From the IMG/VR virus record IMGVR_UViG_3300035698_007528, positions 1 to 58,762 of that record: a DNA stretch of 58,762 bases; one strand, written 5' to 3'. This document shows, in pieces, positions 1 through 58,762 of the stretch. Origin of the DNA: a virus. A program made the position numbers and the translations under genes. The notes beneath the pieces are model-generated. The model did no database searches. It saw only the letters and a program-made list of their open reading frames with translations, and was not told the DNA's origin. The first letter of the stretch is position 1. Each line of letters begins with the position of its first letter.

Positions 1-2
1 CG

Positions 3-419
3 GCTCCCGACGAGACCAACGCCATCGAGGCCAACGTGACACGACCGTTTGTAGCCGTGAGCGGAAACGACGACTGGGGCACAGCTATCCCGGTGGTAGG
101 CACAGATGATGTTCCGGTACCCAGCGATGCGGCGTCGTATTTCGACCTACACCACATTCTGATTTCTGAGGTCGACCATGACACCGCGTATCGAATCCGA
201 ATCATTTACGGCACGGGCACAAGCGCCGCAGCGATCATTGCAGAGCAATGGTCAGAGTTTATGTTTTTCTCGGGCACTGGCCCAAAGAGCACGCCCGCAG
301 CCCTGGCGATTATGATGCCCAGGCGATTGGTGGGCACCAAGGTGTGGGTTCAGGCCTGGAACGCGACCAACCTTTCCGAGGTAGATTTTTACATAGGATG
401 TCACGGCTACGAGGGATAA
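3..419 (+). CDS. Hypothetical virion-associated protein, 5'-partial
   Basis: The reading frame is open to the left window edge, so the protein probably starts before the window. An internal GTG at 36 is the only start inside and has no clear ribosome binding site. The readable part is rich in beta-prone, Thr/Val/Ile segments and has no catalytic motif I recognise. It lies in the head-structural region. A partial protein at the right edge (58440 onward) has a faintly similar 'RIII' beta segment, so the two may be related virion proteins. Function is unknown. Confidence 0.55.
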   Translation, partial: APDETNAIEANVTRPFVAVSGNDDWGTAIPVVGTDDVPVPSDAASYFDLHHILISEVDHDTAYRIRIIYGTGTSAAAIIAEQWSEFMFFSGTGPKSTPAALAIMMPRRLVGTKVWVQAWNATNLSEVDFYIGCHGYEG

Positions 420-431
420 GGAGTGCGTAAG

Positions 432-866
432 ATGATTGACTGGACTGTGATGCTGAGCCAGGGCATTGCCCTGGCTGTCACCCTGACCTATCACATGCAG
501 CGATTCGTCAAGCCTTTACTGGCGGCCATTTTTGCTGTCGGGGCCGCGCTCCTGTTTAAGGAGAAGATCGAGCCAACGACCCCGGGCGCAGATATGGCCA
601 GCGTTCGCAACGCGATGAAGGTTGAGGATATGCGCCAGGCCTTGATGGCCCTATACGCATTGTGGCCGTACTACGTGACGATCGCTCTAGCGACCTGGCT
701 CACGGCCATGACTCCGTTGCGATTCTACTCCGAGTTGTGGGGCGAGCCGCTGAACCAGATCATGACCGGGCTCACCGTGGCTGGCGGCTCGGGATTCATC
801 TACGACATGGCCAACGAAGTTGGAAAGTGGCGCGAAGCCGTCAAGGGTATGGGCGATGTATCCTGA
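432..866 (+). CDS. Hypothetical multi-pass membrane protein
   Basis: A 144-residue protein. I prefer ATG 432 to the upstream GTG 423, because the ribosome binding site AAGGAG (418-423) sits 8 bases before 432 and overlaps the GTG. Hydrophobic stretches lie at about residues 9-42, 69-93 and 108-122, giving two or three membrane segments. Charged loops (for example KEKIEP) separate them. It could be a holin or another phage membrane protein, but a second holin-like pair at 26655-27283 makes that assignment ambiguous. It overlaps the next small gene. Confidence 0.6.
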   Translation: MIDWTVMLSQGIALAVTLTYHMQRFVKPLLAAIFAVGAALLFKEKIEPTTPGADMASVRNAMKVEDMRQALMALYALWPYYVTIALATWLTAMTPLRFYSELWGEPLNQIMTGLTVAGGSGFIYDMANEVGKWREAVKGMGDVS

Positions 867-978
867 ACCAGACTCCGGCGTAGACGACGCCTACACCATC
901 GAGACCGGCATGGACGGCGTGGCCTACGCCACAAGCGGTGTCGAGATTTCGCTGATCGAAAGTGGCATGGGAGCATAG
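856..978 (+). CDS. Small hypothetical protein (40 aa)
   Basis: A 40-codon frame from ATG 856 to TAG 978, beginning MYPEPDSGVDD and ending IESGMGA. It overlaps the stop of the membrane protein and ends two bases before the next start, matching the overlap style of this genome. AAGGG (843-847) is a plausible ribosome binding site. The acidic, Asp/Glu/Gly-rich sequence looks like a real phage small protein. Function is unknown. Confidence 0.5.
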   Translation: MYPEPDSGVDDAYTIETGMDGVAYATSGVEISLIESGMGA

Positions 979-979
979 C

Positions 980-1279
980 ATGGCCTTCAACACCATGATC
1001 GGAAACGCCCCCAGGTTCTGGGTAAAGTTCTATGATGAGTCGGATCAGCTAAAAGACCCAACCATCGTCACGTTCCTGGCAGGCCGCTACGAGCAGGGGC
1101 CGGTGACGATCTATGCCTGGCCAGCCGATCCTGAGGTAGTCAAGGTGAGCACGGGCTATTTCCAGGTCACCTACACGCTCTCGGAGCCCGGCAACATTAT
1201 CATTCGCTGGGAAGGCTCTGGGGCCGTCGTGGCCACCAAAGAGGATCGTGTCATCGTCGAAGATACAATGTTACCCTGA
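980..1279 (+). CDS. Hypothetical structural protein, Ig-like/beta fold
   Basis: A 99-residue protein. ATG 980 is chosen over the upstream GTG 962 because GGGAG (969-973) gives the right spacing. The sequence alternates short beta-prone strands ('VTIYAWP', 'YFQVTYTL', 'NIIIRWEGSG') and resembles the small Ig-like proteins often found near phage capsid genes. No catalytic residues are visible. Its place just upstream of the effector/protease cluster suggests a virion role. Confidence 0.6.
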   Translation: MAFNTMIGNAPRFWVKFYDESDQLKDPTIVTFLAGRYEQGPVTIYAWPADPEVVKVSTGYFQVTYTLSEPGNIIIRWEGSGAVVATKEDRVIVEDTMLP

Positions 1280-1286
1280 GGTGAGC

Positions 1287-1970
1287 ATGCCCTGGACTAG
1301 CATAAAAGACGTATCGCCAGCGCTCAAGGCTATCGAGCCCGCTGTCACGTTACGTCAAGCTAACCAAATAGCTCTCTGGGCCGACAGGATGGAAGCATCT
1401 GATGTCGAGGGCGCGTGGCCCATGGCTATACGCCAGTTCAAGCGTCTGTACACGGTCACTGAGCGGGGCTGGACACGGATTATCAATGAGGGCGGTCCAG
1501 GATCAGGCAACTGGGGGCACGCCGGGATCAAGGGGTCGCAAGGCGGTTCTGCGGCTGGCGGTGGGCTGGCCATGATCGGGGCCCCACTATTATCAACAAA
1601 GGATGAGCGTGCTGAGGCGGCCCGAGCGATGAAGCTAGGCCGACAGGCCAGCAAGACAGCCGAGACGCTGATGATGCAGCTATTCAGCCAGGGCGGCTTC
1701 ACTTATGACGCGGTAGGCGAATCCTCACCGAAAACCGGCTACATGGTGAGCCCGTTCAAGGATCGTGAGTTTGTCAAGGACATGGACGAGATGACCAGTG
1801 CCGACCTAAGGGACTACGTTTTGGACAACGCCGATCTCATATCCAAGGATGAGCATTATTTGGGCGGCTGGGCCGATAAGGGCAAGGCCTACATCGACAT
1901 TTCGATCAGGCGCGAAAGCAAGGCCGAGGCTCTGGCCCTGGCGAAGCAATACAAGCAATTGGCCATCTAA
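1287..1970 (+). CDS. Virion-associated protein with GGPGSG linker module
   Basis: A 227-residue protein starting at ATG 1287 behind GAGGTGAG. Residues 1-60 form a helical domain starting MPWTSIKDVSPALKAIEP, resembling N-terminal segments of other phage capsid-region proteins. Residues about 67-90 hold the Gly-rich module GGPGSGNWGHAGIKG followed by QGGS. The C-terminal domain contains 'TGYMVSP', 'HYLGGWADKGKAYIDISI' and a final Ala/Leu/Lys helix. I have seen this arrangement in other phage and mobile-element proteins, but its activity is unknown to me. It is the first of three consecutive genes carrying the linker. An effector ejected with the DNA is an inference. Confidence 0.65.
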   Translation: MPWTSIKDVSPALKAIEPAVTLRQANQIALWADRMEASDVEGAWPMAIRQFKRLYTVTERGWTRIINEGGPGSGNWGHAGIKGSQGGSAAGGGLAMIGAPLLSTKDERAEAARAMKLGRQASKTAETLMMQLFSQGGFTYDAVGESSPKTGYMVSPFKDREFVKDMDEMTSADLRDYVLDNADLISKDEHYLGGWADKGKAYIDISIRRESKAEALALAKQYKQLAI

Positions 1971-1995
1971 GGCCTGTCAGAAGGGGAGACATTCT

Positions 1996-2154
1996 ATGCC
2001 GAAGCTTACGCTCTCAAGGCCCGTAGACCGGTCGCTAGAGGCCTATAAATGATGGTTTCAGCAACTGGCAGAGCAGTTTGGGCTCACAGATCACGAGGGC
2101 TGGACAGACGAGCAGTGGGCAAAAGGTCACGCGGCGTTTTGGGCCAAGGCCTAG
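1996..2154 (+). pseudogene. Small ORF interrupted by in-frame UGA (2050-2052)
   Basis: ATG 1996 follows a strong site AAGGGGAG (1981-1988). The frame reads MPKLTLSRPVDRSLEAYK, hits TGA at codon 19, then continues in the same frame as WFQQLAEQFGLTDHEG...GHAAFWAKA to TAG at 2154. Both halves look like one small phage protein. A short hairpin (2063-2067 with 2074-2078) follows the UGA. Either this is a nonsense mutation or the UGA is read through. The next gene's linker module continues in the -1 frame after this stop, so the locus may be a damaged or recoded fusion. Confidence 0.45.
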
Positions 2155-3017
2155 ACGAAGGCGGGCCTGGCTCTGGAAATTGGGGGCACCGTGGCATCAA
2201 GGGAAACAAGGGCGGCTCTATGCCACAAGGCGGCACGGGTACCGGGGTTGCGTCCAGGCCGCCTAACTGGACTGACCAGTATGTGGCCAGAAAAGCTGGC
2301 ACAGACGTACCGCCGCCGCAAAGCATCAGTAGCTATCTTGATGCGCATGACGGCCTCCTGAATTATCCAGGATGGATGAGTGATGCTGCCAGGCAGACCA
2401 ACGAAACTGAGATCAACCTGTTCGAGAACGAATACGCCCGACAGCATACCGAAACTGCATTGATACAGCTTAACTCGAAACAAGGGCCCATTGACCGTCA
2501 GTACGTGTCAAACGGTGCTACGGACTATGTTGTGTTTCCTGAAGAGATAGCACAGCGAACGTTAGCATCTGACTATGACATATTATCCCATAATCATCCA
2601 AGCGGCACGTCATTTTCTAAGGATGACATGTTTTGTATAGAGGATATGGGCCTGGAGCGTATGGAGGCCGTAGGGCCAGCGAATCTCTTCAAGCCAGCGG
2701 CCAATCAGCGAATGATGTATCGACATACGCTAGCGCCGCAGCCACCTGATGCAGTGGTCGAGCTAGGAAGCATGAAATGGCAGGCGTTGGTCAGATCAGC
2801 CGAAGCAGAGACCATGGGCAAGTTTAGACGCCAAGTGGACAATACGTGGTACAAGGCCCATCGGGGTCAGAGCAGGTTTACGTCCACACCGGCGCCTGAT
2901 CTGGTGGGGTACTACAAGCAGTATTTCTCACATGCGATGATGGTAACGCTGGCTCGAAACGCAAAAAACATATATGGAGTTGACATAGGGTACCACAGGG
3001 AGCAATACCGTGGTTAG
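2049..3017 (+). CDS. JAB/MPN-like metallopeptidase-type virion protein
   Basis: The frame runs 322 codons. The first ~35 residues overlap the small ORF in another frame and look non-coding, so the true start may be TTG 2139 or a fusion with the upstream frame. The second copy of the linker (GGPGSGNWGHRGIKG) follows near residue 38. The rest contains 'DILSHNHPSGTSFSKDD' near residues 177-193. This matches the HxHPxG...D zinc signature of JAB/MPN proteases and RadC-like proteins. A metal-dependent isopeptidase or peptidase activity is therefore likely. The mid-protein residues that would supply the catalytic Glu are less obvious. It lies in the effector cluster upstream of the prohead protease. 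Confidence 0.6.
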   Translation: MMVSATGRAVWAHRSRGLDRRAVGKRSRGVLGQGLDEGGPGSGNWGHRGIKGNKGGSMPQGGTGTGVASRPPNWTDQYVARKAGTDVPPPQSISSYLDAHDGLLNYPGWMSDAARQTNETEINLFENEYARQHTETALIQLNSKQGPIDRQYVSNGATDYVVFPEEIAQRTLASDYDILSHNHPSGTSFSKDDMFCIEDMGLERMEAVGPANLFKPAANQRMMYRHTLAPQPPDAVVELGSMKWQALVRSAEAETMGKFRRQVDNTWYKAHRGQSRFTSTPAPDLVGYYKQYFSHAMMVTLARNAKNIYGVDIGYHREQYRG

Positions 3018-5106
3018 GGTCTATCGGTTGGACAACGTATACCCGAGTAACCCTTTCATAGGGCCGTGCGGATCATGTATGTGGTTCACGGGGTTTGCTG
3101 AAAGCGGCGAGTTCGTATGCAAGGCGTTCCCAAACGGGGTGCCGCTGGCCATAGCCCAAGGCAAAAACGGTCATTCCAAGGCGGTCCCTGGGGATCACGG
3201 TATCAGATTCGAGATGTATCACACCGATCTGACAGAAGAGGATTCCATACAGATAGACCAAGAATTTGCGGACCTGGCTGATGAGATGATGGCGTTCACG
3301 GTTTCGGCGCCGACGCCACAGGACATTACCAATCACCTGGCAGAAGGCGGTCCTGGCAGCGGTAACTTTGGCCACAAGGGGATCAAGGGCCAAAGGGGAG
3401 GATCGGCGCCAGCGGGCGCGGTAGCGGCGCCTCGGGAGCGAAAGCCCGAGGACGGCCAGACCACTATGTATGGCCAGCCCGGCATGCGTCAAGACGAGAT
3501 GCTTGGAATGCCTGGGGGCGTGGTATACGACGCTGCTGATTTCGGCGCTGAAGACTTTTACATGGTCGAGGATGCCATAAACACATGGCGGGCCACGGCG
3601 CCCGAGGGCCGCAGGATGGCCATGGGCGCCCTCAATAGTGCGGAAGCCGAGCAGGTGTTTGTGTTGGAGGATGAGTCGGGCGTCCTGGGAGTCGTTTCGG
3701 GCGGCAAGGGCAAGGTCTCGTTTCTGGGCTCCAGCCAAACCAGGCCCGGCACCGGCACGGCCCTGATGTACGAGGCCGCCGCGAGGATGAGGGGCGACGA
3801 CGGCGGCCTGACCCTGTACAGCGTTGACGGCGCCATTGGGTTTTACGAGAAACTTGGAATGCGCAATCGGGGCAAAGACATACTCAGCAACCACTGGGAT
3901 TTGACGACGTTCACATGGGATCAGGCCGGGCGCTCCAAGTTCATGAGGGGCTACGAGGCGCGGGCCTATGGCATAAGTGAGGCCGAGTTCGACGGCGACT
4001 GGTGGGCAGACCTGTTTGCACTGGAGCCTGAGGATGGTGGTTTCTGTGAGACGCCGATTATCAAGGAAGGCGGCCCAGGCTCGGGCAATTTCGGCCACAA
4101 GGGGATCAAGGGATCACGCGGCGGTTCGGCTCCTGGGGGCGCCTCAGCACCCAGCGCCGTTATAGCACCCGAGAAGCCGGTTTATTCGGCGGCATCGTTT
4201 ATCCCTGTCGGCTCACAGCCCGACGAGGCCTATGCCATGCCAGCCGACTGGGAGAAGGGGATCGACTACGCCGCTGATGGCGAGTCGGCGGGGTTTGTAG
4301 AAGAAGCGATGGTCGATGCTTTTTGGGATACCCTGGAGGACATGGAATCGTTCGACAAGCAATCGGTAGAGGAGGAGATCAGCTACCTCCTGGGCCAGGA
4401 CAAGGACGATTTCGATGCCAACGGGCTGAATGAGGATGCCGTCAAGGACTATTTCGCCACTGATCCTGATGGGTTCCCGATTGACGCCAGGAGAGCGCTC
4501 AAGGCCCAGATATGCAAGCAGATTGGCGATGGCATGGGTGAGCGGGTTGATACGGACGCCGGGATGTGGGTCGCGATGGACGGCGAATTGGAGGCCAACG
4601 CGATTATCAAGGGCTGGGCTGGGTCGTCTAACCGATCGAGAGTGTCAGACGTTGTACAGGCCCAGGCCGCCGAACTGTTTGGTGTCGCTCGGAGCGACTG
4701 GCAAATCAAGCAATCCCTGAGCGATGGCTCACCGATCTCACGAGCGATAGCGCGGCGATTCCTGAAGGTATCCTATGACGAGACTCAACAGAAGCTGAAG
4801 GACGCCATCGGCCCAAAGGATTTCGTGACGCTGTATCGTGGCATGGGCTCTCCAGACAATGACCCGCCGAAGGGCCCGCTAACCTACACGGGCAACGCCC
4901 TGGAGTCGTTCACCTTGTCACCTAACGTGGCTCAGGTATTTGCGGACATGGGCGGCGGCAACATCGTTTCGGTCAAGGTGCCGAGGCGCCGGATCGTGAG
5001 TTCTTGCCTGACCGGCCTGGGTTGCGCGGTAGAGCAGGAGTTTATTGTTGCCGTGGGCGGCCTGGGCCTGAGGGGCGAAATCAGGCCTGCATCATCCTAT
5101 AAGTGA
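3010..5106 (+). CDS. Modular virion effector: GNAT-like + ADP-ribosyltransferase-like
   Basis: A 698-residue polyprotein with GTG start 3010, overlapping the previous gene. Modules in order: an N-terminal Cys domain (CGSC...CKAFPNGVPLAI, ~20-90) seen elsewhere as a small stand-alone fold; linker GGPGSGNFGHKGIKG (~113); a GNAT-like acetyltransferase domain (~150-300; acetyl-CoA-loop-like 'RPGTGTALMYEA', then 'GAIGFYEKLGM'); a second linker (~355); a helical region; and a C-terminal ADP-ribosyltransferase (~590-698). The last has the R-S-ExE signature: 'LYRGM' (~608), 'ESFTLS' (~632) and 'EQEF' (~674). T4 Alt shows that phages inject such enzymes from the virion, so injection is a reasonable inference. 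The linkers may be cleavage sites for the nearby prohead protease. Confidence 0.7.
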   Translation: MVRVYRLDNVYPSNPFIGPCGSCMWFTGFAESGEFVCKAFPNGVPLAIAQGKNGHSKAVPGDHGIRFEMYHTDLTEEDSIQIDQEFADLADEMMAFTVSAPTPQDITNHLAEGGPGSGNFGHKGIKGQRGGSAPAGAVAAPRERKPEDGQTTMYGQPGMRQDEMLGMPGGVVYDAADFGAEDFYMVEDAINTWRATAPEGRRMAMGALNSAEAEQVFVLEDESGVLGVVSGGKGKVSFLGSSQTRPGTGTALMYEAAARMRGDDGGLTLYSVDGAIGFYEKLGMRNRGKDILSNHWDLTTFTWDQAGRSKFMRGYEARAYGISEAEFDGDWWADLFALEPEDGGFCETPIIKEGGPGSGNFGHKGIKGSRGGSAPGGASAPSAVIAPEKPVYSAASFIPVGSQPDEAYAMPADWEKGIDYAADGESAGFVEEAMVDAFWDTLEDMESFDKQSVEEEISYLLGQDKDDFDANGLNEDAVKDYFATDPDGFPIDARRALKAQICKQIGDGMGERVDTDAGMWVAMDGELEANAIIKGWAGSSNRSRVSDVVQAQAAELFGVARSDWQIKQSLSDGSPISRAIARRFLKVSYDETQQKLKDAIGPKDFVTLYRGMGSPDNDPPKGPLTYTGNALESFTLSPNVAQVFADMGGGNIVSVKVPRRRIVSSCLTGLGCAVEQEFIVAVGGLGLRGEIRPASSYK

Positions 5107-5113
5107 GGTAAAG

Positions 5114-5329
5114 ATGAGCGCAAAAGATCAAGCACCAGAGGACGAACTGCCAGTTTGGGATTGGACCAAGCAGGGAGGCGACGATTGGGTAGATCGCAAC
5201 TCTGATTGGATTCTGACCGCAGATCAGAGAGCAGAGGAGGTCAGGATCACTCAAGAAGCATTTGATGGCGACACTAGGGAGCCTAGCCCGCCTGAGGGCA
5301 AGGTAAAAGGGCATAGCACGGGAGGATGA
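5114..5329 (+). CDS. Small acidic hypothetical protein
   Basis: A 71-residue protein, Trp- and Asp-rich at its N-terminus ('LPVWDWTKQGGDDWVDRN'), with a charged tail. It starts 8 bases after the ADP-ribosyltransferase-like gene behind GAGG and ends one base before the protease gene. No family recognised. Its position suggests a capsid-assembly or effector accessory role, which is only a guess. Confidence 0.6.
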   Translation: MSAKDQAPEDELPVWDWTKQGGDDWVDRNSDWILTADQRAEEVRITQEAFDGDTREPSPPEGKVKGHSTGG

Positions 5330-5330
5330 C

Positions 5331-6731
5331 ATGGCCCAACTGAATGAGTCGGTTTTGGCGAAAACGTTTCTGACCGTGGCAGGCAGGAAGGTACCCCTTG
5401 CGGAGTTGAGGGACTACTACGAGCTGCACGAAGCTGCCCTGACCACGGCCCAGCTAGGGGAAATGTCCCTGGAGGAGGTTGCCAACAAGATCAGAGCGGA
5501 GTTCGACTTTGCCTTTCGCACCCAGGAGGAGGGGCCTGGCTCGACAGTGTGGGTATCCGAGGTGTTCATGGGCCACTCATCGTTTGGCGATGCCGTGGTA
5601 GCGCGTGACAGCGGCGAGGAGTTCTTGGTGCCTTTCGAGATCACCGAGACCGGCGTTTTGTTCGAGCCCAGGGCCCAATGGCACCGGGTGCGCCGTATGT
5701 GGTCGCTGACTGACGCGGCTGTGGCAGAGACTGAGGCCATTGTGAATGATGCCATGACGTTGCTCAAGGCCGCGCTGCCTGATTATCAATCTGGGTACGG
5801 CCTGGAGCCTGTACAAGAAGACGACCCCGAGGATGATATAGACGAGAGTGAGGGCGAAATGGAGGTGATCAACTTTACGGAGGCCGCCGCGCACGAGGAG
5901 CGTTTCAGTGCTGCACTGACAGGGGCGGTGGTAAGCCTTGAAGAGGGCATGGGCAAATGGGATGGCACGGGGCCGCTCAAGATTCGAGCGGTGCTTGTGG
6001 AGCCCGGCCCAGGCAACGAGAGAGATGGGCGCTACTACCCGGCGTCGATGCTCAAGGCGTGTGCCAAGGTGTTCGAGGGTGGCAAGATGTACGCCACTGA
6101 TCACAAGGCAGACGAGAAGAGTGTGCGCACCGAGGTAGCGGACATTTTGCAGTGCCCGGTTGGTTTCAGTGACACGGGCGGCCCGATCGCTGAGATCGGC
6201 ATTCATGACCCGACATTTGCCCAGGCCACTTGGAACCGTCACAAGCTGGGCACACTAGGTAACTTGAACCTGTCCATCATCGGCACCGGCAAGGTGCAGA
6301 AGGGTAACATCGGAGAAGCTGAGTATCGAGTCGTGACCGAGATCATGCAAGGATCGGCTGATTTTGTCACGAGCGCGGGCGCGGGCGGCCGTGCTCAGGC
6401 CATTGTCGAAAACGACGCCGGTGATCCAGGCGATTCTATGGAGGAAACTACCATGACACAGGACGAGGTAAAGACCTGGCTCAGTGAGCAGCAAGGCGTC
6501 CCGGCACCCATCTTGGAGCGGCTGGGATCGGTAGAGTACAAGGATGAGGCGTCGATTCAAGAAGCGTTGACCGCTGAAATGGCGTATGCCCAGGCGCTTA
6601 CCGGCGCCGGTAACGTCGAGGACATGGGTGAGCATGACACGCCGCCCGCTGACCCTCCAGCGGCCAAGATGACCGTCGAGGAGTTCAACGCGGGCCTCGA
6701 CAAAATTGATCAGCAGTTTGGGCTGATCTAA
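5331..6731 (+). CDS. Prohead protease / scaffold fusion
   Basis: A 466-residue protein. An N-terminal 170-residue region precedes an acidic linker (EDDPEDDIDESEGE). The central domain (~215-360) reads 'GRYYPASML', 'MYATDHKADE' (~253) and 'LGNLNLSIIG' (~309), then an 'AEYRVVTEI' strand. This is the layout of a capsid maturation serine protease with His and Ser catalytic positions. The C-terminal ~100 residues are helical and acidic ('KMTVEEFNAGLDKI'), like a scaffolding domain. The family cleaves scaffold and capsid N-termini during head maturation. Its position directly before the decoration and capsid genes supports this. Confidence 0.75.
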   Translation: MAQLNESVLAKTFLTVAGRKVPLAELRDYYELHEAALTTAQLGEMSLEEVANKIRAEFDFAFRTQEEGPGSTVWVSEVFMGHSSFGDAVVARDSGEEFLVPFEITETGVLFEPRAQWHRVRRMWSLTDAAVAETEAIVNDAMTLLKAALPDYQSGYGLEPVQEDDPEDDIDESEGEMEVINFTEAAAHEERFSAALTGAVVSLEEGMGKWDGTGPLKIRAVLVEPGPGNERDGRYYPASMLKACAKVFEGGKMYATDHKADEKSVRTEVADILQCPVGFSDTGGPIAEIGIHDPTFAQATWNRHKLGTLGNLNLSIIGTGKVQKGNIGEAEYRVVTEIMQGSADFVTSAGAGGRAQAIVENDAGDPGDSMEETTMTQDEVKTWLSEQQGVPAPILERLGSVEYKDEASIQEALTAEMAYAQALTGAGNVEDMGEHDTPPADPPAAKMTVEEFNAGLDKIDQQFGLI

Positions 6732-6740
6732 GGAGGAACC

Positions 6741-7307
6741 ATGCCATACACAGAGTTTTACGCATCGGTAGACTACGAGTGCAGTAGCGAGCCTCTTTTG
6801 GTTCGCAAGGCTGTCACCGCTGACCTCTGGCCTGAGGCTGGCGCCAAGGACACGCTCGGTGCGGGCGATCACCCGTTTCTAGCATTCGGTAGAGTTGCAG
6901 ATCGGCCGTTTAACGCGGTCGGGTTCGTGATCACCTACGACGCCGCAACTGATCAGGCCATGCTGAACGTGGCGCCTGGCGCCATCGCCAAAGCCTACGT
7001 CTGCAACATCGACGGGTACAGCGGCGGCGTTGCCAACTCCTGGGATGCAACCCTGGACAACTATGAGCCAGTTTGGATCGACGACAGCGCCGAAATTGCG
7101 GCTGGCTGCACCTTGAGTCGTTCGCCTCTCAACAGCGCCGATGCCGAGAACCCGTTGGCCGGATTCGTCTGGCCAGACCAGGATGAGTTCGATGATTCCG
7201 GTGTCGGCGGTGTAAACGGAGACCCGTTCCCGCAATCGTTCAGCTCCAGCTCTGACGAAGCATACCTCACGGTGTGCGTCATGCTGTGGCCATCAAGCCA
7301 GGACTAG
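6741..7307 (+). CDS. Putative capsid decoration protein
   Basis: A 188-residue beta-rich protein with a strong site AAGGAGG just before its ATG. It contains 'DHPFLAFGRVADRPFNAVGFVIT' (two strands broken by a loop) and a Gly/Ser/Asp-rich C-terminus. It lies between the protease and the major capsid gene, where head decoration proteins are usually encoded. No diagnostic motif, so the role rests mainly on position. Confidence 0.5.
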   Translation: MPYTEFYASVDYECSSEPLLVRKAVTADLWPEAGAKDTLGAGDHPFLAFGRVADRPFNAVGFVITYDAATDQAMLNVAPGAIAKAYVCNIDGYSGGVANSWDATLDNYEPVWIDDSAEIAAGCTLSRSPLNSADAENPLAGFVWPDQDEFDDSGVGGVNGDPFPQSFSSSSDEAYLTVCVMLWPSSQD

Positions 7308-7321
7308 GAGGTACATAAACC

Positions 7322-8473
7322 ATGCGTAGAATCACAACTTTGATGGAAGCATACAGTGTGGCTCGGCATCAGGCGCGGGGCGCCAGCCCTGCCGAGATTC
7401 AAGAGTCACGCGACATGTATGCGTTCATGGACAATGCAATGTCCGGCCTGATTATCAATCAGACTGGCGGCTGGGACGGACCGGAGTCCAAGTTTGCAGA
7501 GGCCATGACTAGCGCTGACTTTACCTACGCGCTAGGTGAGTTTGTCCAGCGTCGGATGAAGCCAGGCTATCAGGCCAAGGCGTTCAATTTCGAGCCGCTG
7601 GTTGCCAACGACACCCTGCCCAACTACATGGCGGTTACCCGCTATCAGCGCCAGCAGGGGATCGACGATCTTGAGTACACGCCGCCTGGTGCGCCGCCAA
7701 AAGCGGGCTCCATTGCGGATGCTGTCAAAAAGCAGTACCGCGTCTACAAATGGCAGAAGCAGTACGACTTTCTGATGGAAGCCCTGGTGAACGATGATCT
7801 GGGGTACTTCGCAGACATGTCTCAGATGATGGGGCGTTCGGCTCGACGAACCCTGGAGCGCTACGTGTCCAGGTTCTACACCAACGCTACCAGCATCGCC
7901 AGGTTGGTCGGTCTTGGCGTGAACTATGCCCAGACAGGCCGAATGACGAGTACACGTATCAGCGAGGCACGTATGGGTTTCTCCCAGCGTGTCGATGGCG
8001 GCGGTGATCCCATGGTGGTGAACCTGAAGTATATCGTTCACCCACCGGCTATCGCTGACACCGTTTCGCAAATCCAGGCGTCTCAGTTGGTGCCCGAACT
8101 GGCGACCAATGGCGTGAACGTCATCAGGTCCAGTTTCACACCGATTGAAGACCCCTACATGACGGCGCCGACTGGGGCACCGAACTGGCCTTGGTACGCT
8201 TTTGCTGATCCTCGGATGTTCGGGGTTCAGACGTTCGTCGTAGCTCGACGCAACGGCATGCCCGCGCCGCTCCTGGTGCGCAAGCGTGCTGACATGGAAT
8301 CGTTTACCGGGTTCTCTGCCGCTGGCCAGCCGCTACCGGCTCGTATGGGCGATTTCGCCAACGGGGCCGTCGTGGTGAAGGTCTGGGATGAGTGGGGCAC
8401 CTACATCGACGAAACGGAAGGCAACCTGTACGACTATCGCGGCGCCTACTACTCTAGTGGCGTAACGCCCTAG
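7322..8473 (+). CDS. Major capsid protein
   Basis: A 383-residue protein directly downstream of protease/scaffold and decoration genes behind a strong AGGAGG site. It has a helical N-terminal arm, a central region with the long Tyr/Arg-rich segment 'YRVYKWQKQYDFLMEAL', and a C-terminal domain ('QTFVVARRNGMPAPLLVRKRAD', 'VVKVWDEWGT') of the type seen in Mu gpT-like HK97-fold capsid proteins. Length fits the family. High expression is expected. Confidence 0.8.
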   Translation: MRRITTLMEAYSVARHQARGASPAEIQESRDMYAFMDNAMSGLIINQTGGWDGPESKFAEAMTSADFTYALGEFVQRRMKPGYQAKAFNFEPLVANDTLPNYMAVTRYQRQQGIDDLEYTPPGAPPKAGSIADAVKKQYRVYKWQKQYDFLMEALVNDDLGYFADMSQMMGRSARRTLERYVSRFYTNATSIARLVGLGVNYAQTGRMTSTRISEARMGFSQRVDGGGDPMVVNLKYIVHPPAIADTVSQIQASQLVPELATNGVNVIRSSFTPIEDPYMTAPTGAPNWPWYAFADPRMFGVQTFVVARRNGMPAPLLVRKRADMESFTGFSAAGQPLPARMGDFANGAVVVKVWDEWGTYIDETEGNLYDYRGAYYSSGVTP

Positions 8474-8501
8474 TCTCTAAATTGGCTCACGGGAGGACAT
8501 T

Positions 8502-8903
8502 ATGACTACAAAACGGAACGAGATCAGCGACGCCGCTCCAGGCCACGGGCCTGGAGAGACGCCTCTACCAGCAGGGATTATCAATCCCGACGAGGTTGTG
8601 AGCGAGAAGGCTGAGTCGGTGCGCCTGGACTACATCGCGCCCGGCTCAGCCGCTCACGCCACGTTCTTGAAGCTGCGAGCAGCCACTGAGCACGACACGA
8701 TCACCCAGGACGGTTACGCGCTGGGAGACATCGAATCGTTTGGCCCAGCGGCGTCGCAGGATTATTTGCGGGCCATTTTGGCCCAGCGGGTTGGCACGCT
8801 CAAGGCAACGCAGCCCGTTCTGCAATCAGAAGACCCGCGCAAGCCCAACTACGTGCATCCCTTGTGGAAGCCCGTAGAGCAGGCCGCTTCGGGCATTGTG
8901 TAA
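8502..8903 (+). CDS. Hypothetical head protein after capsid gene
   Basis: A 133-residue protein behind GGGAGG. The N-terminus is Pro/Gly-rich; the second half holds helices ('AASQDYLRAILAQRVGTLK') and 'HPLWKPVEQAASG'. No recognised family. It lies between the capsid and beta-helix genes, so a head-associated role is likely. Confidence 0.6.
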   Translation: MTTKRNEISDAAPGHGPGETPLPAGIINPDEVVSEKAESVRLDYIAPGSAAHATFLKLRAATEHDTITQDGYALGDIESFGPAASQDYLRAILAQRVGTLKATQPVLQSEDPRKPNYVHPLWKPVEQAASGIV

Positions 8904-8916
8904 AGGAGCCGAAGAG

Positions 8917-9867
8917 ATGCCTACGCAGCTTATTGTTCCGATCATTGACCAGTCGCAATGGCACGGCGGTCAGTTTGGAGTACCCGGTAGCGGGCCGGTT
9001 ATGAACGTGGCCGCCAACCTGCTACCAGGGTCCGGGAACGTGTTTTATGTCTGGGGCCGCAACGGCGGTATCGGGTCTGACTCTCACGATGGGTTGACCC
9101 CTCAGTATCCGTTGCTGACCCTTACCTACGCGCTCTCTCTATGCACCAACGACGCCCAAGATACCATCGTCATAATGAGCTACAGTGCGCCGACTGGCGA
9201 AACGTGGCCCATTTCGGTCGCAAAAGAGAGCACTCATATCATAGGTGCGAGCGGCGGCGGCAACCCCGTCCCGTACATCACACCGCCTGGCGACACAGCC
9301 GCCTTTTCGATCGCCCAGGATAAGATTCAAATCCAGGGCCTGAGCATCAACGGTGGGGCGACGCATGGCTGTGTCGAGACAAGCGCCGCCGCTGCAAGAT
9401 GGGGCTTGCGGGTAGACAGTTGCTTTTTCGGTGTTGTGGGCGCTGGCCAGGACGGCATCAGAAACGTTGCGGCTGGCGACGCCCCTTATCTTGAGGTGAC
9501 GCGCTGTACTTTTGGCGCTGGCCTGACACGAGACGGTATCCGTATCGACCATAATGCTACCCGATCCAGGATTGGCACCCCTTGGGGCCTGGGCAATGTT
9601 TTCGATCGAGTCGGCGGGGTTGGCGTGAACGTGGTGGGCAATGCTGTGCAAGTCGGCATCCACAACAACGTTTTTGTGCCGGTCTCAGATGGGGCCGGGC
9701 TGGCGATTTCGCTACCAGCCGGTGCCACCAACTGCGTGATCAGCGGCAACGTGGCCAACTTTGGGAAAACCGCTATGGCGGCCAACCCATTTGTAGACGC
9801 GGCTGGCGCCAATGCGAATCACTGGATGGGCAACATGCATAATATCACGCTGACCGATCCTGCATAG
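8917..9867 (+). CDS. Right-handed beta-helix (pectate-lyase-like) virion protein
   Basis: A 316-residue protein. ATG 8917 is chosen because AAGGAG (8903-8908) gives good spacing. After 'GSDSHDGLTPQYPLLTLTYAL', typical of the start of parallel beta-helix proteins, many short strands follow with 'THGCVETS', 'DGIRIDHN' and 'QVGIHNNVF' turns. Such folds are usual in tailspikes, but this gene sits inside the head module. It may form head fibres or decorations that bind cells or surface polysaccharide. No lyase residues can be assigned. Confidence 0.65.
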   Translation: MPTQLIVPIIDQSQWHGGQFGVPGSGPVMNVAANLLPGSGNVFYVWGRNGGIGSDSHDGLTPQYPLLTLTYALSLCTNDAQDTIVIMSYSAPTGETWPISVAKESTHIIGASGGGNPVPYITPPGDTAAFSIAQDKIQIQGLSINGGATHGCVETSAAAARWGLRVDSCFFGVVGAGQDGIRNVAAGDAPYLEVTRCTFGAGLTRDGIRIDHNATRSRIGTPWGLGNVFDRVGGVGVNVVGNAVQVGIHNNVFVPVSDGAGLAISLPAGATNCVISGNVANFGKTAMAANPFVDAAGANANHWMGNMHNITLTDPA

Positions 9868-9881
9868 AGTGAGGGCAAGTA

Positions 9882-10328
9882 ATGGCCTGTGAAACAAGCT
9901 ACGCAACCACACAGGAGTACATCGACCTATGGTGTATTGACGACGCGCCGACCGAAATGAGGCGCCGAATCACGAGCGTCCTAAAGATGGCCTCGGGCCC
10001 AATCAACCTGGCCCGAGCATCGGTAAATGGGTGCGATTGTACCCCGTCAGCGGCTGGCGAGCAGGCGTTGTCGTTCCTGTCGTGCGTCATGGCGGCGGTC
10101 ATGTACGACTGCCCCTGTGGCTCAGCAGGCATGGATGACAGCATGAAACAAACGTACCTGGCCCAGGTTATCAATCCGATGCTGGGTGAAATCAGGGATC
10201 AGACACTGGAGTTATGTGAGGGAGAAACCGGCTCGACCTGGCCAGCGTTGGGCTATGCGGCTGTGGGCTGGACAGGCTACAACCGGGCCTCCATCTATCT
10301 CGATCAGTTCAGGAGGTTAATGAGCTAA
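9882..10328 (+). CDS. Putative head-tail connector protein
   Basis: A 148-residue, mostly helical protein ('TTQEYIDLW', 'RRRITSVLKMASGPINLAR'), with a Tyr/Ile C-terminus ending 'YLDQFRRLMS'. Size, helical content and position after capsid fit gp6-type connectors that extend the portal channel. It has several Cys residues, including CDC and CPC. Its end overlaps the next start. Confidence 0.55.
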   Translation: MACETSYATTQEYIDLWCIDDAPTEMRRRITSVLKMASGPINLARASVNGCDCTPSAAGEQALSFLSCVMAAVMYDCPCGSAGMDDSMKQTYLAQVINPMLGEIRDQTLELCEGETGSTWPALGYAAVGWTGYNRASIYLDQFRRLMS

Positions 10329-10573
10329 TGGGTTGAGGCGGAGGCACACGCCGCGCTGTGGGCGCGGCCCCGGTTCCTTGCGTTTTCGGTGAGGTGGGCC
10401 TAGACAGCGTGAGCTACACCGGCACCCTCAGAGGCTACTACCGTGGCCCGGTGACCGGACACTCGTATCGCATAGACCCTGATCACCCGGTGTTTTTCGC
10501 TGACCGTCGAGACCTGGCCAAACTGAGTTTGGTGTTGGGGCTAGAGGGTGAGCGCCTATTTGAGGCAGCATAG
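10328..10573 (+). CDS. Small neck-region protein with in-frame UGA at codon 3
   Basis: The frame is ATG GGT TGA GGC GGA GGC... from 10328, giving MG*GGGTRRAVGAAP, then 'VSYTGTLRGYYRGPVTGHSYRID' to the stop at 10573. AGGAGG (10311-10316) lies 11 bases before this ATG. The alternative GTG 10358 has no ribosome binding site. Small phage neck-region proteins often begin MGCGG, so the UGA sits where Cys is usual. A perfect 7-bp GC stem (10350-10356 with 10362-10368, 5-base loop) starts 13 bases after the UGA. It may be a point mutation, readthrough or selenocysteine. If only GTG 10358 is used the protein is 71 residues. Confidence 0.5.
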
Positions 10574-11107
10574 ATGTTTGAGTTCACGGCCATAAGGCCA
10601 TCGCTGATCCCGAGAGATCGAATCTATGATCAGATCGAGAAGACGATGCACCGGGCGGCCAAGGTGATCATCGACGACTATAAAAAGACGACTAGAACCT
10701 GGAGCAAGAAGCCGAGGTTTTACTACGAGCTTTCAGTAGAGCGTAAGGCTGGCATCTTGATTTCCATCAGCTTTGTGGCCGGGACAGACAATGAAATTTA
10801 TGGTTTTGTAGACAAAGGCACTCGGGTGGGCAAGGGCCCGTACCCGATCCTACCGGGATTCTACACCGGCAAGAGCGACAAGAAGTTTTTGAGGTTTCAG
10901 TCTGGGTACACGGCCAAGACGACGCCCAACAAGCTGACTAGCAGTAGCGGCGGGCCGTTCGGGCCATTCAAGATGAGTCAAGGCGTGATGCACCCAGGCA
11001 TCGAGCCCAGGAATTTCAGCGTGTTGATCCAGAAGAAGCGACAACCATGGTTCGCTGATGAGATGCGGAGTTCGTTCAAGCGGGCGGCCAGCATCTGGAG
11101 GCGATAG
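10574..11107 (+). CDS. HK97 gp10-like head-tail joining protein
   Basis: A 177-residue protein whose ATG follows the previous stop directly. It contains 'AAKVIIDDYKKTTRTW', an 'EIYGFVDKGTRVG' segment (the family's 'W/F-x-D-x-GT' core) and 'HPGIEPRNFSVLIQKKRQP' (compare the 'HPGI.P..F' signature of minor tail/neck proteins). Probably a tail-terminator-adjacent joining protein. Confidence 0.6.
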   Translation: MFEFTAIRPSLIPRDRIYDQIEKTMHRAAKVIIDDYKKTTRTWSKKPRFYYELSVERKAGILISISFVAGTDNEIYGFVDKGTRVGKGPYPILPGFYTGKSDKKFLRFQSGYTAKTTPNKLTSSSGGPFGPFKMSQGVMHPGIEPRNFSVLIQKKRQPWFADEMRSSFKRAASIWRR

Positions 11108-11119
11108 GGAGGTCATTAC

Positions 11120-11536
11120 ATGGCAGATCAAGAGCAGGCGCCAGAGACGGCGCCCGAGCCGACAGCCGAGCAGCGGCGTAGGCGAACCAGATGGGTGCCG
11201 GTTCAGGTCATTCGGCGCTCTGGCCAGGCCGTCCTGGCACAGATTATCAAAGACGGTTCGCTGCGGCGGTTCTACATACCGGCAAGCGAGGTAAGCGCGA
11301 AAGGCGTGTCAGAGGAGGCACTAGAGCGGAGCACGCCATACGGGATTGCCTGGGCTGAATTTTTCGACGACGAGGAGTTTGGCCAGAGAGTCGAAAGAGA
11401 ATTGAGGCGCGTCAACATCTGGACGCTGGACGACCTGGCCCTTAATACGACAGGGGCCGCGACGGCGTTCTTGCGCTCTGAGCGAGACAACGTGTACCGC
11501 CTGATCAGGCGAGTAAAGGAGACTATCAATGGATAA
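11120..11536 (+). CDS. Hypothetical tail-region protein
   Basis: A 138-residue protein with an acidic start, an RRRRTRW patch and a compact region ('WVPVQVIRRSGQAVLAQIIKDGSLRRFYIPASEV'). The C-terminal helices are charged. It overlaps the major tail protein gene by 8 bases and probably acts in tail completion. No family recognised with confidence. Confidence 0.55.
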   Translation: MADQEQAPETAPEPTAEQRRRRTRWVPVQVIRRSGQAVLAQIIKDGSLRRFYIPASEVSAKGVSEEALERSTPYGIAWAEFFDDEEFGQRVERELRRVNIWTLDDLALNTTGAATAFLRSERDNVYRLIRRVKETING

Positions 11537-13061
11537 CGGTGGTGTTGCAAAAACCAGTTGGGCGACCATTTGGGTTCAACCCAATGGCCCCAACACGGTG
11601 CCCCAGTCGCTGGGGTGCTACAACCTAGACTCAATCAGCGAGTCGTACGGCGGGGTAAGCCCGATCTTTTGTCAAGACCCGGTGACCCCAGGCCGATTTG
11701 CGCGTGTGGGCGTGACGCAAGACCCGCCCGATTTGCCGACTACCAGCCTTGAGGGCCTGATGGGTAAAACCCAGGACTACATGGAGGCCGTCGCGGCGCG
11801 ACAGTGCCCGGTAGGTCTTTACGTGACCTTTGCCGAGTGTCCGCCCAAGAACGTGTTTCTGAACTTTGACCGGGGCAACGTGATCGAGGAAGCCCGGCTG
11901 ACTAGCCGTGACCAGAGCCCTAACGCATCGAGGGACGCCGATGAGTCAGTGATGATCTCATTCGATGTTACGGCCCTTTTGCAGCAGGTCTTTTTCGCAG
12001 TGCAGTATAGCCGACGTACCACGACCAATGACATGGTTTTCAACGATATTTGGGCCTGCGGGCTCGAACGGTGCCAAGGCGTCTGTGACTCTGCCCAAGA
12101 GGTCTGCGACATCCTGTATGCTGCGGGCGTGGCCGACGCCGGTGTGACGGCGCCGGTGTGGCGTAGTGCCAACGGCGGCGCAACGTGGGCAGCCACGGCG
12201 ACTGACCCTTTCGCTGCTGATGAGGACATTGCCAGTGGCGTGTGCGTCACGGTCAATCAGGGCGTGACCAGGGTTATCGTAGCGCGTGGCACGACTGATG
12301 GTGCCAACCCGGCTGAAATCGGCTACAGCGAGGACGCCGGTGCTACCTGGTCGCTCGTAGATGTCGGCGCTGTCAATGGCGAGTTTGTCATTGCTGGCGG
12401 CGGCCTGTTTGCGCTGAACATGCGTAACATCTGGATGGTGACCAATCTGGGCAACATCTACTTCTCGGATGATGCCGGTGCTACCTGGACTGACCAAGTA
12501 TCAGGTCAGGCCGACGACCTCCTAGCGGTCAAGTTCGAGAACCAGCAGAACGGCATCGCCGTGGGCGGTACCACTGGTGCAAGCCATGTGCTACTGAAAA
12601 CGACTGATGGTGGCACGCACTGGACAGCCGTGACCTATACGGGCCCTGGCGCCACGGTCATGACCACCGCCTGTGAAATCATCGACATCAACAGATGGTG
12701 GGTCGGGCATGAGGATGGCAGCGTCTACTACACCATCAATGGTGGCACGGCCTTCTCGGCACGCACCATCGCGGTGCCCACCGGGCTCACGGCCTGGGGC
12801 CAGATTCAGGACATCGTGCTGGTACCCGGTGACCTCGGTTACGGGCTGTGGCTGTGTGGCCACTTTACCAAGACTGCCACGGGCTACGGTTTCATCCAGC
12901 GCACCGTCAATGGTGGCTACGACTGGGAGAACTTTAGCACGGTGGCCCTCGACACCAACACCTATGGCCTGACAAGCCTTGTGGCGTGCAGCATAAACCA
13001 TGCTCTAGCCGTGGGTGCTGTGGCGACGACCAGTATGATCTCAGACGTGGTGAACATCTAG
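11529..13061 (+). CDS. Major tail protein fused to Asp-box beta-propeller
   Basis: A 510-residue protein. Residues 1-~205 look like a siphovirus tail-tube protein: N-terminal strands, then 'FNDIWACGLERCQGVCDSAQEVC'. The rest holds at least five Asp-box-like turns, [S/T]x[D/N][G/A]GxxW: 'SANGGATW', 'SEDAGATW', 'SDDAGATW', 'TTDGGTHW', 'TVNGGYDW', plus a weaker 'TINGGTAF'. They are spaced about 45-57 residues apart and predict a roughly six-bladed propeller displayed along the tail. Asp-box folds can bind glycans or stabilise surface assemblies. A strong terminator follows at 13080. Position before the chaperone and tape-measure genes supports the tube role. Confidence 0.7.
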   Translation: MDNGGVAKTSWATIWVQPNGPNTVPQSLGCYNLDSISESYGGVSPIFCQDPVTPGRFARVGVTQDPPDLPTTSLEGLMGKTQDYMEAVAARQCPVGLYVTFAECPPKNVFLNFDRGNVIEEARLTSRDQSPNASRDADESVMISFDVTALLQQVFFAVQYSRRTTTNDMVFNDIWACGLERCQGVCDSAQEVCDILYAAGVADAGVTAPVWRSANGGATWAATATDPFAADEDIASGVCVTVNQGVTRVIVARGTTDGANPAEIGYSEDAGATWSLVDVGAVNGEFVIAGGGLFALNMRNIWMVTNLGNIYFSDDAGATWTDQVSGQADDLLAVKFENQQNGIAVGGTTGASHVLLKTTDGGTHWTAVTYTGPGATVMTTACEIIDINRWWVGHEDGSVYYTINGGTAFSARTIAVPTGLTAWGQIQDIVLVPGDLGYGLWLCGHFTKTATGYGFIQRTVNGGYDWENFSTVALDTNTYGLTSLVACSINHALAVGAVATTSMISDVVNI

Positions 13062-13079
13062 CCCCGAGGGTAGGTGATC

Positions 13080-13105
13080 AGGGCCGAACGGGAGCGGCCC
13101 TTTTT
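13080..13105 (+). terminator. Intrinsic terminator after major tail protein
   Basis: A perfect 7-bp stem AGGGCCG (13080-13086) / CGGCCCT (13095-13101) with an 8-base loop is followed by TTTTT. It would reduce read-through from the abundant tail protein transcript into the chaperone and tape-measure genes. Confidence 0.8.
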
Positions 13106-13113
13106 CAATCATC

Positions 13114-13185
13114 ACGCGGCGGGCGGGGGGCCGAACTTAACACTCCCGACCCTGCCAGCCGCGTGGCCTTAAAATCATGGGAGTG
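13114..13185 (+). promoter_or_regulatory. Possible pseudoknot leader sequestering ribosome binding site
   Basis: Two perfect 7-bp complementarities interleave: ACGCGGC (13114-13120) with GCCGCGT (13158-13164), and CACTCCC (13141-13147) with GGGAGTG (13179-13185). The latter contains the GGGAG ribosome binding site of the chaperone gene at 13193. An H-type pseudoknot or alternating hairpins could mask that site. Folding was done by eye only. Confidence 0.45.
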
Positions 13186-13192
13186 ATGCTAG

Positions 13193-13897
13193 ATGTGTGC
13201 AAAACTAATGAAACCCGCTGAGCAAGAAACCAACACCTCGGAGTACGTGAGCCGATCAGGGTTGGTGATCCGAATCCTGCCTATCAACCCCGCTAAAATT
13301 CAGCTTGCCAGGGGCGCCCTGGCCAAAGAGATGAGGGACAACGGCGCGATCCTTGACCCTCCAATGTTCCCTGTGGAGAATGCGGCCGGTGACACCCAAT
13401 GGTTCCCTCACACCGCCGAGACCCTAGAGGAGCCCGACAACCCACGCCAAACGGCCATCAATAAGGCCATGTGGGCGGCGTACCGTCAGGGTCAGGCCGA
13501 CTATGCGGCTGGCATCAATGAGAGGATTGCCAATGTCATGATGCGTCTTGGCACGACCAACGAGATGCCCGAGGACACGTCATGGATTGCGATTCAGGAG
13601 GGCATTGGCATCGAGGTGCCAACCGATCCTGAGGATCAGCGCGTGCATTTCCTGGCCACCGAAGCCCTGACCCAGGCAGAGATGGGGGAGCTTGTGGCGC
13701 TCGTATCGCTCAAGGCTCAGGAGGACATTATCGGGAACGAGGAGATGGAAGCGCTCTTTCGAGATGTTCGACGTTCGGTTGAGGAAAAGGTCAGGGCAGA
13801 GACTAGAGAAGGTATTGCCCGACTCAGAAACTCGATGGAGCCTGAACCCGATTCTCCAGGAGCTTCTGACGGCGAGAAAGTGGGGACTGACGCCTGA
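13193..13897 (+). CDS. Tail assembly chaperone (short form)
   Basis: A 234-residue protein between the major tail protein and the tape measure, the fixed position of the G-type chaperone. It is helical and ends in a Pro/Asp/Ser-rich tail. A second open frame in the +1 phase overlaps its end and continues to 14045. The long form would arise by +1 frameshifting. Its translation may be controlled by the leader structure at 13114-13185. Confidence 0.7.
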   Translation: MCAKLMKPAEQETNTSEYVSRSGLVIRILPINPAKIQLARGALAKEMRDNGAILDPPMFPVENAAGDTQWFPHTAETLEEPDNPRQTAINKAMWAAYRQGQADYAAGINERIANVMMRLGTTNEMPEDTSWIAIQEGIGIEVPTDPEDQRVHFLATEALTQAEMGELVALVSLKAQEDIIGNEEMEALFRDVRRSVEEKVRAETREGIARLRNSMEPEPDSPGASDGEKVGTDA

Positions 13898-14045
13898 CCA
13901 GTGGTTCACTGAGCCCAAATGGTCTCGGGTGCTGATGATGGGCACCAACCTCATCGAGGGCATGATGCAATCCTGGGAAACGATGACGCCGAAGGAACGT
14001 AAGCGGCTTATGGCCAAGACACCACAGCCGATGGAGATACGCTAA
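13848..14045 (+). CDS. Frameshifted extension of tail assembly chaperone (T part)
   Basis: The +1 frame reads 'ILQELLTARKWGLTPDQWF', 'MMGTNLIEGMMQSWETM' and ends 'MEIR' just before the tape-measure ATG. Candidate shift points in the upstream gene are CCC G (13847-13850, Pro slipping to CCG) or the terminal GCC TGA C near 13894-13898. An independent start at ATG 13934 is possible but lacks a clear ribosome binding site. G/GT pairs with programmed shifts are general in siphoviruses; a +1 shift is less common than -1. Confidence 0.55.
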   Translation, partial: PILQELLTARKWGLTPDQWFTEPKWSRVLMMGTNLIEGMMQSWETMTPKERKRLMAKTPQPMEIR

Positions 14046-17000
14046 ATGGCTATGCCAGAGATCGGCCTAAAAGGTATTTTCGACCTGGGAGATTTCAACC
14101 GGGGCGTTAATCAGTACGACGATTCCATTGAGCAGATGGGATCAGAGACCGAGAAGCAGGCCGGGCTCATGACGCGCTCATTTAGCGCTGTATCGAAAGG
14201 CGTCCTTGCCCTTGGCAAGGGCGCCTTTAAGGGTGCCATGGCTGTGGGCAAGGGTCTTTTTTCAATCACCCAAGAGGCATCCAAGGTGCCAGGCCTGACC
14301 CGAGCATTTGACGCCGCTGGGGGCTCGATTGAGGCCTTGCGAGCAGGCGCCATGGGCATGGTCGACGACGTTGACCTGATGACCTCATTCAACAAAGCGG
14401 CTGCACTGGTGAGCCGTGATTTCGCCCAAGACCTGCCCGACATGATGCAGTTGGTCCAGGCCGCCGCGCAAGCAACTGGCCAGGACATGAACTACCTCAT
14501 GGATTCACTAGTCACCGGTGTCGGCCGCGCCAGCCCGATGATCCTGGACAACCTGGGTATTCAGGTCTCTCTGTCTGAGGCAGCCGAGAACTGGGCCAAA
14601 ACCCAAGGCGAGGGCGTGGCGGTTCTGGTAGACAACACCGCTGCCATAAGAGATAAATCAGCCGCCATGGGGGTAGCCCAGGCGCGTTATGCCAAACTTT
14701 CAGCCGAGATGGACAAGGGTAACGAGAAATGGACCGAGCAGGACCGGGCCATGAAGAAGGCCAATCTTGCGAGCGCGGCCAATAAGATTTCCAAGCTAGG
14801 CGACGAGTACGAGGAACTGGCCGAAGCCCAGGGCACCATGGATACGGATGAGTTGGTCAAGAACATGACCAAGCAGCAGCAGCAAGAGGCTATCCAGCTC
14901 ATGACCCTCCAGAAGCTGGAAGCCGCGTACGGCGATACGGCCGGTGAGATGGATCAGGTTGCCCAGCAAGCCGCCAGCCTGCCAGTGTTCATAGAGAATC
15001 TAAAGACGACCATCGGCGTAGCGCTTCTGCCAGTGCTGGGGGCCCTCATGGCGCCCTTGTCTGAACTGGCCACGACCTATGGCCCCGAGATCACAGAATT
15101 TGCCACGGGGCTGGCTGAAGATATTGGCACCAAACTCGTGCCAGCCCTGACCGAGTTCACCGGCAAGATCATGGGCATTGCGTCAGTGGTCGCCGGGTTT
15201 ATTGGCGAGGTTGGTGAGGATGGCCTAGGTTCGGCCATCATGGGGCAGCTTGAAGGTACAGCGATTGGCGACAGGATAGACGAGATCACTGGGGCGATCA
15301 ACGCGGGGCCACTGCAAACGGCCCTGGCTGACGCTTTCGGCGGTGGCAAGGCTGGCCTGGTTTTGCAGGCGCTGGGCCTGAGCCAAGAGACGGCCACCAA
15401 TGTGGGTAACATTTTCAATAACGTGACCGAAGCGGTAAGCGGCGGTATTGCCCGTATGAAGAAGGCCGCTGGCGCCGCTGCGGGCGTTGGGGCCGATGGC
15501 GGTACAGTTGGGGATCAGGCCTGGGCGTTCCTGTCGCTGATGGGGATTCCTGCCGGAATCGCTACAGACATAGGCGTGGCCGTTGATGGGATCATTAGCG
15601 CCGCCAATACGGCCTGGCTCCGTTTGCAAATGGCTTTCAACTCTGGGCTTGCCTTGGCCCAGTCTGGCGAAAGCGCTGGCACCGTCGCAGAGGTCGTGCT
15701 GTCGCTTCTGGGCCTGGGGAGCCAAGCTGCTATGAGCACGGGCATCCAAGAAGCGATAGATGGCATTGTCAGCACAATCACCACGGCGCTCGCAGGCGTT
15801 TGGACAGAGATTGGCACAGTCGTCTCGACGTTCAAAACTCAGGGGGCCGGGGCTGGCATGAGTTCCGCCTTGACGGCGGTTTTCAATATCAAGGGCCTCC
15901 TCGGCACGATGAAGCTAGATTTGGTGAAGGGGATACTTGACCTGGGTCAGGCGGGCCTAGACTCCCTGGGCAAGGCGTTCCCAGACCTGAACCCGATCAT
16001 CGACCAGTGGCTCCAGCCGGTGCTAGACATTGCCACAGGGTTGGTGTCAGAATTCGAGAGCACAAAGGCGCAACTCCAGCCGGTGATTTCTGAGCTATTC
16101 GGCGGGCTGGCTACAGCGGCCCAGACGTTGCTCACCGGCCTGGCGCCGATCATGACCAACGTGTTCGGCATTATCAAGGGCATCATTCCAATCGTTGGTG
16201 ACATCATCGCGTTCATTGTGCCCAAGGTCACTGAGGTTGTGACTTTCGTGGTTGCTGAGGTCAATAAGTTCCTGCCACCGATCATGACCGTGATCGACAA
16301 CATCACTGGCGCGATTGCAGAGAACATGCCCCTGATGAGGGATACCATCGCCAACATCCTTGATCTGATCAGTCAGATTTGGGATAAATACTGGCCAGTG
16401 TTTGCGGAGGCTTTCGATGAGGCCGCAACCATCGTGGTGGGCGTGGCTAAATGGCTCAGTGAGTCATTCGGGTTCATTTGGAACGCCATCCTGGACATTA
16501 TTAATGGCGCCGTCAACTTCATTCGGGCGGCGCTCAATGACGATTTGGGCGGTGCGCTCACGGCTCTGGGTGAAATCGTCGGCGGCGCACTAGACATTGT
16601 GCTGGGGTTGTTCCATACATCTGGCGAGGATATTGTTAGCGCAATTGAAACCCTGGCCAGCAACGCCGTCTCGACGGTTGAGACCTGGATCAACGACCTT
16701 TTGACTCCGATCGAGGGCATGGCAAGCGACCTGACCCAGGCGGGCAAGGATGCGATACAGGGCCTATGGAATGGGATGAGTGAAATCTGGGGCAAGGTAG
16801 AGAGCTGGATTAAAGAGAAGGTTGATGCTCTGCCGCAGGCCGTCAAAAACGTACTAGGCATTGCATCGCCGTCCAAGGAGTTCGAGGAGATCGGCATCGA
16901 CACGATTGACGGCTGGATAATCGGCATGAGCGAGAGCGGCGCCGATGCCGTTCAGTTTTCCGAGGATTTGGCCGAGGACATAGCAGACGTTTTCGACGAG

Positions 17001-19583
17001 GTTCTAAAGAGTGTCGAGCGCGTGAATGAGTCGGCCCAGATCAGCGGGTTCGAGAGCAAGCTAGACGGCCTGATGGGCTACATCAGAATGATGATTCAGA
17101 AGCTAGGAGAGATGCAAGCCGAGGTTAGCGGCAATGGCATGGAGTGGACGGGTAAGTTTAGCAAGAGCATCAGCAAAATGTTGCGCTACATCGAGCCCGC
17201 AGTAGCTGGCATCAAGGCCATCGCTGAGCTGGGCTACATCCCAGGTTTTGAGCAAAAGATGGGTCAGTACAACGAAATGCTCACGGTGCTCTATAACGAG
17301 ACCTACAACATGAGTCAGGTCATGGACACCCATTTCCTGAAGGAGATCGGCAAGTTGTCCGAGAACGCTGGCAAGGCTGTGAGCTACATCTCGCAGACTG
17401 TCGGGGCGCTCACGGCTCTTGCAGAATGGGAGCATCGGGCAAACATACCTCAACAGATGCAGTTCCTGACCGACGACCTGATCACGGTTCTGGCGTACAT
17501 TTTCGACATGGCCACCGAGTATGACCGGTACCTTGTGGGGTACGCGGTCAGGTTTAGCGAAGGCGTCCAGCGAGGATTATCATTTATCGTTCCAGCCGTG
17601 GCGGCCCTCACGGCGCTGGCAGAATATGTGCATAGCGAGAACCTTGAGGCCAACATGGAGCTGATGGGCCTTGACCTGGGCGTCGTGGTGCGTGCGCTGT
17701 CTGACATGGCCTACACTTACGAGTTCGCAGCCGTCGAGGCCGCCGCAGAGATTTGGGCGGCCATCCAGCGAATCGTTGGGTTTATCAAGCCGGGCATCGA
17801 CGCTCTCAACGCACTAGCAGAGTACGAACACAAGGAAGGCATCACTGAGTTCGCTGAGGTTCTGGTAGGTGACGTGCTGATGTTATCCCAGGCCTTGGCT
17901 GATGCGGTTGTCGAGGTTGACACCACAGCCTACCGTGAGGCCCAGCGACTTTACGAGTCAATGAACGGGCTTATCGGCATCGTGGGCACGGCCGTAAGCG
18001 CGGTCACGGCCCTAGCGGGCTGGGAAGCGCCTGCCACCTCATTTGATGGAGGGGCCCTGGCCCAGGTGTTAGGCGAAATCCTGGCCGACATCGCCTGGGG
18101 CTTGCAGCAAGCGGTTATGGGCATTGACCCTGTATCCGCCATCGCCATCGAGTTTTACAACGCTGTCACCAACTTGATTGGCGTCATCACGCCAGGCATC
18201 ACGGCCATTGACGCGCTGGCCTCATGGGATATTCCTGGGTTCCCAGGCCACCAGCCACGGGGCGGGGCCGATCCATGGTCCCAGCTTTCGCAGCTACTAG
18301 GCCAGCGGATCATCGCCATCGCAGATGGTCTGGAAATGGCCCGTGGCGAGCTACCGGCCATCGTCCAAGCGGCCCAGGACTTCTGGAGTAGCGTACAGAA
18401 CACCATCGGCATCATCGGCCCGGCTATCCAGGCCATCGACGCCCTGGCCAACTGGGATGTGCCAGAGTTTCCGTTCCAACGACCTCGGGGCGGTGCTGAC
18501 CCATGGACGCAACTGAGCAGTGTGCTGGGTGAGCGTATCATCTCGATTGCTGAGGGCCTGGACATGGCCCGCATAGCGGCTGACGTAACCTTGACGCAAG
18601 AAGCCGGGGACTTTTACGCGGCCATCCAGAACGTGATCGGCATCATCGGCCCAGCGATTGAGGCTATTTCTGCCCTGACCCAATACCCGAGCACCGTGGG
18701 CTTGACCGCTGGCATCGCATCATTCAAGGCTGACATGGGGCTGGTGTTACCGATGCTTTCCGAGCTTGCAACGGATTATCAATCAGCGTTTACTGAGGAG
18801 GTGCTGGCCTTCTCGACGGCTGTCACCAACATGATCGGCGTGATCGTGCCATCGATCGACGCGCTGGCAGCTCTAGCCGACTACGATCCAACGTCTGGGG
18901 CCGTGTCGCTCGAAGCCAAGCTAGGGATTTTCAAGACACAGCTAGGCCAGGTGCTACTCAGCGTCACGGGCATGGCCCAGGAGTACATCGACGAGACCGC
19001 GCTGTTTACGAGTTTCGCAGGCGCCGTGAACGTCATGAGCGGAGCGGTAAAAACGGCCCTCGACTTGATTGTTGCTTTCCTGGACTATCGGGGCATGACC
19101 ATCGCCAATGCTGTGGCCGATTTTGACATCACGTTTGAGAAGATCGGAAACGCCATCACGGAGGCTAACCAGATGGTGAGCGACATGATGGCACCGGCGC
19201 TCGAATTGCAGACCAACTCCGAGACGGTCTATCGGCTGGCCAGCGGAGCCCTGGAGCAGTTGTTGGGCATACCGCCCATCGCAGAGAGTGATCAAGGTAC
19301 GGGCGGCTGGATGGGGGCCCTGGGGGCTGCGTTCGAGGGGGCCGCTGTGGCGGTCAGGTCGGCGCTGGGTTCTATCGAAAACGACCTGTCCAATACGTCT
19401 CGGGTCAATCGGCTGGCCAGCAACTATGGCCATCAGGCGGCCCTCGGCATCACCATGGGATTCAACGCCTACATGGACTCGCACCCGCTCCAGATCAACG
19501 CGGTCGCAGGGGTGGAGGGCGGGTTCGACATGGATGAGTTTGCGCGACGGGTAGCACAGATTGTAGCGGATCAACTTTGGTAG
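14046..19583 (+). CDS. Tail tape measure protein
   Basis: An 1845-residue protein, the longest in the window, directly after the chaperone. The N-terminal third has Ala/Gly-rich helices ('LGKGAFKGAMAVGKG', 'VGRASPMILDNLG') typical of TP901-type tape measures. Coiled-coil-prone helices and hydrophobic segments lie in the middle (~650-860). From about residue 1035 to 1690 it contains around ten degenerate repeats. The family sets tail length and passes to the tail tip during DNA ejection. The C-terminus ends 'FARRVAQIVADQLW'. Confidence 0.85.
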   Translation: MAMPEIGLKGIFDLGDFNRGVNQYDDSIEQMGSETEKQAGLMTRSFSAVSKGVLALGKGAFKGAMAVGKGLFSITQEASKVPGLTRAFDAAGGSIEALRAGAMGMVDDVDLMTSFNKAAALVSRDFAQDLPDMMQLVQAAAQATGQDMNYLMDSLVTGVGRASPMILDNLGIQVSLSEAAENWAKTQGEGVAVLVDNTAAIRDKSAAMGVAQARYAKLSAEMDKGNEKWTEQDRAMKKANLASAANKISKLGDEYEELAEAQGTMDTDELVKNMTKQQQQEAIQLMTLQKLEAAYGDTAGEMDQVAQQAASLPVFIENLKTTIGVALLPVLGALMAPLSELATTYGPEITEFATGLAEDIGTKLVPALTEFTGKIMGIASVVAGFIGEVGEDGLGSAIMGQLEGTAIGDRIDEITGAINAGPLQTALADAFGGGKAGLVLQALGLSQETATNVGNIFNNVTEAVSGGIARMKKAAGAAAGVGADGGTVGDQAWAFLSLMGIPAGIATDIGVAVDGIISAANTAWLRLQMAFNSGLALAQSGESAGTVAEVVLSLLGLGSQAAMSTGIQEAIDGIVSTITTALAGVWTEIGTVVSTFKTQGAGAGMSSALTAVFNIKGLLGTMKLDLVKGILDLGQAGLDSLGKAFPDLNPIIDQWLQPVLDIATGLVSEFESTKAQLQPVISELFGGLATAAQTLLTGLAPIMTNVFGIIKGIIPIVGDIIAFIVPKVTEVVTFVVAEVNKFLPPIMTVIDNITGAIAENMPLMRDTIANILDLISQIWDKYWPVFAEAFDEAATIVVGVAKWLSESFGFIWNAILDIINGAVNFIRAALNDDLGGALTALGEIVGGALDIVLGLFHTSGEDIVSAIETLASNAVSTVETWINDLLTPIEGMASDLTQAGKDAIQGLWNGMSEIWGKVESWIKEKVDALPQAVKNVLGIASPSKEFEEIGIDTIDGWIIGMSESGADAVQFSEDLAEDIADVFDEVLKSVERVNESAQISGFESKLDGLMGYIRMMIQKLGEMQAEVSGNGMEWTGKFSKSISKMLRYIEPAVAGIKAIAELGYIPGFEQKMGQYNEMLTVLYNETYNMSQVMDTHFLKEIGKLSENAGKAVSYISQTVGALTALAEWEHRANIPQQMQFLTDDLITVLAYIFDMATEYDRYLVGYAVRFSEGVQRGLSFIVPAVAALTALAEYVHSENLEANMELMGLDLGVVVRALSDMAYTYEFAAVEAAAEIWAAIQRIVGFIKPGIDALNALAEYEHKEGITEFAEVLVGDVLMLSQALADAVVEVDTTAYREAQRLYESMNGLIGIVGTAVSAVTALAGWEAPATSFDGGALAQVLGEILADIAWGLQQAVMGIDPVSAIAIEFYNAVTNLIGVITPGITAIDALASWDIPGFPGHQPRGGADPWSQLSQLLGQRIIAIADGLEMARGELPAIVQAAQDFWSSVQNTIGIIGPAIQAIDALANWDVPEFPFQRPRGGADPWTQLSSVLGERIISIAEGLDMARIAADVTLTQEAGDFYAAIQNVIGIIGPAIEAISALTQYPSTVGLTAGIASFKADMGLVLPMLSELATDYQSAFTEEVLAFSTAVTNMIGVIVPSIDALAALADYDPTSGAVSLEAKLGIFKTQLGQVLLSVTGMAQEYIDETALFTSFAGAVNVMSGAVKTALDLIVAFLDYRGMTIANAVADFDITFEKIGNAITEANQMVSDMMAPALELQTNSETVYRLASGALEQLLGIPPIAESDQGTGGWMGALGAAFEGAAVAVRSALGSIENDLSNTSRVNRLASNYGHQAALGITMGFNAYMDSHPLQINAVAGVEGGFDMDEFARRVAQIVADQLW
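17150..19110 (+). repeat. ~200-nt in-gene repeats of tape measure protein
   Basis: A repeated motif around 'I.PAI.AI.ALA.W/Y' recurs near 17197, 17397, 17590, 17788, 17988, 18188, 18417, 18647, 18845 and 19047. Spacing is about 193-202 bases, but 229-230 for the two units carrying an inserted 'PRGGADPW' segment. Unit number should scale with tail length. Confidence 0.75.
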
Positions 19584-19598
19584 GAAAGGGAGTGTTCC

Positions 19599-21677
19599 AT
19601 GCCAGCACATGCACCGATTTTAGAGATTGTATACGGCACCACCCGAGTCAGCCTACTGGGCAGGGCTGGCTTCACGCTTGAGAGTTGGAAGCCAACACGG
19701 GCGCCTTTCCGCAACGTGTGGGGCAAGGGTGCTATGGCCGATGGGCGGCAATTGGTAGACGCCTATAGGGAAAACGTCATAAGCAAAATGACTTTCAATG
19801 TCACCGGCGCGTCTCAGAACCAAGTGATCGCCATGCGGCGTCAACTTGACCAAGTTCTAGGGGCCGCTAAAAAGTATTGGTTCACCGACTATGCAGACAC
19901 CCCGGCGTATCTGGCAGCCCGTGGCCACAACGAGACGTATACGCGCTACGCGATTATCAAGGATTACAGCATGCCATCGGATGATGAGGCATACAGCAAT
20001 CCGTTCGCAACCGACCAAGCCGAGGTAGTCCAAAGGGGCATAGCCCTAACGCTAGAGCATACCTTGTGGCGGTCGGACCCCCCTGGCGGGCATACGGACA
20101 TAGAACTATCTGGCGAGCTGGGAGGATACGGTAGGGCGGCCAACACCGATGGCGAGGCATTTGTGGCCAACTATAGCCGTACCAGCGGGCAAATAACCCA
20201 CATCTTTATGTACACGGCCGGGGCCGGGTGGTCCGGCAACCTACAGGGCGCGGCTAAACCTACGTCCCTATTCCCAGGCGGTCCCTATGCAGATGGGGAC
20301 GCGCTATACTTTGGTATCGAGGTAACAGGCGATGAGCCGCCATTTAACAACCTCGTATTCGATGTGGGCACCGTATCCGATCTTGCATCGGGGGAACGCA
20401 GCTTTCAATACTACGATGGTGCATGGGCGGGGGCTGGGAGTGACACCCTACAGCCATCCGATCAAACAAGGACATTCTCAAGGTCAGGCGTGAACGCCGT
20501 GAGCTGGTTCACGCCGGATGACTGGGAAACCGTGGCGGTGAATGGTGTTACAGGGTGGTGGGTACGCATGCGTTTTGACGCCCCGACCAACCCGGTTACA
20601 TCACCAACACAGCAAAATCGAGACATTTACACTTGCCATTGGTCCGCAGTCAAAACGACATCGGACCAACTAGCCGGTGACCTAAGAAGCCTACTCAGTT
20701 TATATCTACAGGCGCAATACGACAGCGACCCGCCCGTGGCCAATGAGAACGGAGCCTGGGCATCTGAGTTATACATTGGCACCCGCTCAGCCTCTAGAGC
20801 CGTGGGCACCTTTCAGCCTAACATCAACTTGATAGACCTATACAACCCAAGTGGGGTTGATGTCACAGTGGGTGCTATCTATTGCACAGTATCAGGTGGG
20901 TCAGGCGACACGGGAGGCACCCCGCTAGGAAAGTACGTTGCCTATTCACACGCGGGCGCGGGGCCGCCCTACATCTTTGAGACGCTAGCTACTATCTCTC
21001 TTGGCGATTTCCCGGCCTATTCCACTGCTATATCGGACTACACAGGCCAGTACCATGCCTACCTGAGGTATAACGTGCCATCTGGCGACGATGGGGACCT
21101 ATTGGTTAGGCTATCTGTGGGGTATTCGGACCCGTACACCTACCTGCAAACAATCCCCCTGGACACCCTCGCAAATATGCGCATGGCTGACCTAGGGATT
21201 ATCAATATCCCTGCGGATGGTGGGCGGTCCGGTTACAACCAGATGAAGTGTGATTTGATACTGACTATACAAAACACCTCGGGGGCGGCACGAACAGCCA
21301 GCTTTTACGATTTGATTCTTATGCCGTGTGATGAATTGTTCTTTGTCGCCAATAGGAACACATCCCAATGGGTGTCTTATACAGGAGTTTGCGTGCTTGA
21401 CGGCACTGGCGGGTACAAGCATTCCCCCGTGCTAGGCATCATGACCTATGCAGGGACCATAGGCGTAAATCCGAGCGTAGACGTGTTTAGCGGGGGATGG
21501 CTTTATAGGGGCGTTGCGCCTCTATCGCTACAGAGTAACGCCGATCAAGAAATATGGTTTCTTTCGGCTATGGATTTGGGAGTGCATCCAGAAATCACTT
21601 TCCCTGATTTTGCCCCGCTGATAAGCGTCTCGGCTAATACCGTGGCACAATATGAGAGTATGAGGGGGGCTAGCTAA
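19599..21677 (+). CDS. Distal tail protein
   Basis: A 692-residue protein following the tape measure, as Dit proteins do. The N-terminal 170 residues ('SLLGRAGFTLESWKPTRAPF', 'WFTDYADTPAYLAARG') resemble the Dit ring domain. The long remainder is beta-rich ('GVNAVSWFTPDDWETVAVNG', 'WWVRMRFD'), suggesting appended carbohydrate-binding or jelly-roll modules. It uses more ATA, CTA and AT-ending codons than its neighbours. It overlaps the next ATG by one base (TAATG). Confidence 0.65.
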   Translation: MPAHAPILEIVYGTTRVSLLGRAGFTLESWKPTRAPFRNVWGKGAMADGRQLVDAYRENVISKMTFNVTGASQNQVIAMRRQLDQVLGAAKKYWFTDYADTPAYLAARGHNETYTRYAIIKDYSMPSDDEAYSNPFATDQAEVVQRGIALTLEHTLWRSDPPGGHTDIELSGELGGYGRAANTDGEAFVANYSRTSGQITHIFMYTAGAGWSGNLQGAAKPTSLFPGGPYADGDALYFGIEVTGDEPPFNNLVFDVGTVSDLASGERSFQYYDGAWAGAGSDTLQPSDQTRTFSRSGVNAVSWFTPDDWETVAVNGVTGWWVRMRFDAPTNPVTSPTQQNRDIYTCHWSAVKTTSDQLAGDLRSLLSLYLQAQYDSDPPVANENGAWASELYIGTRSASRAVGTFQPNINLIDLYNPSGVDVTVGAIYCTVSGGSGDTGGTPLGKYVAYSHAGAGPPYIFETLATISLGDFPAYSTAISDYTGQYHAYLRYNVPSGDDGDLLVRLSVGYSDPYTYLQTIPLDTLANMRMADLGIINIPADGGRSGYNQMKCDLILTIQNTSGAARTASFYDLILMPCDELFFVANRNTSQWVSYTGVCVLDGTGGYKHSPVLGIMTYAGTIGVNPSVDVFSGGWLYRGVAPLSLQSNADQEIWFLSAMDLGVHPEITFPDFAPLISVSANTVAQYESMRGAS

Positions 21678-22870
21678 TGGCGACTATCGGGCAAGACGTG
21701 GGCTTGCTTGCAGTCTTTAGACAGCCCCGCATATCGTTTGCCAGCGGGTCACCCAACACGGTCACCTTGGACCCTAGCGGCCCCGTGGTGCGAACGCTCA
21801 GGCAGGGGCTACGCAGCTATAGCCACGTTAAAAGTATATCGGGCGGCATGCTCACGGCCAACATCGGCACGATGATCAATCCGAGTGACTTGGCATGGTG
21901 GGCAACCTATGGAGCGGGCCTAGTCGTCGAAGTGGTGGGCCCTGAGCAAGACATCATATGGGAAGGCTACGTTAGCCGTATGACTATTGGCATCGGGGGC
22001 CTATCGTATACCATCGGCCCATTGGCCCAGGTCGCTAATCGGGTCAGTGTGATCTTTAGCGAACTAGACACAAGCACCGACCCGCCCAGCTCAGGGGTCA
22101 AGTACCAAACGGCCTATGCAGAGGATGAGGCTAGCCAACGCCAGTATGGCGTGATCGAGAAGGTCCTTTCGACAGGCACCGTTTCAGTGGATGTGGCAGG
22201 GTACATTCGAGACTTGTATTTGCAAGAAAACGCATGGCCAGCAAAAAGCAACCGCTACACCATGGGCTCGGTGGGCTCAGAACTCGGATTATCATTATCG
22301 TGCCTGGGCTGGTATCACAAGCTCGGATACACCTATTATGCCGAAACAAGCGGGGGCCAGGACCTAAGCGCCAAGATCGGGGCCATACTAGACGCTGAGC
22401 CCAACGGCATCTTTAGCAGTGACAACGCCGTTATAACCAGCAACACCGCACAAGTACAGGCATGGGAAACAGGCAGCAAAACCGGCAAAGCTTTAATCAA
22501 GGCCATGCTGGCCATGGGAGATGCCAGCCTTAACCGCTATATGTTCACCGTGGGCAAGGGCCGTGAGGTTCGCTATGAGCAAGTGGGCAGTGAGCCAGAA
22601 TATCAGGTGGCGCTAAGCGACCCCTCAGGGAGTATCAAACAACTGAGTGATGGGCGCGTGGCCCCTTGGAGAATAGAGCCCGGAAAGTGGGTATGGTATA
22701 CCGATCTGCTACCAGGGACAGCGGACCCTAACACGCAGCGGCGAATGTCGGACCGGGCATTTATCGATCAAATCACCTACACAGCCCCTTATGGCGTAGT
22801 CATTCAGTCGGGGGCTTATGGTGATCTAGCCCAAATGGTGGCTCAGCTCGGCATTTCAGGGATAGGATAA
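21677..22870 (+). CDS. Tail tip / baseplate protein (Tal-like)
   Basis: A 397-residue protein, translationally coupled to the distal tail gene. The order Dit then Tal, and a beta-rich N-terminus ('LVVEVVGPEQDIIWEGYVSRM'), suggest the tail-tip adaptor that forms the hub. No peptidase motif was seen. Codon usage resembles the distal tail gene, so the two probably travel together. Confidence 0.55.
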   Translation: MATIGQDVGLLAVFRQPRISFASGSPNTVTLDPSGPVVRTLRQGLRSYSHVKSISGGMLTANIGTMINPSDLAWWATYGAGLVVEVVGPEQDIIWEGYVSRMTIGIGGLSYTIGPLAQVANRVSVIFSELDTSTDPPSSGVKYQTAYAEDEASQRQYGVIEKVLSTGTVSVDVAGYIRDLYLQENAWPAKSNRYTMGSVGSELGLSLSCLGWYHKLGYTYYAETSGGQDLSAKIGAILDAEPNGIFSSDNAVITSNTAQVQAWETGSKTGKALIKAMLAMGDASLNRYMFTVGKGREVRYEQVGSEPEYQVALSDPSGSIKQLSDGRVAPWRIEPGKWVWYTDLLPGTADPNTQRRMSDRAFIDQITYTAPYGVVIQSGAYGDLAQMVAQLGISGIG

Positions 22871-22873
22871 GCC

Positions 22874-24586
22874 ATGAGTGTACAGATTTTTAACTCAGAA
22901 CTAGACGCCTTAACCACGCCCAGCCGCAGGGAGTACGCCACTATGCCCGAGCCCGTGGGCGGGTTCGGCATCTGGAATGGCCAATTTGAACAGGGGCCCG
23001 ACGGCCTACACCCACGGATTGATGGATGGGAACAGACAGCGTATGCTGGCGGCGCCGTGGCCAGGACAGGCAACGGCTTGGCAGGTCATTTTAGTGTTCG
23101 TGGCGGCAACAGCGGCATCGGCCAGGGCGGCTACATTTGCTCACAGCGGTACCTACCAGTCGATGAGGACACGGATTACTTTCTCGGGGCCTCTTTTAGG
23201 GGAGGGTCAGCTAATAGCGAGGTCTCCCTGGGTGTCCAGTGCTACGATGAAAGCAAGGCCCTGCTGGGCACAGTGAGCGCAGTGGCGTTAGAAACCCCTG
23301 GCGTGGCATGGGTCAAGTATGCCGAATCAGTCGGCCCAACTGGAACCGTTGCCTTTCCAGCGGGTACCCGCTATGTTCGTGTTGTAGCAATCCTTCAGTC
23401 TGACATCGCCCTAAATAACGACTGGGCAGAGGTAGACGACGTTTGGCTATCACCGTTCGCTACGGGCGGCACGCCCACCGCCCACAACCTTTTATCAATA
23501 ACGCACCCTGACACCGTACCGTCAGCCGTGACCCAGGGCGGGCTGATTATCGGTAGCGGAACGCCACTCACATACTGGACGCAATTGGCGGCCGGGGCCC
23601 CGGATGACGTTCTTGTTATGTCAGGTTTGGAGCCCGCTTGGGTGGTGCCTCCTTACGCCCCATTGACTCGTATCCTTACGGCTGGCGCTGGATTGACTGG
23701 CGGTGGCGATTTATCGGCCGATAGAACTTTTGATGTAGGCGCAGGGACTGGGATCGTGGTAAACGCAAACGATGTGGCCATAGCGAACACTGCCGTGGTT
23801 CCTGCCGCATACGGTGACGCGACTCATGTGGCTGCGTTCACCGTGGACCAGCAAGGCAGACTGACGACGGCGTCTAGTGTTGCTATTACAGGGGTCACGC
23901 CAGCAGCACATGACATTGTGGGTGCGCTGCATACGGTCGCAGGAGCGATCTATCAGGTTGTGGGATTGACGGCGGCGAACGTGATTGGGCTGCTTACGCC
24001 GACCGTTGTCAGTGCAGCGAATAGCCTTGTGCGCACTGATGCGAGTGGATATATCCGGGCTACACGGCTAGAGTTCGGCGGGGCGACCAACTATGTCGAG
24101 GCCACAGGGGGCAACCAGGTCGCGATCTACGGTAGCTCGTATGTGTCGCTGCGTGTGGGCGCTGCGGTTCTTGTGGCTGACGGCACCTACTTTTACGATT
24201 TTGCAGCCGTGTCGGGTCTCGGCATAGCGGCGAAGCGCTGGACAAGCATCTACGGCGTTGAAGGCAACTATAGCGGCGACGTGACGATTGCCACGGCTGG
24301 CAAGGGCATCATTATGAGCGCCAACACGTCCGGCTACGTGCCGATTGCCAATGGCACGCGCTTTGTACCAGGGGCGATTGTTAAGAGCATGCTGCCAAGC
24401 CATGCACACCCATTGACGTATACGAGCACAGCCAGTTCTGGATGGTCGACCTACGGGCCAGCAATTTCTAAACCTGTCACGTTGAACGCGGATGGGTCTG
24501 GCGGCATTGTGGGATACTGGGATTATTATCAGCACACGCATCAATACGACAAGGCCGATTCGCCGACAAACGCAAGTGTAGTTTAG
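22874..24586 (+). CDS. Tail fibre / receptor-binding protein
   Basis: A 570-residue protein. N-terminal ~200 residues resemble a carbohydrate-binding jelly roll ('GNGLAGHFSVRGGNSGIGQGG', 'DVWLSPF'). The middle has the phage-fibre motif 'GAGLTGGGDLSADRTFDVG' and 'FTVDQQGRLT', widespread in trimeric tail fibres. The C-terminus has repetitive Gly/Thr/Ser strands and 'SHAHPLTY' / 'YQHTHQY' His clusters, often metal-binding in fibres. It probably recognises the host surface. Confidence 0.7.
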   Translation: MSVQIFNSELDALTTPSRREYATMPEPVGGFGIWNGQFEQGPDGLHPRIDGWEQTAYAGGAVARTGNGLAGHFSVRGGNSGIGQGGYICSQRYLPVDEDTDYFLGASFRGGSANSEVSLGVQCYDESKALLGTVSAVALETPGVAWVKYAESVGPTGTVAFPAGTRYVRVVAILQSDIALNNDWAEVDDVWLSPFATGGTPTAHNLLSITHPDTVPSAVTQGGLIIGSGTPLTYWTQLAAGAPDDVLVMSGLEPAWVVPPYAPLTRILTAGAGLTGGGDLSADRTFDVGAGTGIVVNANDVAIANTAVVPAAYGDATHVAAFTVDQQGRLTTASSVAITGVTPAAHDIVGALHTVAGAIYQVVGLTAANVIGLLTPTVVSAANSLVRTDASGYIRATRLEFGGATNYVEATGGNQVAIYGSSYVSLRVGAAVLVADGTYFYDFAAVSGLGIAAKRWTSIYGVEGNYSGDVTIATAGKGIIMSANTSGYVPIANGTRFVPGAIVKSMLPSHAHPLTYTSTASSGWSTYGPAISKPVTLNADGSGGIVGYWDYYQHTHQYDKADSPTNASVV

Positions 24587-24597
24587 GGGGGGGGATC

Positions 24598-25017
24598 ATG
24601 CAGTTTGAGACGAACGTATACCGAGGGTGTCTGCTACAGCTTTCGACCAACATCGACGCCACCAGCGAAGAGGCTGACCTGCTCGACAATCTGGTGAGGC
24701 GACTGGGGCAGCAGCTGGTGTCCAGCGTAGCCGAGGCAGGTGGACAACTGTTGCCCACTGGGTTTGCGTTTCCGCCAGGGGCGGAGCTGACCAAGCCCGT
24801 GACGCTGGAGCTAGACGAACGGGACGTCAATGCGCTGGCGGCGTGTTGCGCCAGGATCACCTGGCCACGCTCCCGTATGAGCGTCGAGCAGCGGGCCGAG
24901 TTAAAATCCATGCGAGACGACTTGGCCGCCTGGCAGGACGAAATTGAAGCCGAGGCCATGCTGCAAAAACTGACACCAGAGCAGCGCGAGCGGCTGGCGC
25001 AAAAGGCGGCGAAATGA
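24598..25017 (+). CDS. Hypothetical protein after tail fibre
   Basis: A 139-residue helical protein beginning MQFETNVYRGCLLQLSTNID. The C-terminal half is charged and coiled-coil-like ('MRDDLAAWQDEIEAEAMLQKL'). A run of nine G (24586-24594) before the start probably acts as its ribosome binding site. Possibly a fibre assembly factor, by position only. Confidence 0.6.
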   Translation: MQFETNVYRGCLLQLSTNIDATSEEADLLDNLVRRLGQQLVSSVAEAGGQLLPTGFAFPPGAELTKPVTLELDERDVNALAACCARITWPRSRMSVEQRAELKSMRDDLAAWQDEIEAEAMLQKLTPEQRERLAQKAAK

Positions 25018-25286
25018 GCTGGACACCCTCACACCATCAGCGCGTTGAGATCGCCAACGTCGTGCGCGGCATCGCGTCCAATCTGCGCAACGTGAGCGAC
25101 GCCTGTGACCAGACGGCGTCGCGGTATCTTGAGCTGGCACCAGAAGCGCAGGCCGAGGTGACGCAGATCATCACGGTCGCGAGGTTCCTTGAGATTCAGA
25201 TCATTGTTCAGGGTCTACAGGCAGAGATTGAGGGGCCAATTCTGGCCTACGAGGGCGAGCAGGGCTTGCCGATGGCGGTAGAATGA
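25014..25286 (+). CDS. Hypothetical small helical protein
   Basis: A 90-residue helical protein overlapping the previous gene by an ATGA junction and the next by another. It contains 'HHQRVEIANVVRGIASNLR'. No family recognised. Confidence 0.6.
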   Translation: MSWTPSHHQRVEIANVVRGIASNLRNVSDACDQTASRYLELAPEAQAEVTQIITVARFLEIQIIVQGLQAEIEGPILAYEGEQGLPMAVE

Positions 25287-25771
25287 ACCGCCTAGCCATT
25301 GCCCTGCTCGCCCTGCTATGCGTATGCGGGCCTGTACATGCCGATGATACGCTGGTAGTGGTTCACTCGCACGAGGTAGGCGGGGCCCCGCGTGTCAACG
25401 ATCCCGTTGTCATCGTCGGGGCAAACGTGACGTATAACCCTAAGAACTGGCCGACAGATTTTCTAGGCCAGGCGTATTGGGTAGTCGAGGGCACCGACGG
25501 CAGCGCCCAATTTCGCATGACCAGCGATGTAGTAGAGTCGATTTGCTTAACCGGCGACCAGCTATGCAAATCGACTATAGACGGGGGGAATATCGTGCGC
25601 GTGCAATGGACGCCCGGACAGGGCATGGTCGATGTTTGGGTGTGGACTCTCGCAGATACTGGCCCAACCGTGGTGCCGACGCTTGCACCAACAGCGACGG
25701 CAACCGTTCACTGTACATGGCTACCGCTACTGATGAAAGGGTGGCGATTGCCAGAGCGGAGTGCCAGATGA
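25283..25771 (+). CDS. Exported protein with Sec signal peptide and PT-rich tail
   Basis: A 162-residue protein. Residues 1-20 (MNRLAIALLALLCVCGPVHA) form a Sec signal peptide with cleavage after 'VHA'. A beta-rich domain follows, with Cys pairs (SICLTGDQLCKS). The C-terminal 'TVVPTLAPTATATVHC' and 'TWLPLLMKGW' resemble the Pro/Thr linker plus '[V/Y]YLPLxxK' end common in Chloroflexota secreted proteins. It may act at the host surface (superinfection exclusion or wall passage); that is inference. Confidence 0.65.
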   Translation: MNRLAIALLALLCVCGPVHADDTLVVVHSHEVGGAPRVNDPVVIVGANVTYNPKNWPTDFLGQAYWVVEGTDGSAQFRMTSDVVESICLTGDQLCKSTIDGGNIVRVQWTPGQGMVDVWVWTLADTGPTVVPTLAPTATATVHCTWLPLLMKGWRLPERSAR

Positions 25772-26643
25772 GCCGCCTACTATTCGCCCTAGTGCTGATG
25801 CTGGTTATGCTCCCGGCTAGCCCGGCAATGGCAGCGACGCAGACCTGTATCATCGTGACCGTGCGCGATAGCGGCGGCGCGGGCTTGGCTAACGTCACGG
25901 TCAAACGCGACGGCGGCAATGCCAAGGCCACCGACGGAAGCGGTACGACGCTTTGGTGCGTGTCCGTCTCTCAAACGTCCTGCGAACTGAGGCTAGTAGA
26001 CGGCACAATCACAGCGTCCCAGGCTAGCGGCGCTGCCGCCTCGGTTCGTAACGGGGTAGCGTATATTGCATGGCTACGCGGTACTGACCAGGTAGAGGTG
26101 ACACTTACGGCCCAAGCCACCGGCGCCACACCAACGCCCAGCCGCACGCCAGCACCTACAGCGACGGCACGGCCAACGGTGACAGCAGGACCAAGTCCGA
26201 CACGACTACCAACACCGACTCGCTGGGCGGGTTGGTTTGACGCTAGCGCGATCATCGAGATTGAACCCGGCACATGGCCGGGCAGTTATAACATCCGTTT
26301 GATTGACGGAGGAGGCGTCCGTGTTTACATGCAGACTCATGAGGGCGGCGACTATCCGAGCGGTTGTGGGACTGACTGCACCACACAATTTAGCTGGGCG
26401 CGGTTGTATTTCGAGTGCGAACCAGACATGCCGCCAAGCCCGCCGACGTTCACGCCAACCGCAACTGCCACCGCAAGCAGAGCGGCGACGGCGACGGCGA
26501 CCCAGACGCTGACCCAGGAGCCGACAAAGACGCCGACCCCGCCATGGTGGGTTAGGCTCGAAGGCATCCAGCAAGAGGCCGCCGAGGATCGGGTGAAATT
26601 GATCGTTACAGCCGTGTTTGAATGGGATGATCTAGGAAAGTAG
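25768..26643 (+). CDS. Exported protein with signal peptide and two PT-rich linkers
   Basis: A 291-residue protein. ATG 25768 overlaps the previous stop (ATGA) and begins a clear signal peptide (MSRLLFALVLMLVMLPASPAMA). The open frame upstream of this ATG is a shadow. An Ig-like domain with paired Cys follows, then a Pro/Thr/Ala linker (~125-152), a second beta domain with Cys (GCGTDCTTQF), another linker (~214-254) and 'WWVRLEGIQQEAAEDRVKLIV'. It looks like a host-derived exported modular protein. Confidence 0.65.
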   Translation: MSRLLFALVLMLVMLPASPAMAATQTCIIVTVRDSGGAGLANVTVKRDGGNAKATDGSGTTLWCVSVSQTSCELRLVDGTITASQASGAAASVRNGVAYIAWLRGTDQVEVTLTAQATGATPTPSRTPAPTATARPTVTAGPSPTRLPTPTRWAGWFDASAIIEIEPGTWPGSYNIRLIDGGGVRVYMQTHEGGDYPSGCGTDCTTQFSWARLYFECEPDMPPSPPTFTPTATATASRAATATATQTLTQEPTKTPTPPWWVRLEGIQQEAAEDRVKLIVTAVFEWDDLGK

Positions 26644-26654
26644 GAGGAGTTATT

Positions 26655-26957
26655 GTGGAATGGCTGAGCATCGTATCCGATATGGGGCTGACAGGGGCTC
26701 TTATCGTGGGGGTGCATTTCTTGTGGCGAGCTTGGCGCCTGGACGTAAAAGAGTCCCGAGAGCACGCGGAGCAGATGAACGAGGCCATGACCACCCTGCT
26801 ACGGGATTTGGTTCAAGAAAGCCATACAGTGATTATCAATAATACGCAGGCCTTGACGAGGATATGCACCGACTTACCGGACATGCTCCAGGTCAGGGAG
26901 CGCCAAGACCTCATTTTGGCAGAAATCCGAAGGTTCAACGAGGGGGCTGGCCAGTGA
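26655..26957 (+). CDS. Holin-like small membrane protein
   Basis: A 100-residue protein with GTG start 26655 behind AGGAGGAG. One N-terminal membrane segment (~8-25, 'MGLTGALIVGVHFLWRAW') is followed by a charged coiled-coil C-terminal region. This is the pattern of phage haemolysin-XhlA-like or class III holin proteins. It overlaps the following membrane protein (GTGA junction). The endolysin is encoded elsewhere (49439). Confidence 0.55.
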   Translation: MEWLSIVSDMGLTGALIVGVHFLWRAWRLDVKESREHAEQMNEAMTTLLRDLVQESHTVIINNTQALTRICTDLPDMLQVRERQDLILAEIRRFNEGAGQ

Positions 26958-27283
26958 CTCAGGAAACCTGGATGTTCGCCTTGATGTTGTCTATCAGCTT
27001 TATAGGCCTCCCTGGGGCCTTGAACATGGCCATCACTATGAGGCAATTGGCCAAGAATCAGGACGAACTCGGTCCTGGCCTGGCGGCGGAGGCCCTTATG
27101 CGAATCGGCTGGGCTTTATTCGTCAACCTCGTGGCCAACCTCCTTGTGGCCATCGTTTCGCTGGCTGGAGAGAGCAGGCTAGGCTATGTACTGGGCTGGC
27201 TCAGGGTGTTGTCGGTTGGGGCCGTCGTGGTGACGGTTTATTTGCTCATGGGGGTCGGGCGCAAGCTCAACGAAAACTACTAG
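26954..27283 (+). CDS. Holin-like multi-pass membrane protein
   Basis: A 109-residue protein from GTG 26954, which overlaps the upstream stop. It has hydrophobic stretches at about 7-25, 50-70 and 77-100, and a short charged C-terminus (GRKLNENY). It pairs with the upstream single-pass protein, as in two-component holin arrangements. The gene ends at a GATTATCA site and a terminator. Confidence 0.55.
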   Translation: MTQETWMFALMLSISFIGLPGALNMAITMRQLAKNQDELGPGLAAEALMRIGWALFVNLVANLLVAIVSLAGESRLGYVLGWLRVLSVGAVVVTVYLLMGVGRKLNENY

Positions 27284-27293
27284 ATTATCAATC

Positions 27294-27324
27294 AGGGGTG
27301 GGCCTAAGCCACCCCTACCCTTTT
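27294..27324 (+). terminator. Intrinsic terminator closing the late region
   Basis: Stem AGGGGTGG (27294-27301) / CCACCCCT (27309-27316), then ACCCTTTTGTC. It separates the late transcript from the early promoter at 27333. Confidence 0.75.
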
Positions 27325-27332
27325 GTCTATAG

Positions 27333-27361
27333 TTGACAGTATATCTCAGATAGGCTATAAT
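27333..27361 (+). promoter_or_regulatory. Consensus sigma-70-type promoter P1
   Basis: TTGACA (27333-27338), 17-base spacer, TATAAT (27356-27361). The core and downstream 22 bases (CTATAATGTAGGCG...TCGAAG) match promoter P3 at 35092. It drives the early region starting at 27400. Confidence 0.9.
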
Positions 27362-27399
27362 GTAGGCGTGTCGAAGTGGTAACGCGAAGGGGGTTACAG

Positions 27400-28470
27400 A
27401 TGGACGCAAGGGCAACATTGTTGAAGCGCAAGGCAGACAAGTTATTTGCAGAGGCTGAAGCCAAGGTCAAGGCCGAGACCGAGCGCAAGGCGACGGCACG
27501 GGCCAAGCTGACCGAGTTCTTGCAGTGGCGCAAGGACGACGCGATTTTGGCCGAGTACAACGGCTACCTCGTGGGCCAGGTTGCATACCTGGAGGACACG
27601 ACGGCACGGGCCAGGATAAGGCTCGCGTACCACGGTTTGCAGGTTCAGGCCGAGACAGAATATTGTGTGCGCAACCCCTGGCCCGGCGTAGCGGGGGAGG
27701 AATGGTTTTGGGGCGATTGGGTAGGCGGCCAGAGTGCTCAGCCCCTGAGCTACCCCAAGCGGTGCGCCTCTCATCTTCACCAGGCTCTGACAGACACCTA
27801 CGAGCGCCAGAACGACGCCGAGATCACCATGAGAGAGCAGCGTATCCGAGAGATCGGTGAGGCCATGAGGGCCTGCACCGACACCAGTTCGGTAGACGCG
27901 ATCGAGCGCCAGGCTCTGAGGGCTGGCAGGGGTGACGCCAAGAACCAGCCGATGAACCGGTACGAGAAGGAGCGTATTGCGGCCATCGCGGCCAATGTCA
28001 CTGAGCAGATCGCGGCCAACATCGAGAGAGATGAGTTGTCGCGGACTCATATCAACCTGGTGAAGGCGCAAACGTTCGAGAGCGAGCGTATCCTGGCCCA
28101 GGTCACTGAGGCCTACCCGTCCGAGACGCTGTACCGGGTGCAATACGGGCCCGGTGAGAACCTGCAATCCTGCTGGGCCGAAAGCGCTGAACCAGACCAG
28201 GACGGTTGGTACAAAGTGCTCACGTTCAGGGGCGGCCTGTACGCTGGCTCAGTCAGGCGCTACATGCCCAGCATCGTCTCGATCACGGCTCACTACTTTG
28301 ACCACTGCAAAGGCACGCCGGTCAGGGGCCAAGTGGTTGTGGCCGCAGAAGGGCTCGCGCCCCTGAGGCATGACGTTGGGCTCGGTCTCGACCTGGCCCG
28401 CCGATGGGTCGTCTGCACGGAATTGGAAACTGGAGAAGCTATAGCACGATTGGAGGTAAGCTGTGGATAG
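27400..28470 (+). CDS. Hypothetical early protein, coiled-coil N-terminus
   Basis: A 356-residue protein. ATG 27400 is chosen because AAGGGGG (27387-27393) precedes it; GTG 27376 would leave almost no leader after promoter P1. The N-terminal ~60 residues are Lys/Glu/Ala-rich coiled coil. A Trp/Tyr-rich region follows ('EEWFWGDWVGG'), then helices, then a C-terminal domain with 'GWYKVLTFRGG'. As the first gene after a consensus promoter it is probably made immediately after infection. Function unknown. Confidence 0.65.
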   Translation: MDARATLLKRKADKLFAEAEAKVKAETERKATARAKLTEFLQWRKDDAILAEYNGYLVGQVAYLEDTTARARIRLAYHGLQVQAETEYCVRNPWPGVAGEEWFWGDWVGGQSAQPLSYPKRCASHLHQALTDTYERQNDAEITMREQRIREIGEAMRACTDTSSVDAIERQALRAGRGDAKNQPMNRYEKERIAAIAANVTEQIAANIERDELSRTHINLVKAQTFESERILAQVTEAYPSETLYRVQYGPGENLQSCWAESAEPDQDGWYKVLTFRGGLYAGSVRRYMPSIVSITAHYFDHCKGTPVRGQVVVAAEGLAPLRHDVGLGLDLARRWVVCTELETGEAIARLEVSCG

Positions 28471-28780
28471 GATTCCTGCGACACCGATTATCAAGAATTG
28501 GAAGGTGGTCATCACCAAGGGCATGCTCCCGGACACCTGGGTTTGCGAACTGATCCAGGATGAGGCCATTGTAGTGACGTACCAGCTAGACCTGGGCCTT
28601 GACGCTGGCCAGGTGCATGAGCTAAAACGAATCAATCTGTTCCTGTGGGCCGAGTTCAAGCGGTTTTGCACCTTGCCGGTGTACACAGACCGGGGCGCAA
28701 CGTTCTACCGAGATCGTAAGCAGCACCTGTGGGCCATGGCGTTCGATCAAGTCCCACTACCATCAGACGAGGAGGCATAA
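28463..28780 (+). CDS. Hypothetical early protein
   Basis: A 105-residue protein from GTG 28463 behind GGAGGTAAG, overlapping its neighbour by 8 bases. It contains 'TWVCELIQDEAIVVTYQLDLG' and a Tyr/Arg/Phe-rich C-terminus. No family recognised. Confidence 0.6.
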   Translation: MDRIPATPIIKNWKVVITKGMLPDTWVCELIQDEAIVVTYQLDLGLDAGQVHELKRINLFLWAEFKRFCTLPVYTDRGATFYRDRKQHLWAMAFDQVPLPSDEEA

Positions 28781-29505
28781 TGCCATTCGAGATCAATCAG
28801 GAAGCGGCGGACAGGCTAGTGGCCCGAGCAGAAACGCACGAGATGGCCTTGACCTTGCAAAATCTTATGGAGCAGGTCTCTGGGTCTGAGCAGTTCGATG
28901 TTGATCTTGCCACAGCCAAGGCCGCTGTGGAGATCATGAACGACATTTGCTGGCACGTCATAGGGTTGGTCGATGGGGCCCCAGGCCACGATGGGTTTGA
29001 GGCTATGATCTCGGACTATCGGATGTACTTTGCCCCGCTGGGCCCCATGCCCTATGGCATATACCTGAATCATTTGGTGGCATTGCTCTCACGCCTTGAG
29101 GGGCGCGAGATCACCGATCTCGACGTGCTGTGCAAGCCAACGCTCATCGACAAGGTGTGGGTGCGCGACTTGGCCGCCGCCGAGAACTGGGAGGCGGCCA
29201 CTATCGCAGGTGAGGCCCTTGAGCCGGAGCGCGTGTCGGCGCTGTTGTTGCTGGACGCTCTAGCAGACGATGAGTACGGCTGGCGCGAAGGGGCCCTAGA
29301 TCAGCACCCTCTCTGGAAAGAGGCGGTTGAGTCGATCCCGTGGCTTGCCGAGGTGCCGCCCAAGGATGAGCCGCTGTCGGACGATGCGAGCGGCGATCTT
29401 GCTGAGGCGCGGGCGCTGGGGGCCGCCGCGTGGCATAGCCTCCCTTCAGAAACGGTAGTCAGTGAGCGGCGTGAGGCGGCGGCGGCGATGGTGGCAAGCT
29501 GGTAG
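28780..29505 (+). CDS. Hypothetical acidic early protein
   Basis: A 241-residue protein from ATG 28780 (TAATG overlap with the preceding stop). It is helical and acidic, with a long Asp/Glu-rich C-terminal half. I see no catalytic motif. Possibly a DNA-mimic or scaffold-type early protein; speculative. Confidence 0.6.
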   Translation: MPFEINQEAADRLVARAETHEMALTLQNLMEQVSGSEQFDVDLATAKAAVEIMNDICWHVIGLVDGAPGHDGFEAMISDYRMYFAPLGPMPYGIYLNHLVALLSRLEGREITDLDVLCKPTLIDKVWVRDLAAAENWEAATIAGEALEPERVSALLLLDALADDEYGWREGALDQHPLWKEAVESIPWLAEVPPKDEPLSDDASGDLAEARALGAAAWHSLPSETVVSERREAAAAMVASW

Positions 29506-29512
29506 ATCAAGT

Positions 29513-29530
29513 GGGGCCCCTCGGGGCCCC
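29513..29530 (+). repeat. Double GGGGCCCC palindrome in intergenic gap
   Basis: GGGGCCCC occurs at 29513-29520 and 29523-29530 between two early genes, forming a very stable hairpin without a T-run. It sits just upstream of the ribosome binding site for 29547 and may tune read-through or mRNA stability. Confidence 0.5.
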
Positions 29531-29546
29531 TCGGGAGGGGGATAGA

Positions 29547-30200
29547 ATGGGTAAATATCTGAGTGTTGACCAACTGGAGCAACGGTCAGAGCGGGCGGTC
29601 AAAATAGGCGCCCGCTTGGCTATGGAAGAAGGTTATCCGCTATGGCATGGATCATTTAGGGCCGTGGCTGAAATGGTTAAGCGTGACGTAGGGCTGACCT
29701 TTCAGCATCACGCCGACCAGATAGATCGCCAATGGCTCAGCGTATGCGTACCGACGACATTCAACAAAGTGGAGCAAGTTTTCCAATATGCCGAGCACGT
29801 CCAGGAAATCCTGGCCAGGCTCGAATCTACCGACACAGACGCCGACAGCTTATTGGCGATGACCGCCTATGAGGGCGCGGTAGTGCTCGGCGTCGCAGCC
29901 GAGTATTGGTACGAGAAGGAAATGGACGTTGCGGCGGCATACGTGCTGCGGCTGGCATTGCTGGAAACGAAGGCCCGGCCCACAAAACAATCACAGGTCG
30001 AGATGGTATTGGCAGAACTCGATCTAGCGGGCCGTATGGGTTGGGTCAATATGGAGAGTTTTCTGGGAGGGATTATCAATCCAGAAGCTCAGGCAGTGAT
30101 GGATACGGGCAAGCGCTTGGTCGCCAAGGTTTGGGATGAGATTGTGCCGACTGAGGCCAAAGTGCTCCGGGCTTTCGGAGCGGGGTTCATCTATGGCTAA
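29547..30200 (+). CDS. Hypothetical early protein
   Basis: A 217-residue helical protein from ATG 29547 behind GGGAGGGG. It contains 'EYWYEKEMDVAAAYVLRLALLETKA' and a C-terminal segment with 'GGIINPEAQAVMDTGKRLV'. No family recognised. The next small membrane peptide starts inside its stop region. Confidence 0.6.
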   Translation: MGKYLSVDQLEQRSERAVKIGARLAMEEGYPLWHGSFRAVAEMVKRDVGLTFQHHADQIDRQWLSVCVPTTFNKVEQVFQYAEHVQEILARLESTDTDADSLLAMTAYEGAVVLGVAAEYWYEKEMDVAAAYVLRLALLETKARPTKQSQVEMVLAELDLAGRMGWVNMESFLGGIINPEAQAVMDTGKRLVAKVWDEIVPTEAKVLRAFGAGFIYG

Positions 30201-30321
30201 GCTCACAAAAGAGGATCGTCAGAAGGTTCCGGTGCTGATCGTCGTGGCCCTGGTCGTCACGTTCATCGAGCCGCTGGTTGACTGGCTCCTTATGCTGATG
30301 GACAGGCTATGGCATACGTGA
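30193..30321 (+). CDS. Single-pass membrane peptide (42 aa)
   Basis: ATG 30193 overlaps the previous stop. MAKLTKEDRQKVP is a basic cytoplasmic head; residues ~13-38 are hydrophobic (VLIVVALVVTFIEPLVDWLL). Small early phage membrane peptides often alter host envelope functions; that role is a guess. Confidence 0.55.
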   Translation: MAKLTKEDRQKVPVLIVVALVVTFIEPLVDWLLMLMDRLWHT

Positions 30322-30327
30322 TACACT
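30299..30327 (+). promoter_or_regulatory. Promoter before HTH regulator gene
   Basis: TGGACA (30299-30304), 17-base spacer, TACACT (30322-30327). It lies across the end of the membrane peptide gene and 19 bases before the regulator ATG. Confidence 0.65.
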
Positions 30328-30345
30328 ATAGGGCAGGAGGCTACC

Positions 30346-30735
30346 ATGAAAAGAAAAAGAGGCGGCCCGCTGTCTAGCGTGGTGCTAACGAAACTGCGAG
30401 CCATTTCCAAACTGTACGGGCGCCCGCCCACCATCGCTGAAGTTGCGGAGTTCACCGAGGAGCCGCGAGTGACGTGGCAAACGAGGGCGCGGCGGGGCAT
30501 GATCGAGACTGTGATGATCAGCGGAAAACGGCACATCCCGATCAGCGCCCTGGAGAAGTGGATAGCACCGAGCGGTGGTATCAAGGTTTTGGCAGATGCC
30601 GAGGTGCTGGACATCCGGCGCCGCGTGGGCAATGGGGCGTCCCTGGACGAGATCGAGACCGTATACCATGATGTCAAGCGGTACACACTGAAGCGCGTGA
30701 TTGCTGGTGAGACCTACAAAAAGGTTGTAGAATAG
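30346..30735 (+). CDS. HTH DNA-binding regulator
   Basis: A 129-residue protein behind GGAGG. The N-terminal half has a helix-turn-helix-like pattern ('GRPPTIAEVAEFTEEPRVTW', then 'RRGMIETVMISGKRHIPISALEKWI'), resembling excisionase/MerR-like winged helices. The C-terminal 'VLDIRRRVGNGASLDEIETVY' then 'TLKRVIAGETYKKVV' is a second HTH of the kind seen in phage regulators and homing nucleases. It has its own promoter (30299), and a minus-strand transcription unit ends at its 3' end. It is a candidate reader of the GATTATCA sites. Confidence 0.65.
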   Translation: MKRKRGGPLSSVVLTKLRAISKLYGRPPTIAEVAEFTEEPRVTWQTRARRGMIETVMISGKRHIPISALEKWIAPSGGIKVLADAEVLDIRRRVGNGASLDEIETVYHDVKRYTLKRVIAGETYKKVVE

Positions 30736-30803
30736 CAAGAGGGAGCGGTGGGTAACCGCTCCCTCAATCGAAAGGGTGTCAGGGTGCGGGCAGCAACCTG
30801 TAC
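30727..30803 (-). ncRNA. Putative minus-strand small RNA
   Basis: A consensus promoter on the - strand (30838-30810) would start near 30803 and run left. A perfect 11-bp hairpin GAGGGAGCGGT (30739-30749) / ACCGCTCCCTC (30755-30765) lies about 38 bases on. On the - strand it is followed by TTGCTATTCT, a fair T-rich end. The + side has no T-run. The ~75-nt RNA has no ORF and overlaps the 3' end of the regulator gene, so it could act in cis as antisense or in trans. Confidence 0.55.
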
Positions 30804-30809
30804 GCTTTT

Positions 30810-30838
30810 ATTATAGGGGATCAGACAGGTTACGTCAA
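30810..30838 (-). promoter_or_regulatory. Minus-strand promoter with flanking inverted repeat
   Basis: Read on the - strand: TTGACG (30838-30833), 17-base spacer, TATAAT (30815-30810). The inverted repeat AACCTGT (30795-30801) / ACAGGTT (30825-30831) brackets the -10, with centres 30 bases apart, like an operator pair. The adjacent HTH protein is a natural candidate repressor. Confidence 0.7.
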
Positions 30839-30850
30839 TAAGGGGGCAGT

Positions 30851-31546
30851 GTGGACGGTATAGCCAACGAGTTGGAACTGTCGGCTGAAAGCGCGGGCTG
30901 GTACACGTTGGGCCCAACGGGGCTACAGGTCACGGGCAATCCGACCTACGATCAGTGGTCATACGAGTATCGCAGTTTCCAGGGACTCAAGAATGCGTTG
31001 CCGTTCTGGCTGGGCGACCTGGCCAACGCTGGGCAGGATCGTTTCGGCGAAGACTATGCCCAGGCCGTCCTGGCAACCGGCATGGCTGTGCAGACGTTGT
31101 ACAACTATGCGAGCGTGTGCAGGCACGTACCGCCAGAGATCAGGCAGGCAGGATTATCATTCCATCACCATTCTCTCGTGGCCTACTTGGAGCCCGAGAT
31201 GCGAGACAACCTACTGGCCCAGGCCGCCGCCGAGGATTGGCCATCGGCTATTTTGAGGGATAAGGTGAGGGCCTACAAGCTACTCATAGCGCCGGTCACG
31301 GTCCCCGACGACCTACCGCCTGAGCCCGTAGTCGAACTCGCGCCGATGGTAGAGCGCGACTTTGACGCCATGGCCAATGACCCAACCCTGGGTCTACCGG
31401 CGCCGGTAAACGCGGTGCCTCACGGGCTCAGTTTCAGTTACTCCGACATAGCGATTGTATACGACTATCTGGCCGCCCAGCGGGCATTGCCGGAGGACGT
31501 GATGGGCGTTCTTGAGCGTATCGAGACGGCCATGCTGGCCGTGTAG
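30851..31546 (+). CDS. ParB/KorB-like partition or replication regulator
   Basis: A 231-residue protein with GTG start behind AGGGGGC. The region 'NPTYDQWSYEYRSFQGLKNALPFW', then 'LGDLANAGQDRFGEDYAQAV', 'RHVPPEIRQAGLSFHHHSLV' and 'EDWPSAILRDKVRAYK' match a helical domain I know from plasmid and phage ParB-like or replication-associated proteins ('GDwl..ge..yGe.Y', 'LsfsHH..Va'). Probably binds DNA. Position before the initiator and loader genes suggests a replication role. Confidence 0.55.
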   Translation: MDGIANELELSAESAGWYTLGPTGLQVTGNPTYDQWSYEYRSFQGLKNALPFWLGDLANAGQDRFGEDYAQAVLATGMAVQTLYNYASVCRHVPPEIRQAGLSFHHHSLVAYLEPEMRDNLLAQAAAEDWPSAILRDKVRAYKLLIAPVTVPDDLPPEPVVELAPMVERDFDAMANDPTLGLPAPVNAVPHGLSFSYSDIAIVYDYLAAQRALPEDVMGVLERIETAMLAV

Positions 31547-31549
31547 TTC

Positions 31550-31578
31550 TTGACTTTTGGCCAGGACTTGTCCATAAT
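31550..31578 (+). promoter_or_regulatory. Promoter before replication genes (P4)
   Basis: TTGACT (31550-31555), 17-base spacer, CATAAT (31573-31578), starting just after the preceding stop. It is followed within 60 bases by a strong terminator-like hairpin. Confidence 0.7.
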
Positions 31579-31584
31579 GATCGT

Positions 31585-31684
31585 AGCCCGTAGGGGCGGC
31601 GGTTTTGATGGGATCGCAAGCGTAAACTGGGATCAAACCCTCGATTGGTGACCATCAGACACCAATCGAGGGTTTTCCATTTTC
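31585..31684 (+). ncRNA. Structured leader / attenuator or small RNA
   Basis: From the predicted start near 31585, two structures compete. GGTTT(t)GAT (31601-31609) can pair with ATCAAACC (31632-31639). A perfect 13-bp stem CCCTCGATTGGTG (31638-31650) / CACCAATCGAGGG (31660-31672) is followed by TTTTCCATTTT. The second is a textbook terminator and overlaps the first by two bases. GGGATC is repeated at 31610 and 31629. The unit would either release a ~95-nt RNA or gate expression of the replication initiator gene. Confidence 0.6.
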
Positions 31685-31698
31685 TCGAAGGGGGCCTC

Positions 31699-32682
31699 AT
31701 GATGGACGCCAACTATAGGCAACATTTGGACGCTTTCATGGCAGAGCAGGGCAGAGCGGGCAGAGTGGTGGCTTATCATCCGATCTATGCAGACATGGCT
31801 GGTGATCCTCTGGCGGGGTTGGTGTTGAGCCAAATCTGCTACTGGCACGGCCCAGACAAGGCCGGGCGCGTGAGGTTGCGAGTCGCCAAGGATGGCAGAT
31901 TGTGGGGCGCCTGGGCCGCCAAGCACATGGGGTCCGAGCTACGCATGACACCGGCCCAGGTCAATCGTTGCTACAACGTCCTGGTCAAGAAGGGCCTTGT
32001 GCTGAAACGGGTATGGCGGTTTGCAGGGACGCCGACGACGCATCTTTCACTGAACTGGCCCGTGTTTGAGGCATTGAGAGCCCAGTACGAGGACGCCGTG
32101 CCGGTCAGCTTTGAGCCTGACGATCTTGAGGCTGGCGACGATCAACTGCCAGGTATAGAGTCGATTTGCCCTACAGACGAAATCAGACTTTCGCCCGAGC
32201 CAAAGTCGAAATCGTCCTCAGACGAAATCATTACAGAGATTACTACAAAGATAACTACAGAGAAACCCGCTCTGCGAGCGGGCGTGACCGTTGGATCACG
32301 GCCAACCTCTACCAAGAAACCTGTTGATCCCGTTTCAGAGAAGAAGAAGCCGAAACGCAAGGCCAGGCCATCGTGGCATCCCTCATTGAGGTCGTATTTC
32401 ACCGTTGTGGGCAGGCGCCCGCGCAAGGCCCAGGAGCCGATTATCAAGGACGCGCTAGGGCCCAAGCCTGACACCGAATTGCTGCGCCGATGCTACAACG
32501 CCTGGATTGCGAAGGACTACCGGCCTAGCAACATTTCCTGGATCACTGATTGGTATGTGGCTGGGGGGCCGCCTGACTGGGTAGAGAAGCAGATCAGGCC
32601 CGCCGACCAGCACACCGACCCCGACTATTACAAGGGCGCCATCAATGATCTCGACACTGTGGATTTGAGCCGCTATGACTAA
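31699..32682 (+). CDS. Replication initiator-like winged-helix protein
   Basis: A 327-residue protein. ATG 31699 follows GAAGGGGG; the open frame upstream lies in the terminator. Residues ~15-130 form a winged helix of the phage O/DnaD kind ('YHPIYADMAGDPLAGLVLSQ', 'MTPAQVNRCYNVLVKKGLV', 'THLSLNW'). A Ser/Thr/Lys linker follows, then a C-terminal domain ('NISWITDWYVAGGPPDWVEK'). It overlaps the DnaC-like loader, the usual initiator-loader pair, and should recruit host helicase to the phage origin. The origin itself was not located. Confidence 0.7.
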   Translation: MMDANYRQHLDAFMAEQGRAGRVVAYHPIYADMAGDPLAGLVLSQICYWHGPDKAGRVRLRVAKDGRLWGAWAAKHMGSELRMTPAQVNRCYNVLVKKGLVLKRVWRFAGTPTTHLSLNWPVFEALRAQYEDAVPVSFEPDDLEAGDDQLPGIESICPTDEIRLSPEPKSKSSSDEIITEITTKITTEKPALRAGVTVGSRPTSTKKPVDPVSEKKKPKRKARPSWHPSLRSYFTVVGRRPRKAQEPIIKDALGPKPDTELLRRCYNAWIAKDYRPSNISWITDWYVAGGPPDWVEKQIRPADQHTDPDYYKGAINDLDTVDLSRYD

Positions 32683-33451
32683 AACACCATGGTACGAGAA
32701 GTACAAAACGGTCGAGGAGCTAGAGGCCCACGTCAGTCAGTGCGTATGCAACGGTAACGGCTATTTCCGAGTCAACGTACTGCCGAATCACCGGTTTTTT
32801 GGCAAGGCCATCCAGTGTATGTGCAAGCGTAAGCAGATCATCTCGGAGCGAGCGCGGCATTTCAGGCTTGCCTCGGGCATGACCGATGCCCAACTGGAGC
32901 GCTGGCGTCTGGGGCTCTGGCAGCCGACCAAGATCAAAGTGCCCCAGGGCAAGGATCGGGAGGCCACAGTTGCCCAGGCCCGCAAACTGCTGTCGTTGTG
33001 CAAGCGGTACGCCAAGAATCCCAAGGGCTGGCTGATCCTCTCGGGGCCCTATGGCACTGGCAAGAGTCACCTGGGTTTTGGCATCGCCTCAGAACTGGTA
33101 TTGAGTGAGCGGTCTGCATACGCGGCCACCATGCCGAACATGCTCGATATGCTCAGGAATAGCTACCAGACAGACAGCTATCAGGTCACGCTGATGCGGC
33201 TCAGGGACACGCCCTTGATTGTGCTGGATGACATCGGCGTCGAGAGGCCTAGCGGCTGGGTGGCCGAGGTCACCTATTCGATCATGGACTACCGGTACAC
33301 CGAGAACCTGCCAACGGTGCTCACGACCAACCAGCGCGTTTCGGGAGACCAGCCGCCAGGTTCGGGCATAGATGGCCGATTGTGGTCCAGGATGCAAGAG
33401 CACGTCATCGTGAACCTGCCATGGGGAGACTACAGGACACGAGACAGATAG
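32675..33451 (+). CDS. DnaC/IstB-type helicase loader ATPase
   Basis: A 258-residue protein overlapping the initiator gene (ATGA). It has an N-terminal Cys cluster (CVCNGNG...CMCKRK, residues ~16-50), Walker A 'GPYGTGKSH' (~124), Walker B 'LIVLDDIG' (~180) and a sensor-like 'LPTVLTTNQ'. DnaC-family AAA+ proteins load the replicative helicase. No helicase or polymerase gene is visible here, so host enzymes are presumably used. Confidence 0.85.
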   Translation: MTKTPWYEKYKTVEELEAHVSQCVCNGNGYFRVNVLPNHRFFGKAIQCMCKRKQIISERARHFRLASGMTDAQLERWRLGLWQPTKIKVPQGKDREATVAQARKLLSLCKRYAKNPKGWLILSGPYGTGKSHLGFGIASELVLSERSAYAATMPNMLDMLRNSYQTDSYQVTLMRLRDTPLIVLDDIGVERPSGWVAEVTYSIMDYRYTENLPTVLTTNQRVSGDQPPGSGIDGRLWSRMQEHVIVNLPWGDYRTRDR

Positions 33452-33453
33452 AG

Positions 33454-33482
33454 TTGACAGTGTATAGCGAACATGCTATAAT
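33454..33482 (+). promoter_or_regulatory. Consensus promoter P2
   Basis: TTGACA (33454-33459), 17-base spacer, TATAAT (33477-33482). Spacer and -10 include TATAGC(6)GCTATA, an inverted repeat that might be an operator. About 90 bases of leader, containing a GATTATCA site at 33550, precede the gene at 33573. Confidence 0.9.
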
Positions 33483-33572
33483 GTTTGGGTCGGGCTACTC
33501 AGGTGGTGAAGTTGGGGAGCCTGGGTGGCTCGACAGCAGAGTCGTATAGGATTATCAATCGAAGGGAGACAC

Positions 33573-34967
33573 ATGGACGGGCAAGAGAAGGCATTGGTTC
33601 CACAGTTTGCGGCGGCGGCGCCGGTACTCACGTCTGATCAGTACCTCCAGCAATACTCTCGTATCCAGGGTTTCTATGAAGTGGTCATGGTGTCAGGCAT
33701 CGACTATGGCGTGATCCCAGGCACCGAGAAGCCGACATTGCTCAAGCCAGGCGCCCAGAAGCTGGGCGTGCTGTTTGGCCTGAGCGCCAAGTGGGAGATC
33801 ATCGAGATGATCACCGACTGGACAGGCCAGGATCACAGCGGTGAGCCGTTCCTGTACTATCGTATGAAGGTCGATCTTTATCAAGGCCCAAGGATGGTAT
33901 CGAGCGCGGTAGGATCGGCCAACAGTTGGGAAGGTCGCTACCGATTCCGCTGGCAGGCCGAATCTGATATTCCAAGCAACATCGACATCGAGAGACTAGA
34001 GTCCAGAACCTCAGAATTTACTGAGTGGGGCTGGGCCATTGAGAAGCGCGAGACCCAGGGCCGATACGGCAAGCCGGTAGAATACTGGGACATGTTCGAG
34101 GAAGCGATTGCCGACGATAGCGCCGTCCAGACCATGAAGCAGAACCGGCGCGGTGAGGAGCAACCAGCCTGGAGTATCCGAAGCGTGGCCTACAAGGTTC
34201 CCAATATGGACGTGGGTGATCTCGACAACACGATCATGAAGCAGGCGCTGAAACGAGCCTATGTGGATGCCATGCTCTATGCTACCGGCGCCAGTAGCTT
34301 TTTCACCCAGGACGTTGAGGACATGCCCGATTTCGGCTATCACGAGAATGAGCGGGCCGCCGCCGCCGCCACCACTGGCACTGATCCAGTGAGCGACAAG
34401 GCCAAAGCCGACCCGCCGCCAGACATCAAATGGCAGGGTGAGCGCGAGGCCGTGCAGGTCTGGGCCTCTGCGCTGATCAATGGACTGGGGATGGGCAAGG
34501 GCGACATGAACCGCATTTTCAGATCAGCGGGCCTAAGCCTTGAAAGCTTTACCAGCCAAGCCGACTGTGAGACCTGGATGCGGGCGGCCTGGCACAGAGA
34601 CCAGAACCCTAACAAGGCCTATCAGCCACACGCGGCCGACCCCGCAGCGGTGCAACTAGAAACGCAGCCCCTGCCAGGTGATAGTGATGATGGCTATGAG
34701 AGACCAGAGCGAAACTGGAGCCTGAACCATGACGTATATCAGGCCTGGCTACAGGAGATTTGCGAAGCCTACGGGCTCACACGGGATGAGCTTGGCAAGC
34801 TGATGGGTGAGAAGAGCGCTCTCGACTTCATCTCTGGCAAGGAGGCAGCAGCATACCTATCAGCCCGTATGGATGAAGCGATGAATGAGAAGGTCGGGGG
34901 GCCAGAGCCCCAGAGCTATGACGCCCGTGCAGAGCAGGACGTTACGGGAAAAGGGCCAAGCTCCTAG
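33573..34967 (+). CDS. Conserved phage protein, possible ssDNA-annealing recombinase
   Basis: A 464-residue protein from ATG 33573 behind GAAGGGAG; the open frame from 33525 lacks a good start. Residues ~40-65 'DYGVIPGTEKPTLLKPGAQK' form a motif conserved in many phage proteins of the replication/recombination region. 'SVAYKVPNMDVGDLDNTIMKQALKRAYVDA' is also typical of that group. The C-terminal part is low-complexity with helical segments. Its promoter, the nearby loader and the RusA resolvase suggest annealing or recombination. The biochemical role is not certain. Confidence 0.5.
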   Translation: MDGQEKALVPQFAAAAPVLTSDQYLQQYSRIQGFYEVVMVSGIDYGVIPGTEKPTLLKPGAQKLGVLFGLSAKWEIIEMITDWTGQDHSGEPFLYYRMKVDLYQGPRMVSSAVGSANSWEGRYRFRWQAESDIPSNIDIERLESRTSEFTEWGWAIEKRETQGRYGKPVEYWDMFEEAIADDSAVQTMKQNRRGEEQPAWSIRSVAYKVPNMDVGDLDNTIMKQALKRAYVDAMLYATGASSFFTQDVEDMPDFGYHENERAAAAATTGTDPVSDKAKADPPPDIKWQGEREAVQVWASALINGLGMGKGDMNRIFRSAGLSLESFTSQADCETWMRAAWHRDQNPNKAYQPHAADPAAVQLETQPLPGDSDDGYERPERNWSLNHDVYQAWLQEICEAYGLTRDELGKLMGEKSALDFISGKEAAAYLSARMDEAMNEKVGGPEPQSYDARAEQDVTGKGPSS

Positions 34968-34985
34968 ACGTTCCCGAGGTGATCC

Positions 34986-35009
34986 AGCCCTCAGAATTGA
35001 GGCTGTTTT
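34986..35009 (+). terminator. Weak terminator
   Basis: AGCCCTCA (34986-34993) pairs with TGAGGCT (34998-35004) with one bulged C, followed by GTTTTA. It lies just after the stop of the annealing-like gene and ahead of a stronger terminator. Confidence 0.4.
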
Positions 35010-35043
35010 ACAGAAACGCATGTGACGACGTTTAGGAGCAAAC

Positions 35044-35083
35044 GGGGCGGGGGGCCAGGAAAGGTGACCCGCCCCACCTCTTT
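35044..35083 (+). terminator. Terminator before promoter P3
   Basis: GGGGCGGG (35044-35051) pairs perfectly with CCCGCCCC (35068-35075), followed by ACCTCTTT. The 16-base loop is Gly/Ala-rich DNA. It insulates promoter P3. Confidence 0.6.
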
Positions 35084-35091
35084 ATCAATAG

Positions 35092-35120
35092 TTGACAGTA
35101 TATCGTATCTGGGCTATAAT
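35092..35120 (+). promoter_or_regulatory. Consensus promoter P3
   Basis: TTGACA (35092-35097), 17-base spacer, TATAAT (35115-35120). The -10 and the following 16 bases are identical to P1, so the two transcripts begin alike. Confidence 0.9.
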
Positions 35121-35159
35121 GTAGGCGTGTCGAAGGGGAAGCAGCGAAAGGGGCAAGCA

Positions 35160-35513
35160 ATGAGTTACACCACTCGTGATCGGTTCATCTCGACTTATAC
35201 TGAAGCGGAAGCGTACCTGGGTGGCAGGCACGAACGGCGCCTGCCGGGCGTGGCCACGGTACTGCATTACGTGACGGGCAAGGCTGGCCCGATAGCAGTC
35301 AGATACCACTACACCGACGTGGTAACGTTCACTGAGAACGGCGTGGTCACACTAGACACAGAAGGCTACACGACGGTCACAACCAAGGCCTGGATCAATC
35401 AGTACATCCCTGCTGGCTACTACGTTTTTCAAGAGCACTACGCATGGTATCTGCACTGCCGGTTTGGCAACGTTGACTTTGAGGATGGCATGGCAGTGAT
35501 GGAGGGTAAGTGA
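35160..35513 (+). CDS. Conserved hypothetical early protein
   Basis: A 117-residue protein from ATG 35160 behind AAAGGGGC, right after promoter P3. It contains 'IAVRYHYTDVVTF...VTLDTEGYTTVTTKAWINQY' and 'EHYAWYLHC...FEDGM'. I recognise this as a common small domain in phages and plasmids with no known function ('T..K..IN.ylP.g..v...W.v', 'F.DGM'). Confidence 0.65.
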   Translation: MSYTTRDRFISTYTEAEAYLGGRHERRLPGVATVLHYVTGKAGPIAVRYHYTDVVTFTENGVVTLDTEGYTTVTTKAWINQYIPAGYYVFQEHYAWYLHCRFGNVDFEDGMAVMEGK

Positions 35514-36280
35514 TGAATCTCCAAGCATGGAACGATCAGGTCAAGGCTATGGCGATGACGACCAGTATCCTCGGGCATGAGTTCGTGGGGCTCCCCATGG
35601 GGGGCTCCAAGGATGGCAAGCTCCGAGGGCCCCGAGTGCGCAACGACTTGAAAGGCTTCATCTTTAACAACTGCCATTTCAAGGACTGCGATTTCTCCTA
35701 CATGACGCTGGCCTATGGGTTGTTCAAGGACTGCGAACTTGAGCGGTGCAACCTTGAAGGCGTGACTTTCAAGCGGGTGTCGATGATGGAGTGCTCGATC
35801 ACCGGGTGCTCGTTTGAGCAAGCCGACATCAGCGGCACCGTGATGACCAACGTCACCGTCTGGGATTCCAGCTTCTACAACTGTGTCATGGACAAGGTTG
35901 TTGCCATGGGCGGCTCCTGGGTAACGTGTCTGATGCAGGGCGCTACGCTGGATCGGGGCGTGATCGAAGGCTTGAAGCGTGCCAACACCGGCATGTACTG
36001 TGCAGGCTCAGTGATGGGTTACGAGGGTATTGGCATCATCAGCGAGGACAATGCGCTGTGGATCGAGTTCTGTGGCCACTGGATGTCGGCCCGGCACTGG
36101 CGGGCGGCGCTGGCTGAGCGATTCGACGAGAACGCCATCTGTGGCGACGCAGGGACACAAGCCGAGTATCGCAAGATGATCAGCGCACTAGAGATTTTGG
36201 CGGCTGGCGATGAGCCCAGTCGGGACAAGTGGATGCAGTATAGCCGGTGCAAAGTATTTGCAGGGAAGGAGATCGGATGA
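35513..36280 (+). CDS. Pentapeptide-repeat protein
   Basis: A 255-residue protein; ATG 35513 overlaps the previous TGA. Residues ~45-135 repeat a five-residue pattern with F/M/L at the centre ('CHFKDCDFSYMTL', 'CELERCNLEGVTF', 'CSITGCSFEQADI'), predicting a quadrilateral beta-helix. Such proteins include DNA mimics that protect gyrase or inhibit DNA-binding enzymes. An early position is compatible with an anti-host or anti-defence role, which is inference. Confidence 0.7.
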   Translation: MNLQAWNDQVKAMAMTTSILGHEFVGLPMGGSKDGKLRGPRVRNDLKGFIFNNCHFKDCDFSYMTLAYGLFKDCELERCNLEGVTFKRVSMMECSITGCSFEQADISGTVMTNVTVWDSSFYNCVMDKVVAMGGSWVTCLMQGATLDRGVIEGLKRANTGMYCAGSVMGYEGIGIISEDNALWIEFCGHWMSARHWRAALAERFDENAICGDAGTQAEYRKMISALEILAAGDEPSRDKWMQYSRCKVFAGKEIG

Positions 36281-36636
36281 ATCTATACCTAGTTGGTCTC
36301 AAGGTTCTGCCCAGCAACGTGACGAGCTACGCCGCCACTGGCGTGTGTAGCGTGGTGAGAACGAACATCAGGCGCCTGCCATCGGCAATGGGCACGGATG
36401 GCGAGCGCGGCGGAAATTCGGCCTGGGTGGGCGCCGGGAATGGGCGCCTGGACGGCACGGGGATTTCCAAGGCAGAAACGGCCCGTGGGGCATGGCTACT
36501 GACCCAGGCCGAAGCATACAAGCAACTGAAGACCATGCGCCTCATGTGGCGCCTGGGCAGTGCCAAGCGCGTGATGCGGCCCCAGGTCAAGGATGAGTCA
36601 AAAGATGAGCCGTGGCTAGGTCATGACTACGTTTAG
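36277..36636 (+). CDS. Hypothetical early protein
   Basis: A 119-residue protein from ATG 36277 in an ATGA overlap. It is basic, with Gly-rich 'GTDGERGGNSAWVGAGNG' and helical 'QAEAYKQLKTMRLMWRLG'. No family recognised. Confidence 0.55.
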   Translation: MNLYLVGLKVLPSNVTSYAATGVCSVVRTNIRRLPSAMGTDGERGGNSAWVGAGNGRLDGTGISKAETARGAWLLTQAEAYKQLKTMRLMWRLGSAKRVMRPQVKDESKDEPWLGHDYV

Positions 36637-36678
36637 GGGCATTGGCAGCAGAATCATGCAGATAGAAAGGGGTTCGTG

Positions 36679-37059
36679 ATGGACGAGCAGGCAACAACGT
36701 TCCGATTGAAGGTTAATCCGCAGGCCCAGCGTCAACTGGCTGTTGAGACCAATCCATGGACAACTGAGGTCGAAGTCGAGGGCTGGGTAAAGGACGGTTT
36801 GGCCGTCCATCTCCACGTACTCCTGGGCAATGCGAACCAGCCAGTCTATGGCTGGGAGTACGCGGTGAGCCATGTGGCGTCTGGGCTGTCGATTGTCAAC
36901 CAGATCGGGACGCGCATTGAGGCTATGGACATCAGGGACCGGTTGCTGGGGATGGGTGTCGAATGGATGGTCAGAGACCCCAAGGCAGACGAGGAGCGGC
37001 TGGGCTACCGGGTTGAGGCGATTGTAGAGGCAGCCAAAAGGGAGCGAAACGATGCGTAA
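36679..37059 (+). CDS. Hypothetical early protein
   Basis: A 126-residue protein from ATG 36679 behind GAAAGGGG. It contains 'EVEVEGWVKDGLAVHLHVLLG' beta strands and a C-terminal helical, charged part. Overlaps the next gene by 8 bases. No family recognised. Confidence 0.55.
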   Translation: MDEQATTFRLKVNPQAQRQLAVETNPWTTEVEVEGWVKDGLAVHLHVLLGNANQPVYGWEYAVSHVASGLSIVNQIGTRIEAMDIRDRLLGMGVEWMVRDPKADEERLGYRVEAIVEAAKRERNDA

Positions 37060-37546
37060 AGAATTACAGGCGTTGGCGTGGGCGAAGCAGAGAGTCGATA
37101 ACGCCAAGGAACTGAAGGCAGAGCAGGCCGTCGCGCTTGAATGCGTTGAGGAGTGGTGCGTCTATAATCTTCTGTCGAAGGAGATCAGGGACTTGGAGAA
37201 GCGTCAGCGCGAGGCTCGAGGGCGCCTGCTCGTGGCGGCGCTCGACGATTATCAATCTCAGGAAGGCGGCTATAGCACGCTGATGGTCGATGGCTCGGTG
37301 AAGATCGTCAATCGCAAGGTGGTCTCGATTGACGAGGGCATGGGGTTACGCTGGGCCATCAGTCACGGCGTATGTCTGAAACTGGACGTGGCGGCCATGA
37401 AGCAACTGGCCAAACTGCCAGACGCGGCCCTGAAGGCCATGGGCCTGGAGGGCATAGCAGAGACGTTCGAGGTGTCCAGCGGCCAAATCGTGAGCAAGGT
37501 CTTGGAGCAGGCCGTGAAGGAGTTGGAAGGCGACGAGTCTGGGTAG
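37052..37546 (+). CDS. Gam-like or similar phage protein
   Basis: A 164-residue protein. The N-terminal helix is charged and coiled-coil-like. The middle 'GSVKIVNRKVVSIDEGMGLRW' and later 'LDVAAMKQLAK' with 'EGIAETFEVSSGQIV' resemble the layout of host-nuclease inhibitor (Gam-like) or recombination-accessory proteins. Resemblance is only in pattern, so this is tentative. Confidence 0.45.
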   Translation: MRKELQALAWAKQRVDNAKELKAEQAVALECVEEWCVYNLLSKEIRDLEKRQREARGRLLVAALDDYQSQEGGYSTLMVDGSVKIVNRKVVSIDEGMGLRWAISHGVCLKLDVAAMKQLAKLPDAALKAMGLEGIAETFEVSSGQIVSKVLEQAVKELEGDESG

Positions 37547-37564
37547 TCTACTCGGGAGGGTGCC

Positions 37565-37876
37565 ATGACGGCGACGTATGACAAGGGTTTCGTGTTCGGC
37601 GCGATCAAGGATTTCACACCCGAGATAGAACTGGCGTGGTGGGCATGGGTATGCGCCCGCCACTCTCCTGCCGTGTACGACGTGCTCTACAGCACGTTTA
37701 TGTCGCTGATCAGACTCGACACCATGGAGTTCGGCCCAGGTGGCCAGGGCGAGTTCGTGATCTATCTGGCTCAGGAAGCGTTTGATCTGGCCGTGAGCTA
37801 CGAGTTATCACCGAGCGCGGTACGGGCGGCCCTGGAGATCAAGCAAAGGATAGGGGCAAAGTATGGCAGCAGGTAA
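37565..37876 (+). CDS. Hypothetical early protein
   Basis: A 103-residue helical protein with aromatic-rich 'ELAWWAWVCARHSPAVYDVLY'. Starts behind GGGAGG and overlaps the next start. No family recognised. Confidence 0.6.
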   Translation: MTATYDKGFVFGAIKDFTPEIELAWWAWVCARHSPAVYDVLYSTFMSLIRLDTMEFGPGGQGEFVIYLAQEAFDLAVSYELSPSAVRAALEIKQRIGAKYGSR

Positions 37877-38426
37877 AACACTTTGGAGAGTGGCAGTCAA
37901 CCACGCTATGTTAGGGCTCAACTGGCCCTGCATCATGGACATCATGGGGATCAGCTTGGAGACGAGAACGGGGCGCCGGACTCACAGGCGCCTACGCAAC
38001 CGGGTGATCCTGGAGTTAGTGAGCACCGAGGGATGGGATAGGAAGCGAGTCGCTGTACACCTCGGGCTCAATTTCGAATTGGTGCGTTTCGTGACCGTTG
38101 AGGCCGCATCACGCCAGGCCGCCAAGGATCGGCCCAAGTGCGAGCGTTGCACGATCCTGCTAACTGAGGAGACACAGACCACGCCGATGGAGTATTGTGA
38201 CGAGTGCATAGCAGAATGCCTCATGGAAGGGCAGCATGTCGCTATGATCCCATCACGCGAGATGCACCTGATCCTGGTTTGGGTAAACCGTCACGCCTGG
38301 GCCTATGAGCATAGTCTCGTCAGGAAGATGAGGATCGACGAGGAAGGGTTAGACTGGGGTATGGTCGGCCAGCGGGTGATGGCATCGCCCCAGATCAAAG
38401 CAGGCAACACCAGGAGGTTGACATGA
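37863..38426 (+). CDS. HTH and zinc-ribbon regulator-like protein
   Basis: A 187-residue protein. Residues ~20-75 look like an HTH with a basic stretch ('RTGRRTHRRLRNRVI', then 'GWDRKRVAVHLGLNFELVRF'). Residues ~92-122 contain CERC...CDEC, a zinc ribbon. It could be a transcription factor of the early operon. It ends with an ATGA overlap. Confidence 0.5.
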   Translation: MAAGKTLWRVAVNHAMLGLNWPCIMDIMGISLETRTGRRTHRRLRNRVILELVSTEGWDRKRVAVHLGLNFELVRFVTVEAASRQAAKDRPKCERCTILLTEETQTTPMEYCDECIAECLMEGQHVAMIPSREMHLILVWVNRHAWAYEHSLVRKMRIDEEGLDWGMVGQRVMASPQIKAGNTRRLT

Positions 38427-39067
38427 GTGTACACAGCGTTATGCAGAAAATGAGGCACCGAGACAACGCGCCCGATCCCGTGAGGCGCCACGCCGAACTG
38501 ACCAAACTGCTCGATCAGCCGCGCACGTCGCTAAAGGTACCGCTGGAGCAGGACGAGCAGGATTTTATCATTGGCGAGGGACTTGCCGAGTGCCTGGGCC
38601 TGCACCTGAACCTTTTACACAACTGGAGCGGCACATGCTCCTGGCAGGTCAGGCTCGAAATCTTCTCGGGCAAGCCGGTGCTGGAGGTCAAGATGGCTAT
38701 GACGCTGGCCAAGAAGCAAGGCACGGTCTACACGACCCGGCCCGAGCCGATCCAGCAGCCACTGGCGACCAGCCACACCGCTCTGGCCGTGGCCAACGAA
38801 TTCGAGCAGGACGACGACGACTATCTGACCTGTAGCAAGATGATGTATCAGCTAGACCCGGTGACGTATGTTGGGCCGGTCCAGTTCAGCCCCATGGAGC
38901 CCTGGGCAGTGACCCACTCTCGGGCAGACGACCAGATAGCCCAGATGCTAGGGAAGATGATCCTGGGGGCGCCGCCACCGATGAGGCTTGGAATGTGTTG
39001 GTTTCAGGTCATCCAGCATTATCAGGGCCCATGGTGGCCACGGTACCCAGGAGACAAATCATGGTAG
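38423..39067 (+). CDS. Hypothetical early protein
   Basis: A 214-residue protein with 'EQDEQDFIIGEGLAECLGLH', an acidic patch (EFEQDDDDY) and a Trp/Pro-rich C-terminus. Coupled to the upstream regulator-like gene by ATGA. No family recognised. Confidence 0.6.
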   Translation: MSVHSVMQKMRHRDNAPDPVRRHAELTKLLDQPRTSLKVPLEQDEQDFIIGEGLAECLGLHLNLLHNWSGTCSWQVRLEIFSGKPVLEVKMAMTLAKKQGTVYTTRPEPIQQPLATSHTALAVANEFEQDDDDYLTCSKMMYQLDPVTYVGPVQFSPMEPWAVTHSRADDQIAQMLGKMILGAPPPMRLGMCWFQVIQHYQGPWWPRYPGDKSW

Positions 39068-39282
39068 ACAAAATCGAGCAGATCAAGGCGGGGCTATACG
39101 AGGCTTTCAGCGAGCTGGACCAAGAAGACGCCAAGCAAGAGGTGGTCGGCCAGTTGGTGGCCATGGCTATCGGCGTTCTGACGTGGCATCAGCCGACGGT
39201 GGCATTCCTGGAGTTTTTTGAGGATCGGCTGAAAGAGGTCGATGACGGTATCAAGAACTTGGCGAATGAGGTGGTCTCATGA
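39061..39282 (+). CDS. Small helical hypothetical protein
   Basis: A 73-residue helical protein from ATG 39061 (7 bases before the previous stop). It has 'FSELDQEDAKQEVVGQLVAMAIGVL' and a charged C-terminus. Coupled to the next gene by ATGA. Confidence 0.55.
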   Translation: MVDKIEQIKAGLYEAFSELDQEDAKQEVVGQLVAMAIGVLTWHQPTVAFLEFFEDRLKEVDDGIKNLANEVVS

Positions 39283-39746
39283 CTACTATGCAGCGCACAA
39301 AGTCCAGCTTTGGGATGTGCATCCTCGTGCTGGCGCTGGCTGGCGTGGCGGCTGTGGGCTATGTCCTGGCGCCGGGCGTGAGCGTTCAGGAGCGTTATGA
39401 CGGTCACGCCAATATCAAGCATGGCACAGAGGCTATTGAGGCTATCCAGGACGGCTGGACATCCAGGACTGTCGAGGTCTACATTTCGATCCAGCGCCAG
39501 TCGGCGGCCGTGGCTTACCGTGATCCCGACAAGATCAGGCTCTCGTTTGTGAGCATACGTGACCGCCTGGGCATGGCGGGCTCCATGCTCAAGATCAAAC
39601 CCACCTGGGCCGCGATTGAGGTACTGGTCAACGGCTCTCTCGAAATGACCCACTACGTGATGAGCACGCCGCGCTGGGAGCGCACCCAGCGGCGTGACGG
39701 CTACATACAGGTTTGGCCTGTTTGGAAAGGGCAGGGCTCATGGTGA
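39279..39746 (+). CDS. Membrane-anchored hypothetical protein
   Basis: A 155-residue protein. Residues ~11-31 form a membrane anchor or uncleaved signal ('MCILVLALAGVAAVGYVLAP'). The outer domain has 'DKIRLSFVSIRDRLGMAG' and a Trp-rich end. Such early exported proteins can block superinfection; no direct evidence. Confidence 0.55.
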   Translation: MTTMQRTKSSFGMCILVLALAGVAAVGYVLAPGVSVQERYDGHANIKHGTEAIEAIQDGWTSRTVEVYISIQRQSAAVAYRDPDKIRLSFVSIRDRLGMAGSMLKIKPTWAAIEVLVNGSLEMTHYVMSTPRWERTQRRDGYIQVWPVWKGQGSW

Positions 39747-39785
39747 TCAAGTTTCGTAACGGTTTGCAGCATAGGGGAGGACAGC

Positions 39786-40013
39786 ATGAGGTATTATGGC
39801 GGCAAGGTCGGGACAGGTAGCGTGATCCACTTGGCTCAGAGCAAGAGCGGCACCAAAACCCTTTGTGGCCCAACGGGCAAGGGCAAGCAGGAATGGAAGG
39901 CTGGCCAGAAGAAGCGCAAGCTCACGGCCACAGAATGGGATCGGCTACACGAGGGTGAGGTGTGCGATGCCTGTCTGCTAGTGGCGGCCAGTGCGCGGCG
40001 GCGTCGGCGGTGA
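39786..40013 (+). CDS. Small zinc-binding-like basic protein
   Basis: A 75-residue protein with 'HLAQSKSGTKTLCGP' and 'CDACLLVAAS', giving a C...CxxC pattern, and a poly-Arg end. This small domain with 'TLCG' and later 'CxxC' is common in phages. Nucleic-acid binding is plausible. Confidence 0.55.
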   Translation: MRYYGGKVGTGSVIHLAQSKSGTKTLCGPTGKGKQEWKAGQKKRKLTATEWDRLHEGEVCDACLLVAASARRRRR

Positions 40014-40044
40014 GCGTGACAGTAGAACTGCATTGTTAATGTCA

Positions 40045-40073
40045 CATTATCAATCGAAAGGGAGTGTGTGATG
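40045..40073 (+). promoter_or_regulatory. Repeated translation leader (copy 1)
   Basis: ATTATCAATCGAAAGGGAG then TGTG precedes the start codon at 40071. The same sequence appears at 40726-40750 before 40751, and a near copy (ATTATCAATCGAAGGGAG) at 33551-33568 before 33573. These are repeated ribosome-binding modules that include a GATTATCA-like core. Confidence 0.6.
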
Positions 40074-40724
40074 AGAAAGCTATTCAAGATCGTAGCGCTG
40101 GTAGTCGTGGTGTTCGCGTTGTTGCTTTGTAGCATCGTGGTGCTGGTCGGCTTGACCCGGACAGAGACTGTGGAGGCGACTCCGACCATGGCGCCGATTG
40201 ACCCGCCAACGAGCGCACCGACACCGACGAGCGCACCTACCAAAGTACCGACCATGGAGAGACCTACAGAAGTGCGCGTGAAGCGCGAGGTCAGCCCGAC
40301 GCCTGAGCCGACTGCTACGCCGATTGCGAAGCCGACAGCGAAGCCGACAGTTGACGTGGCGGGCGCCTATTTCAACGAGATGACGCCGATCCTTGTCAGC
40401 ATCACCGACGCACAAGGGGCCATGACCGCCCTGATTGCAGAACCTGATGTCGCCAGCGCGTCCTGGAATACCAAGCTGACACGAGAGATGAAGATCATCC
40501 AGCGCGGGCATTTTATGCTTGAGGACATGAGCGTGCCGCCCAGCGTTATGGCGGTGCATGAGGCCATCCTGGCCGTCACGCTGCCACTGACAGAATCCAC
40601 CGTTGCGATAGAGCTAGGGCTGGCCACCGGCGATAGCAGTTATTTCACCATCGGCGCCGAGTTGATGGAGAAATCTGGGGCCGCAGTGGGGTACGCCTTG
40701 GAACTGATGGAGCCGTATCAGTAG
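40071..40724 (+). CDS. Exported/anchored protein with PT-rich linker
   Basis: A 217-residue protein from ATG 40071. Residues ~7-28 form a hydrophobic anchor or signal (IVALVVVVFALLLC). A Pro/Thr/Lys linker (~36-93) with short DNA repeats (GAAGCCGACAGC) follows, then a helical domain ('YFNEMTPILVSITDAQGA', 'VPPSVMAVHEAILAVT'). Chloroflexota exported proteins often have this plan, so it may derive from the host. Confidence 0.6.
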   Translation: MRKLFKIVALVVVVFALLLCSIVVLVGLTRTETVEATPTMAPIDPPTSAPTPTSAPTKVPTMERPTEVRVKREVSPTPEPTATPIAKPTAKPTVDVAGAYFNEMTPILVSITDAQGAMTALIAEPDVASASWNTKLTREMKIIQRGHFMLEDMSVPPSVMAVHEAILAVTLPLTESTVAIELGLATGDSSYFTIGAELMEKSGAAVGYALELMEPYQ

Positions 40725-40725
40725 A

Positions 40726-40753
40726 ATTATCAATCGAAAGGGAGTGTGAGATG
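40726..40753 (+). promoter_or_regulatory. Repeated translation leader (copy 2)
   Basis: ATTATCAATCGAAAGGGAG followed by TGTG, identical over 23 bases to the copy at 40046, leading to the RusA start. Confidence 0.6.
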
Positions 40754-41239
40754 GCGACCATCTATGCCGGTTTCTACTACAAGGGCAGGATCAAGCCGTA
40801 TACCAGGATGACCCAGAAATCCAAATATGTTGATCCGGCGGCTATCGCCTACATGGCCAGTCAGAGGTCTATGGGTTACGCCATGAACCTCCAGCGGCTG
40901 GCCTTCATCGAGAAGGGCCAGCCGATCAGATTGGTGGTCGAGTTCAACTGGATTGACCACCGCTGCGACTTGAGCAACCTCCTAAAGGCTGTGGAGGACG
41001 CGGCCAACAAAACGCTTTGGGCTGATGACTGTTGGGTTGACGAAATCCTGGTCAGGCGCCGACCCAAGTTTGACGACGAGAAGCATGACATGACCTATGT
41101 GTACTATTGCACAATCGACCCAGACGATTGGGCCGTTCGCTGGATAGGGAAGATCAGCACGGCCATCGAGATGCTGGGCCAGGTCAGGGCCAAAGCCAAG
41201 GGGTTGCCGAGATGGGCGAGGTTGACTGGAGAGAAGTAG
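40751..41239 (+). CDS. rusA: RusA-like Holliday junction resolvase
   Basis: A 162-residue protein with 'RCDLSNLLKAVEDAANKTLW' and 'ADDCWVDEILVRRRP'. These match the conserved D-L-x-N-L-x-K-x-x-x-D-x-x-N and W-x-D-D-x-x-V core of RusA endonucleases. These resolve recombination intermediates and phage DNA branches before packaging. It starts behind a repeated leader module. Confidence 0.8.
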   Translation: MATIYAGFYYKGRIKPYTRMTQKSKYVDPAAIAYMASQRSMGYAMNLQRLAFIEKGQPIRLVVEFNWIDHRCDLSNLLKAVEDAANKTLWADDCWVDEILVRRRPKFDDEKHDMTYVYYCTIDPDDWAVRWIGKISTAIEMLGQVRAKAKGLPRWARLTGEK

Positions 41240-41250
41240 CGTGATACTAT
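41222..41250 (+). promoter_or_regulatory. Promoter before small membrane gene
   Basis: TTGACT (41222-41227), 17-base spacer, TACTAT (41245-41250). It begins inside the last codons of the resolvase gene and would serve the gene at 41289 and the radical SAM cassette. Confidence 0.6.
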
Positions 41251-41288
41251 AGAGTAAATCGGATAAACTGTTATCGAATGGGGGCGCT

Positions 41289-41498
41289 ATGTTGAGGGCA
41301 TTGCTGTGGCTGTTATCGGTCGCTGTGGCGTTCATCATCGGAGCCTGGGCACATTATCATTCGGTAGCTAGGTACGGCGTCGAGGTATTCCTGAGCACCC
41401 ACGACGATGGCACAAAGGATGCGTTCGTACACGCTACCGATGAGAGAATGGCACGCGGGGCTCTGCTGGCAGAGTCACCGATCGAGACAAGAGCATAG
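41289..41498 (+). CDS. Small membrane-anchored protein
   Basis: A 69-residue protein with an N-terminal membrane segment (~4-22, 'ALLWLLSVAVAFIIGAWAHY') and a soluble tail. First gene after the promoter at 41222. No family recognised. Confidence 0.55.
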   Translation: MLRALLWLLSVAVAFIIGAWAHYHSVARYGVEVFLSTHDDGTKDAFVHATDERMARGALLAESPIETRA

Positions 41499-41503
41499 GA
41501 CAC

Positions 41504-41531
41504 GGGCCGTCACCTGGAAGGGTGGCGGCCC
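41504..41531 (+). promoter_or_regulatory. Stable hairpin upstream of ParB/radical SAM cassette
   Basis: GGGCCGTCACC (41504-41514) pairs with GGTGGCGGCCC (41521-41531), 11 bp with one G-U. No T-run follows, so it is more likely an RNA processing or stabilising element than a terminator. Confidence 0.5.
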
Positions 41532-41551
41532 AAATGCGTTTGGAGGATAGA

Positions 41552-42178
41552 ATGGTCAAGGAGTTACGATCAATAGATGACCTGACCCCGGACAGAGGCA
41601 ACGCCAACCTTGGCACGGCCCGAGGTCACTACATGATCGAGGATAGCGTGAGGCGCCTGGGCGCTGGGCGGTCAGCGTTGGTCGATGCCGAGGGCAACAT
41701 CATAGCGGGCAACAAAACCGTCGAGGTTGCCGAATTGTTGGGCATACCTATCAAGATTGTCCAGTCAGACGGTGAGGCCCTGGTCGTCGTTCAGCGCACC
41801 GACCTATTGTTGAACGACGAGAACGACAACCGGGCCCGGCTCCTGGCCTACCTGGACAACCGGGCCAGCGAGGTAGGATTATCATGGGACGCTTTGCAGG
41901 TAGCGAGCGACCTTGAGAGCGGCGTCGAGCTGGACAGGATGTTTTTCAGCGAAGAACTCACGACCCTATTTGAGACGGCTGGGCTCCCTGAGTTTGTGGA
42001 CGATAACATGCCCGACGACCTGCCTGACCCTGGCCTTGTGGGCGGCGGGGATCAGGCCCAGCGCGTGATCGTGACCTTTCAGAACTCGGAGGAGCGCACC
42101 CAGTTCCTGGACTATTTTGGTTTGGAGGACAAGGGCAACGCCGTGATCTACAAGTGGGGTGAGATGAATGGCGAATAA
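41552..42178 (+). CDS. ParB/sulfiredoxin-like protein A
   Basis: A 208-residue protein from ATG 41552 behind TGGAGG. The N-terminal ~95 residues hold the ParB-N/Srx-like core: 'MIEDSVRRLGAGRSALVD', 'GNIIAGNKTVEVAELLGI' and 'LVVVQRTDL'. The middle has 'RARLLAYLDNRASEVGLSWD', and the C-terminal domain differs from paralogue B. Family members bind nucleotides and act as DNA-binding CTPases, kinases or nucleases. It overlaps the radical SAM gene by 11 bases. Confidence 0.65.
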   Translation: MVKELRSIDDLTPDRGNANLGTARGHYMIEDSVRRLGAGRSALVDAEGNIIAGNKTVEVAELLGIPIKIVQSDGEALVVVQRTDLLLNDENDNRARLLAYLDNRASEVGLSWDALQVASDLESGVELDRMFFSEELTTLFETAGLPEFVDDNMPDDLPDPGLVGGGDQAQRVIVTFQNSEERTQFLDYFGLEDKGNAVIYKWGEMNGE

Positions 42179-43412
42179 GTTTTATGAAAGCCCGCGCTGG
42201 TCAGGTGAGATACCCGATTGCGCGATGCCCATGACGTTCGACACCTACAGCGTGTGCAGCTACAACTGCCAATATTGCTTCTCTGCATACCAGCGTGATT
42301 TAGGTGACGCCAAGGACGCATACCGCCACAAGGATGTTAGGTCGGTCAACGTCGAAAAAGTAAAAAAGATGTTCACCGACCCAGACAGCTCACAGTTTGG
42401 GCCGTTCATCAAGCGCAAGTTTGTTATGCAGTGGGGTGGCCTGAGCGATCAGTTTGATGAGTTTGAGCGACGCCAGGGGGTAACGCTGGAGCTGATGCAG
42501 TTTTTCCGCGAGATCGAATACCCCATCAGTTTTTCGACCAAGGCGGCGTGGTGGGCGTATGATGAGCGCTACATCGAGTGTTTCAAGGGTTTTCCTTGGT
42601 GGAACGTGAAGTTTTCGATCATCACGCTAGATGAGCAAAAGGCACGGGCGGTAGAGAAGGGTTGCCCAACCCCAAGACAGCGCCTGGACGCCATGGAGGC
42701 CGCTGCAAAGTTCGTTGGGGGCGGCGTGACCCTGAGGCTACGCCCCTTCATCATTGGCATGAGCGATCCCAGCTATCTTGACCTGATCAGAGAGGCCCAC
42801 AATCGGGGCGCCACGGCCCTGAGCACCGAGTTCTTCTGTCTGGAGAGCCGGTCCCCTGGGGGCGTGGCCACGCGCTACCCGGTGATCAGCGATGCCATAG
42901 GCCAGGACGTGTACAGCTTTTACCGGCGCTACTCACGGGGCAACGGCTACCTACGCCTGAATCGCAACATCAAGCGCCCGTATGTCGATGAGATGGAGAA
43001 CCTATGCAAAGAGCTGGGCATGAGGTTCTATGTCAGCGACGCCCATTTCAAGGAACGGTGCGAAAGTGGGTGCTGCTGTGGGCTGGGAGAAGAGTGGAAC
43101 TACAGCCGTGGGCAGTGCTGCGAGGCCCTGGTCATTGCTCGCAAAACCGGGCGCGTGACCTGGGCAGAGATCGAGCCCGACCTGGCCTATGCTAAAACGT
43201 TTTTGTGGGGTCGGGCCAGGGGCTACAACAACAACACCTCAGAGAAGCGTGGCAAGTTCTGGGGCATGACGATGTATGACTACCTGCATTATCTGTGGAA
43301 TCATCCAAAAGAAGGTCAGGGCCCCTACAAGATGTTTGGGGGCATCATCAAGCCGGTTGGTCTCGACGCGAACGGTGATTTGATCTATGAGCTCGACGAA
43401 ACGAGGGCGTGA
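42168..43412 (+). CDS. Radical SAM enzyme A
   Basis: A 414-residue protein. 'CSYNCQYC' (~30-37) is the CxxxCxxC cluster-binding motif. 'FVMQWGGLSDQFDEF' follows and may be the SAM-binding strand-loop. The C-terminal part has a Cys-rich segment 'CESGCCCG' (~298-305) and 'CCEAL' (~317), suggesting an auxiliary cluster or zinc site. Overall it recalls spore-photolyase-like radical SAM proteins (DNA-acting), but the substrate is unknown. It lies between two ParB-like paralogues with overlaps on both sides. Confidence 0.7.
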   Translation: MANKFYESPRWSGEIPDCAMPMTFDTYSVCSYNCQYCFSAYQRDLGDAKDAYRHKDVRSVNVEKVKKMFTDPDSSQFGPFIKRKFVMQWGGLSDQFDEFERRQGVTLELMQFFREIEYPISFSTKAAWWAYDERYIECFKGFPWWNVKFSIITLDEQKARAVEKGCPTPRQRLDAMEAAAKFVGGGVTLRLRPFIIGMSDPSYLDLIREAHNRGATALSTEFFCLESRSPGGVATRYPVISDAIGQDVYSFYRRYSRGNGYLRLNRNIKRPYVDEMENLCKELGMRFYVSDAHFKERCESGCCCGLGEEWNYSRGQCCEALVIARKTGRVTWAEIEPDLAYAKTFLWGRARGYNNNTSEKRGKFWGMTMYDYLHYLWNHPKEGQGPYKMFGGIIKPVGLDANGDLIYELDETRA

Positions 43413-44026
43413 TGAATATCAACGATCTGAGACCAGACGAGCAGAATGCCAACCTCGGCACCGATCGAGGGCGCGAAATGTTACGCCAGAGCCTCATCGA
43501 CATGGGGGCCGGACGGTCAGCGCTGATTGACGATGGCGGCAACATCATAGCAGGAAACAAAACCGTCGAGGCCGCCAGGGCCCTGGGCATACCGATCCAG
43601 GTTATAGACTCAGATGGCAAGTCACTGGTTGTGGTCAGGCGGACCGACCTGGACCTATACTCTGAGGCAGACGACACGGCCCGCCTTCTGGCCTATTTCG
43701 ACAACCGATCCAACGAGGTAGGATTATCATGGAACGCCACGCAGATGGCTGCCGACATGGAGCGAGACCTTGATCTCGCGCCGCTGTGGACAGACGGCGA
43801 ACTGAGCCGGTTCACTGAGCAGTCAGAAGGCCAAGCCGTAGCAGAGGAGTTTGCTGATCAGTTCGAGCAGGAGGTGGCCGACCTGGACGGTATGCAGGAC
43901 GCCAATATCACAATCGTCGTCCCGGCCAAATACGAGCAAGAGATACGCACATGGTTGGCTCATGGCGAACGAGAGACAGGGGCCGGGCTAGGCCGAGGGG
44001 TGATGATCCAATGCGGATTGCTCTAG
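43412..44026 (+). CDS. ParB/sulfiredoxin-like protein B
   Basis: A 204-residue protein from ATG 43412, overlapping the previous TGA. It is a paralogue of protein A over ~115 residues: 'GAGRSALIDDGGNIIAGNKT', 'LVVVRRTDLDL', 'ARLLAYFDNRSNEVGLSWN'. The C-terminal part is acidic, with 'ITIVVPAKYEQEIRTWL'. Both paralogues contain a GATTATCA site at the same codons (GLSW). It overlaps the next radical SAM gene by 16 bases. Confidence 0.65.
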   Translation: MNINDLRPDEQNANLGTDRGREMLRQSLIDMGAGRSALIDDGGNIIAGNKTVEAARALGIPIQVIDSDGKSLVVVRRTDLDLYSEADDTARLLAYFDNRSNEVGLSWNATQMAADMERDLDLAPLWTDGELSRFTEQSEGQAVAEEFADQFEQEVADLDGMQDANITIVVPAKYEQEIRTWLAHGERETGAGLGRGVMIQCGLL

Positions 44027-45141
44027 TCAACGCCACGCCCAATGCCAAGATGTACCCGCTGGGCCTGCTGAAGATAGGGGCATGGCGCAAGCACCTGGGC
44101 GATGAGTGCGCCCTGTTCATGGATGATCTACCGGCGCCGGGAGATTTCGATCAGATATGGGTAAGCACGCTGTTCACGTTTGACCAACCCCACGCGCTCG
44201 GGATTATCAATGAAGCCATGAAGCGGGCGTCTCGGGTCTGGGTAGGCGGCATAGCGTCGTCACTGATCCCCGAGCCCTACCTCGCAACGGGCGCCGACGT
44301 TCACATGGGCCTATTGCAGGAAGCGGAAGGGTTCGCCCCAGACTACTCGCTGTTACGCCACCCACCTCAGTACAGCATAGCCTATACAAGCCGTGGCTGC
44401 GTACGCAAATGCCCCTTCTGCATGGTGCCCAAGCTAGAGCCCGACTTTCAGGATCGGCCTGCATGGCCCAGTGACCTCAACGATTCTAACAGGATCATGT
44501 TTTACGACAACAACTGGCTGGCCAAGCCGATGGATAAGATCGTCAGAGACGTGAGGGAGATACGGGCCCTGATCGAAGCGGGCCAGATCAGCAAGGTCGA
44601 TTTCAACCAGGGCCTGGACTGTCGCCTACTTACCGACGATCATGTTGACCTGCTACGCGGCCTACCGATGAAACCCATCCGATTTGCTTTCGACGGCATG
44701 CAAGAGGACGGTTCCTTTCAGAGAGCGATTACCGCCATGGCCCAGGCCGGGCACAAGGTCTTTATCAACTACACTTTGTACAATTTCACAGACCGACCAA
44801 CAGACTTTTACTATCGACTCAGGGAGCAGGCCCGCCTCACAGAGGAGCTAGGGGTGATGGTATGCGCCTTTCCGATGAGGTATCAGCCGATCCTCGACGC
44901 TGACACGCGCCGTGAGTATGTAGGAAGGCACTGGACCATGCCCCAACGCAAGGGATTTATGGCCCTGCTATCGCAACTCTCCATTGCAGGCCAGGTCTCG
45001 TTTCACAGCCTGGAGGATTTCGAGTTCTGGTTTGGCCAGTCAGAGGCCGAGTTTGCCGCGCTCCTGGCGTATCCTCGTATACGAGAGTTGGCAGCCAAAA
45101 GAGCAGGGGAGTTCCGGCTGCGTAAGGCGCGGGCAAGATGA
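44011..45141 (+). CDS. Radical SAM enzyme B with B12-binding-like N-terminus
   Basis: A 376-residue protein from ATG 44011. The N-terminal ~120 residues ('MRIALVNATPNAKMYPLGLL', 'WVGGIASSLIPEPYLATGAD') resemble the Rossmann-type domain of B12-binding radical SAM proteins, though the His for cobalamin is not evident. 'CVRKCPFC' (~130-137) is the radical SAM motif. 'FYDNNWLAKP', 'KVDFNQGLDCRLL' and 'IRFAFDGM' are later barrel strands. Substrate unknown. Confidence 0.7.
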   Translation: MRIALVNATPNAKMYPLGLLKIGAWRKHLGDECALFMDDLPAPGDFDQIWVSTLFTFDQPHALGIINEAMKRASRVWVGGIASSLIPEPYLATGADVHMGLLQEAEGFAPDYSLLRHPPQYSIAYTSRGCVRKCPFCMVPKLEPDFQDRPAWPSDLNDSNRIMFYDNNWLAKPMDKIVRDVREIRALIEAGQISKVDFNQGLDCRLLTDDHVDLLRGLPMKPIRFAFDGMQEDGSFQRAITAMAQAGHKVFINYTLYNFTDRPTDFYYRLREQARLTEELGVMVCAFPMRYQPILDADTRREYVGRHWTMPQRKGFMALLSQLSIAGQVSFHSLEDFEFWFGQSEAEFAALLAYPRIRELAAKRAGEFRLRKARAR

Positions 45142-45413
45142 GAGTCACGAGTGAAGAATTGGATCGTATAGAGACTGCCTTACGGGACACCACCGATACG
45201 CTAGAGGACGTGGCTTACGCCACGGGCATAGATGTGGACGATTATCAACCCATCGTAGAACTGCTGGTCGAGCGCAACTTTGCCGAGTGCCTGGTCTGTC
45301 ACTACTGGCGCGACATGGCCACCGACGATTTGGGCGATGCCCTAGAGGTCTGCCAAGATTGCAGAGAGCTACTAGAAGGGGAGCCAGACGAAGAGGGCCG
45401 TGATGGCCGGTGA
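45138..45413 (+). CDS. Small zinc-ribbon protein
   Basis: A 91-residue protein with an acidic N-terminal helix-turn-helix-like part and 'CLVCHYWRDMA...CQDCREL', a four-Cys zinc ribbon. Coupled by ATGA to the radical SAM gene. Possibly a regulator or a small cassette partner. Confidence 0.55.
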   Translation: MRVTSEELDRIETALRDTTDTLEDVAYATGIDVDDYQPIVELLVERNFAECLVCHYWRDMATDDLGDALEVCQDCRELLEGEPDEEGRDGR

Positions 45414-46017
45414 CGTGCAAGCAGAATTGCAAGGCCCCAAGAATCAGGCATGGAAGGGGCGCCGTACCGCGCTCAGGCGGGCGGCTGACAGGCGTGAGAT
45501 TGCCGAGCGCTACCTAAGGGGCCAGCGCCAGTACATCATTGCCGAGCAGATGGACCTGACCCCAAGCACGGTATGCCGAGACATCCAGTTTCTGTGCAAG
45601 GAATGGATCAAGGCAGCGCTGGTCGATTTCGACGAAGCCAAGGCCCAAGAGCTGGCCAAAATCAACCAACTGGAGCGGACGTACTGGGAGGGATGGGAAG
45701 CAAGCAAGGAAGCCAAGGTCACGGTGAGCCGTGAGCGGCGCATCGACGGCGTATTGGTGACCCAGCGGCAAGAGGTACGATCAGGCATCGGTGATCCCAA
45801 GTTCCTGGCCGGGATCAACGCCTGCATAGCCCAGCGCTGCAAGCTACTGGGCCTCGACGCGCCGATCAAATCTCAGGAACTGCTCTATGACATGACATCA
45901 TGGCCTAGTTGGGCACTAGAGCGAGTGGCGAGCGGAGAACCGGCCCACCTGGTAAAGGCAGAAATCGAGCAAGCCACAATCGAAGGGAGCGTCAAGATGA
46001 AGGAGATCGAAGGATGA
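45403..46017 (+). CDS. terS: Terminase small subunit
   Basis: A 204-residue protein from ATG 45403. Residues ~25-65 give an HTH ('RREIAERYLRGQRQYIIAEQ', 'LTPSTVCRDIQFLCKEW'), followed by a helical region ('LAKINQLERTYWEGWEASKE') and a C-terminal tail. Order with an HNH protein then the large subunit supports the call. It would bind the packaging site, not located here. Confidence 0.7.
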   Translation: MAGDVQAELQGPKNQAWKGRRTALRRAADRREIAERYLRGQRQYIIAEQMDLTPSTVCRDIQFLCKEWIKAALVDFDEAKAQELAKINQLERTYWEGWEASKEAKVTVSRERRIDGVLVTQRQEVRSGIGDPKFLAGINACIAQRCKLLGLDAPIKSQELLYDMTSWPSWALERVASGEPAHLVKAEIEQATIEGSVKMKEIEG

Positions 46018-46337
46018 AGAAGGCAGCGCGATTGGCGGCCATTCAGGACGTGATCAGCCGAGACGGCCATTGTGTCGAATGCCATGGGTATGTAGGCCTG
46101 GAGCTGCACCACATCGTGCCGAGAAGCCATTTTGGGCGCAAAAACAAAGCAGAATGCTGGACGCCCAGAAACATGCTGATGCTGTGCCCGGACTGCCACC
46201 GGCTCAAGGACAAGCAGGCTGGCGCCCACACCCATGAGGCGCGGGTGAGGCACATCGCCCTGCTGGCCGAACGGTATGGCTACGACTACTCAGAGCGTCC
46301 TTGGAGCGAGTATGTAGAGGAGGACACCAATGAGTGA
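46014..46337 (+). CDS. HNH endonuclease (packaging-associated)
   Basis: A 107-residue protein. 'GHCVECHGYVGLELHHIVPR' and 'CWTPRNMLMLCPDCHRLKD' give the HNH core with its two CxxC zinc pairs. Such proteins next to terminases are required for DNA cleavage during packaging in several phages (HK97 gp74 type). Start overlaps the terminase small subunit (ATGA). Confidence 0.75.
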   Translation: MKKAARLAAIQDVISRDGHCVECHGYVGLELHHIVPRSHFGRKNKAECWTPRNMLMLCPDCHRLKDKQAGAHTHEARVRHIALLAERYGYDYSERPWSEYVEEDTNE

Positions 46338-46440
46338 ATTTTATCTGACGAGCCCGTTTTGGATATGCCCTGAGGTTGCGCAGTACGTCGCGGATAGGCA
46401 CGGCGAGGTATGTGGTAGAGTGAGGGAGATCAGGGGATGA
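46330..46440 (+). CDS. Small hypothetical protein (36 aa)
   Basis: ATG 46330 lies within the end of the HNH gene and the stop TGA (46438-46440) overlaps the next ATG. It reads MSEFYLTSPFWICPEVAQYV then DRHGEVCGRVREIRG. Two Cys residues. The overlap on both sides argues it is translated. Confidence 0.45.
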   Translation: MSEFYLTSPFWICPEVAQYVADRHGEVCGRVREIRG

Positions 46441-46931
46441 TATACTACAGAGGCGACGTGGTAAAGTCAACCGACGGCAACATTGGCGTCGTTGTATTTG
46501 CCCTAGAGAGCGATAAGGATGATCCGGCGAATTGGGCGGATTATACGACGGTCGTATGGCGCGGCGAGAATTATGTCAGTCTAGCACTGACAGAGTATCT
46601 CACCCTCGTATCGCGCCCGTCGCAGGGCGGCATGCTGGTGGAGGTGAATCGCGACGATTTGGAGAGGGACGATGAGGTCTTTATCGGGGCGACAATGGCC
46701 CTCTCCTGTTTTGGCTGGTTGACGCCACAATTTAAATGCGACGAGCAAAATAATACTCGCTGGAAAACCTACCGCTACGTCGAAGGCGACGCGACTGAGC
46801 CGACGGTGGAAGATTGCAAGCGCGTGCTGCGCAAAAAGCTTATCAAGCAACAGCGCGCCGCGATGAAACGTGTGCGCGAGATTGGCAGGGTTATCGGCGC
46901 CATTAAACGGATACCGGAGGAGGGCGATTGA
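46437..46931 (+). CDS. Hypothetical protein, unusual codon use
   Basis: A 164-residue protein starting MIYYRGDVVKSTDGNIGVVV (SH3-like beta start) with a charged, helical C-terminus rich in Lys/Arg. It uses more GAT, TAT, AAT and GCG codons than its neighbours, consistent with recent acquisition between the HNH gene and the terminase large subunit. Confidence 0.55.
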   Translation: MIYYRGDVVKSTDGNIGVVVFALESDKDDPANWADYTTVVWRGENYVSLALTEYLTLVSRPSQGGMLVEVNRDDLERDDEVFIGATMALSCFGWLTPQFKCDEQNNTRWKTYRYVEGDATEPTVEDCKRVLRKKLIKQQRAAMKRVREIGRVIGAIKRIPEEGD

Positions 46932-46962
46932 GAAGCCCGGCGACTTGGAGTAAGCGTATCTG

Positions 46963-48525
46963 ATGGACACGGCGGTACAGAATACGGCCATAGCTAACCT
47001 GGAGATGAGGCGCCGGGAGGGCACATACGTGCCACCCCAGGAGCGCTTTTATCAATTTGGCCTCAAGTACCGCCATGACCCGGTAGGGTTCGCCCGAGAC
47101 TGCATCGACTGGCCAGAAGGCGAATCACTGACGCCTTACCAAGAGGATGCGCTGATAGCGATGGTCCAGGATGGGCGCCTGGCGATCAGAGGCCCTCACG
47201 GCCTGGGCAAGAGCACGACGGCGGCCATAGCGGTGATCTGGTTCGCGCTGGTTAATGAGGCCCTGGCAGAGGCAGAAGGGCTAGACTGGCTGGTGCTCAC
47301 GACTGCCAGCGGCTGGGCTCAGTTGAGCCTGTACCTATGGCCGGAAATCCACAAGTGGGCCATGAGGCTGATATGGGAGAAGATCGGCTGTGACGAGTGG
47401 ATCACAGGGCGCCAGCTTCAGGTCAGGGCCATCAAGCTAAAGCATGGCATCGCATCAGCCATTGCCAGCAATCAGCCGGGCCGCATGGAGGGCGCCCACG
47501 CCAAACGGATGCTCCTGGTTTTCGATGAGGCGAAGGAGATTCCATCAGCGACCTATGACGCTCTGGAGGGCGCGTCAGCCAACGCCGGGCCCGAGACCGG
47601 AAACGAGGCCTACGCCCTAGCCATCTCGACGCCAGGAGACAGCGCGGGCCGATTTTACGACATTCACATGAGGCGCCCAGGCTACGAGGATTGGACGGCC
47701 CAGCACGTTACGCTAGAAATGGCCATTGCGGCTGGCCGTATTTCACGCTCCTGGGCCGAACGACGCGCCAGGCAATGGGGCGAGGAAAGTGCGGTCTATC
47801 AGCGGCGTGTGCTGGGTAACTTTGCTCAGGACAGTGCAGACGCGGTGATCCCGTTGGCCTGGGTGGAGCAGTCCATGGAGCGCCACAAGGAATGGGCGGC
47901 CCAGGGGTACAGACGCCCAAACGGTGAGCCATCGGTTCTTACCAGCATCGGGGTTGACGTGGGCGGCGGCGAGGAAACGGGAGACGCCAGCACCATAGCC
48001 TACATTTACGACTATGCTCATGTGGGCGCCTTGATCAGCTATCCCAAAATGGCTGATCCCTCGGTAGCCCAGATGGAACTGGCTGGCATCATCAGGCAGA
48101 TACTGGAGGCCAACCAAGGAATCGGTTGCTATGTGGACATCATCGGCATTGGCGCCGGGTGCGTCCATCGGCTCAGGGAGCAAAAGTACGACGTCCGCGC
48201 CTACCACGCGGGCATGAGTACCACCGTGCTAGACCGTTCAGGTGAGTGGGGCTTTGTCAATTGGCGGGCCGCTGGCTGGTGGACCCTCAGAGAGTGCCTT
48301 GACCCAACGGGGCCCACGAAAACCATGATCCCGTATCAGGAAGACCTGATCGGTGAGCTAACGGCGACTCGGCGCAAGGCCTACACGAGTAAAAGTCAGA
48401 TCGTATTGGAATCAAAGGAGGAGATACGCAAACGCCTCCAGGGTGCAAGCCCTGACCGTGTAGATTCCATCATTCACGCCCTGGCGGGCCCAGGCCTGTG
48501 GCAGGCCGCCATGGCAACAGTTTAG
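46963..48525 (+). CDS. terL: Terminase large subunit
   Basis: A 520-residue protein. Walker A 'RGPHGLGKST' (~76-85), Walker B 'LLVFDEAKE' (~184-192) and the coupling region 'ALAISTPGDSAGRFY' define the ATPase. The nuclease domain has acidic positions 'GVDVGGGEETGD' (~328), 'CYVDIIGIGAG' (~388) and 'SPDRVDSIIHAL' (~496). It drives DNA into the prohead and cuts it. Residue 26-75 region ('YVPPQERFYQFGLKYRHDPV') is typical. Confidence 0.85.
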   Translation: MDTAVQNTAIANLEMRRREGTYVPPQERFYQFGLKYRHDPVGFARDCIDWPEGESLTPYQEDALIAMVQDGRLAIRGPHGLGKSTTAAIAVIWFALVNEALAEAEGLDWLVLTTASGWAQLSLYLWPEIHKWAMRLIWEKIGCDEWITGRQLQVRAIKLKHGIASAIASNQPGRMEGAHAKRMLLVFDEAKEIPSATYDALEGASANAGPETGNEAYALAISTPGDSAGRFYDIHMRRPGYEDWTAQHVTLEMAIAAGRISRSWAERRARQWGEESAVYQRRVLGNFAQDSADAVIPLAWVEQSMERHKEWAAQGYRRPNGEPSVLTSIGVDVGGGEETGDASTIAYIYDYAHVGALISYPKMADPSVAQMELAGIIRQILEANQGIGCYVDIIGIGAGCVHRLREQKYDVRAYHAGMSTTVLDRSGEWGFVNWRAAGWWTLRECLDPTGPTKTMIPYQEDLIGELTATRRKAYTSKSQIVLESKEEIRKRLQGASPDRVDSIIHALAGPGLWQAAMATV

Positions 48526-48534
48526 GAGGGCAGC

Positions 48535-49065
48535 ATGACCAAGAAGGGATTGGGCTGGGAAGCACACGTGAGACTAGGGGTGAGATTGGCAGGGCTCCAC
48601 AATGAGTTTGCGCGACTCAGAACGGACATGGCGGTCGGTTACGGCGTGAGCAGCGAGGAATACCGGGCCGCTTGTCGGATGGCTGACGCGCTCTCGAAGC
48701 TACGCAGCGGCCTGGATGATCTCGTGATTGCCGAGGGCCACGAGAAGGATGGAGACCCGAGCATCTATTACCCACGGATCGAAGGCAGTTACGAGGATTG
48801 GCTTTGGTCGCATATCGAGGAAGCCTTGCCCAACGGGTGCTCCATGCAGCATCTGTGCTCGAACGAGGGCGATGAGTACAAGGCTTTTCAGGTCACGGCG
48901 CCCGATGCGAGTGGCAACATCGCCCTACTGGCCTATGGCTCGACGATGCGCGAGGCCCTGGAGGCCATGGCGAAAGAAATCGCTGACGAAGCGGTGTTGG
49001 ACTGGTTGGGGCGTTTCGCTGATGAGCCAGAGGAGGAGGCAGATGAAGCTGAGGGATGCAATTGA
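48535..49065 (+). CDS. Hypothetical protein after terminase
   Basis: A 176-residue helical protein behind GGAGGG with an acidic tail. 'FARLRTDMAVGYGVSSEEY' and 'EAMAKEIADEAVLDWLGRF' are its visible helices. It overlaps a second gene in a different frame. No family recognised. Confidence 0.6.
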   Translation: MTKKGLGWEAHVRLGVRLAGLHNEFARLRTDMAVGYGVSSEEYRAACRMADALSKLRSGLDDLVIAEGHEKDGDPSIYYPRIEGSYEDWLWSHIEEALPNGCSMQHLCSNEGDEYKAFQVTAPDASGNIALLAYGSTMREALEAMAKEIADEAVLDWLGRFADEPEEEADEAEGCN

Positions 49066-49315
49066 GATGGCGGTTGATAGGGGCGTCGAGGTCGAGGTGC
49101 GCGGGCTGCCTGACGATGGCTACGAAATTGATCTATACTGCAAGCGTCGTGGTGTGCGGGTGACGTTCGAGACGCCCGCTCTTTTGGAGGTGGCCCAGGC
49201 CATTTTGGAGGGCTTGGAGTTCGTGGCTCCAGGCGACTATCCCGGCAAGGCGTTGGTAGAAGACATCACGGAGGAGGGCAGTGATGGACAATCGCAGAGG
49301 GCCGACGGTCTTTGA
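49043..49315 (+). CDS. Small hypothetical protein
   Basis: A 90-residue protein from ATG 49043 behind AGGAGGAGG, inside the end of the previous gene. It reads MKLRDAIEMAVDRGVEVEVR and has an alpha-beta pattern. The longer open frame upstream is a shadow. Confidence 0.55.
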   Translation: MKLRDAIEMAVDRGVEVEVRGLPDDGYEIDLYCKRRGVRVTFETPALLEVAQAILEGLEFVAPGDYPGKALVEDITEEGSDGQSQRADGL

Positions 49316-49445
49316 GTTGCTGATTGTGGTAGCGGTAGCTGGTGTGAGTGCGCTGCTAATAGCCGTGCTCTCGCAGTTGGCAGGAACGTGGTAAACACAT
49401 GGCAGCGATGGTAGAAGACATTATGGAGGGTGGCAGTGATGCGCA
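49257..49445 (+). repeat. Duplicated translation-initiation segment
   Basis: The segment GTAGAAGACAT...GGAG...GGCAGTGATG occurs at about 49257-49286 and again at 49411-49441, each placing a ribosome binding site before an ATG (49284 and 49439). A short tandem duplication probably created one of the two starts. Confidence 0.5.
49284..49394 (+). CDS. Small membrane peptide (36 aa)
   Basis: ATG 49284, behind GAGGAGGG, reads MDNRRGPTVFELLIVVAVAG then VSALLIAVLSQLAGTW to TAA 49394. One membrane segment (~10-32). Directly upstream of the endolysin, so a lysis accessory or pinholin-like peptide is possible. Confidence 0.5.
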   Translation: MDNRRGPTVFELLIVVAVAGVSALLIAVLSQLAGTW

Positions 49446-50758
49446 GATTTCATAAGGCGGGGATTCACGTCCATAGCGGCGGCGTGTCAGTGTGGGAGTT
49501 GGTCGGGTGCGCGGCGGTGACCTACGCCGACTGTGAGCCCGATCTATGGAACGAGGTGAGCCGACAGAGCCCCGAGACATGGGGGGTGGTGCGTAAGGTT
49601 TTCGGCCAGCAAGAGCAGCGCATCCTCTTGACTGACCCGATCATAGGCGCCCATCTCTGGTTTGAGCGCTTGAAGCCCTGGATGGACGCCACGCCCGTGG
49701 GCGCCAAGATCGTGTGGCAGGGGCTGAACGAAATCAGCGAGGATCAGAGTGACAAGTACCTAGAGTTCGAGCTTGAACGCCTGAGGCTATGCCGTTTGGC
49801 CGGGCGCCACATCGGCGTGGGCGCGTGGTCAGTGGGCGTGCTGAGCCCGGGCAAGTACGCACAGTTCAAGCCGCTGTTTGACGACCTGGACCCAGAGAAC
49901 GATGCTATTCTGAAGCATTGCTACTGGGGGCATGCCAAACATGTCCTGAACCCATGGTACACGCTCCCCTGGCGATTTCCTGAGGTGCGCAATGCCGTGG
50001 GCCCCAACCGCTGGATTATCACTGAGGCAGGCCGGGACATCGTGCGAGACAAAAACGTCCCTCGGGATGAGTGGGGCAAGGGCGGATGGCTTGCTGATGG
50101 CATCCCATTGGATCAGTACGTCGATGAGCTAGGCCAATACGCCGAGGCCCTGGAGATTGAGCCAAGCGTCGTGGGCTATACGGCCTTTGATCACGGTGTC
50201 GGCGTGAGGTACGGCTGGCAGGACTATGACATGGCCAAACCGTGGCCGATCATCCATGACTGGATCAAGAGCCACCCAGCGTGCCCATCGCCAACGCCTG
50301 CCGAACTGGGCTATCCTTTCGAGAAGCGCCTGAGAGTGTCGAGCGAGTTCGCAGCGGGGCACTGGGCCATCGACCTGGCAGCTACCAATTCGGAGTGGTA
50401 TGCGTATTTCCATGGCACGCCGGTACTGAGTATGATTAAGGGCAAGGCGTATGTCGGCCACGAGACCGATGGCAAGAACGGCGGCCTGGGCCTGTTCGTG
50501 GTGATCTACAACGAAGCATGGCGCACCTACTACAGCCACCTGAGCGAGGCCTGGGTAGCAAATAACGAGGTGGTGAAAGTTGGCCAGCCTATCGGGGCGG
50601 TGGGCTACTCGGGCAACACTCTGCCTGGGGGGATTGCTGGCACCCACCTCGATGTGCAAGCGCTGAAGGAGCCCATCGACTGGGGCGCCTATGGCGGGCG
50701 CGTGAACCCATCGTTGTATTGGCATCAGCCTACTGAGTGGTGGTCCCCATGGCCGTAA
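49439..50758 (+). CDS. Endolysin: glycosidase-like domain plus M23 peptidase-like domain
   Basis: A 439-residue protein from ATG 49439. Residues 1-~285 resemble a TIM-barrel glycosidase ('AKIVWQGLNEISEDQSDKYL', 'RWIITEAGRD'), with Glu positions as candidates for catalysis. Residues ~290-435 form an M23/LytM-like domain: 'HWAIDLA' (~307), 'YYSHLSEAWV', 'GQPIGAVGYSGNT' and 'GTHLDVQ' (~403), placing H, D and H in family order. It would cut both glycan and peptide parts of the wall. No signal peptide, so it needs a holin. Confidence 0.7.
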   Translation: MRRFHKAGIHVHSGGVSVWELVGCAAVTYADCEPDLWNEVSRQSPETWGVVRKVFGQQEQRILLTDPIIGAHLWFERLKPWMDATPVGAKIVWQGLNEISEDQSDKYLEFELERLRLCRLAGRHIGVGAWSVGVLSPGKYAQFKPLFDDLDPENDAILKHCYWGHAKHVLNPWYTLPWRFPEVRNAVGPNRWIITEAGRDIVRDKNVPRDEWGKGGWLADGIPLDQYVDELGQYAEALEIEPSVVGYTAFDHGVGVRYGWQDYDMAKPWPIIHDWIKSHPACPSPTPAELGYPFEKRLRVSSEFAAGHWAIDLAATNSEWYAYFHGTPVLSMIKGKAYVGHETDGKNGGLGLFVVIYNEAWRTYYSHLSEAWVANNEVVKVGQPIGAVGYSGNTLPGGIAGTHLDVQALKEPIDWGAYGGRVNPSLYWHQPTEWWSPWP

Positions 50759-50774
50759 AGGAAGGAAGGGCAAG

Positions 50775-51092
50775 ATGAAGCTAAAAGCTATGCTGGAGCA
50801 GATCAGGCGCCGTGGCCTTGAGGGGCGCTATGCCCGTGGCTTGATGAGGGCGGCTATCCCTGACGGCGGGGTGTACCTCACGATCAACTATCGCGAGCCC
50901 TTGCCCGCCATCTTGAGGTGCGGCATTCCCGAGGCCACCAAGGCAGAGGAGATTTTGTTCAGCATTTCCCCTGACCTGGGCGCCGACGCTTTTGTTCTGC
51001 GGCTGGCCAACCTTACCAAGGCTCAAAAGAAGAAGGTGGCGAGGGAAGTGCTAGGAGGGTTGCATAATAATGACCAAGCAAGAGGTCTTTGA
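50775..51092 (+). CDS. Hypothetical protein
   Basis: A 105-residue protein with basic N-terminus ('LEQIRRRGLEGRYARGLMRA'), then beta strands and a helical Lys-rich end. It overlaps the next gene by 23 bases. No family recognised. Confidence 0.55.
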   Translation: MKLKAMLEQIRRRGLEGRYARGLMRAAIPDGGVYLTINYREPLPAILRCGIPEATKAEEILFSISPDLGADAFVLRLANLTKAQKKKVAREVLGGLHNNDQARGL

Positions 51093-51381
51093 GCAAATCG
51101 GCATGGCCGTAAGGTGCTATTTTCGTGGTCACGCGGCCCACCTAACTGCCAAGGGTTGGCACTGGACAGACGACGGTACACCAGTGGTCGAGAACCCGAG
51201 ACCGTGCGCTCGGTGCGGGCGCTGGCCTACAAAGGAGGGCCATGATGCTTGTATCGGTCACATAGACGGCGTAAGCGGCGCGTGTTGCGGCCATGGGGCC
51301 GAACCGCCCTACACTATTTGGTTGCCGGATCGTGGGCCAGGGGTGTGCCCAACAGATAATTATGGAGGTACCCCGACATGA
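51070..51381 (+). CDS. Cys-rich small protein
   Basis: A 103-residue protein with 'CARCGRWPT...CIGHIDG...CCGHG', suggesting zinc binding. Overlaps the portal gene by ATGA. The 'ENPRPCARCGRWPT...DACIGH...ACCGHG' pattern is common in small phage proteins of unknown role. Confidence 0.6.
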   Translation: MTKQEVFEQIGMAVRCYFRGHAAHLTAKGWHWTDDGTPVVENPRPCARCGRWPTKEGHDACIGHIDGVSGACCGHGAEPPYTIWLPDRGPGVCPTDNYGGTPT

Positions 51382-53231
51382 GTCTCAGACAGCGTATCGT
51401 GAATTGGGTGGGCGGCGACGATTATCAAGCCGTCGTGGCGAAGGCCAGTGTGCATGACGACCTCGTCACCGAGGTCGCAGAACGGGCCGATCTTTTGGCC
51501 CAACAGACAGACGAGTTGCAGGCCCTACGCTATACGGCCAACCTGATCAAGGCGTCGATGGATTTCAGTCCGTGGGTGTGGGCTGACGAAGGCCTGCACA
51601 ACAAGATCAAGGAACTGGACGCCGACGCCTATCACCACCTGAAGCAGATGGAGGCCTGGGAGCAGATCGGCTCGCTTGACGGCTCACAGAAGGGCGTGAA
51701 CGAGGAGGATCGGCGCGAAGCCATGCGCCGGTCACGCTGGGCTTACGATCACCTTTTGCTATTCGAGCGTATGGTGCAAATGTGGACTGACTTTTGCTTG
51801 GGCCGTGGCTTTCACGTCACAGTCAACCCCAAGCCCAAGGACGGCGATGAGGCGATCACGGCCAGAATGCAGGCAGTTTGGGATGATTTCGTATCCTCGG
51901 CAAGCAACCGCTACCTGCTAGATGACACGGTTTTCTATCGCCAGAGCGAGAAGGAAATCAGAGACGGCGAGGTCTTTTGGGTGCTATTCAGGTCAACCCT
52001 CGACGGCACAGTGATCATCCGATCGGTCCCCTCAGACGAGATCACCCAGATCATTTGTGACGAGAACGACAAGGCCGTGCCAACGCTGTATCGGCGCCAG
52101 ATCAAGGACGGCCTAGCTGCAAAAGACATCTGGTACAGGGACTACCGCGCAACGGACAAAATGGTAGCCAAGGCAAAGAAGCAAATCGCCGTCGAGAACG
52201 ACAAGACCGTGAGGATCGGCGCCGAGGGTGCCAGCACCGATGTCGTGGTGATGCACATTTTCTACAAGGATTCCAACGGGCGCGGTTGGCCTATCCTTGC
52301 CAAGGGCGTGGGCTGGGCCAGGGCCTACGAGGGTTATTTGCAGGATCGTGTGGCCCTCCAAAAGGCCGTGCTGGCAGGTTACGAGGATGTGACCGTGCCG
52401 GGTGGCTCACGGGCCATATCATCGGTGATCCAACAGATGCAGAGCGGCCTGGTCAATACCCAGTTCGAGACCAACGCGCCGCCGTCTGGGCCGTCGCCGT
52501 TCGTTCACAACGAGGGATTATCAAGGCGCCGCATGAGCCTGAGTACAGCCGCCAGCGACGCCCGCATGGATTCGATGCTGATCCTGAGCTATGCCGGTTT
52601 GGCCGGTGGCATCCCTCCTGGATGGATCGGAAGACCGGACAGCCTACAGAACCGGGCCGTGGCTGAGACCCTTTTGCGCCCGGTCATGGAGCAGTGGCAA
52701 CGGTACACGTTGCTGTGGGAGCGGGCCATCGAGGCCTTATGCCGCGAGGTGCTACGCAGCGCCAACACCTGGCCAAACACCAACCCTATGGCCTTGTCGG
52801 ATGAAGTGGACGACATCGAGATAGACGTAGTGCTCGATACGCCGCAGTCCGTTGAGTTCAATGAAATGATCAAGGCCGTGGCCGACATTCATCCTCTGGA
52901 GCTACTGCCCAACGAGGATTTGACCCGCGTGCTGCTGAGACTAGACGAGCTGGGCATTGACGACCCCGACGCCGTCATGGCCGCGCTGTACCCCGAGGGT
53001 GGAGAAGATGATGGAAAACCTGATGGGAAACCTGATGGAGAACCTGATGGCGATGGTGATAGCGATGGTGATAGCGATGGTGACCTGCCAGCCGACGATG
53101 ACGAAGGGACAGCCGAGTCAGCTTTGCTATCCATCGCCACCGCCAATAACATGAGCCTATCCGAGATACGCGGCGTACTCCAGGCAGCCGAGATGGTGCT
53201 GGCCAGGGGCGGCGCGACGGAGGATGAATAG
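51378..53231 (+). CDS. Portal protein
   Basis: A 617-residue protein. 'RMVQMWTDFCLGRGFHVTVN', 'EKEIRDGEVFWVLFR', 'RGWPILAKGVGWARAYEGYL' and 'LQNRAVAETLLRPVMEQWQR' are typical portal segments. The C-terminal region (~540-575) is an Asp/Gly/Pro repeat encoded by a DNA tandem repeat. It forms the dodecameric vertex for packaging and tail joining. Follows the terminase block as expected. Confidence 0.8.
   Translation: MSLRQRIVNWVGGDDYQAVVAKASVHDDLVTEVAERADLLAQQTDELQALRYTANLIKASMDFSPWVWADEGLHNKIKELDADAYHHLKQMEAWEQIGSLDGSQKGVNEEDRREAMRRSRWAYDHLLLFERMVQMWTDFCLGRGFHVTVNPKPKDGDEAITARMQAVWDDFVSSASNRYLLDDTVFYRQSEKEIRDGEVFWVLFRSTLDGTVIIRSVPSDEITQIICDENDKAVPTLYRRQIKDGLAAKDIWYRDYRATDKMVAKAKKQIAVENDKTVRIGAEGASTDVVVMHIFYKDSNGRGWPILAKGVGWARAYEGYLQDRVALQKAVLAGYEDVTVPGGSRAISSVIQQMQSGLVNTQFETNAPPSGPSPFVHNEGLSRRRMSLSTAASDARMDSMLILSYAGLAGGIPPGWIGRPDSLQNRAVAETLLRPVMEQWQRYTLLWERAIEALCREVLRSANTWPNTNPMALSDEVDDIEIDVVLDTPQSVEFNEMIKAVADIHPLELLPNEDLTRVLLRLDELGIDDPDAVMAALYPEGGEDDGKPDGKPDGEPDGDGDSDGDSDGDLPADDDEGTAESALLSIATANNMSLSEIRGVLQAAEMVLARGGATEDE
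53008..53084 (+). repeat. Short tandem repeat in portal gene
   Basis: Repeats of CCTGATGG (three units, 12-base spacing) pass into GATGGTGATAGC units (about three, 12-base spacing). They encode the acidic DG(K/E/D)P/S linker. Such tracts can change length by slippage in multiples of 12, keeping frame. Confidence 0.6.
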
Positions 53232-53507
53232 ATGAGGCCGATGACGACTCAGCACGAGACCTCCTGGGGCAAGGAGGCGGCATTTATCAAGATAGGCCAA
53301 CTGATGTGGGCCACCCCGGCTTATGTCACAGCCCAGGGCGAGGAGCTACCTAACAAGCTCAAGGTGTGCGACGCGATCCTGGTCGAGGTCCAAAACGACG
53401 CTATGACCATCACCCAGGTCGAGGAAGGCAGGATGATCTCGGTGACCTACTACGCGCTCTCTCAGATGCCGGGCACCTACGTGGTTTGGGCCAACGACGA
53501 TGAGTAG
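53232..53507 (+). CDS. Hypothetical protein after portal
   Basis: A 91-residue beta-rich protein ('IKIGQLMWATPAYVTAQG', 'QMPGTYVVWANDDE'). ATG follows the portal stop at once. No family recognised. Confidence 0.55.
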   Translation: MRPMTTQHETSWGKEAAFIKIGQLMWATPAYVTAQGEELPNKLKVCDAILVEVQNDAMTITQVEEGRMISVTYYALSQMPGTYVVWANDDE

Positions 53508-53793
53508 ATGGGAGCCCGTAGGTATCGAGATTGTTGGCGTTGGTCGCTGGCACCTTTTGTGCGGCGAAATCTTGTTACAGGCAGCCGGGGTTGATCTGGC
53601 TGGCAGTGTCGTGGCAACGTCAATCTCTTGCACGCGCCTTGAGCCGCTGGTTGCCATTTCTATCTATAGGAGTTCTGGGCCGAAGCTGATGTTGAGGATT
53701 CACGAAAGCCGCCTGGCCACCTACGATTTTGGGCCTGACCCAACGGCCAACACGTACCAGGGGGCAGACAGGACAAGACATGCCGACAACTGA
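53500..53793 (+). CDS. Hypothetical protein
   Basis: A 97-residue protein ('WEPVGIEIVGVGRWHLLCGE'), overlapping both neighbours. No family recognised. Confidence 0.5.
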   Translation: MSRWEPVGIEIVGVGRWHLLCGEILLQAAGVDLAGSVVATSISCTRLEPLVAISIYRSSGPKLMLRIHESRLATYDFGPDPTANTYQGADRTRHADN

Positions 53794-54067
53794 TAGAACC
53801 CGCTGGGCCCGAGACCAGATCGACGCGCTGATCTCGATTGGAGACAGCCCACAGGAGGCCAGCGAGTACGTCCAATGGCTCCTGAGCCGTATCCCGTTGA
53901 CGGTTGATCCCGAGGATTATCAACTGACCTATGAGGACATCATGGCATCAGCGGCACCGTCCAATGTCGATGTCGATAGAGCCCGGCGCTGGTGGTACGC
54001 TGCCGACGTGATACCGCCCGAGTACAAGCGCCTGTTGGACGCCATAACGGAGGGTGACGATGCCTAG
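53780..54067 (+). CDS. Hypothetical helical protein
   Basis: A 95-residue protein from ATG 53780. It is helical, with 'RDQIDALISIGDSPQEASEY' and 'RARRWWYAADVIPPEYKRLL'. It overlaps the minor head gene. Possibly a head-assembly accessory. Confidence 0.55.
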   Translation: MPTTDRTRWARDQIDALISIGDSPQEASEYVQWLLSRIPLTVDPEDYQLTYEDIMASAAPSNVDVDRARRWWYAADVIPPEYKRLLDAITEGDDA

Positions 54068-54728
54068 CGTTCTGCCAGGGTACATCTGGGATAAGAAAAC
54101 GGGACGCTATCGCAACGCCAGCACGGGCCGGTTCGTGGCACGCCAAAAGGTGCTTGACCTGCTAGACTATGCCCTGGACGAGCAAGAGAAGCGGCAAGCC
54201 CAAGGCGCGGCGTCCTTCATGGATGAGCAGCTAGACGGCAACGTCTGGCTTGTGCGGAGCAAGGACATTCTGAAGCAATCGTACCTCCAGAGCGCGGCCC
54301 TGGAGGCGGGCGGTTGGGATCAACTGACACCCAGGGATTTCGGTAGGGTCGGCGGGCGGCTCAGGATAGAGTACGCCCGGCTGGCGTCGCTAAAGGACCA
54401 GATCGACAACGGACAGGTGACCTATGCCCAGGTCATGAACCGCCTACACATGTACCATGGCGGGGCTCGGGCTCTTGGGCTGTCCATCGGGCGCGAGCAT
54501 CTGCCAACGCCGCCGCCTGGGAAGGTGCGTATCGAGCGTCGCACCCTGGGCCAGGCTGAACACTGTGACGACTGCGTAAGGTTCGTAGCACTAGGCTGGC
54601 AACCCGAGGGGGTTCTACCGGTGCCAGGAGATGAGAGCGTATGTGATGGAAACTGTCGGTGCGGCATGACCACGAGGTTGGTGCCGGAGGAGCGGGCGTC
54701 GCAATACTATGGCACAAAAAAGAGGTGA
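54060..54728 (+). CDS. MuF/SPP1 gp7-like minor head protein
   Basis: A 222-residue protein from ATG 54060. The C-terminal part has 'AEHCDDCVRFVALGW' (~168) and 'SVCDGNCRCGM' (~193), the Cys pairs typical of Mu gpF / SPP1 gp7 head-morphogenesis proteins. The helical N-terminal part includes 'VTYAQVMNRLHMYHGGARAL'. Position soon after portal is the family norm. Confidence 0.7.
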   Translation: MPSVLPGYIWDKKTGRYRNASTGRFVARQKVLDLLDYALDEQEKRQAQGAASFMDEQLDGNVWLVRSKDILKQSYLQSAALEAGGWDQLTPRDFGRVGGRLRIEYARLASLKDQIDNGQVTYAQVMNRLHMYHGGARALGLSIGREHLPTPPPGKVRIERRTLGQAEHCDDCVRFVALGWQPEGVLPVPGDESVCDGNCRCGMTTRLVPEERASQYYGTKKR

Positions 54729-54730
54729 CC

Positions 54731-54958
54731 ATGATCGGTACGCATGTGAAGATAGACCTGACTCACCAGGTCAAAGGCCTGTACAAGGGCGTGAGCGTAA
54801 CGTTGGGCGACAAGGCTCCCAAGGTCAGGCTGGACGTGAGCGTGGGGAGCCAGATGGAGTCCAACCTAGCCGCCATGTCGTGCTGGGTCCAGGTAGAGAT
54901 GAACGCTTTGCAAGCCAGAGACCTGATAGCCAAGCTAAAGGCGGTGGTCGGTGAATGA
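54731..54958 (+). CDS. Small hypothetical protein
   Basis: A 75-residue beta-alpha protein from ATG 54731 behind GAGGTGA. It reads MIGTHVKIDLTHQVKGLYKG with helical 'LQARDLIAKLKAVVGE'. Its C-terminus resembles the helical segment in the next protein ('IREARELHRILGEAI'), suggesting related folds. Confidence 0.55.
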   Translation: MIGTHVKIDLTHQVKGLYKGVSVTLGDKAPKVRLDVSVGSQMESNLAAMSCWVQVEMNALQARDLIAKLKAVVGE

Positions 54959-55211
54959 TGTCAAGGTTTCGATGGACTCACGTACCGAAATGGCTGTCTT
55001 GCAGGCCCAGGCGCCCGACAACTTTTTTGAGGCCATGTACCCAGTCGGATTGTCATTCAAGGACGCGGCCTACCAGGATGGGCAGGAACATGGCCAGCGC
55101 GTCTCGGTATACTTACCCATAAGAGAGGCCAGGGAGCTACACCGCATTTTGGGAGAGGCCATTCATGGTGTCGAGGATTCCGCGTGGTTCAAGGCCAGCC
55201 AAGATGGCTGA
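54951..55211 (+). CDS. Small hypothetical protein
   Basis: An 86-residue protein, GTG start 54951 overlapping the previous gene. It contains 'YPVGLSFKDAAYQDGQEHGQ' and the 'IREARELHRILGEAI' helix. No family recognised. Confidence 0.55.
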   Translation: MNDVKVSMDSRTEMAVLQAQAPDNFFEAMYPVGLSFKDAAYQDGQEHGQRVSVYLPIREARELHRILGEAIHGVEDSAWFKASQDG

Positions 55212-55485
55212 TCCAAGGTCGCCTGAACACCGCGAAGTGCTACGAAGGGTTGCGCCCAATGTCGGTTCCATGATCGACGATCTCATGGCCCAGGACGCCA
55301 AGACAAGGATCAGGACGACGCTGGGCGGGCGCTGGGAGTTGGTGTTAACAGAGATGCTGGCCATGTGCAAGGCCATGGGCATTCTGACTGGCTCCAGTCT
55401 TGTGATGACTGACCGTGATGTTCTTGTGTTTCTTCTAACGGCGGCCTACGCCATGGGGAGAAAGTATGCTAGAGCCAAAAAGTGA
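55204..55485 (+). CDS. Small hypothetical protein
   Basis: A 93-residue protein from ATG 55204, 8 bases before the previous stop. Helical ('PNVGSMIDDLMAQDAKTRI', 'LVFLLTAAYAMGRKYARAKK'). No family recognised. Confidence 0.5.
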   Translation: MADPRSPEHREVLRRVAPNVGSMIDDLMAQDAKTRIRTTLGGRWELVLTEMLAMCKAMGILTGSSLVMTDRDVLVFLLTAAYAMGRKYARAKK

Positions 55486-55669
55486 CCATCCGATGTGGCG
55501 TAAGCTGCAAGGCGCACTGAACGCGGTGGTGAGGGCAAAATGCAAGCCGGGCGGCTATCACATGGTGACCGTTCGGTTATTGGTCAAGGACAGGCAACTG
55601 GTCTCATTTGCCAAGCCCAGCATTCAGACCTGGGCCACACTAGAGGACTGGGAGGACGCCGCCAAATAG
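55466..55669 (+). CDS. Small hypothetical protein
   Basis: A 67-residue basic protein with 'YHMVTVRLLVKDRQLVSFAK' and an acidic end. Its stop is followed within five bases by promoter P5. Confidence 0.55.
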   Translation: MLEPKSDHPMWRKLQGALNAVVRAKCKPGGYHMVTVRLLVKDRQLVSFAKPSIQTWATLEDWEDAAK

Positions 55670-55673
55670 GCGT

Positions 55674-55702
55674 TTGACATCGGTTGCGACAGCAGCTATA
55701 CT
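55674..55702 (+). promoter_or_regulatory. Promoter P5
   Basis: TTGACA (55674-55679), 17-base spacer, TATACT (55697-55702), immediately after the preceding stop codon and immediately before a large terminator hairpin. Confidence 0.8.
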
Positions 55703-55707
55703 GCGAG

Positions 55708-55780
55708 TAGTGAATGGGCGCACAAAGCCCTGGTGATCCCTCCTTATGGGGAGCCGGGACTTTGTGCGCCGTTTTTGTGT
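55708..55780 (+). ncRNA. Putative hairpin small RNA / attenuator
   Basis: From the expected start near 55708, GGCGCACAAAG (55717-55727) pairs perfectly with CTTTGTGCGCC (55760-55770). Inner pairs CCC/GGG and TCCC/GGGA extend the stem. GTTTTTGTGT follows. The unit would be a ~70-nt RNA that is almost all terminator hairpin. It may be a free small RNA or a leader gating the gene at 55793. Confidence 0.6.
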
Positions 55781-55792
55781 CTAGGAGGCATG

Positions 55793-56281
55793 ATGAGCAT
55801 AGAACAAGGGGTAGTTTCAAGGAACGTGGCCAGAGTCTGGGCTGTCCTGCTACCCGCAGGCGCCTGGGATGTAGCACCGGTAGAATTTGATACCATGGGC
55901 GCCCGCTGGGCGTCTGTTTTTTTGGTTTACAAGGAAGGGGCCCAGGCTGGCGGCGGCGCCGTCGATGTGCGCCCAGAGGTTTGCCCACACTGGCCAGACC
56001 GGACCACGGGCGCGGCCCAGGACTGGTACATGCTGCCAGTGGAGGCGCTGAGCGCGGTGGTTGCAGGCGCCGACTCTGATTCTGACGTGCAACGCCTGAG
56101 CCACATCACTTATGAGGCCGTGGCCGCCGATGAGGAGAGCATCTTGCTGACCTCTTTGGAGATAGCACGCGGCGTCGAGCGCATGAGATTATCATGCCGA
56201 GAGAGCGGCGTCGTGGGCACGCCAGGACGAGCTGAGTTGATTGTGATGCTCTCGGATACCAATCGCACAGAATTTAGCTAG
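55793..56281 (+). CDS. Hypothetical virion-region protein
   Basis: A 162-residue protein. Two ATGs occur (55790, 55793); AGGAGG (55783-55788) favours 55793. The sequence is mixed alpha-beta with 'WAVLLPAGAWDVAPVEFDTM' and 'LLTSLEIARGVERMRLSCRE'. It sits in the head-gene region, behind the P5 hairpin. No family recognised. Confidence 0.55.
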   Translation: MSIEQGVVSRNVARVWAVLLPAGAWDVAPVEFDTMGARWASVFLVYKEGAQAGGGAVDVRPEVCPHWPDRTTGAAQDWYMLPVEALSAVVAGADSDSDVQRLSHITYEAVAADEESILLTSLEIARGVERMRLSCRESGVVGTPGRAELIVMLSDTNRTEFS

Positions 56282-56292
56282 GGGAGGCCACC

Positions 56293-56682
56293 ATGCCAAT
56301 GCCGGGACTGATTCGCAAAATACAGGACATGATCATCGCCAACCTTGCGGTCGGCGGCACCCTGGTGAGTGCTGGTAACCCTGTCCCTACCGACGTGGGC
56401 GCCGTGGCGCCGCCGTCAACCGTCTACAACGGACTCAATACTGTCACCACCGCTGCCACGCGAGAGGCGCTGGCTGGGGCGCAGGCGCTTAGCGCCGGGG
56501 TACAGATTAAGGCCGAGGCAGACAATACGGGCATTATCTATGTCGGTGATGCTACCGTTGCGGCGGCTAATGGGTATCAGCTCGCGGCGGGCGAGACGGT
56601 GTTTATCTCTATCGACAACCTGGATGAGGTGTATCTGGATACGTCTGTCAACACTGACGGGGTAACCTTCATTGCGAGTTAA
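56293..56682 (+). CDS. Putative virion structural protein
   Basis: A 129-residue beta-rich protein ('IQDMIIANLAVGGTLVSAG', 'GYQLAAGETVFISIDNLDEV'). The end pattern ('GETVFISIDNLDEVYLDTSVNTDGVTF') is one I associate with small phage surface proteins. Just before the LamG-like gene. Confidence 0.55.
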   Translation: MPMPGLIRKIQDMIIANLAVGGTLVSAGNPVPTDVGAVAPPSTVYNGLNTVTTAATREALAGAQALSAGVQIKAEADNTGIIYVGDATVAAANGYQLAAGETVFISIDNLDEVYLDTSVNTDGVTFIAS

Positions 56683-56685
56683 TCC

Positions 56686-57510
56686 ATGGAACGTTTAAGC
56701 CCAGCACTAGCAGACTGGATCAGACGCGGGGGGGCAAACCCGCCTCTCTGGTTCAATGCGGATAAGTGCGTGTTCACGGGCAGCATGGCCAAGCGCGCGG
56801 GCAACGTCTTTGCCGCTGCGCCTATCGTGCAGGGGGATTGGGACGGCACGGGCACGCCAGACGTGTTGACGGCGCCAAGAGGCGACCAGATTATAGATTC
56901 GTGGTACGAGAACTTTGACCCGTATCAGGGCAGTATTTCGCTTTGGGTGTGCCCTGAATGGGATGGCAATGACGGGCTAAACCATTATTTTGTTTATTCT
57001 GGCGGGTGCTGTTATTTCTACAAATTTGGTGGCGACCTTTACGGCTTCGTCGGCGGGAAGTTGACAGGCCCGGTCGATATTTCGGCCTGGGTGGCGGGAA
57101 CGTGGTACTATATCGTGTTCCGCTGGGATACGCTGAATACGCTGGACGGCACGAATTATCTAGCGCTGTCGATTAACGATGTAACCGCTTTTAGCAGTGC
57201 GGTACAACCAACGGCGGCGACACCGAGTTCGGTAACGAACATTGGGAGAAGGACGACAAATCCCGCCAACGCCATCATTGAGTGCCCGACCGTCTATCGC
57301 CGCCCTCTCTGGGACGGCACCTATGGCGTGAACGTGGGCAACGGCGACGAGATAGCGCTGATTTATGCAGGCGGCGTGGGCAAAGACCCATGCGAGATAA
57401 CTGGCGCCTGGGATGCGGTGTTCTGCCTGCCAACTGACAGCGCCGTGGGCGCGCTCGTAACCGGCACCGGCGAGGCGTGGTCTATGCCTCACAGCGACAA
57501 CGTACTTTGA
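56686..57510 (+). CDS. LamG/concanavalin-like virion protein
   Basis: A 274-residue protein. 'GSISLWVCPEWDGNDG', 'WYYIVFRWDT' and 'YLALSINDVTAFSSAVQPT' show a LamG-type jelly roll, a carbohydrate-binding fold. Probably a virion surface protein that helps bind host polysaccharide. Its 3' end overlaps the convergent HNH gene remnant. Confidence 0.65.
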   Translation: MERLSPALADWIRRGGANPPLWFNADKCVFTGSMAKRAGNVFAAAPIVQGDWDGTGTPDVLTAPRGDQIIDSWYENFDPYQGSISLWVCPEWDGNDGLNHYFVYSGGCCYFYKFGGDLYGFVGGKLTGPVDISAWVAGTWYYIVFRWDTLNTLDGTNYLALSINDVTAFSSAVQPTAATPSSVTNIGRRTTNPANAIIECPTVYRRPLWDGTYGVNVGNGDEIALIYAGGVGKDPCEITGAWDAVFCLPTDSAVGALVTGTGEAWSMPHSDNVL

Positions 57511-57615
57511 GTTGCATAACAATGATAAATCATCTCAGTATAGCGAGATCGCCAGTAAGTGCGGTTAAAGTTCGCCCTGACGTTACAGGAATTACAGAGG
57601 GTAATCAGGTTCGTA
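57489..57615 (-). pseudogene. Frameshifted 3' part of HNH endonuclease
   Basis: On the - strand, the frame after 'HHIDYE' ends early. One base away the reading continues as KSNCAHTNLITLCNSCN, then VRANFNRTYW..., to TGA at 57491-57489. This is the standard HNH ending ('NL.TLC..CN'). One missing A in a GAAAG run explains it. Confidence 0.7.
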
Positions 57616-58378
57616 TGAGCACAATTAGACTTTCGTAGTCAATATGATGAACCGTGAGGCTGGCAACATCGCCGCATTCTGCGCATTTGTTGCCGTCGCG
57701 TTGGCGAATCTGTGCTCTGAGTTCATCGGTCCATTCAAACGGATATGGTTCACGAGACGTCCCGCCGCGCCAGTTGGGATGATTAGGCCCGCTTCGCTCT
57801 TGACTTTGAGCTTTCCCTTTGCATTTCATACTACAGAAACGAAAGTCATGGAAATGGCAGGGCATAACCCACACTTGTTTGCCGCAAATATCACAAGGGG
57901 TAAATTTCCCCCGCTTGCAAAGCTCAGAACCACATTCGCGGCTGCAAGTGCGCATCGTATGGCTTGCTTCTTTGACACGAAACGGTTTGCCGCAAATCTT
58001 GCAGATGCGATTGCGAGCATCTTCTTTTTCAGCAACGCGACACTTCATGCTGCAAAGGCGGCGACCATTCTTAAATTCTGTTGGCGTCACAATAAACGGC
58101 TGGTCGCACCATCGGCACAGAATCTCAAATCTTGTGCGACGCCCTTTGCTGGCGCAATCGTGGGAGCAGTAAACGTGTTTCCCTACTCGCTGACTAACGT
58201 AGGCTGTGACAGGCTTCCCGCAGGTAGCGCACGGTTCTGTGGTCATCGTGGGGCCAGCAACCGATTTACGACTAGCTTCATAACATGCGCGGTCACAAAA
58301 ACGTCGGTCTGGATTGCTTTTGCGCGTAGTTGTTTTCCCGCAATATGGGCAGGTAACGGTAGTAATTTTTTGTCCCAT
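57605..58378 (-). CDS. HNH endonuclease with five zinc ribbons, frameshifted near the end
   Basis: A 257-residue protein on the - strand from ATG 58378 behind AAGGGAG. Five CxxC...C(x3)C zinc ribbons in series (CPYCGK, CATCGK, CRWCDQ, CKICGK, CDICGK) precede 'RDGNKCAECGDVASLTVHHI', the start of the HNH core. The second half of the core is in another frame (57489-57615). The only - strand gene here, AT-rich compared with flanking genes, and placed between virion genes: the mark of a homing endonuclease insertion. Confidence 0.7.
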   Translation of the reverse strand: MGQKITTVTCPYCGKTTTRKSNPDRRFCDRACYEASRKSVAGPTMTTEPCATCGKPVTAYVSQRVGKHVYCSHDCASKGRRTRFEILCRWCDQPFIVTPTEFKNGRRLCSMKCRVAEKEDARNRICKICGKPFRVKEASHTMRTCSRECGSELCKRGKFTPCDICGKQVWVMPCHFHDFRFCSMKCKGKAQSQERSGPNHPNWRGGTSREPYPFEWTDELRAQIRQRDGNKCAECGDVASLTVHHIDYESLIVLIRT

Positions 58379-58406
58379 GCTCTAGCTCCCTTCTTAACTT
58401 GGTGCA

Positions 58407-58435
58407 AGTATACCACACCTGCACAAGGAGAACAA
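58407..58435 (-). promoter_or_regulatory. Promoter of HNH gene
   Basis: On the - strand: TTGTTC (58435-58430), 17-base spacer, TATACT (58412-58407), 29 bases before the HNH start. It also lies in the gap before the + strand gene at 58440, so the two genes are divergent. Confidence 0.55.
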
Positions 58436-58439
58436 GTTT

Positions 58440-58762
58440 ATGTCTGCTAATGGTTTCTGCCAAGTAACGTATGGAGCAAGCACATGGTCTACTATAGGGA
58501 CGCCCTCAGTTGGTCCTGCAGACATGGCAAACGCGGACAAGATTTTTCCTGGCGGTTATAGTTGGACCTCAGATGCCGCCGATGAGGGCGTAACTATCTC
58601 GGCAGCGGGCTTAGACGTAATGCAGAGCTATGTTTTGCGCGTTCTTGCGTACTGTACCCAGGCCGATGATATCCGAATTATCATCTGGGATGATACGAAC
58701 GCAGAGCAGGCTAGGGGAACGGCAAACTTTGACTTTGGGGCAGCTTCTAGCCGGACTGTTCC
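58440..58762 (+). CDS. Hypothetical virion protein, 3'-partial
   Basis: ATG 58440 behind AAGGAG opens a frame that runs out of the window. It reads MSANGFCQVTYGASTWSTIG, with later 'MQSYVLRVLAYCTQADDIRI' strands. It lies in the head-protein region and has weak pattern resemblance to the partial protein at the left edge. Function unknown. Confidence 0.55.
   Translation, partial: MSANGFCQVTYGASTWSTIGTPSVGPADMANADKIFPGGYSWTSDAADEGVTISAAGLDVMQSYVLRVLAYCTQADDIRIIIWDDTNAEQARGTANFDFGAASSRTV

Follow-up and report, generated by a model that had tools for sequence, protein, structure and literature searches.

Two ParB-like and radical SAM gene pairs beside phage terminase genes form a probable DNA base-hypermodification cassette

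The window analysed here, a viral stretch of 58,762 nucleotides (IMG/VR record IMGVR_UViG_3300035698_007528), carries four overlapping genes, evident from the sequence and open reading frame calls, that adjoin the terminase genes and encode two ParB/Srx-like proteins (ParBa and ParBb) and two radical SAM enzymes (rSAMa and rSAMb; Table 1). We propose that the cassette is probably a phage DNA base-hypermodification locus, in which rSAMa would install a first functional handle and rSAMb would perform a second step. That the cassette modifies phage DNA bases at all, as a sequence-only reading of the window had suggested, is well supported, with relatives of rSAMa linked or fused to established or predicted base-modifying enzymes.

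The same reading had described two ParB-like and two radical SAM genes that overlap, and this was confirmed: the overlaps are 11 bases between ParBa and rSAMa, 1 base between rSAMa and the ParBb ATG at 43412 (4 bases from an alternative GTG at 43409) and 16 bases between ParBb and rSAMb, for which a longer in-frame start is possible at 43951. The cassette genes are not a chance occurrence, as each enzyme has many relatives at 43–62% identity and the predicted folds are confident. The small four-Cys protein, also part of the original description, is present (CxxC...CxxC, with a 4-base overlap with rSAMb) but was not recovered as a conserved partner in the neighbourhoods of relatives. A gene homologous to that of the helix-turn-helix protein is found 3' of rSAMa in many loci.

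Table 1 Cassette genes and neighbouring landmarks in the window
Feature	Position	Strand	Basis and remarks
ParBa, ParB/Srx-like	41552..42178	+	ATG start; PHROG 620/498
rSAMa, SPL-like radical SAM enzyme	42168..43412	+	C30, C34, C37; predicted fold
ParBb, second ParB/Srx-like protein	43412..44026	+	ATG start; PHROG matches, C-terminal tail
rSAMb, radical SAM enzyme	44011..45141	+	ATG start; C130, C134, C137; predicted fold
Small four-Cys protein, zinc-ribbon-like	45138..45413	+	PHROG 2855 (function not known), 5.4e-6; membership uncertain
Helix-turn-helix protein, terminase-small-like landmark	45400..46017	+	PHROG 645, 7e-15; own-cluster HMM, 5e-43
Terminase large subunit, landmark	46963..48525	+	PHROG 2, 9e-30

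The cassette consists of two ParB and radical SAM pairs, each of which recurs singly in other phages. The view of the four genes as one unit therefore applies to this DNA, where they overlap, but not more widely: in a co-conservation search the tandem was found in the window only among the rSAMa and rSAMb records compared, and the modules were otherwise separate. A single conserved four-gene unit was rejected because rSAMa occurred in 0/20 rSAMb records and a distant rSAMb homologue in only 2/41 rSAMa records, elsewhere in those genomes.

Both enzymes belong to the radical SAM superfamily by their conserved CxxxCxxC motif (invariant in 72/72 relatives of rSAMa and 26/26 of the rSAMb family) and predicted barrel fold; their Pfam Radical_SAM matches are weak and under the curated cut-off. 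rSAMa represents a phage family of about 260 IMG/VR stretches. Its extra Cys cluster (C298, C302, C303 and C304), picked out in the sequence-only reading, proved to be conserved at its core, with C303–C304 and the N-terminal C18 invariant in all 72 relatives; H293 is a further invariant residue. The suggested resemblance to DNA-acting radical SAM proteins was likewise borne out, as the top six PDB matches of the predicted structure (pLDDT 91) in a fold search were to spore photoproduct lyase (SPL; E about 1e-8, TM 0.47–0.59), yet at only 14–15% identity. There was no match to the SPL family model PF20903 at E<0.1 and none in a PDB sequence search, and the matches in a viral structure library were all to radical SAM proteins with a generic name or none. 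A partial NCBIfam match to COG1533-type radical SAM enzymes (PA0069 and Rv2578c families; 2.6e-14) falls far under the 360-bit cut-off. Unlike SPL and COG1533-type enzymes, rSAMa has the extra C-terminal Cys pair and conserved motifs of its own, and is linked to modification genes rather than repair genes. In the literature searched we found no description of the rSAMa family, although prior mention in gkt573 or gkab781 is possible.

rSAMb is a candidate for the second modification step. Its predicted fold is class-B-like (pLDDT 95) with a Rossmann-like N-terminal domain, and its best fold matches are MgmA, TsrM, AprD4 and MiaB. It differs from these class-B-type enzymes in that a dedicated ParB precedes it. 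In a comparison with cobalamin-dependent radical SAM methylases, its fold is similar and its B12-binding Pfam match is weak (0.043), with none above the cut-off.

The two ParB-like proteins are 45% identical and were placed in the ParB/Srx superfamily by matches to PHROG 620 (3.7e-10 and 4.3e-11), PHROG 498, a ParB–DNA methyltransferase (5.8e-13 and 1.5e-10), and PHROG 723. Neither matched Pfam ParB_N (PF02195) in a search of the window proteins, whereas 13/21 aligned relatives did. A ParB gene lies upstream of rSAMa in 61 of 64 well-flanked loci, and a placement count gave 44/48 upstream and 0/48 downstream. The gene directly upstream of rSAMb relatives encodes a ParB or a ParB–DNA methyltransferase, and the C-terminal tail of ParBb (G-x-G-x-G-V...C-x-L-L) is typical of ParBs whose genes overlap rSAMb genes. 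ParB also recurs next to TET, carboxymethyltransferase and methyltransferase modification genes. ParB-like genes are frequent near phage terminases, which makes finding them here less informative than finding the enzymes. We propose that ParBa is an accessory or targeting partner of rSAMa; this would give a testable role, as partner subunits, to the repeatedly noted, unexplained ParB-like neighbours of DNA-modifying enzymes.

Within a DNA-hypermodification neighbourhood whose decorating genes are exchangeable, rSAMa is the element that stays constant. Among the 64 well-flanked loci, a kinase was present in 33, the amino acid:DNA transferase ADDT in 29 (always alongside the kinase), the TET-associated glycosyltransferase TAGT in 22, GNAT in 22 and SAM synthetase in 24, typically in the order (MetK)–ParB–ADDT–kinase–GNAT–rSAMa or ParB–TAGT–rSAMa. 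The rSAMa-linked kinase profile matches the kinase of Pseudomonas phage M6 (1e-15), itself Pfam PF18748 ‘5-hmdU DNA kinase’ (7.7e-18). ADDT (PF18724) matches reach 7e-25, although many are marginal or under the Pfam cut-off (M6 control, 2.3e-48), and TAGT is adjacent or fused to rSAMa (fused TAGT PF20691, 5e-21 and 4e-18). Kinase and TAGT are largely mutually exclusive (Fisher p 1.4e-5), and the rSAMa tree requires 20 changes of decorating module. That rSAMa proteins 94% identical to each other accompany a kinase in one locus (L154) and TAGT in another (L156) indicates that the constant rSAMa probably makes a common precursor or first handle. In other loci it accompanies a different glycosyltransferase, or has ParB as its sole partner. 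As a point against the hypermodification reading, some loci, the window among them, have no recognisable decorating gene; profile searches of the window record gave no kinase, ADDT or TAGT.

Three first steps are best known for the hypermodification of phage pyrimidines: a hydroxymethylase working at the nucleotide level, the TET/JBP oxygenase, which depends on oxygen, and a carboxymethyltransferase. A ThyA-family hydroxymethylase was found in 0/43 records, the window included (M6 was positive), and TET/JBP in 0/13 records with TAGT and rSAMa (both positive controls matched), suggesting that rSAMa fills the TET or hydroxymethylase slot; many of the records are fragments, so these absences are not proof. 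The window also gave no TET/JBP match, in a run whose positive control was silent. TET/JBP occurs in the matching ParB–TAGT block of aerobic-host phages: Mycobacterium phage Acadian, in which the block adjoins terminase, and Arthrobacter phage Lilmac1015 have ParB–TET–TAGT–PIG-L, and one rSAMa locus (L011) has ParB–TAGT–PIG-L–rSAMa (the Lilmac1015 TAGT and TET and Acadian TET matches are under Pfam curated cut-offs). In rSAMa loci, nearly all with anaerobic hosts, rSAMa appears to take the place of TET/JBP, and the window differs further in having no TAGT. A C5-cytosine methylase was present in only 4/30 records and not in the window, which favours thymine over 5-methylcytosine as the target and led us to reject 5-methylcytosine as an obligatory precursor. 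Spore photoproduct lyase acts on thymine in DNA.

Most likely, ParBa and rSAMa would modify a pyrimidine of the phage DNA after replication, and we infer that rSAMa acts first, on thymine and independently of oxygen. The handle would probably be a hydroxyl on the thymine 5-methyl group (5-hydroxymethyluracil or an equivalent); the pair would in this way replace both the M6-type nucleotide-level hydroxymethylase and the oxygen-requiring TET/JBP enzyme of phages with aerobic hosts. Relatives may phosphorylate this handle and then add an amino acid (kinase and ADDT, often with GNAT), or glycosylate it with TAGT or another glycosyltransferase. As the window has no kinase, transferase or TAGT, ParBb and rSAMb are proposed to act second, either on that base or on a different one. 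Before the DNA is packaged, the ParB-like proteins may load the enzymes onto it or target them to it, and the modification may protect it from host nucleases. In its most specific form, with rSAMa and ParB as an oxygen-independent thymine-methyl hydroxylase, or installer of an equivalent handle, that is the anaerobic counterpart of TET/JBP, and with the other pair as the second step in the window, the proposal is tentative; radical SAM hydroxylations are rare, which counts against a hydroxyl handle. Anti-defence would be a plausible purpose. PADLOC gave nothing specific, only a weak viperin-model match (0.0048) over the cluster-motif region, and a known defence system was rejected on that ground.

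An unlikely alternative is that rSAMa acts late, rearranging a group attached by kinase and ADDT to a handle made by an unrecognised or host enzyme. The M6 thymidine hypermodification pathway shares with many rSAMa loci a kinase, ADDT and a radical SAM enzyme; Lee et al. 2022 are said to have found that this enzyme acts late, as an isomerase. Profile similarity between the two radical SAM enzymes is remote (the SPL2 profile matches the M6 enzyme at 8e-9), and membership of rSAMa in the M6 family was rejected, as rSAMa HMMs had no M6 match. A kinase and ADDT of the M6 type are absent from the window record, M6 has the ThyA-family hydroxymethylase missing from the 43 records searched, and ParB, constant in rSAMa loci, gave no profile match in M6. 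Late action also sits poorly with the occurrence of rSAMa with TAGT alone, another glycosyltransferase or ParB only, with the pairing of near-identical rSAMa with different decorating genes, and with the absence of TET where TAGT accompanies it.

It is improbable that the pairs modify something other than phage DNA bases, such as tRNA, the pool of free nucleotides or a protein of the host. In favour of this are the versatility of radical SAM enzymes, the ability of ParB/Srx folds to bind nucleotides, and the presence of a protein methylase and of MiaB, which modifies tRNA as a methylthiotransferase, among the best fold matches of rSAMb; against it stand the rSAMa–TAGT fusion, the association of rSAMa with homologues of the 5-hmdU DNA kinase and of ADDT, the SPL-like fold of rSAMa, the terminase-adjoining position, and an rSAMb homologue directly 3' of a ParB–DNA methyltransferase. 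Very improbable is a role of the ParB-like proteins as nuclease, partition or defence effectors with the radical SAM genes as incidental neighbours. Such genes are often found in phage packaging regions, and ParB/Srx enzymes can act as nucleases (cited in PMC10853773), but the strict upstream placement, the overlapping genes, the tail type specific to rSAMb partners and the recurrence beside other modification genes all oppose it.

The DNA base-hypermodification reading has a further parallel in the CmoX/CmoY 5-carboxymethylcytosine system of Synechococcus phage S-B43, in which a post-replicative handle is likewise then decorated and many contigs encode ParBc-domain proteins; that system differs in its carboxy-SAM methyltransferase chemistry and carboxyl handle, and has no radical SAM enzyme (PMC12783734). 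If our proposal is correct, rSAMa would add a further class to the radical SAM enzymes that act on DNA. It would account for the start of this hypermodification chemistry without oxygen in phages of anaerobes, and would initiate a large and modular set of DNA hypermodifications there. Many gut and rumen phages would then be predicted to have modified DNA, which matters for restriction, for CRISPR defence and for bias in sequencing.

The link to anaerobes comes from the genomes of rSAMa-bearing relatives rather than from the window phage's own host. A single-sequence scan of GTDB genomes gave no confirmed rSAMa relative; an alignment scan gave 22 loci, nearly all in gut or rumen anaerobes. Bacteroides fragilis S82 carries a prophage with ParB–ADDT–kinase–rSAMa (locus L194), and Selenomonas ruminantium S137 one with ParB–ParB–kinase–rSAMa (L210). 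Culturable prophage carriers of rSAMa relatives exist.

The cassette lies in a window (58762 bases, the whole IMG/VR record) that also carries terminase, portal and tape-measure genes. Its two ParB-like proteins, ParBa and ParBb, share 45% identity and match phage ParB families (PHROG), with PHROG 498, the ParB part of a ParB–DNA-methyltransferase family, the best or near-best match for both. The radical SAM enzymes rSAMa and rSAMb each contain CxxxCxxC and gave confident AlphaFold models (pLDDT 91 and 95, respectively). Elsewhere in the window is a pentapeptide-repeat protein (Pfam 8e-12), possibly of DNA-mimic type.

Coordinates of the cassette and of features in related loci (L, numbered relative loci)
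Feature	Position	Remark
ParBa–rSAMa–ParBb–rSAMb	window 41552-45141 (+)	successive gene overlaps of 11, 1 and 16 bases
Small four-Cys protein		after rSAMb, 4-base overlap
Pentapeptide-repeat protein	window 35510-36280	
S-adenosylmethionine synthetase	L148:2429-3457	
rSAMa with intein	L010:8990-11248	
Shorter SPL-like radical SAM gene	L123:341-1189; L131:3574-4410; L187:3838-4680	upstream of ParB–TAGT–rSAMa
Tandem ParB-like genes	L210:6249-7480; L204:854-2052; L211:1656-2880	before kinase/rSAMa
Acadian gp2	L219:813-1691	

The sequence-only reading had taken the four overlapping genes as one unit. Across 20 rSAMb and 41 rSAMa records, no full tandem turned up beyond that of the window: rSAMa was in 0/20 rSAMb records, and rSAMb, remote and elsewhere in the record, in 2/41 rSAMa records. 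Because the tandem does not recur, we regard the cassette as two modules side by side. rSAMa and rSAMb are not related in detail; in PDB fold searches, spore photoproduct lyase (SPL) took the top six places for rSAMa (E about 1e-8), and MgmA, TsrM, AprD4 and MiaB led for rSAMb. A ParB gene, usually overlapping, lay immediately upstream in 14 of the 20 rSAMb relatives inspected. Most of these ParBs, and ParBb, end in a G-x-G-x-G-V...C-x-L-L tail, found in none of the ParBs paired with rSAMa. In Oscillospiraceae phage NatCom_21982, a ParB–DNA-methyltransferase fusion precedes the rSAMb homologue with a 20-base overlap. A DFNQxxDxR motif is common to about 480 viral rSAMb relatives (alignment scan of viral contigs). 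The majority of the distant relatives have no ParB neighbour, and several have DNA methyltransferases or further radical SAM genes in their vicinity. ParB duplication recurs in rSAMa loci (L210, L204 and L211) and is not peculiar to the window.

Relatives of rSAMa are encoded on about 260 IMG/VR stretches. Of 64 dereplicated loci, each with at least 2.5 kb of upstream sequence, 61 had ParB-like genes, 33 a P-loop kinase, 22 a GNAT, 22 a TET-associated glycosyltransferase (TAGT) and 29 a member of an amino acid:DNA transferase (ADDT) family, never without the kinase. ParB lay upstream of rSAMa in 44/48 loci and downstream in 0/48, the usual orders being MetK–ParB–ADDT–kinase–GNAT–rSAMa and ParB–TAGT–rSAMa. 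ADDT matches reached 7e-25, many being weaker and several below Pfam cut-offs (2.3e-48 for the control, the thymidine-hypermodifying Pseudomonas phage M6), and the kinase profile matched the M6 kinase gene (1e-15), a 5-hmdU DNA kinase by Pfam (7.7e-18). A TAGT-like domain was fused to rSAMa in four loci, by Pfam in L016 (5e-21), L019 (4e-18) and weakly L015, and in L017 by alignment with L016 and L019. SAM synthetase, whose carriage by phage fits radical SAM chemistry, adjoins the modification genes in L148 and 23 other loci (24/64). One rSAMa gene (L010) has an intein within CxxxCxxC (weak Pfam match, 5e-4), an active site being a typical place for intein insertion.

Kinase and TAGT were largely mutually exclusive in rSAMa loci (Fisher p 1.4e-5), rSAMa being common to both types. 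At least 20 switches of decorating module were counted across a 72-protein rSAMa tree, and the rSAMa proteins of a kinase locus (L154) and a TAGT locus (L156) were 93.6% identical. Because partners have been exchanged so freely, the product or substrate of rSAMa, something it makes or accepts, should be common to both pathways. In known systems, the substrates of kinases and TAGTs are hydroxymethyl pyrimidines or sugars on them; the ThyA family (PF00303) makes hydroxymethyl nucleotides, and TET/JBP oxygenases are the other source. ThyA was detected in 0/43 records, with M6 detected as positive control, and TET/JBP in 0/13 TAGT-plus-rSAMa records, with two aerobic-host controls detected (several TET matches fell below Pfam cut-offs); many of the records analysed are fragments. 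These observations make up the case for rSAMa as the probable first step. The TAGT of T6-like phages has been discussed previously (PMC13390438).

The simplest target for rSAMa would be the methyl group of thymine, a choice that fits the enzyme's SPL-like fold. Ready-made 5-methylcytosine was rejected as a general substrate because C5-cytosine methylases are rare (4/30 records); the window has none. Anatomy, families, folds, neighbourhoods and absences are observed; as a mechanism we infer that ParBa would load rSAMa onto replicated DNA before packaging. There rSAMa would generate a 5'-deoxyadenosyl radical and abstract hydrogen from the 5-methyl of thymine, leaving a product radical that would become a hydroxyl or equivalent handle for later decoration. 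Invariant C18/C303/C304 and H293 of rSAMa may hold a second cluster or an oxygen-donating site. ParB has been noted as an accessory to DNA-modifying enzymes, its role left open (PMC12783734). Alternatively, rSAMa could act late, as the M6 radical SAM enzyme reportedly does. The shorter SPL-like gene upstream of some ParB–TAGT–rSAMa loci is perhaps a separate tailoring enzyme, since its profile also matches the M6 radical SAM enzyme (8e-9). No kinase, ADDT, TAGT, MetK or TET was recognised in the window phage; there, with rSAMa as the first step, ParBb plus rSAMb would carry out a second radical reaction, either on the base modified by rSAMa or on a different one.

Two cultured phages with TAGT relatives, Mycobacterium phage Acadian (ParB–TET/JBP–TAGT–PIG-L–TerS–TerL) and Arthrobacter phage Lilmac1015 (ParB–TET/JBP–TAGT–PIG-L), carry an oxygenase, whereas rSAMa locus L011 reads ParB–TAGT–PIG-L–rSAMa. 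Known hosts of rSAMa phages are anaerobes (Bacteroides, Prevotella, Phocaeicola, Selenomonas, Lachnospiraceae, Methanobrevibacter and others). Thus the block that holds TET/JBP when the phage infects aerobes holds rSAMa where the known hosts are anaerobes; a more daring reading is that rSAMa is an anaerobic TET. Acadian gp2, annotated as queuine tRNA-ribosyltransferase, adjoins TAGT and PIG-L and matches the TET/JBP oxygenase model (1.4e-4); its label is probably a misannotation.
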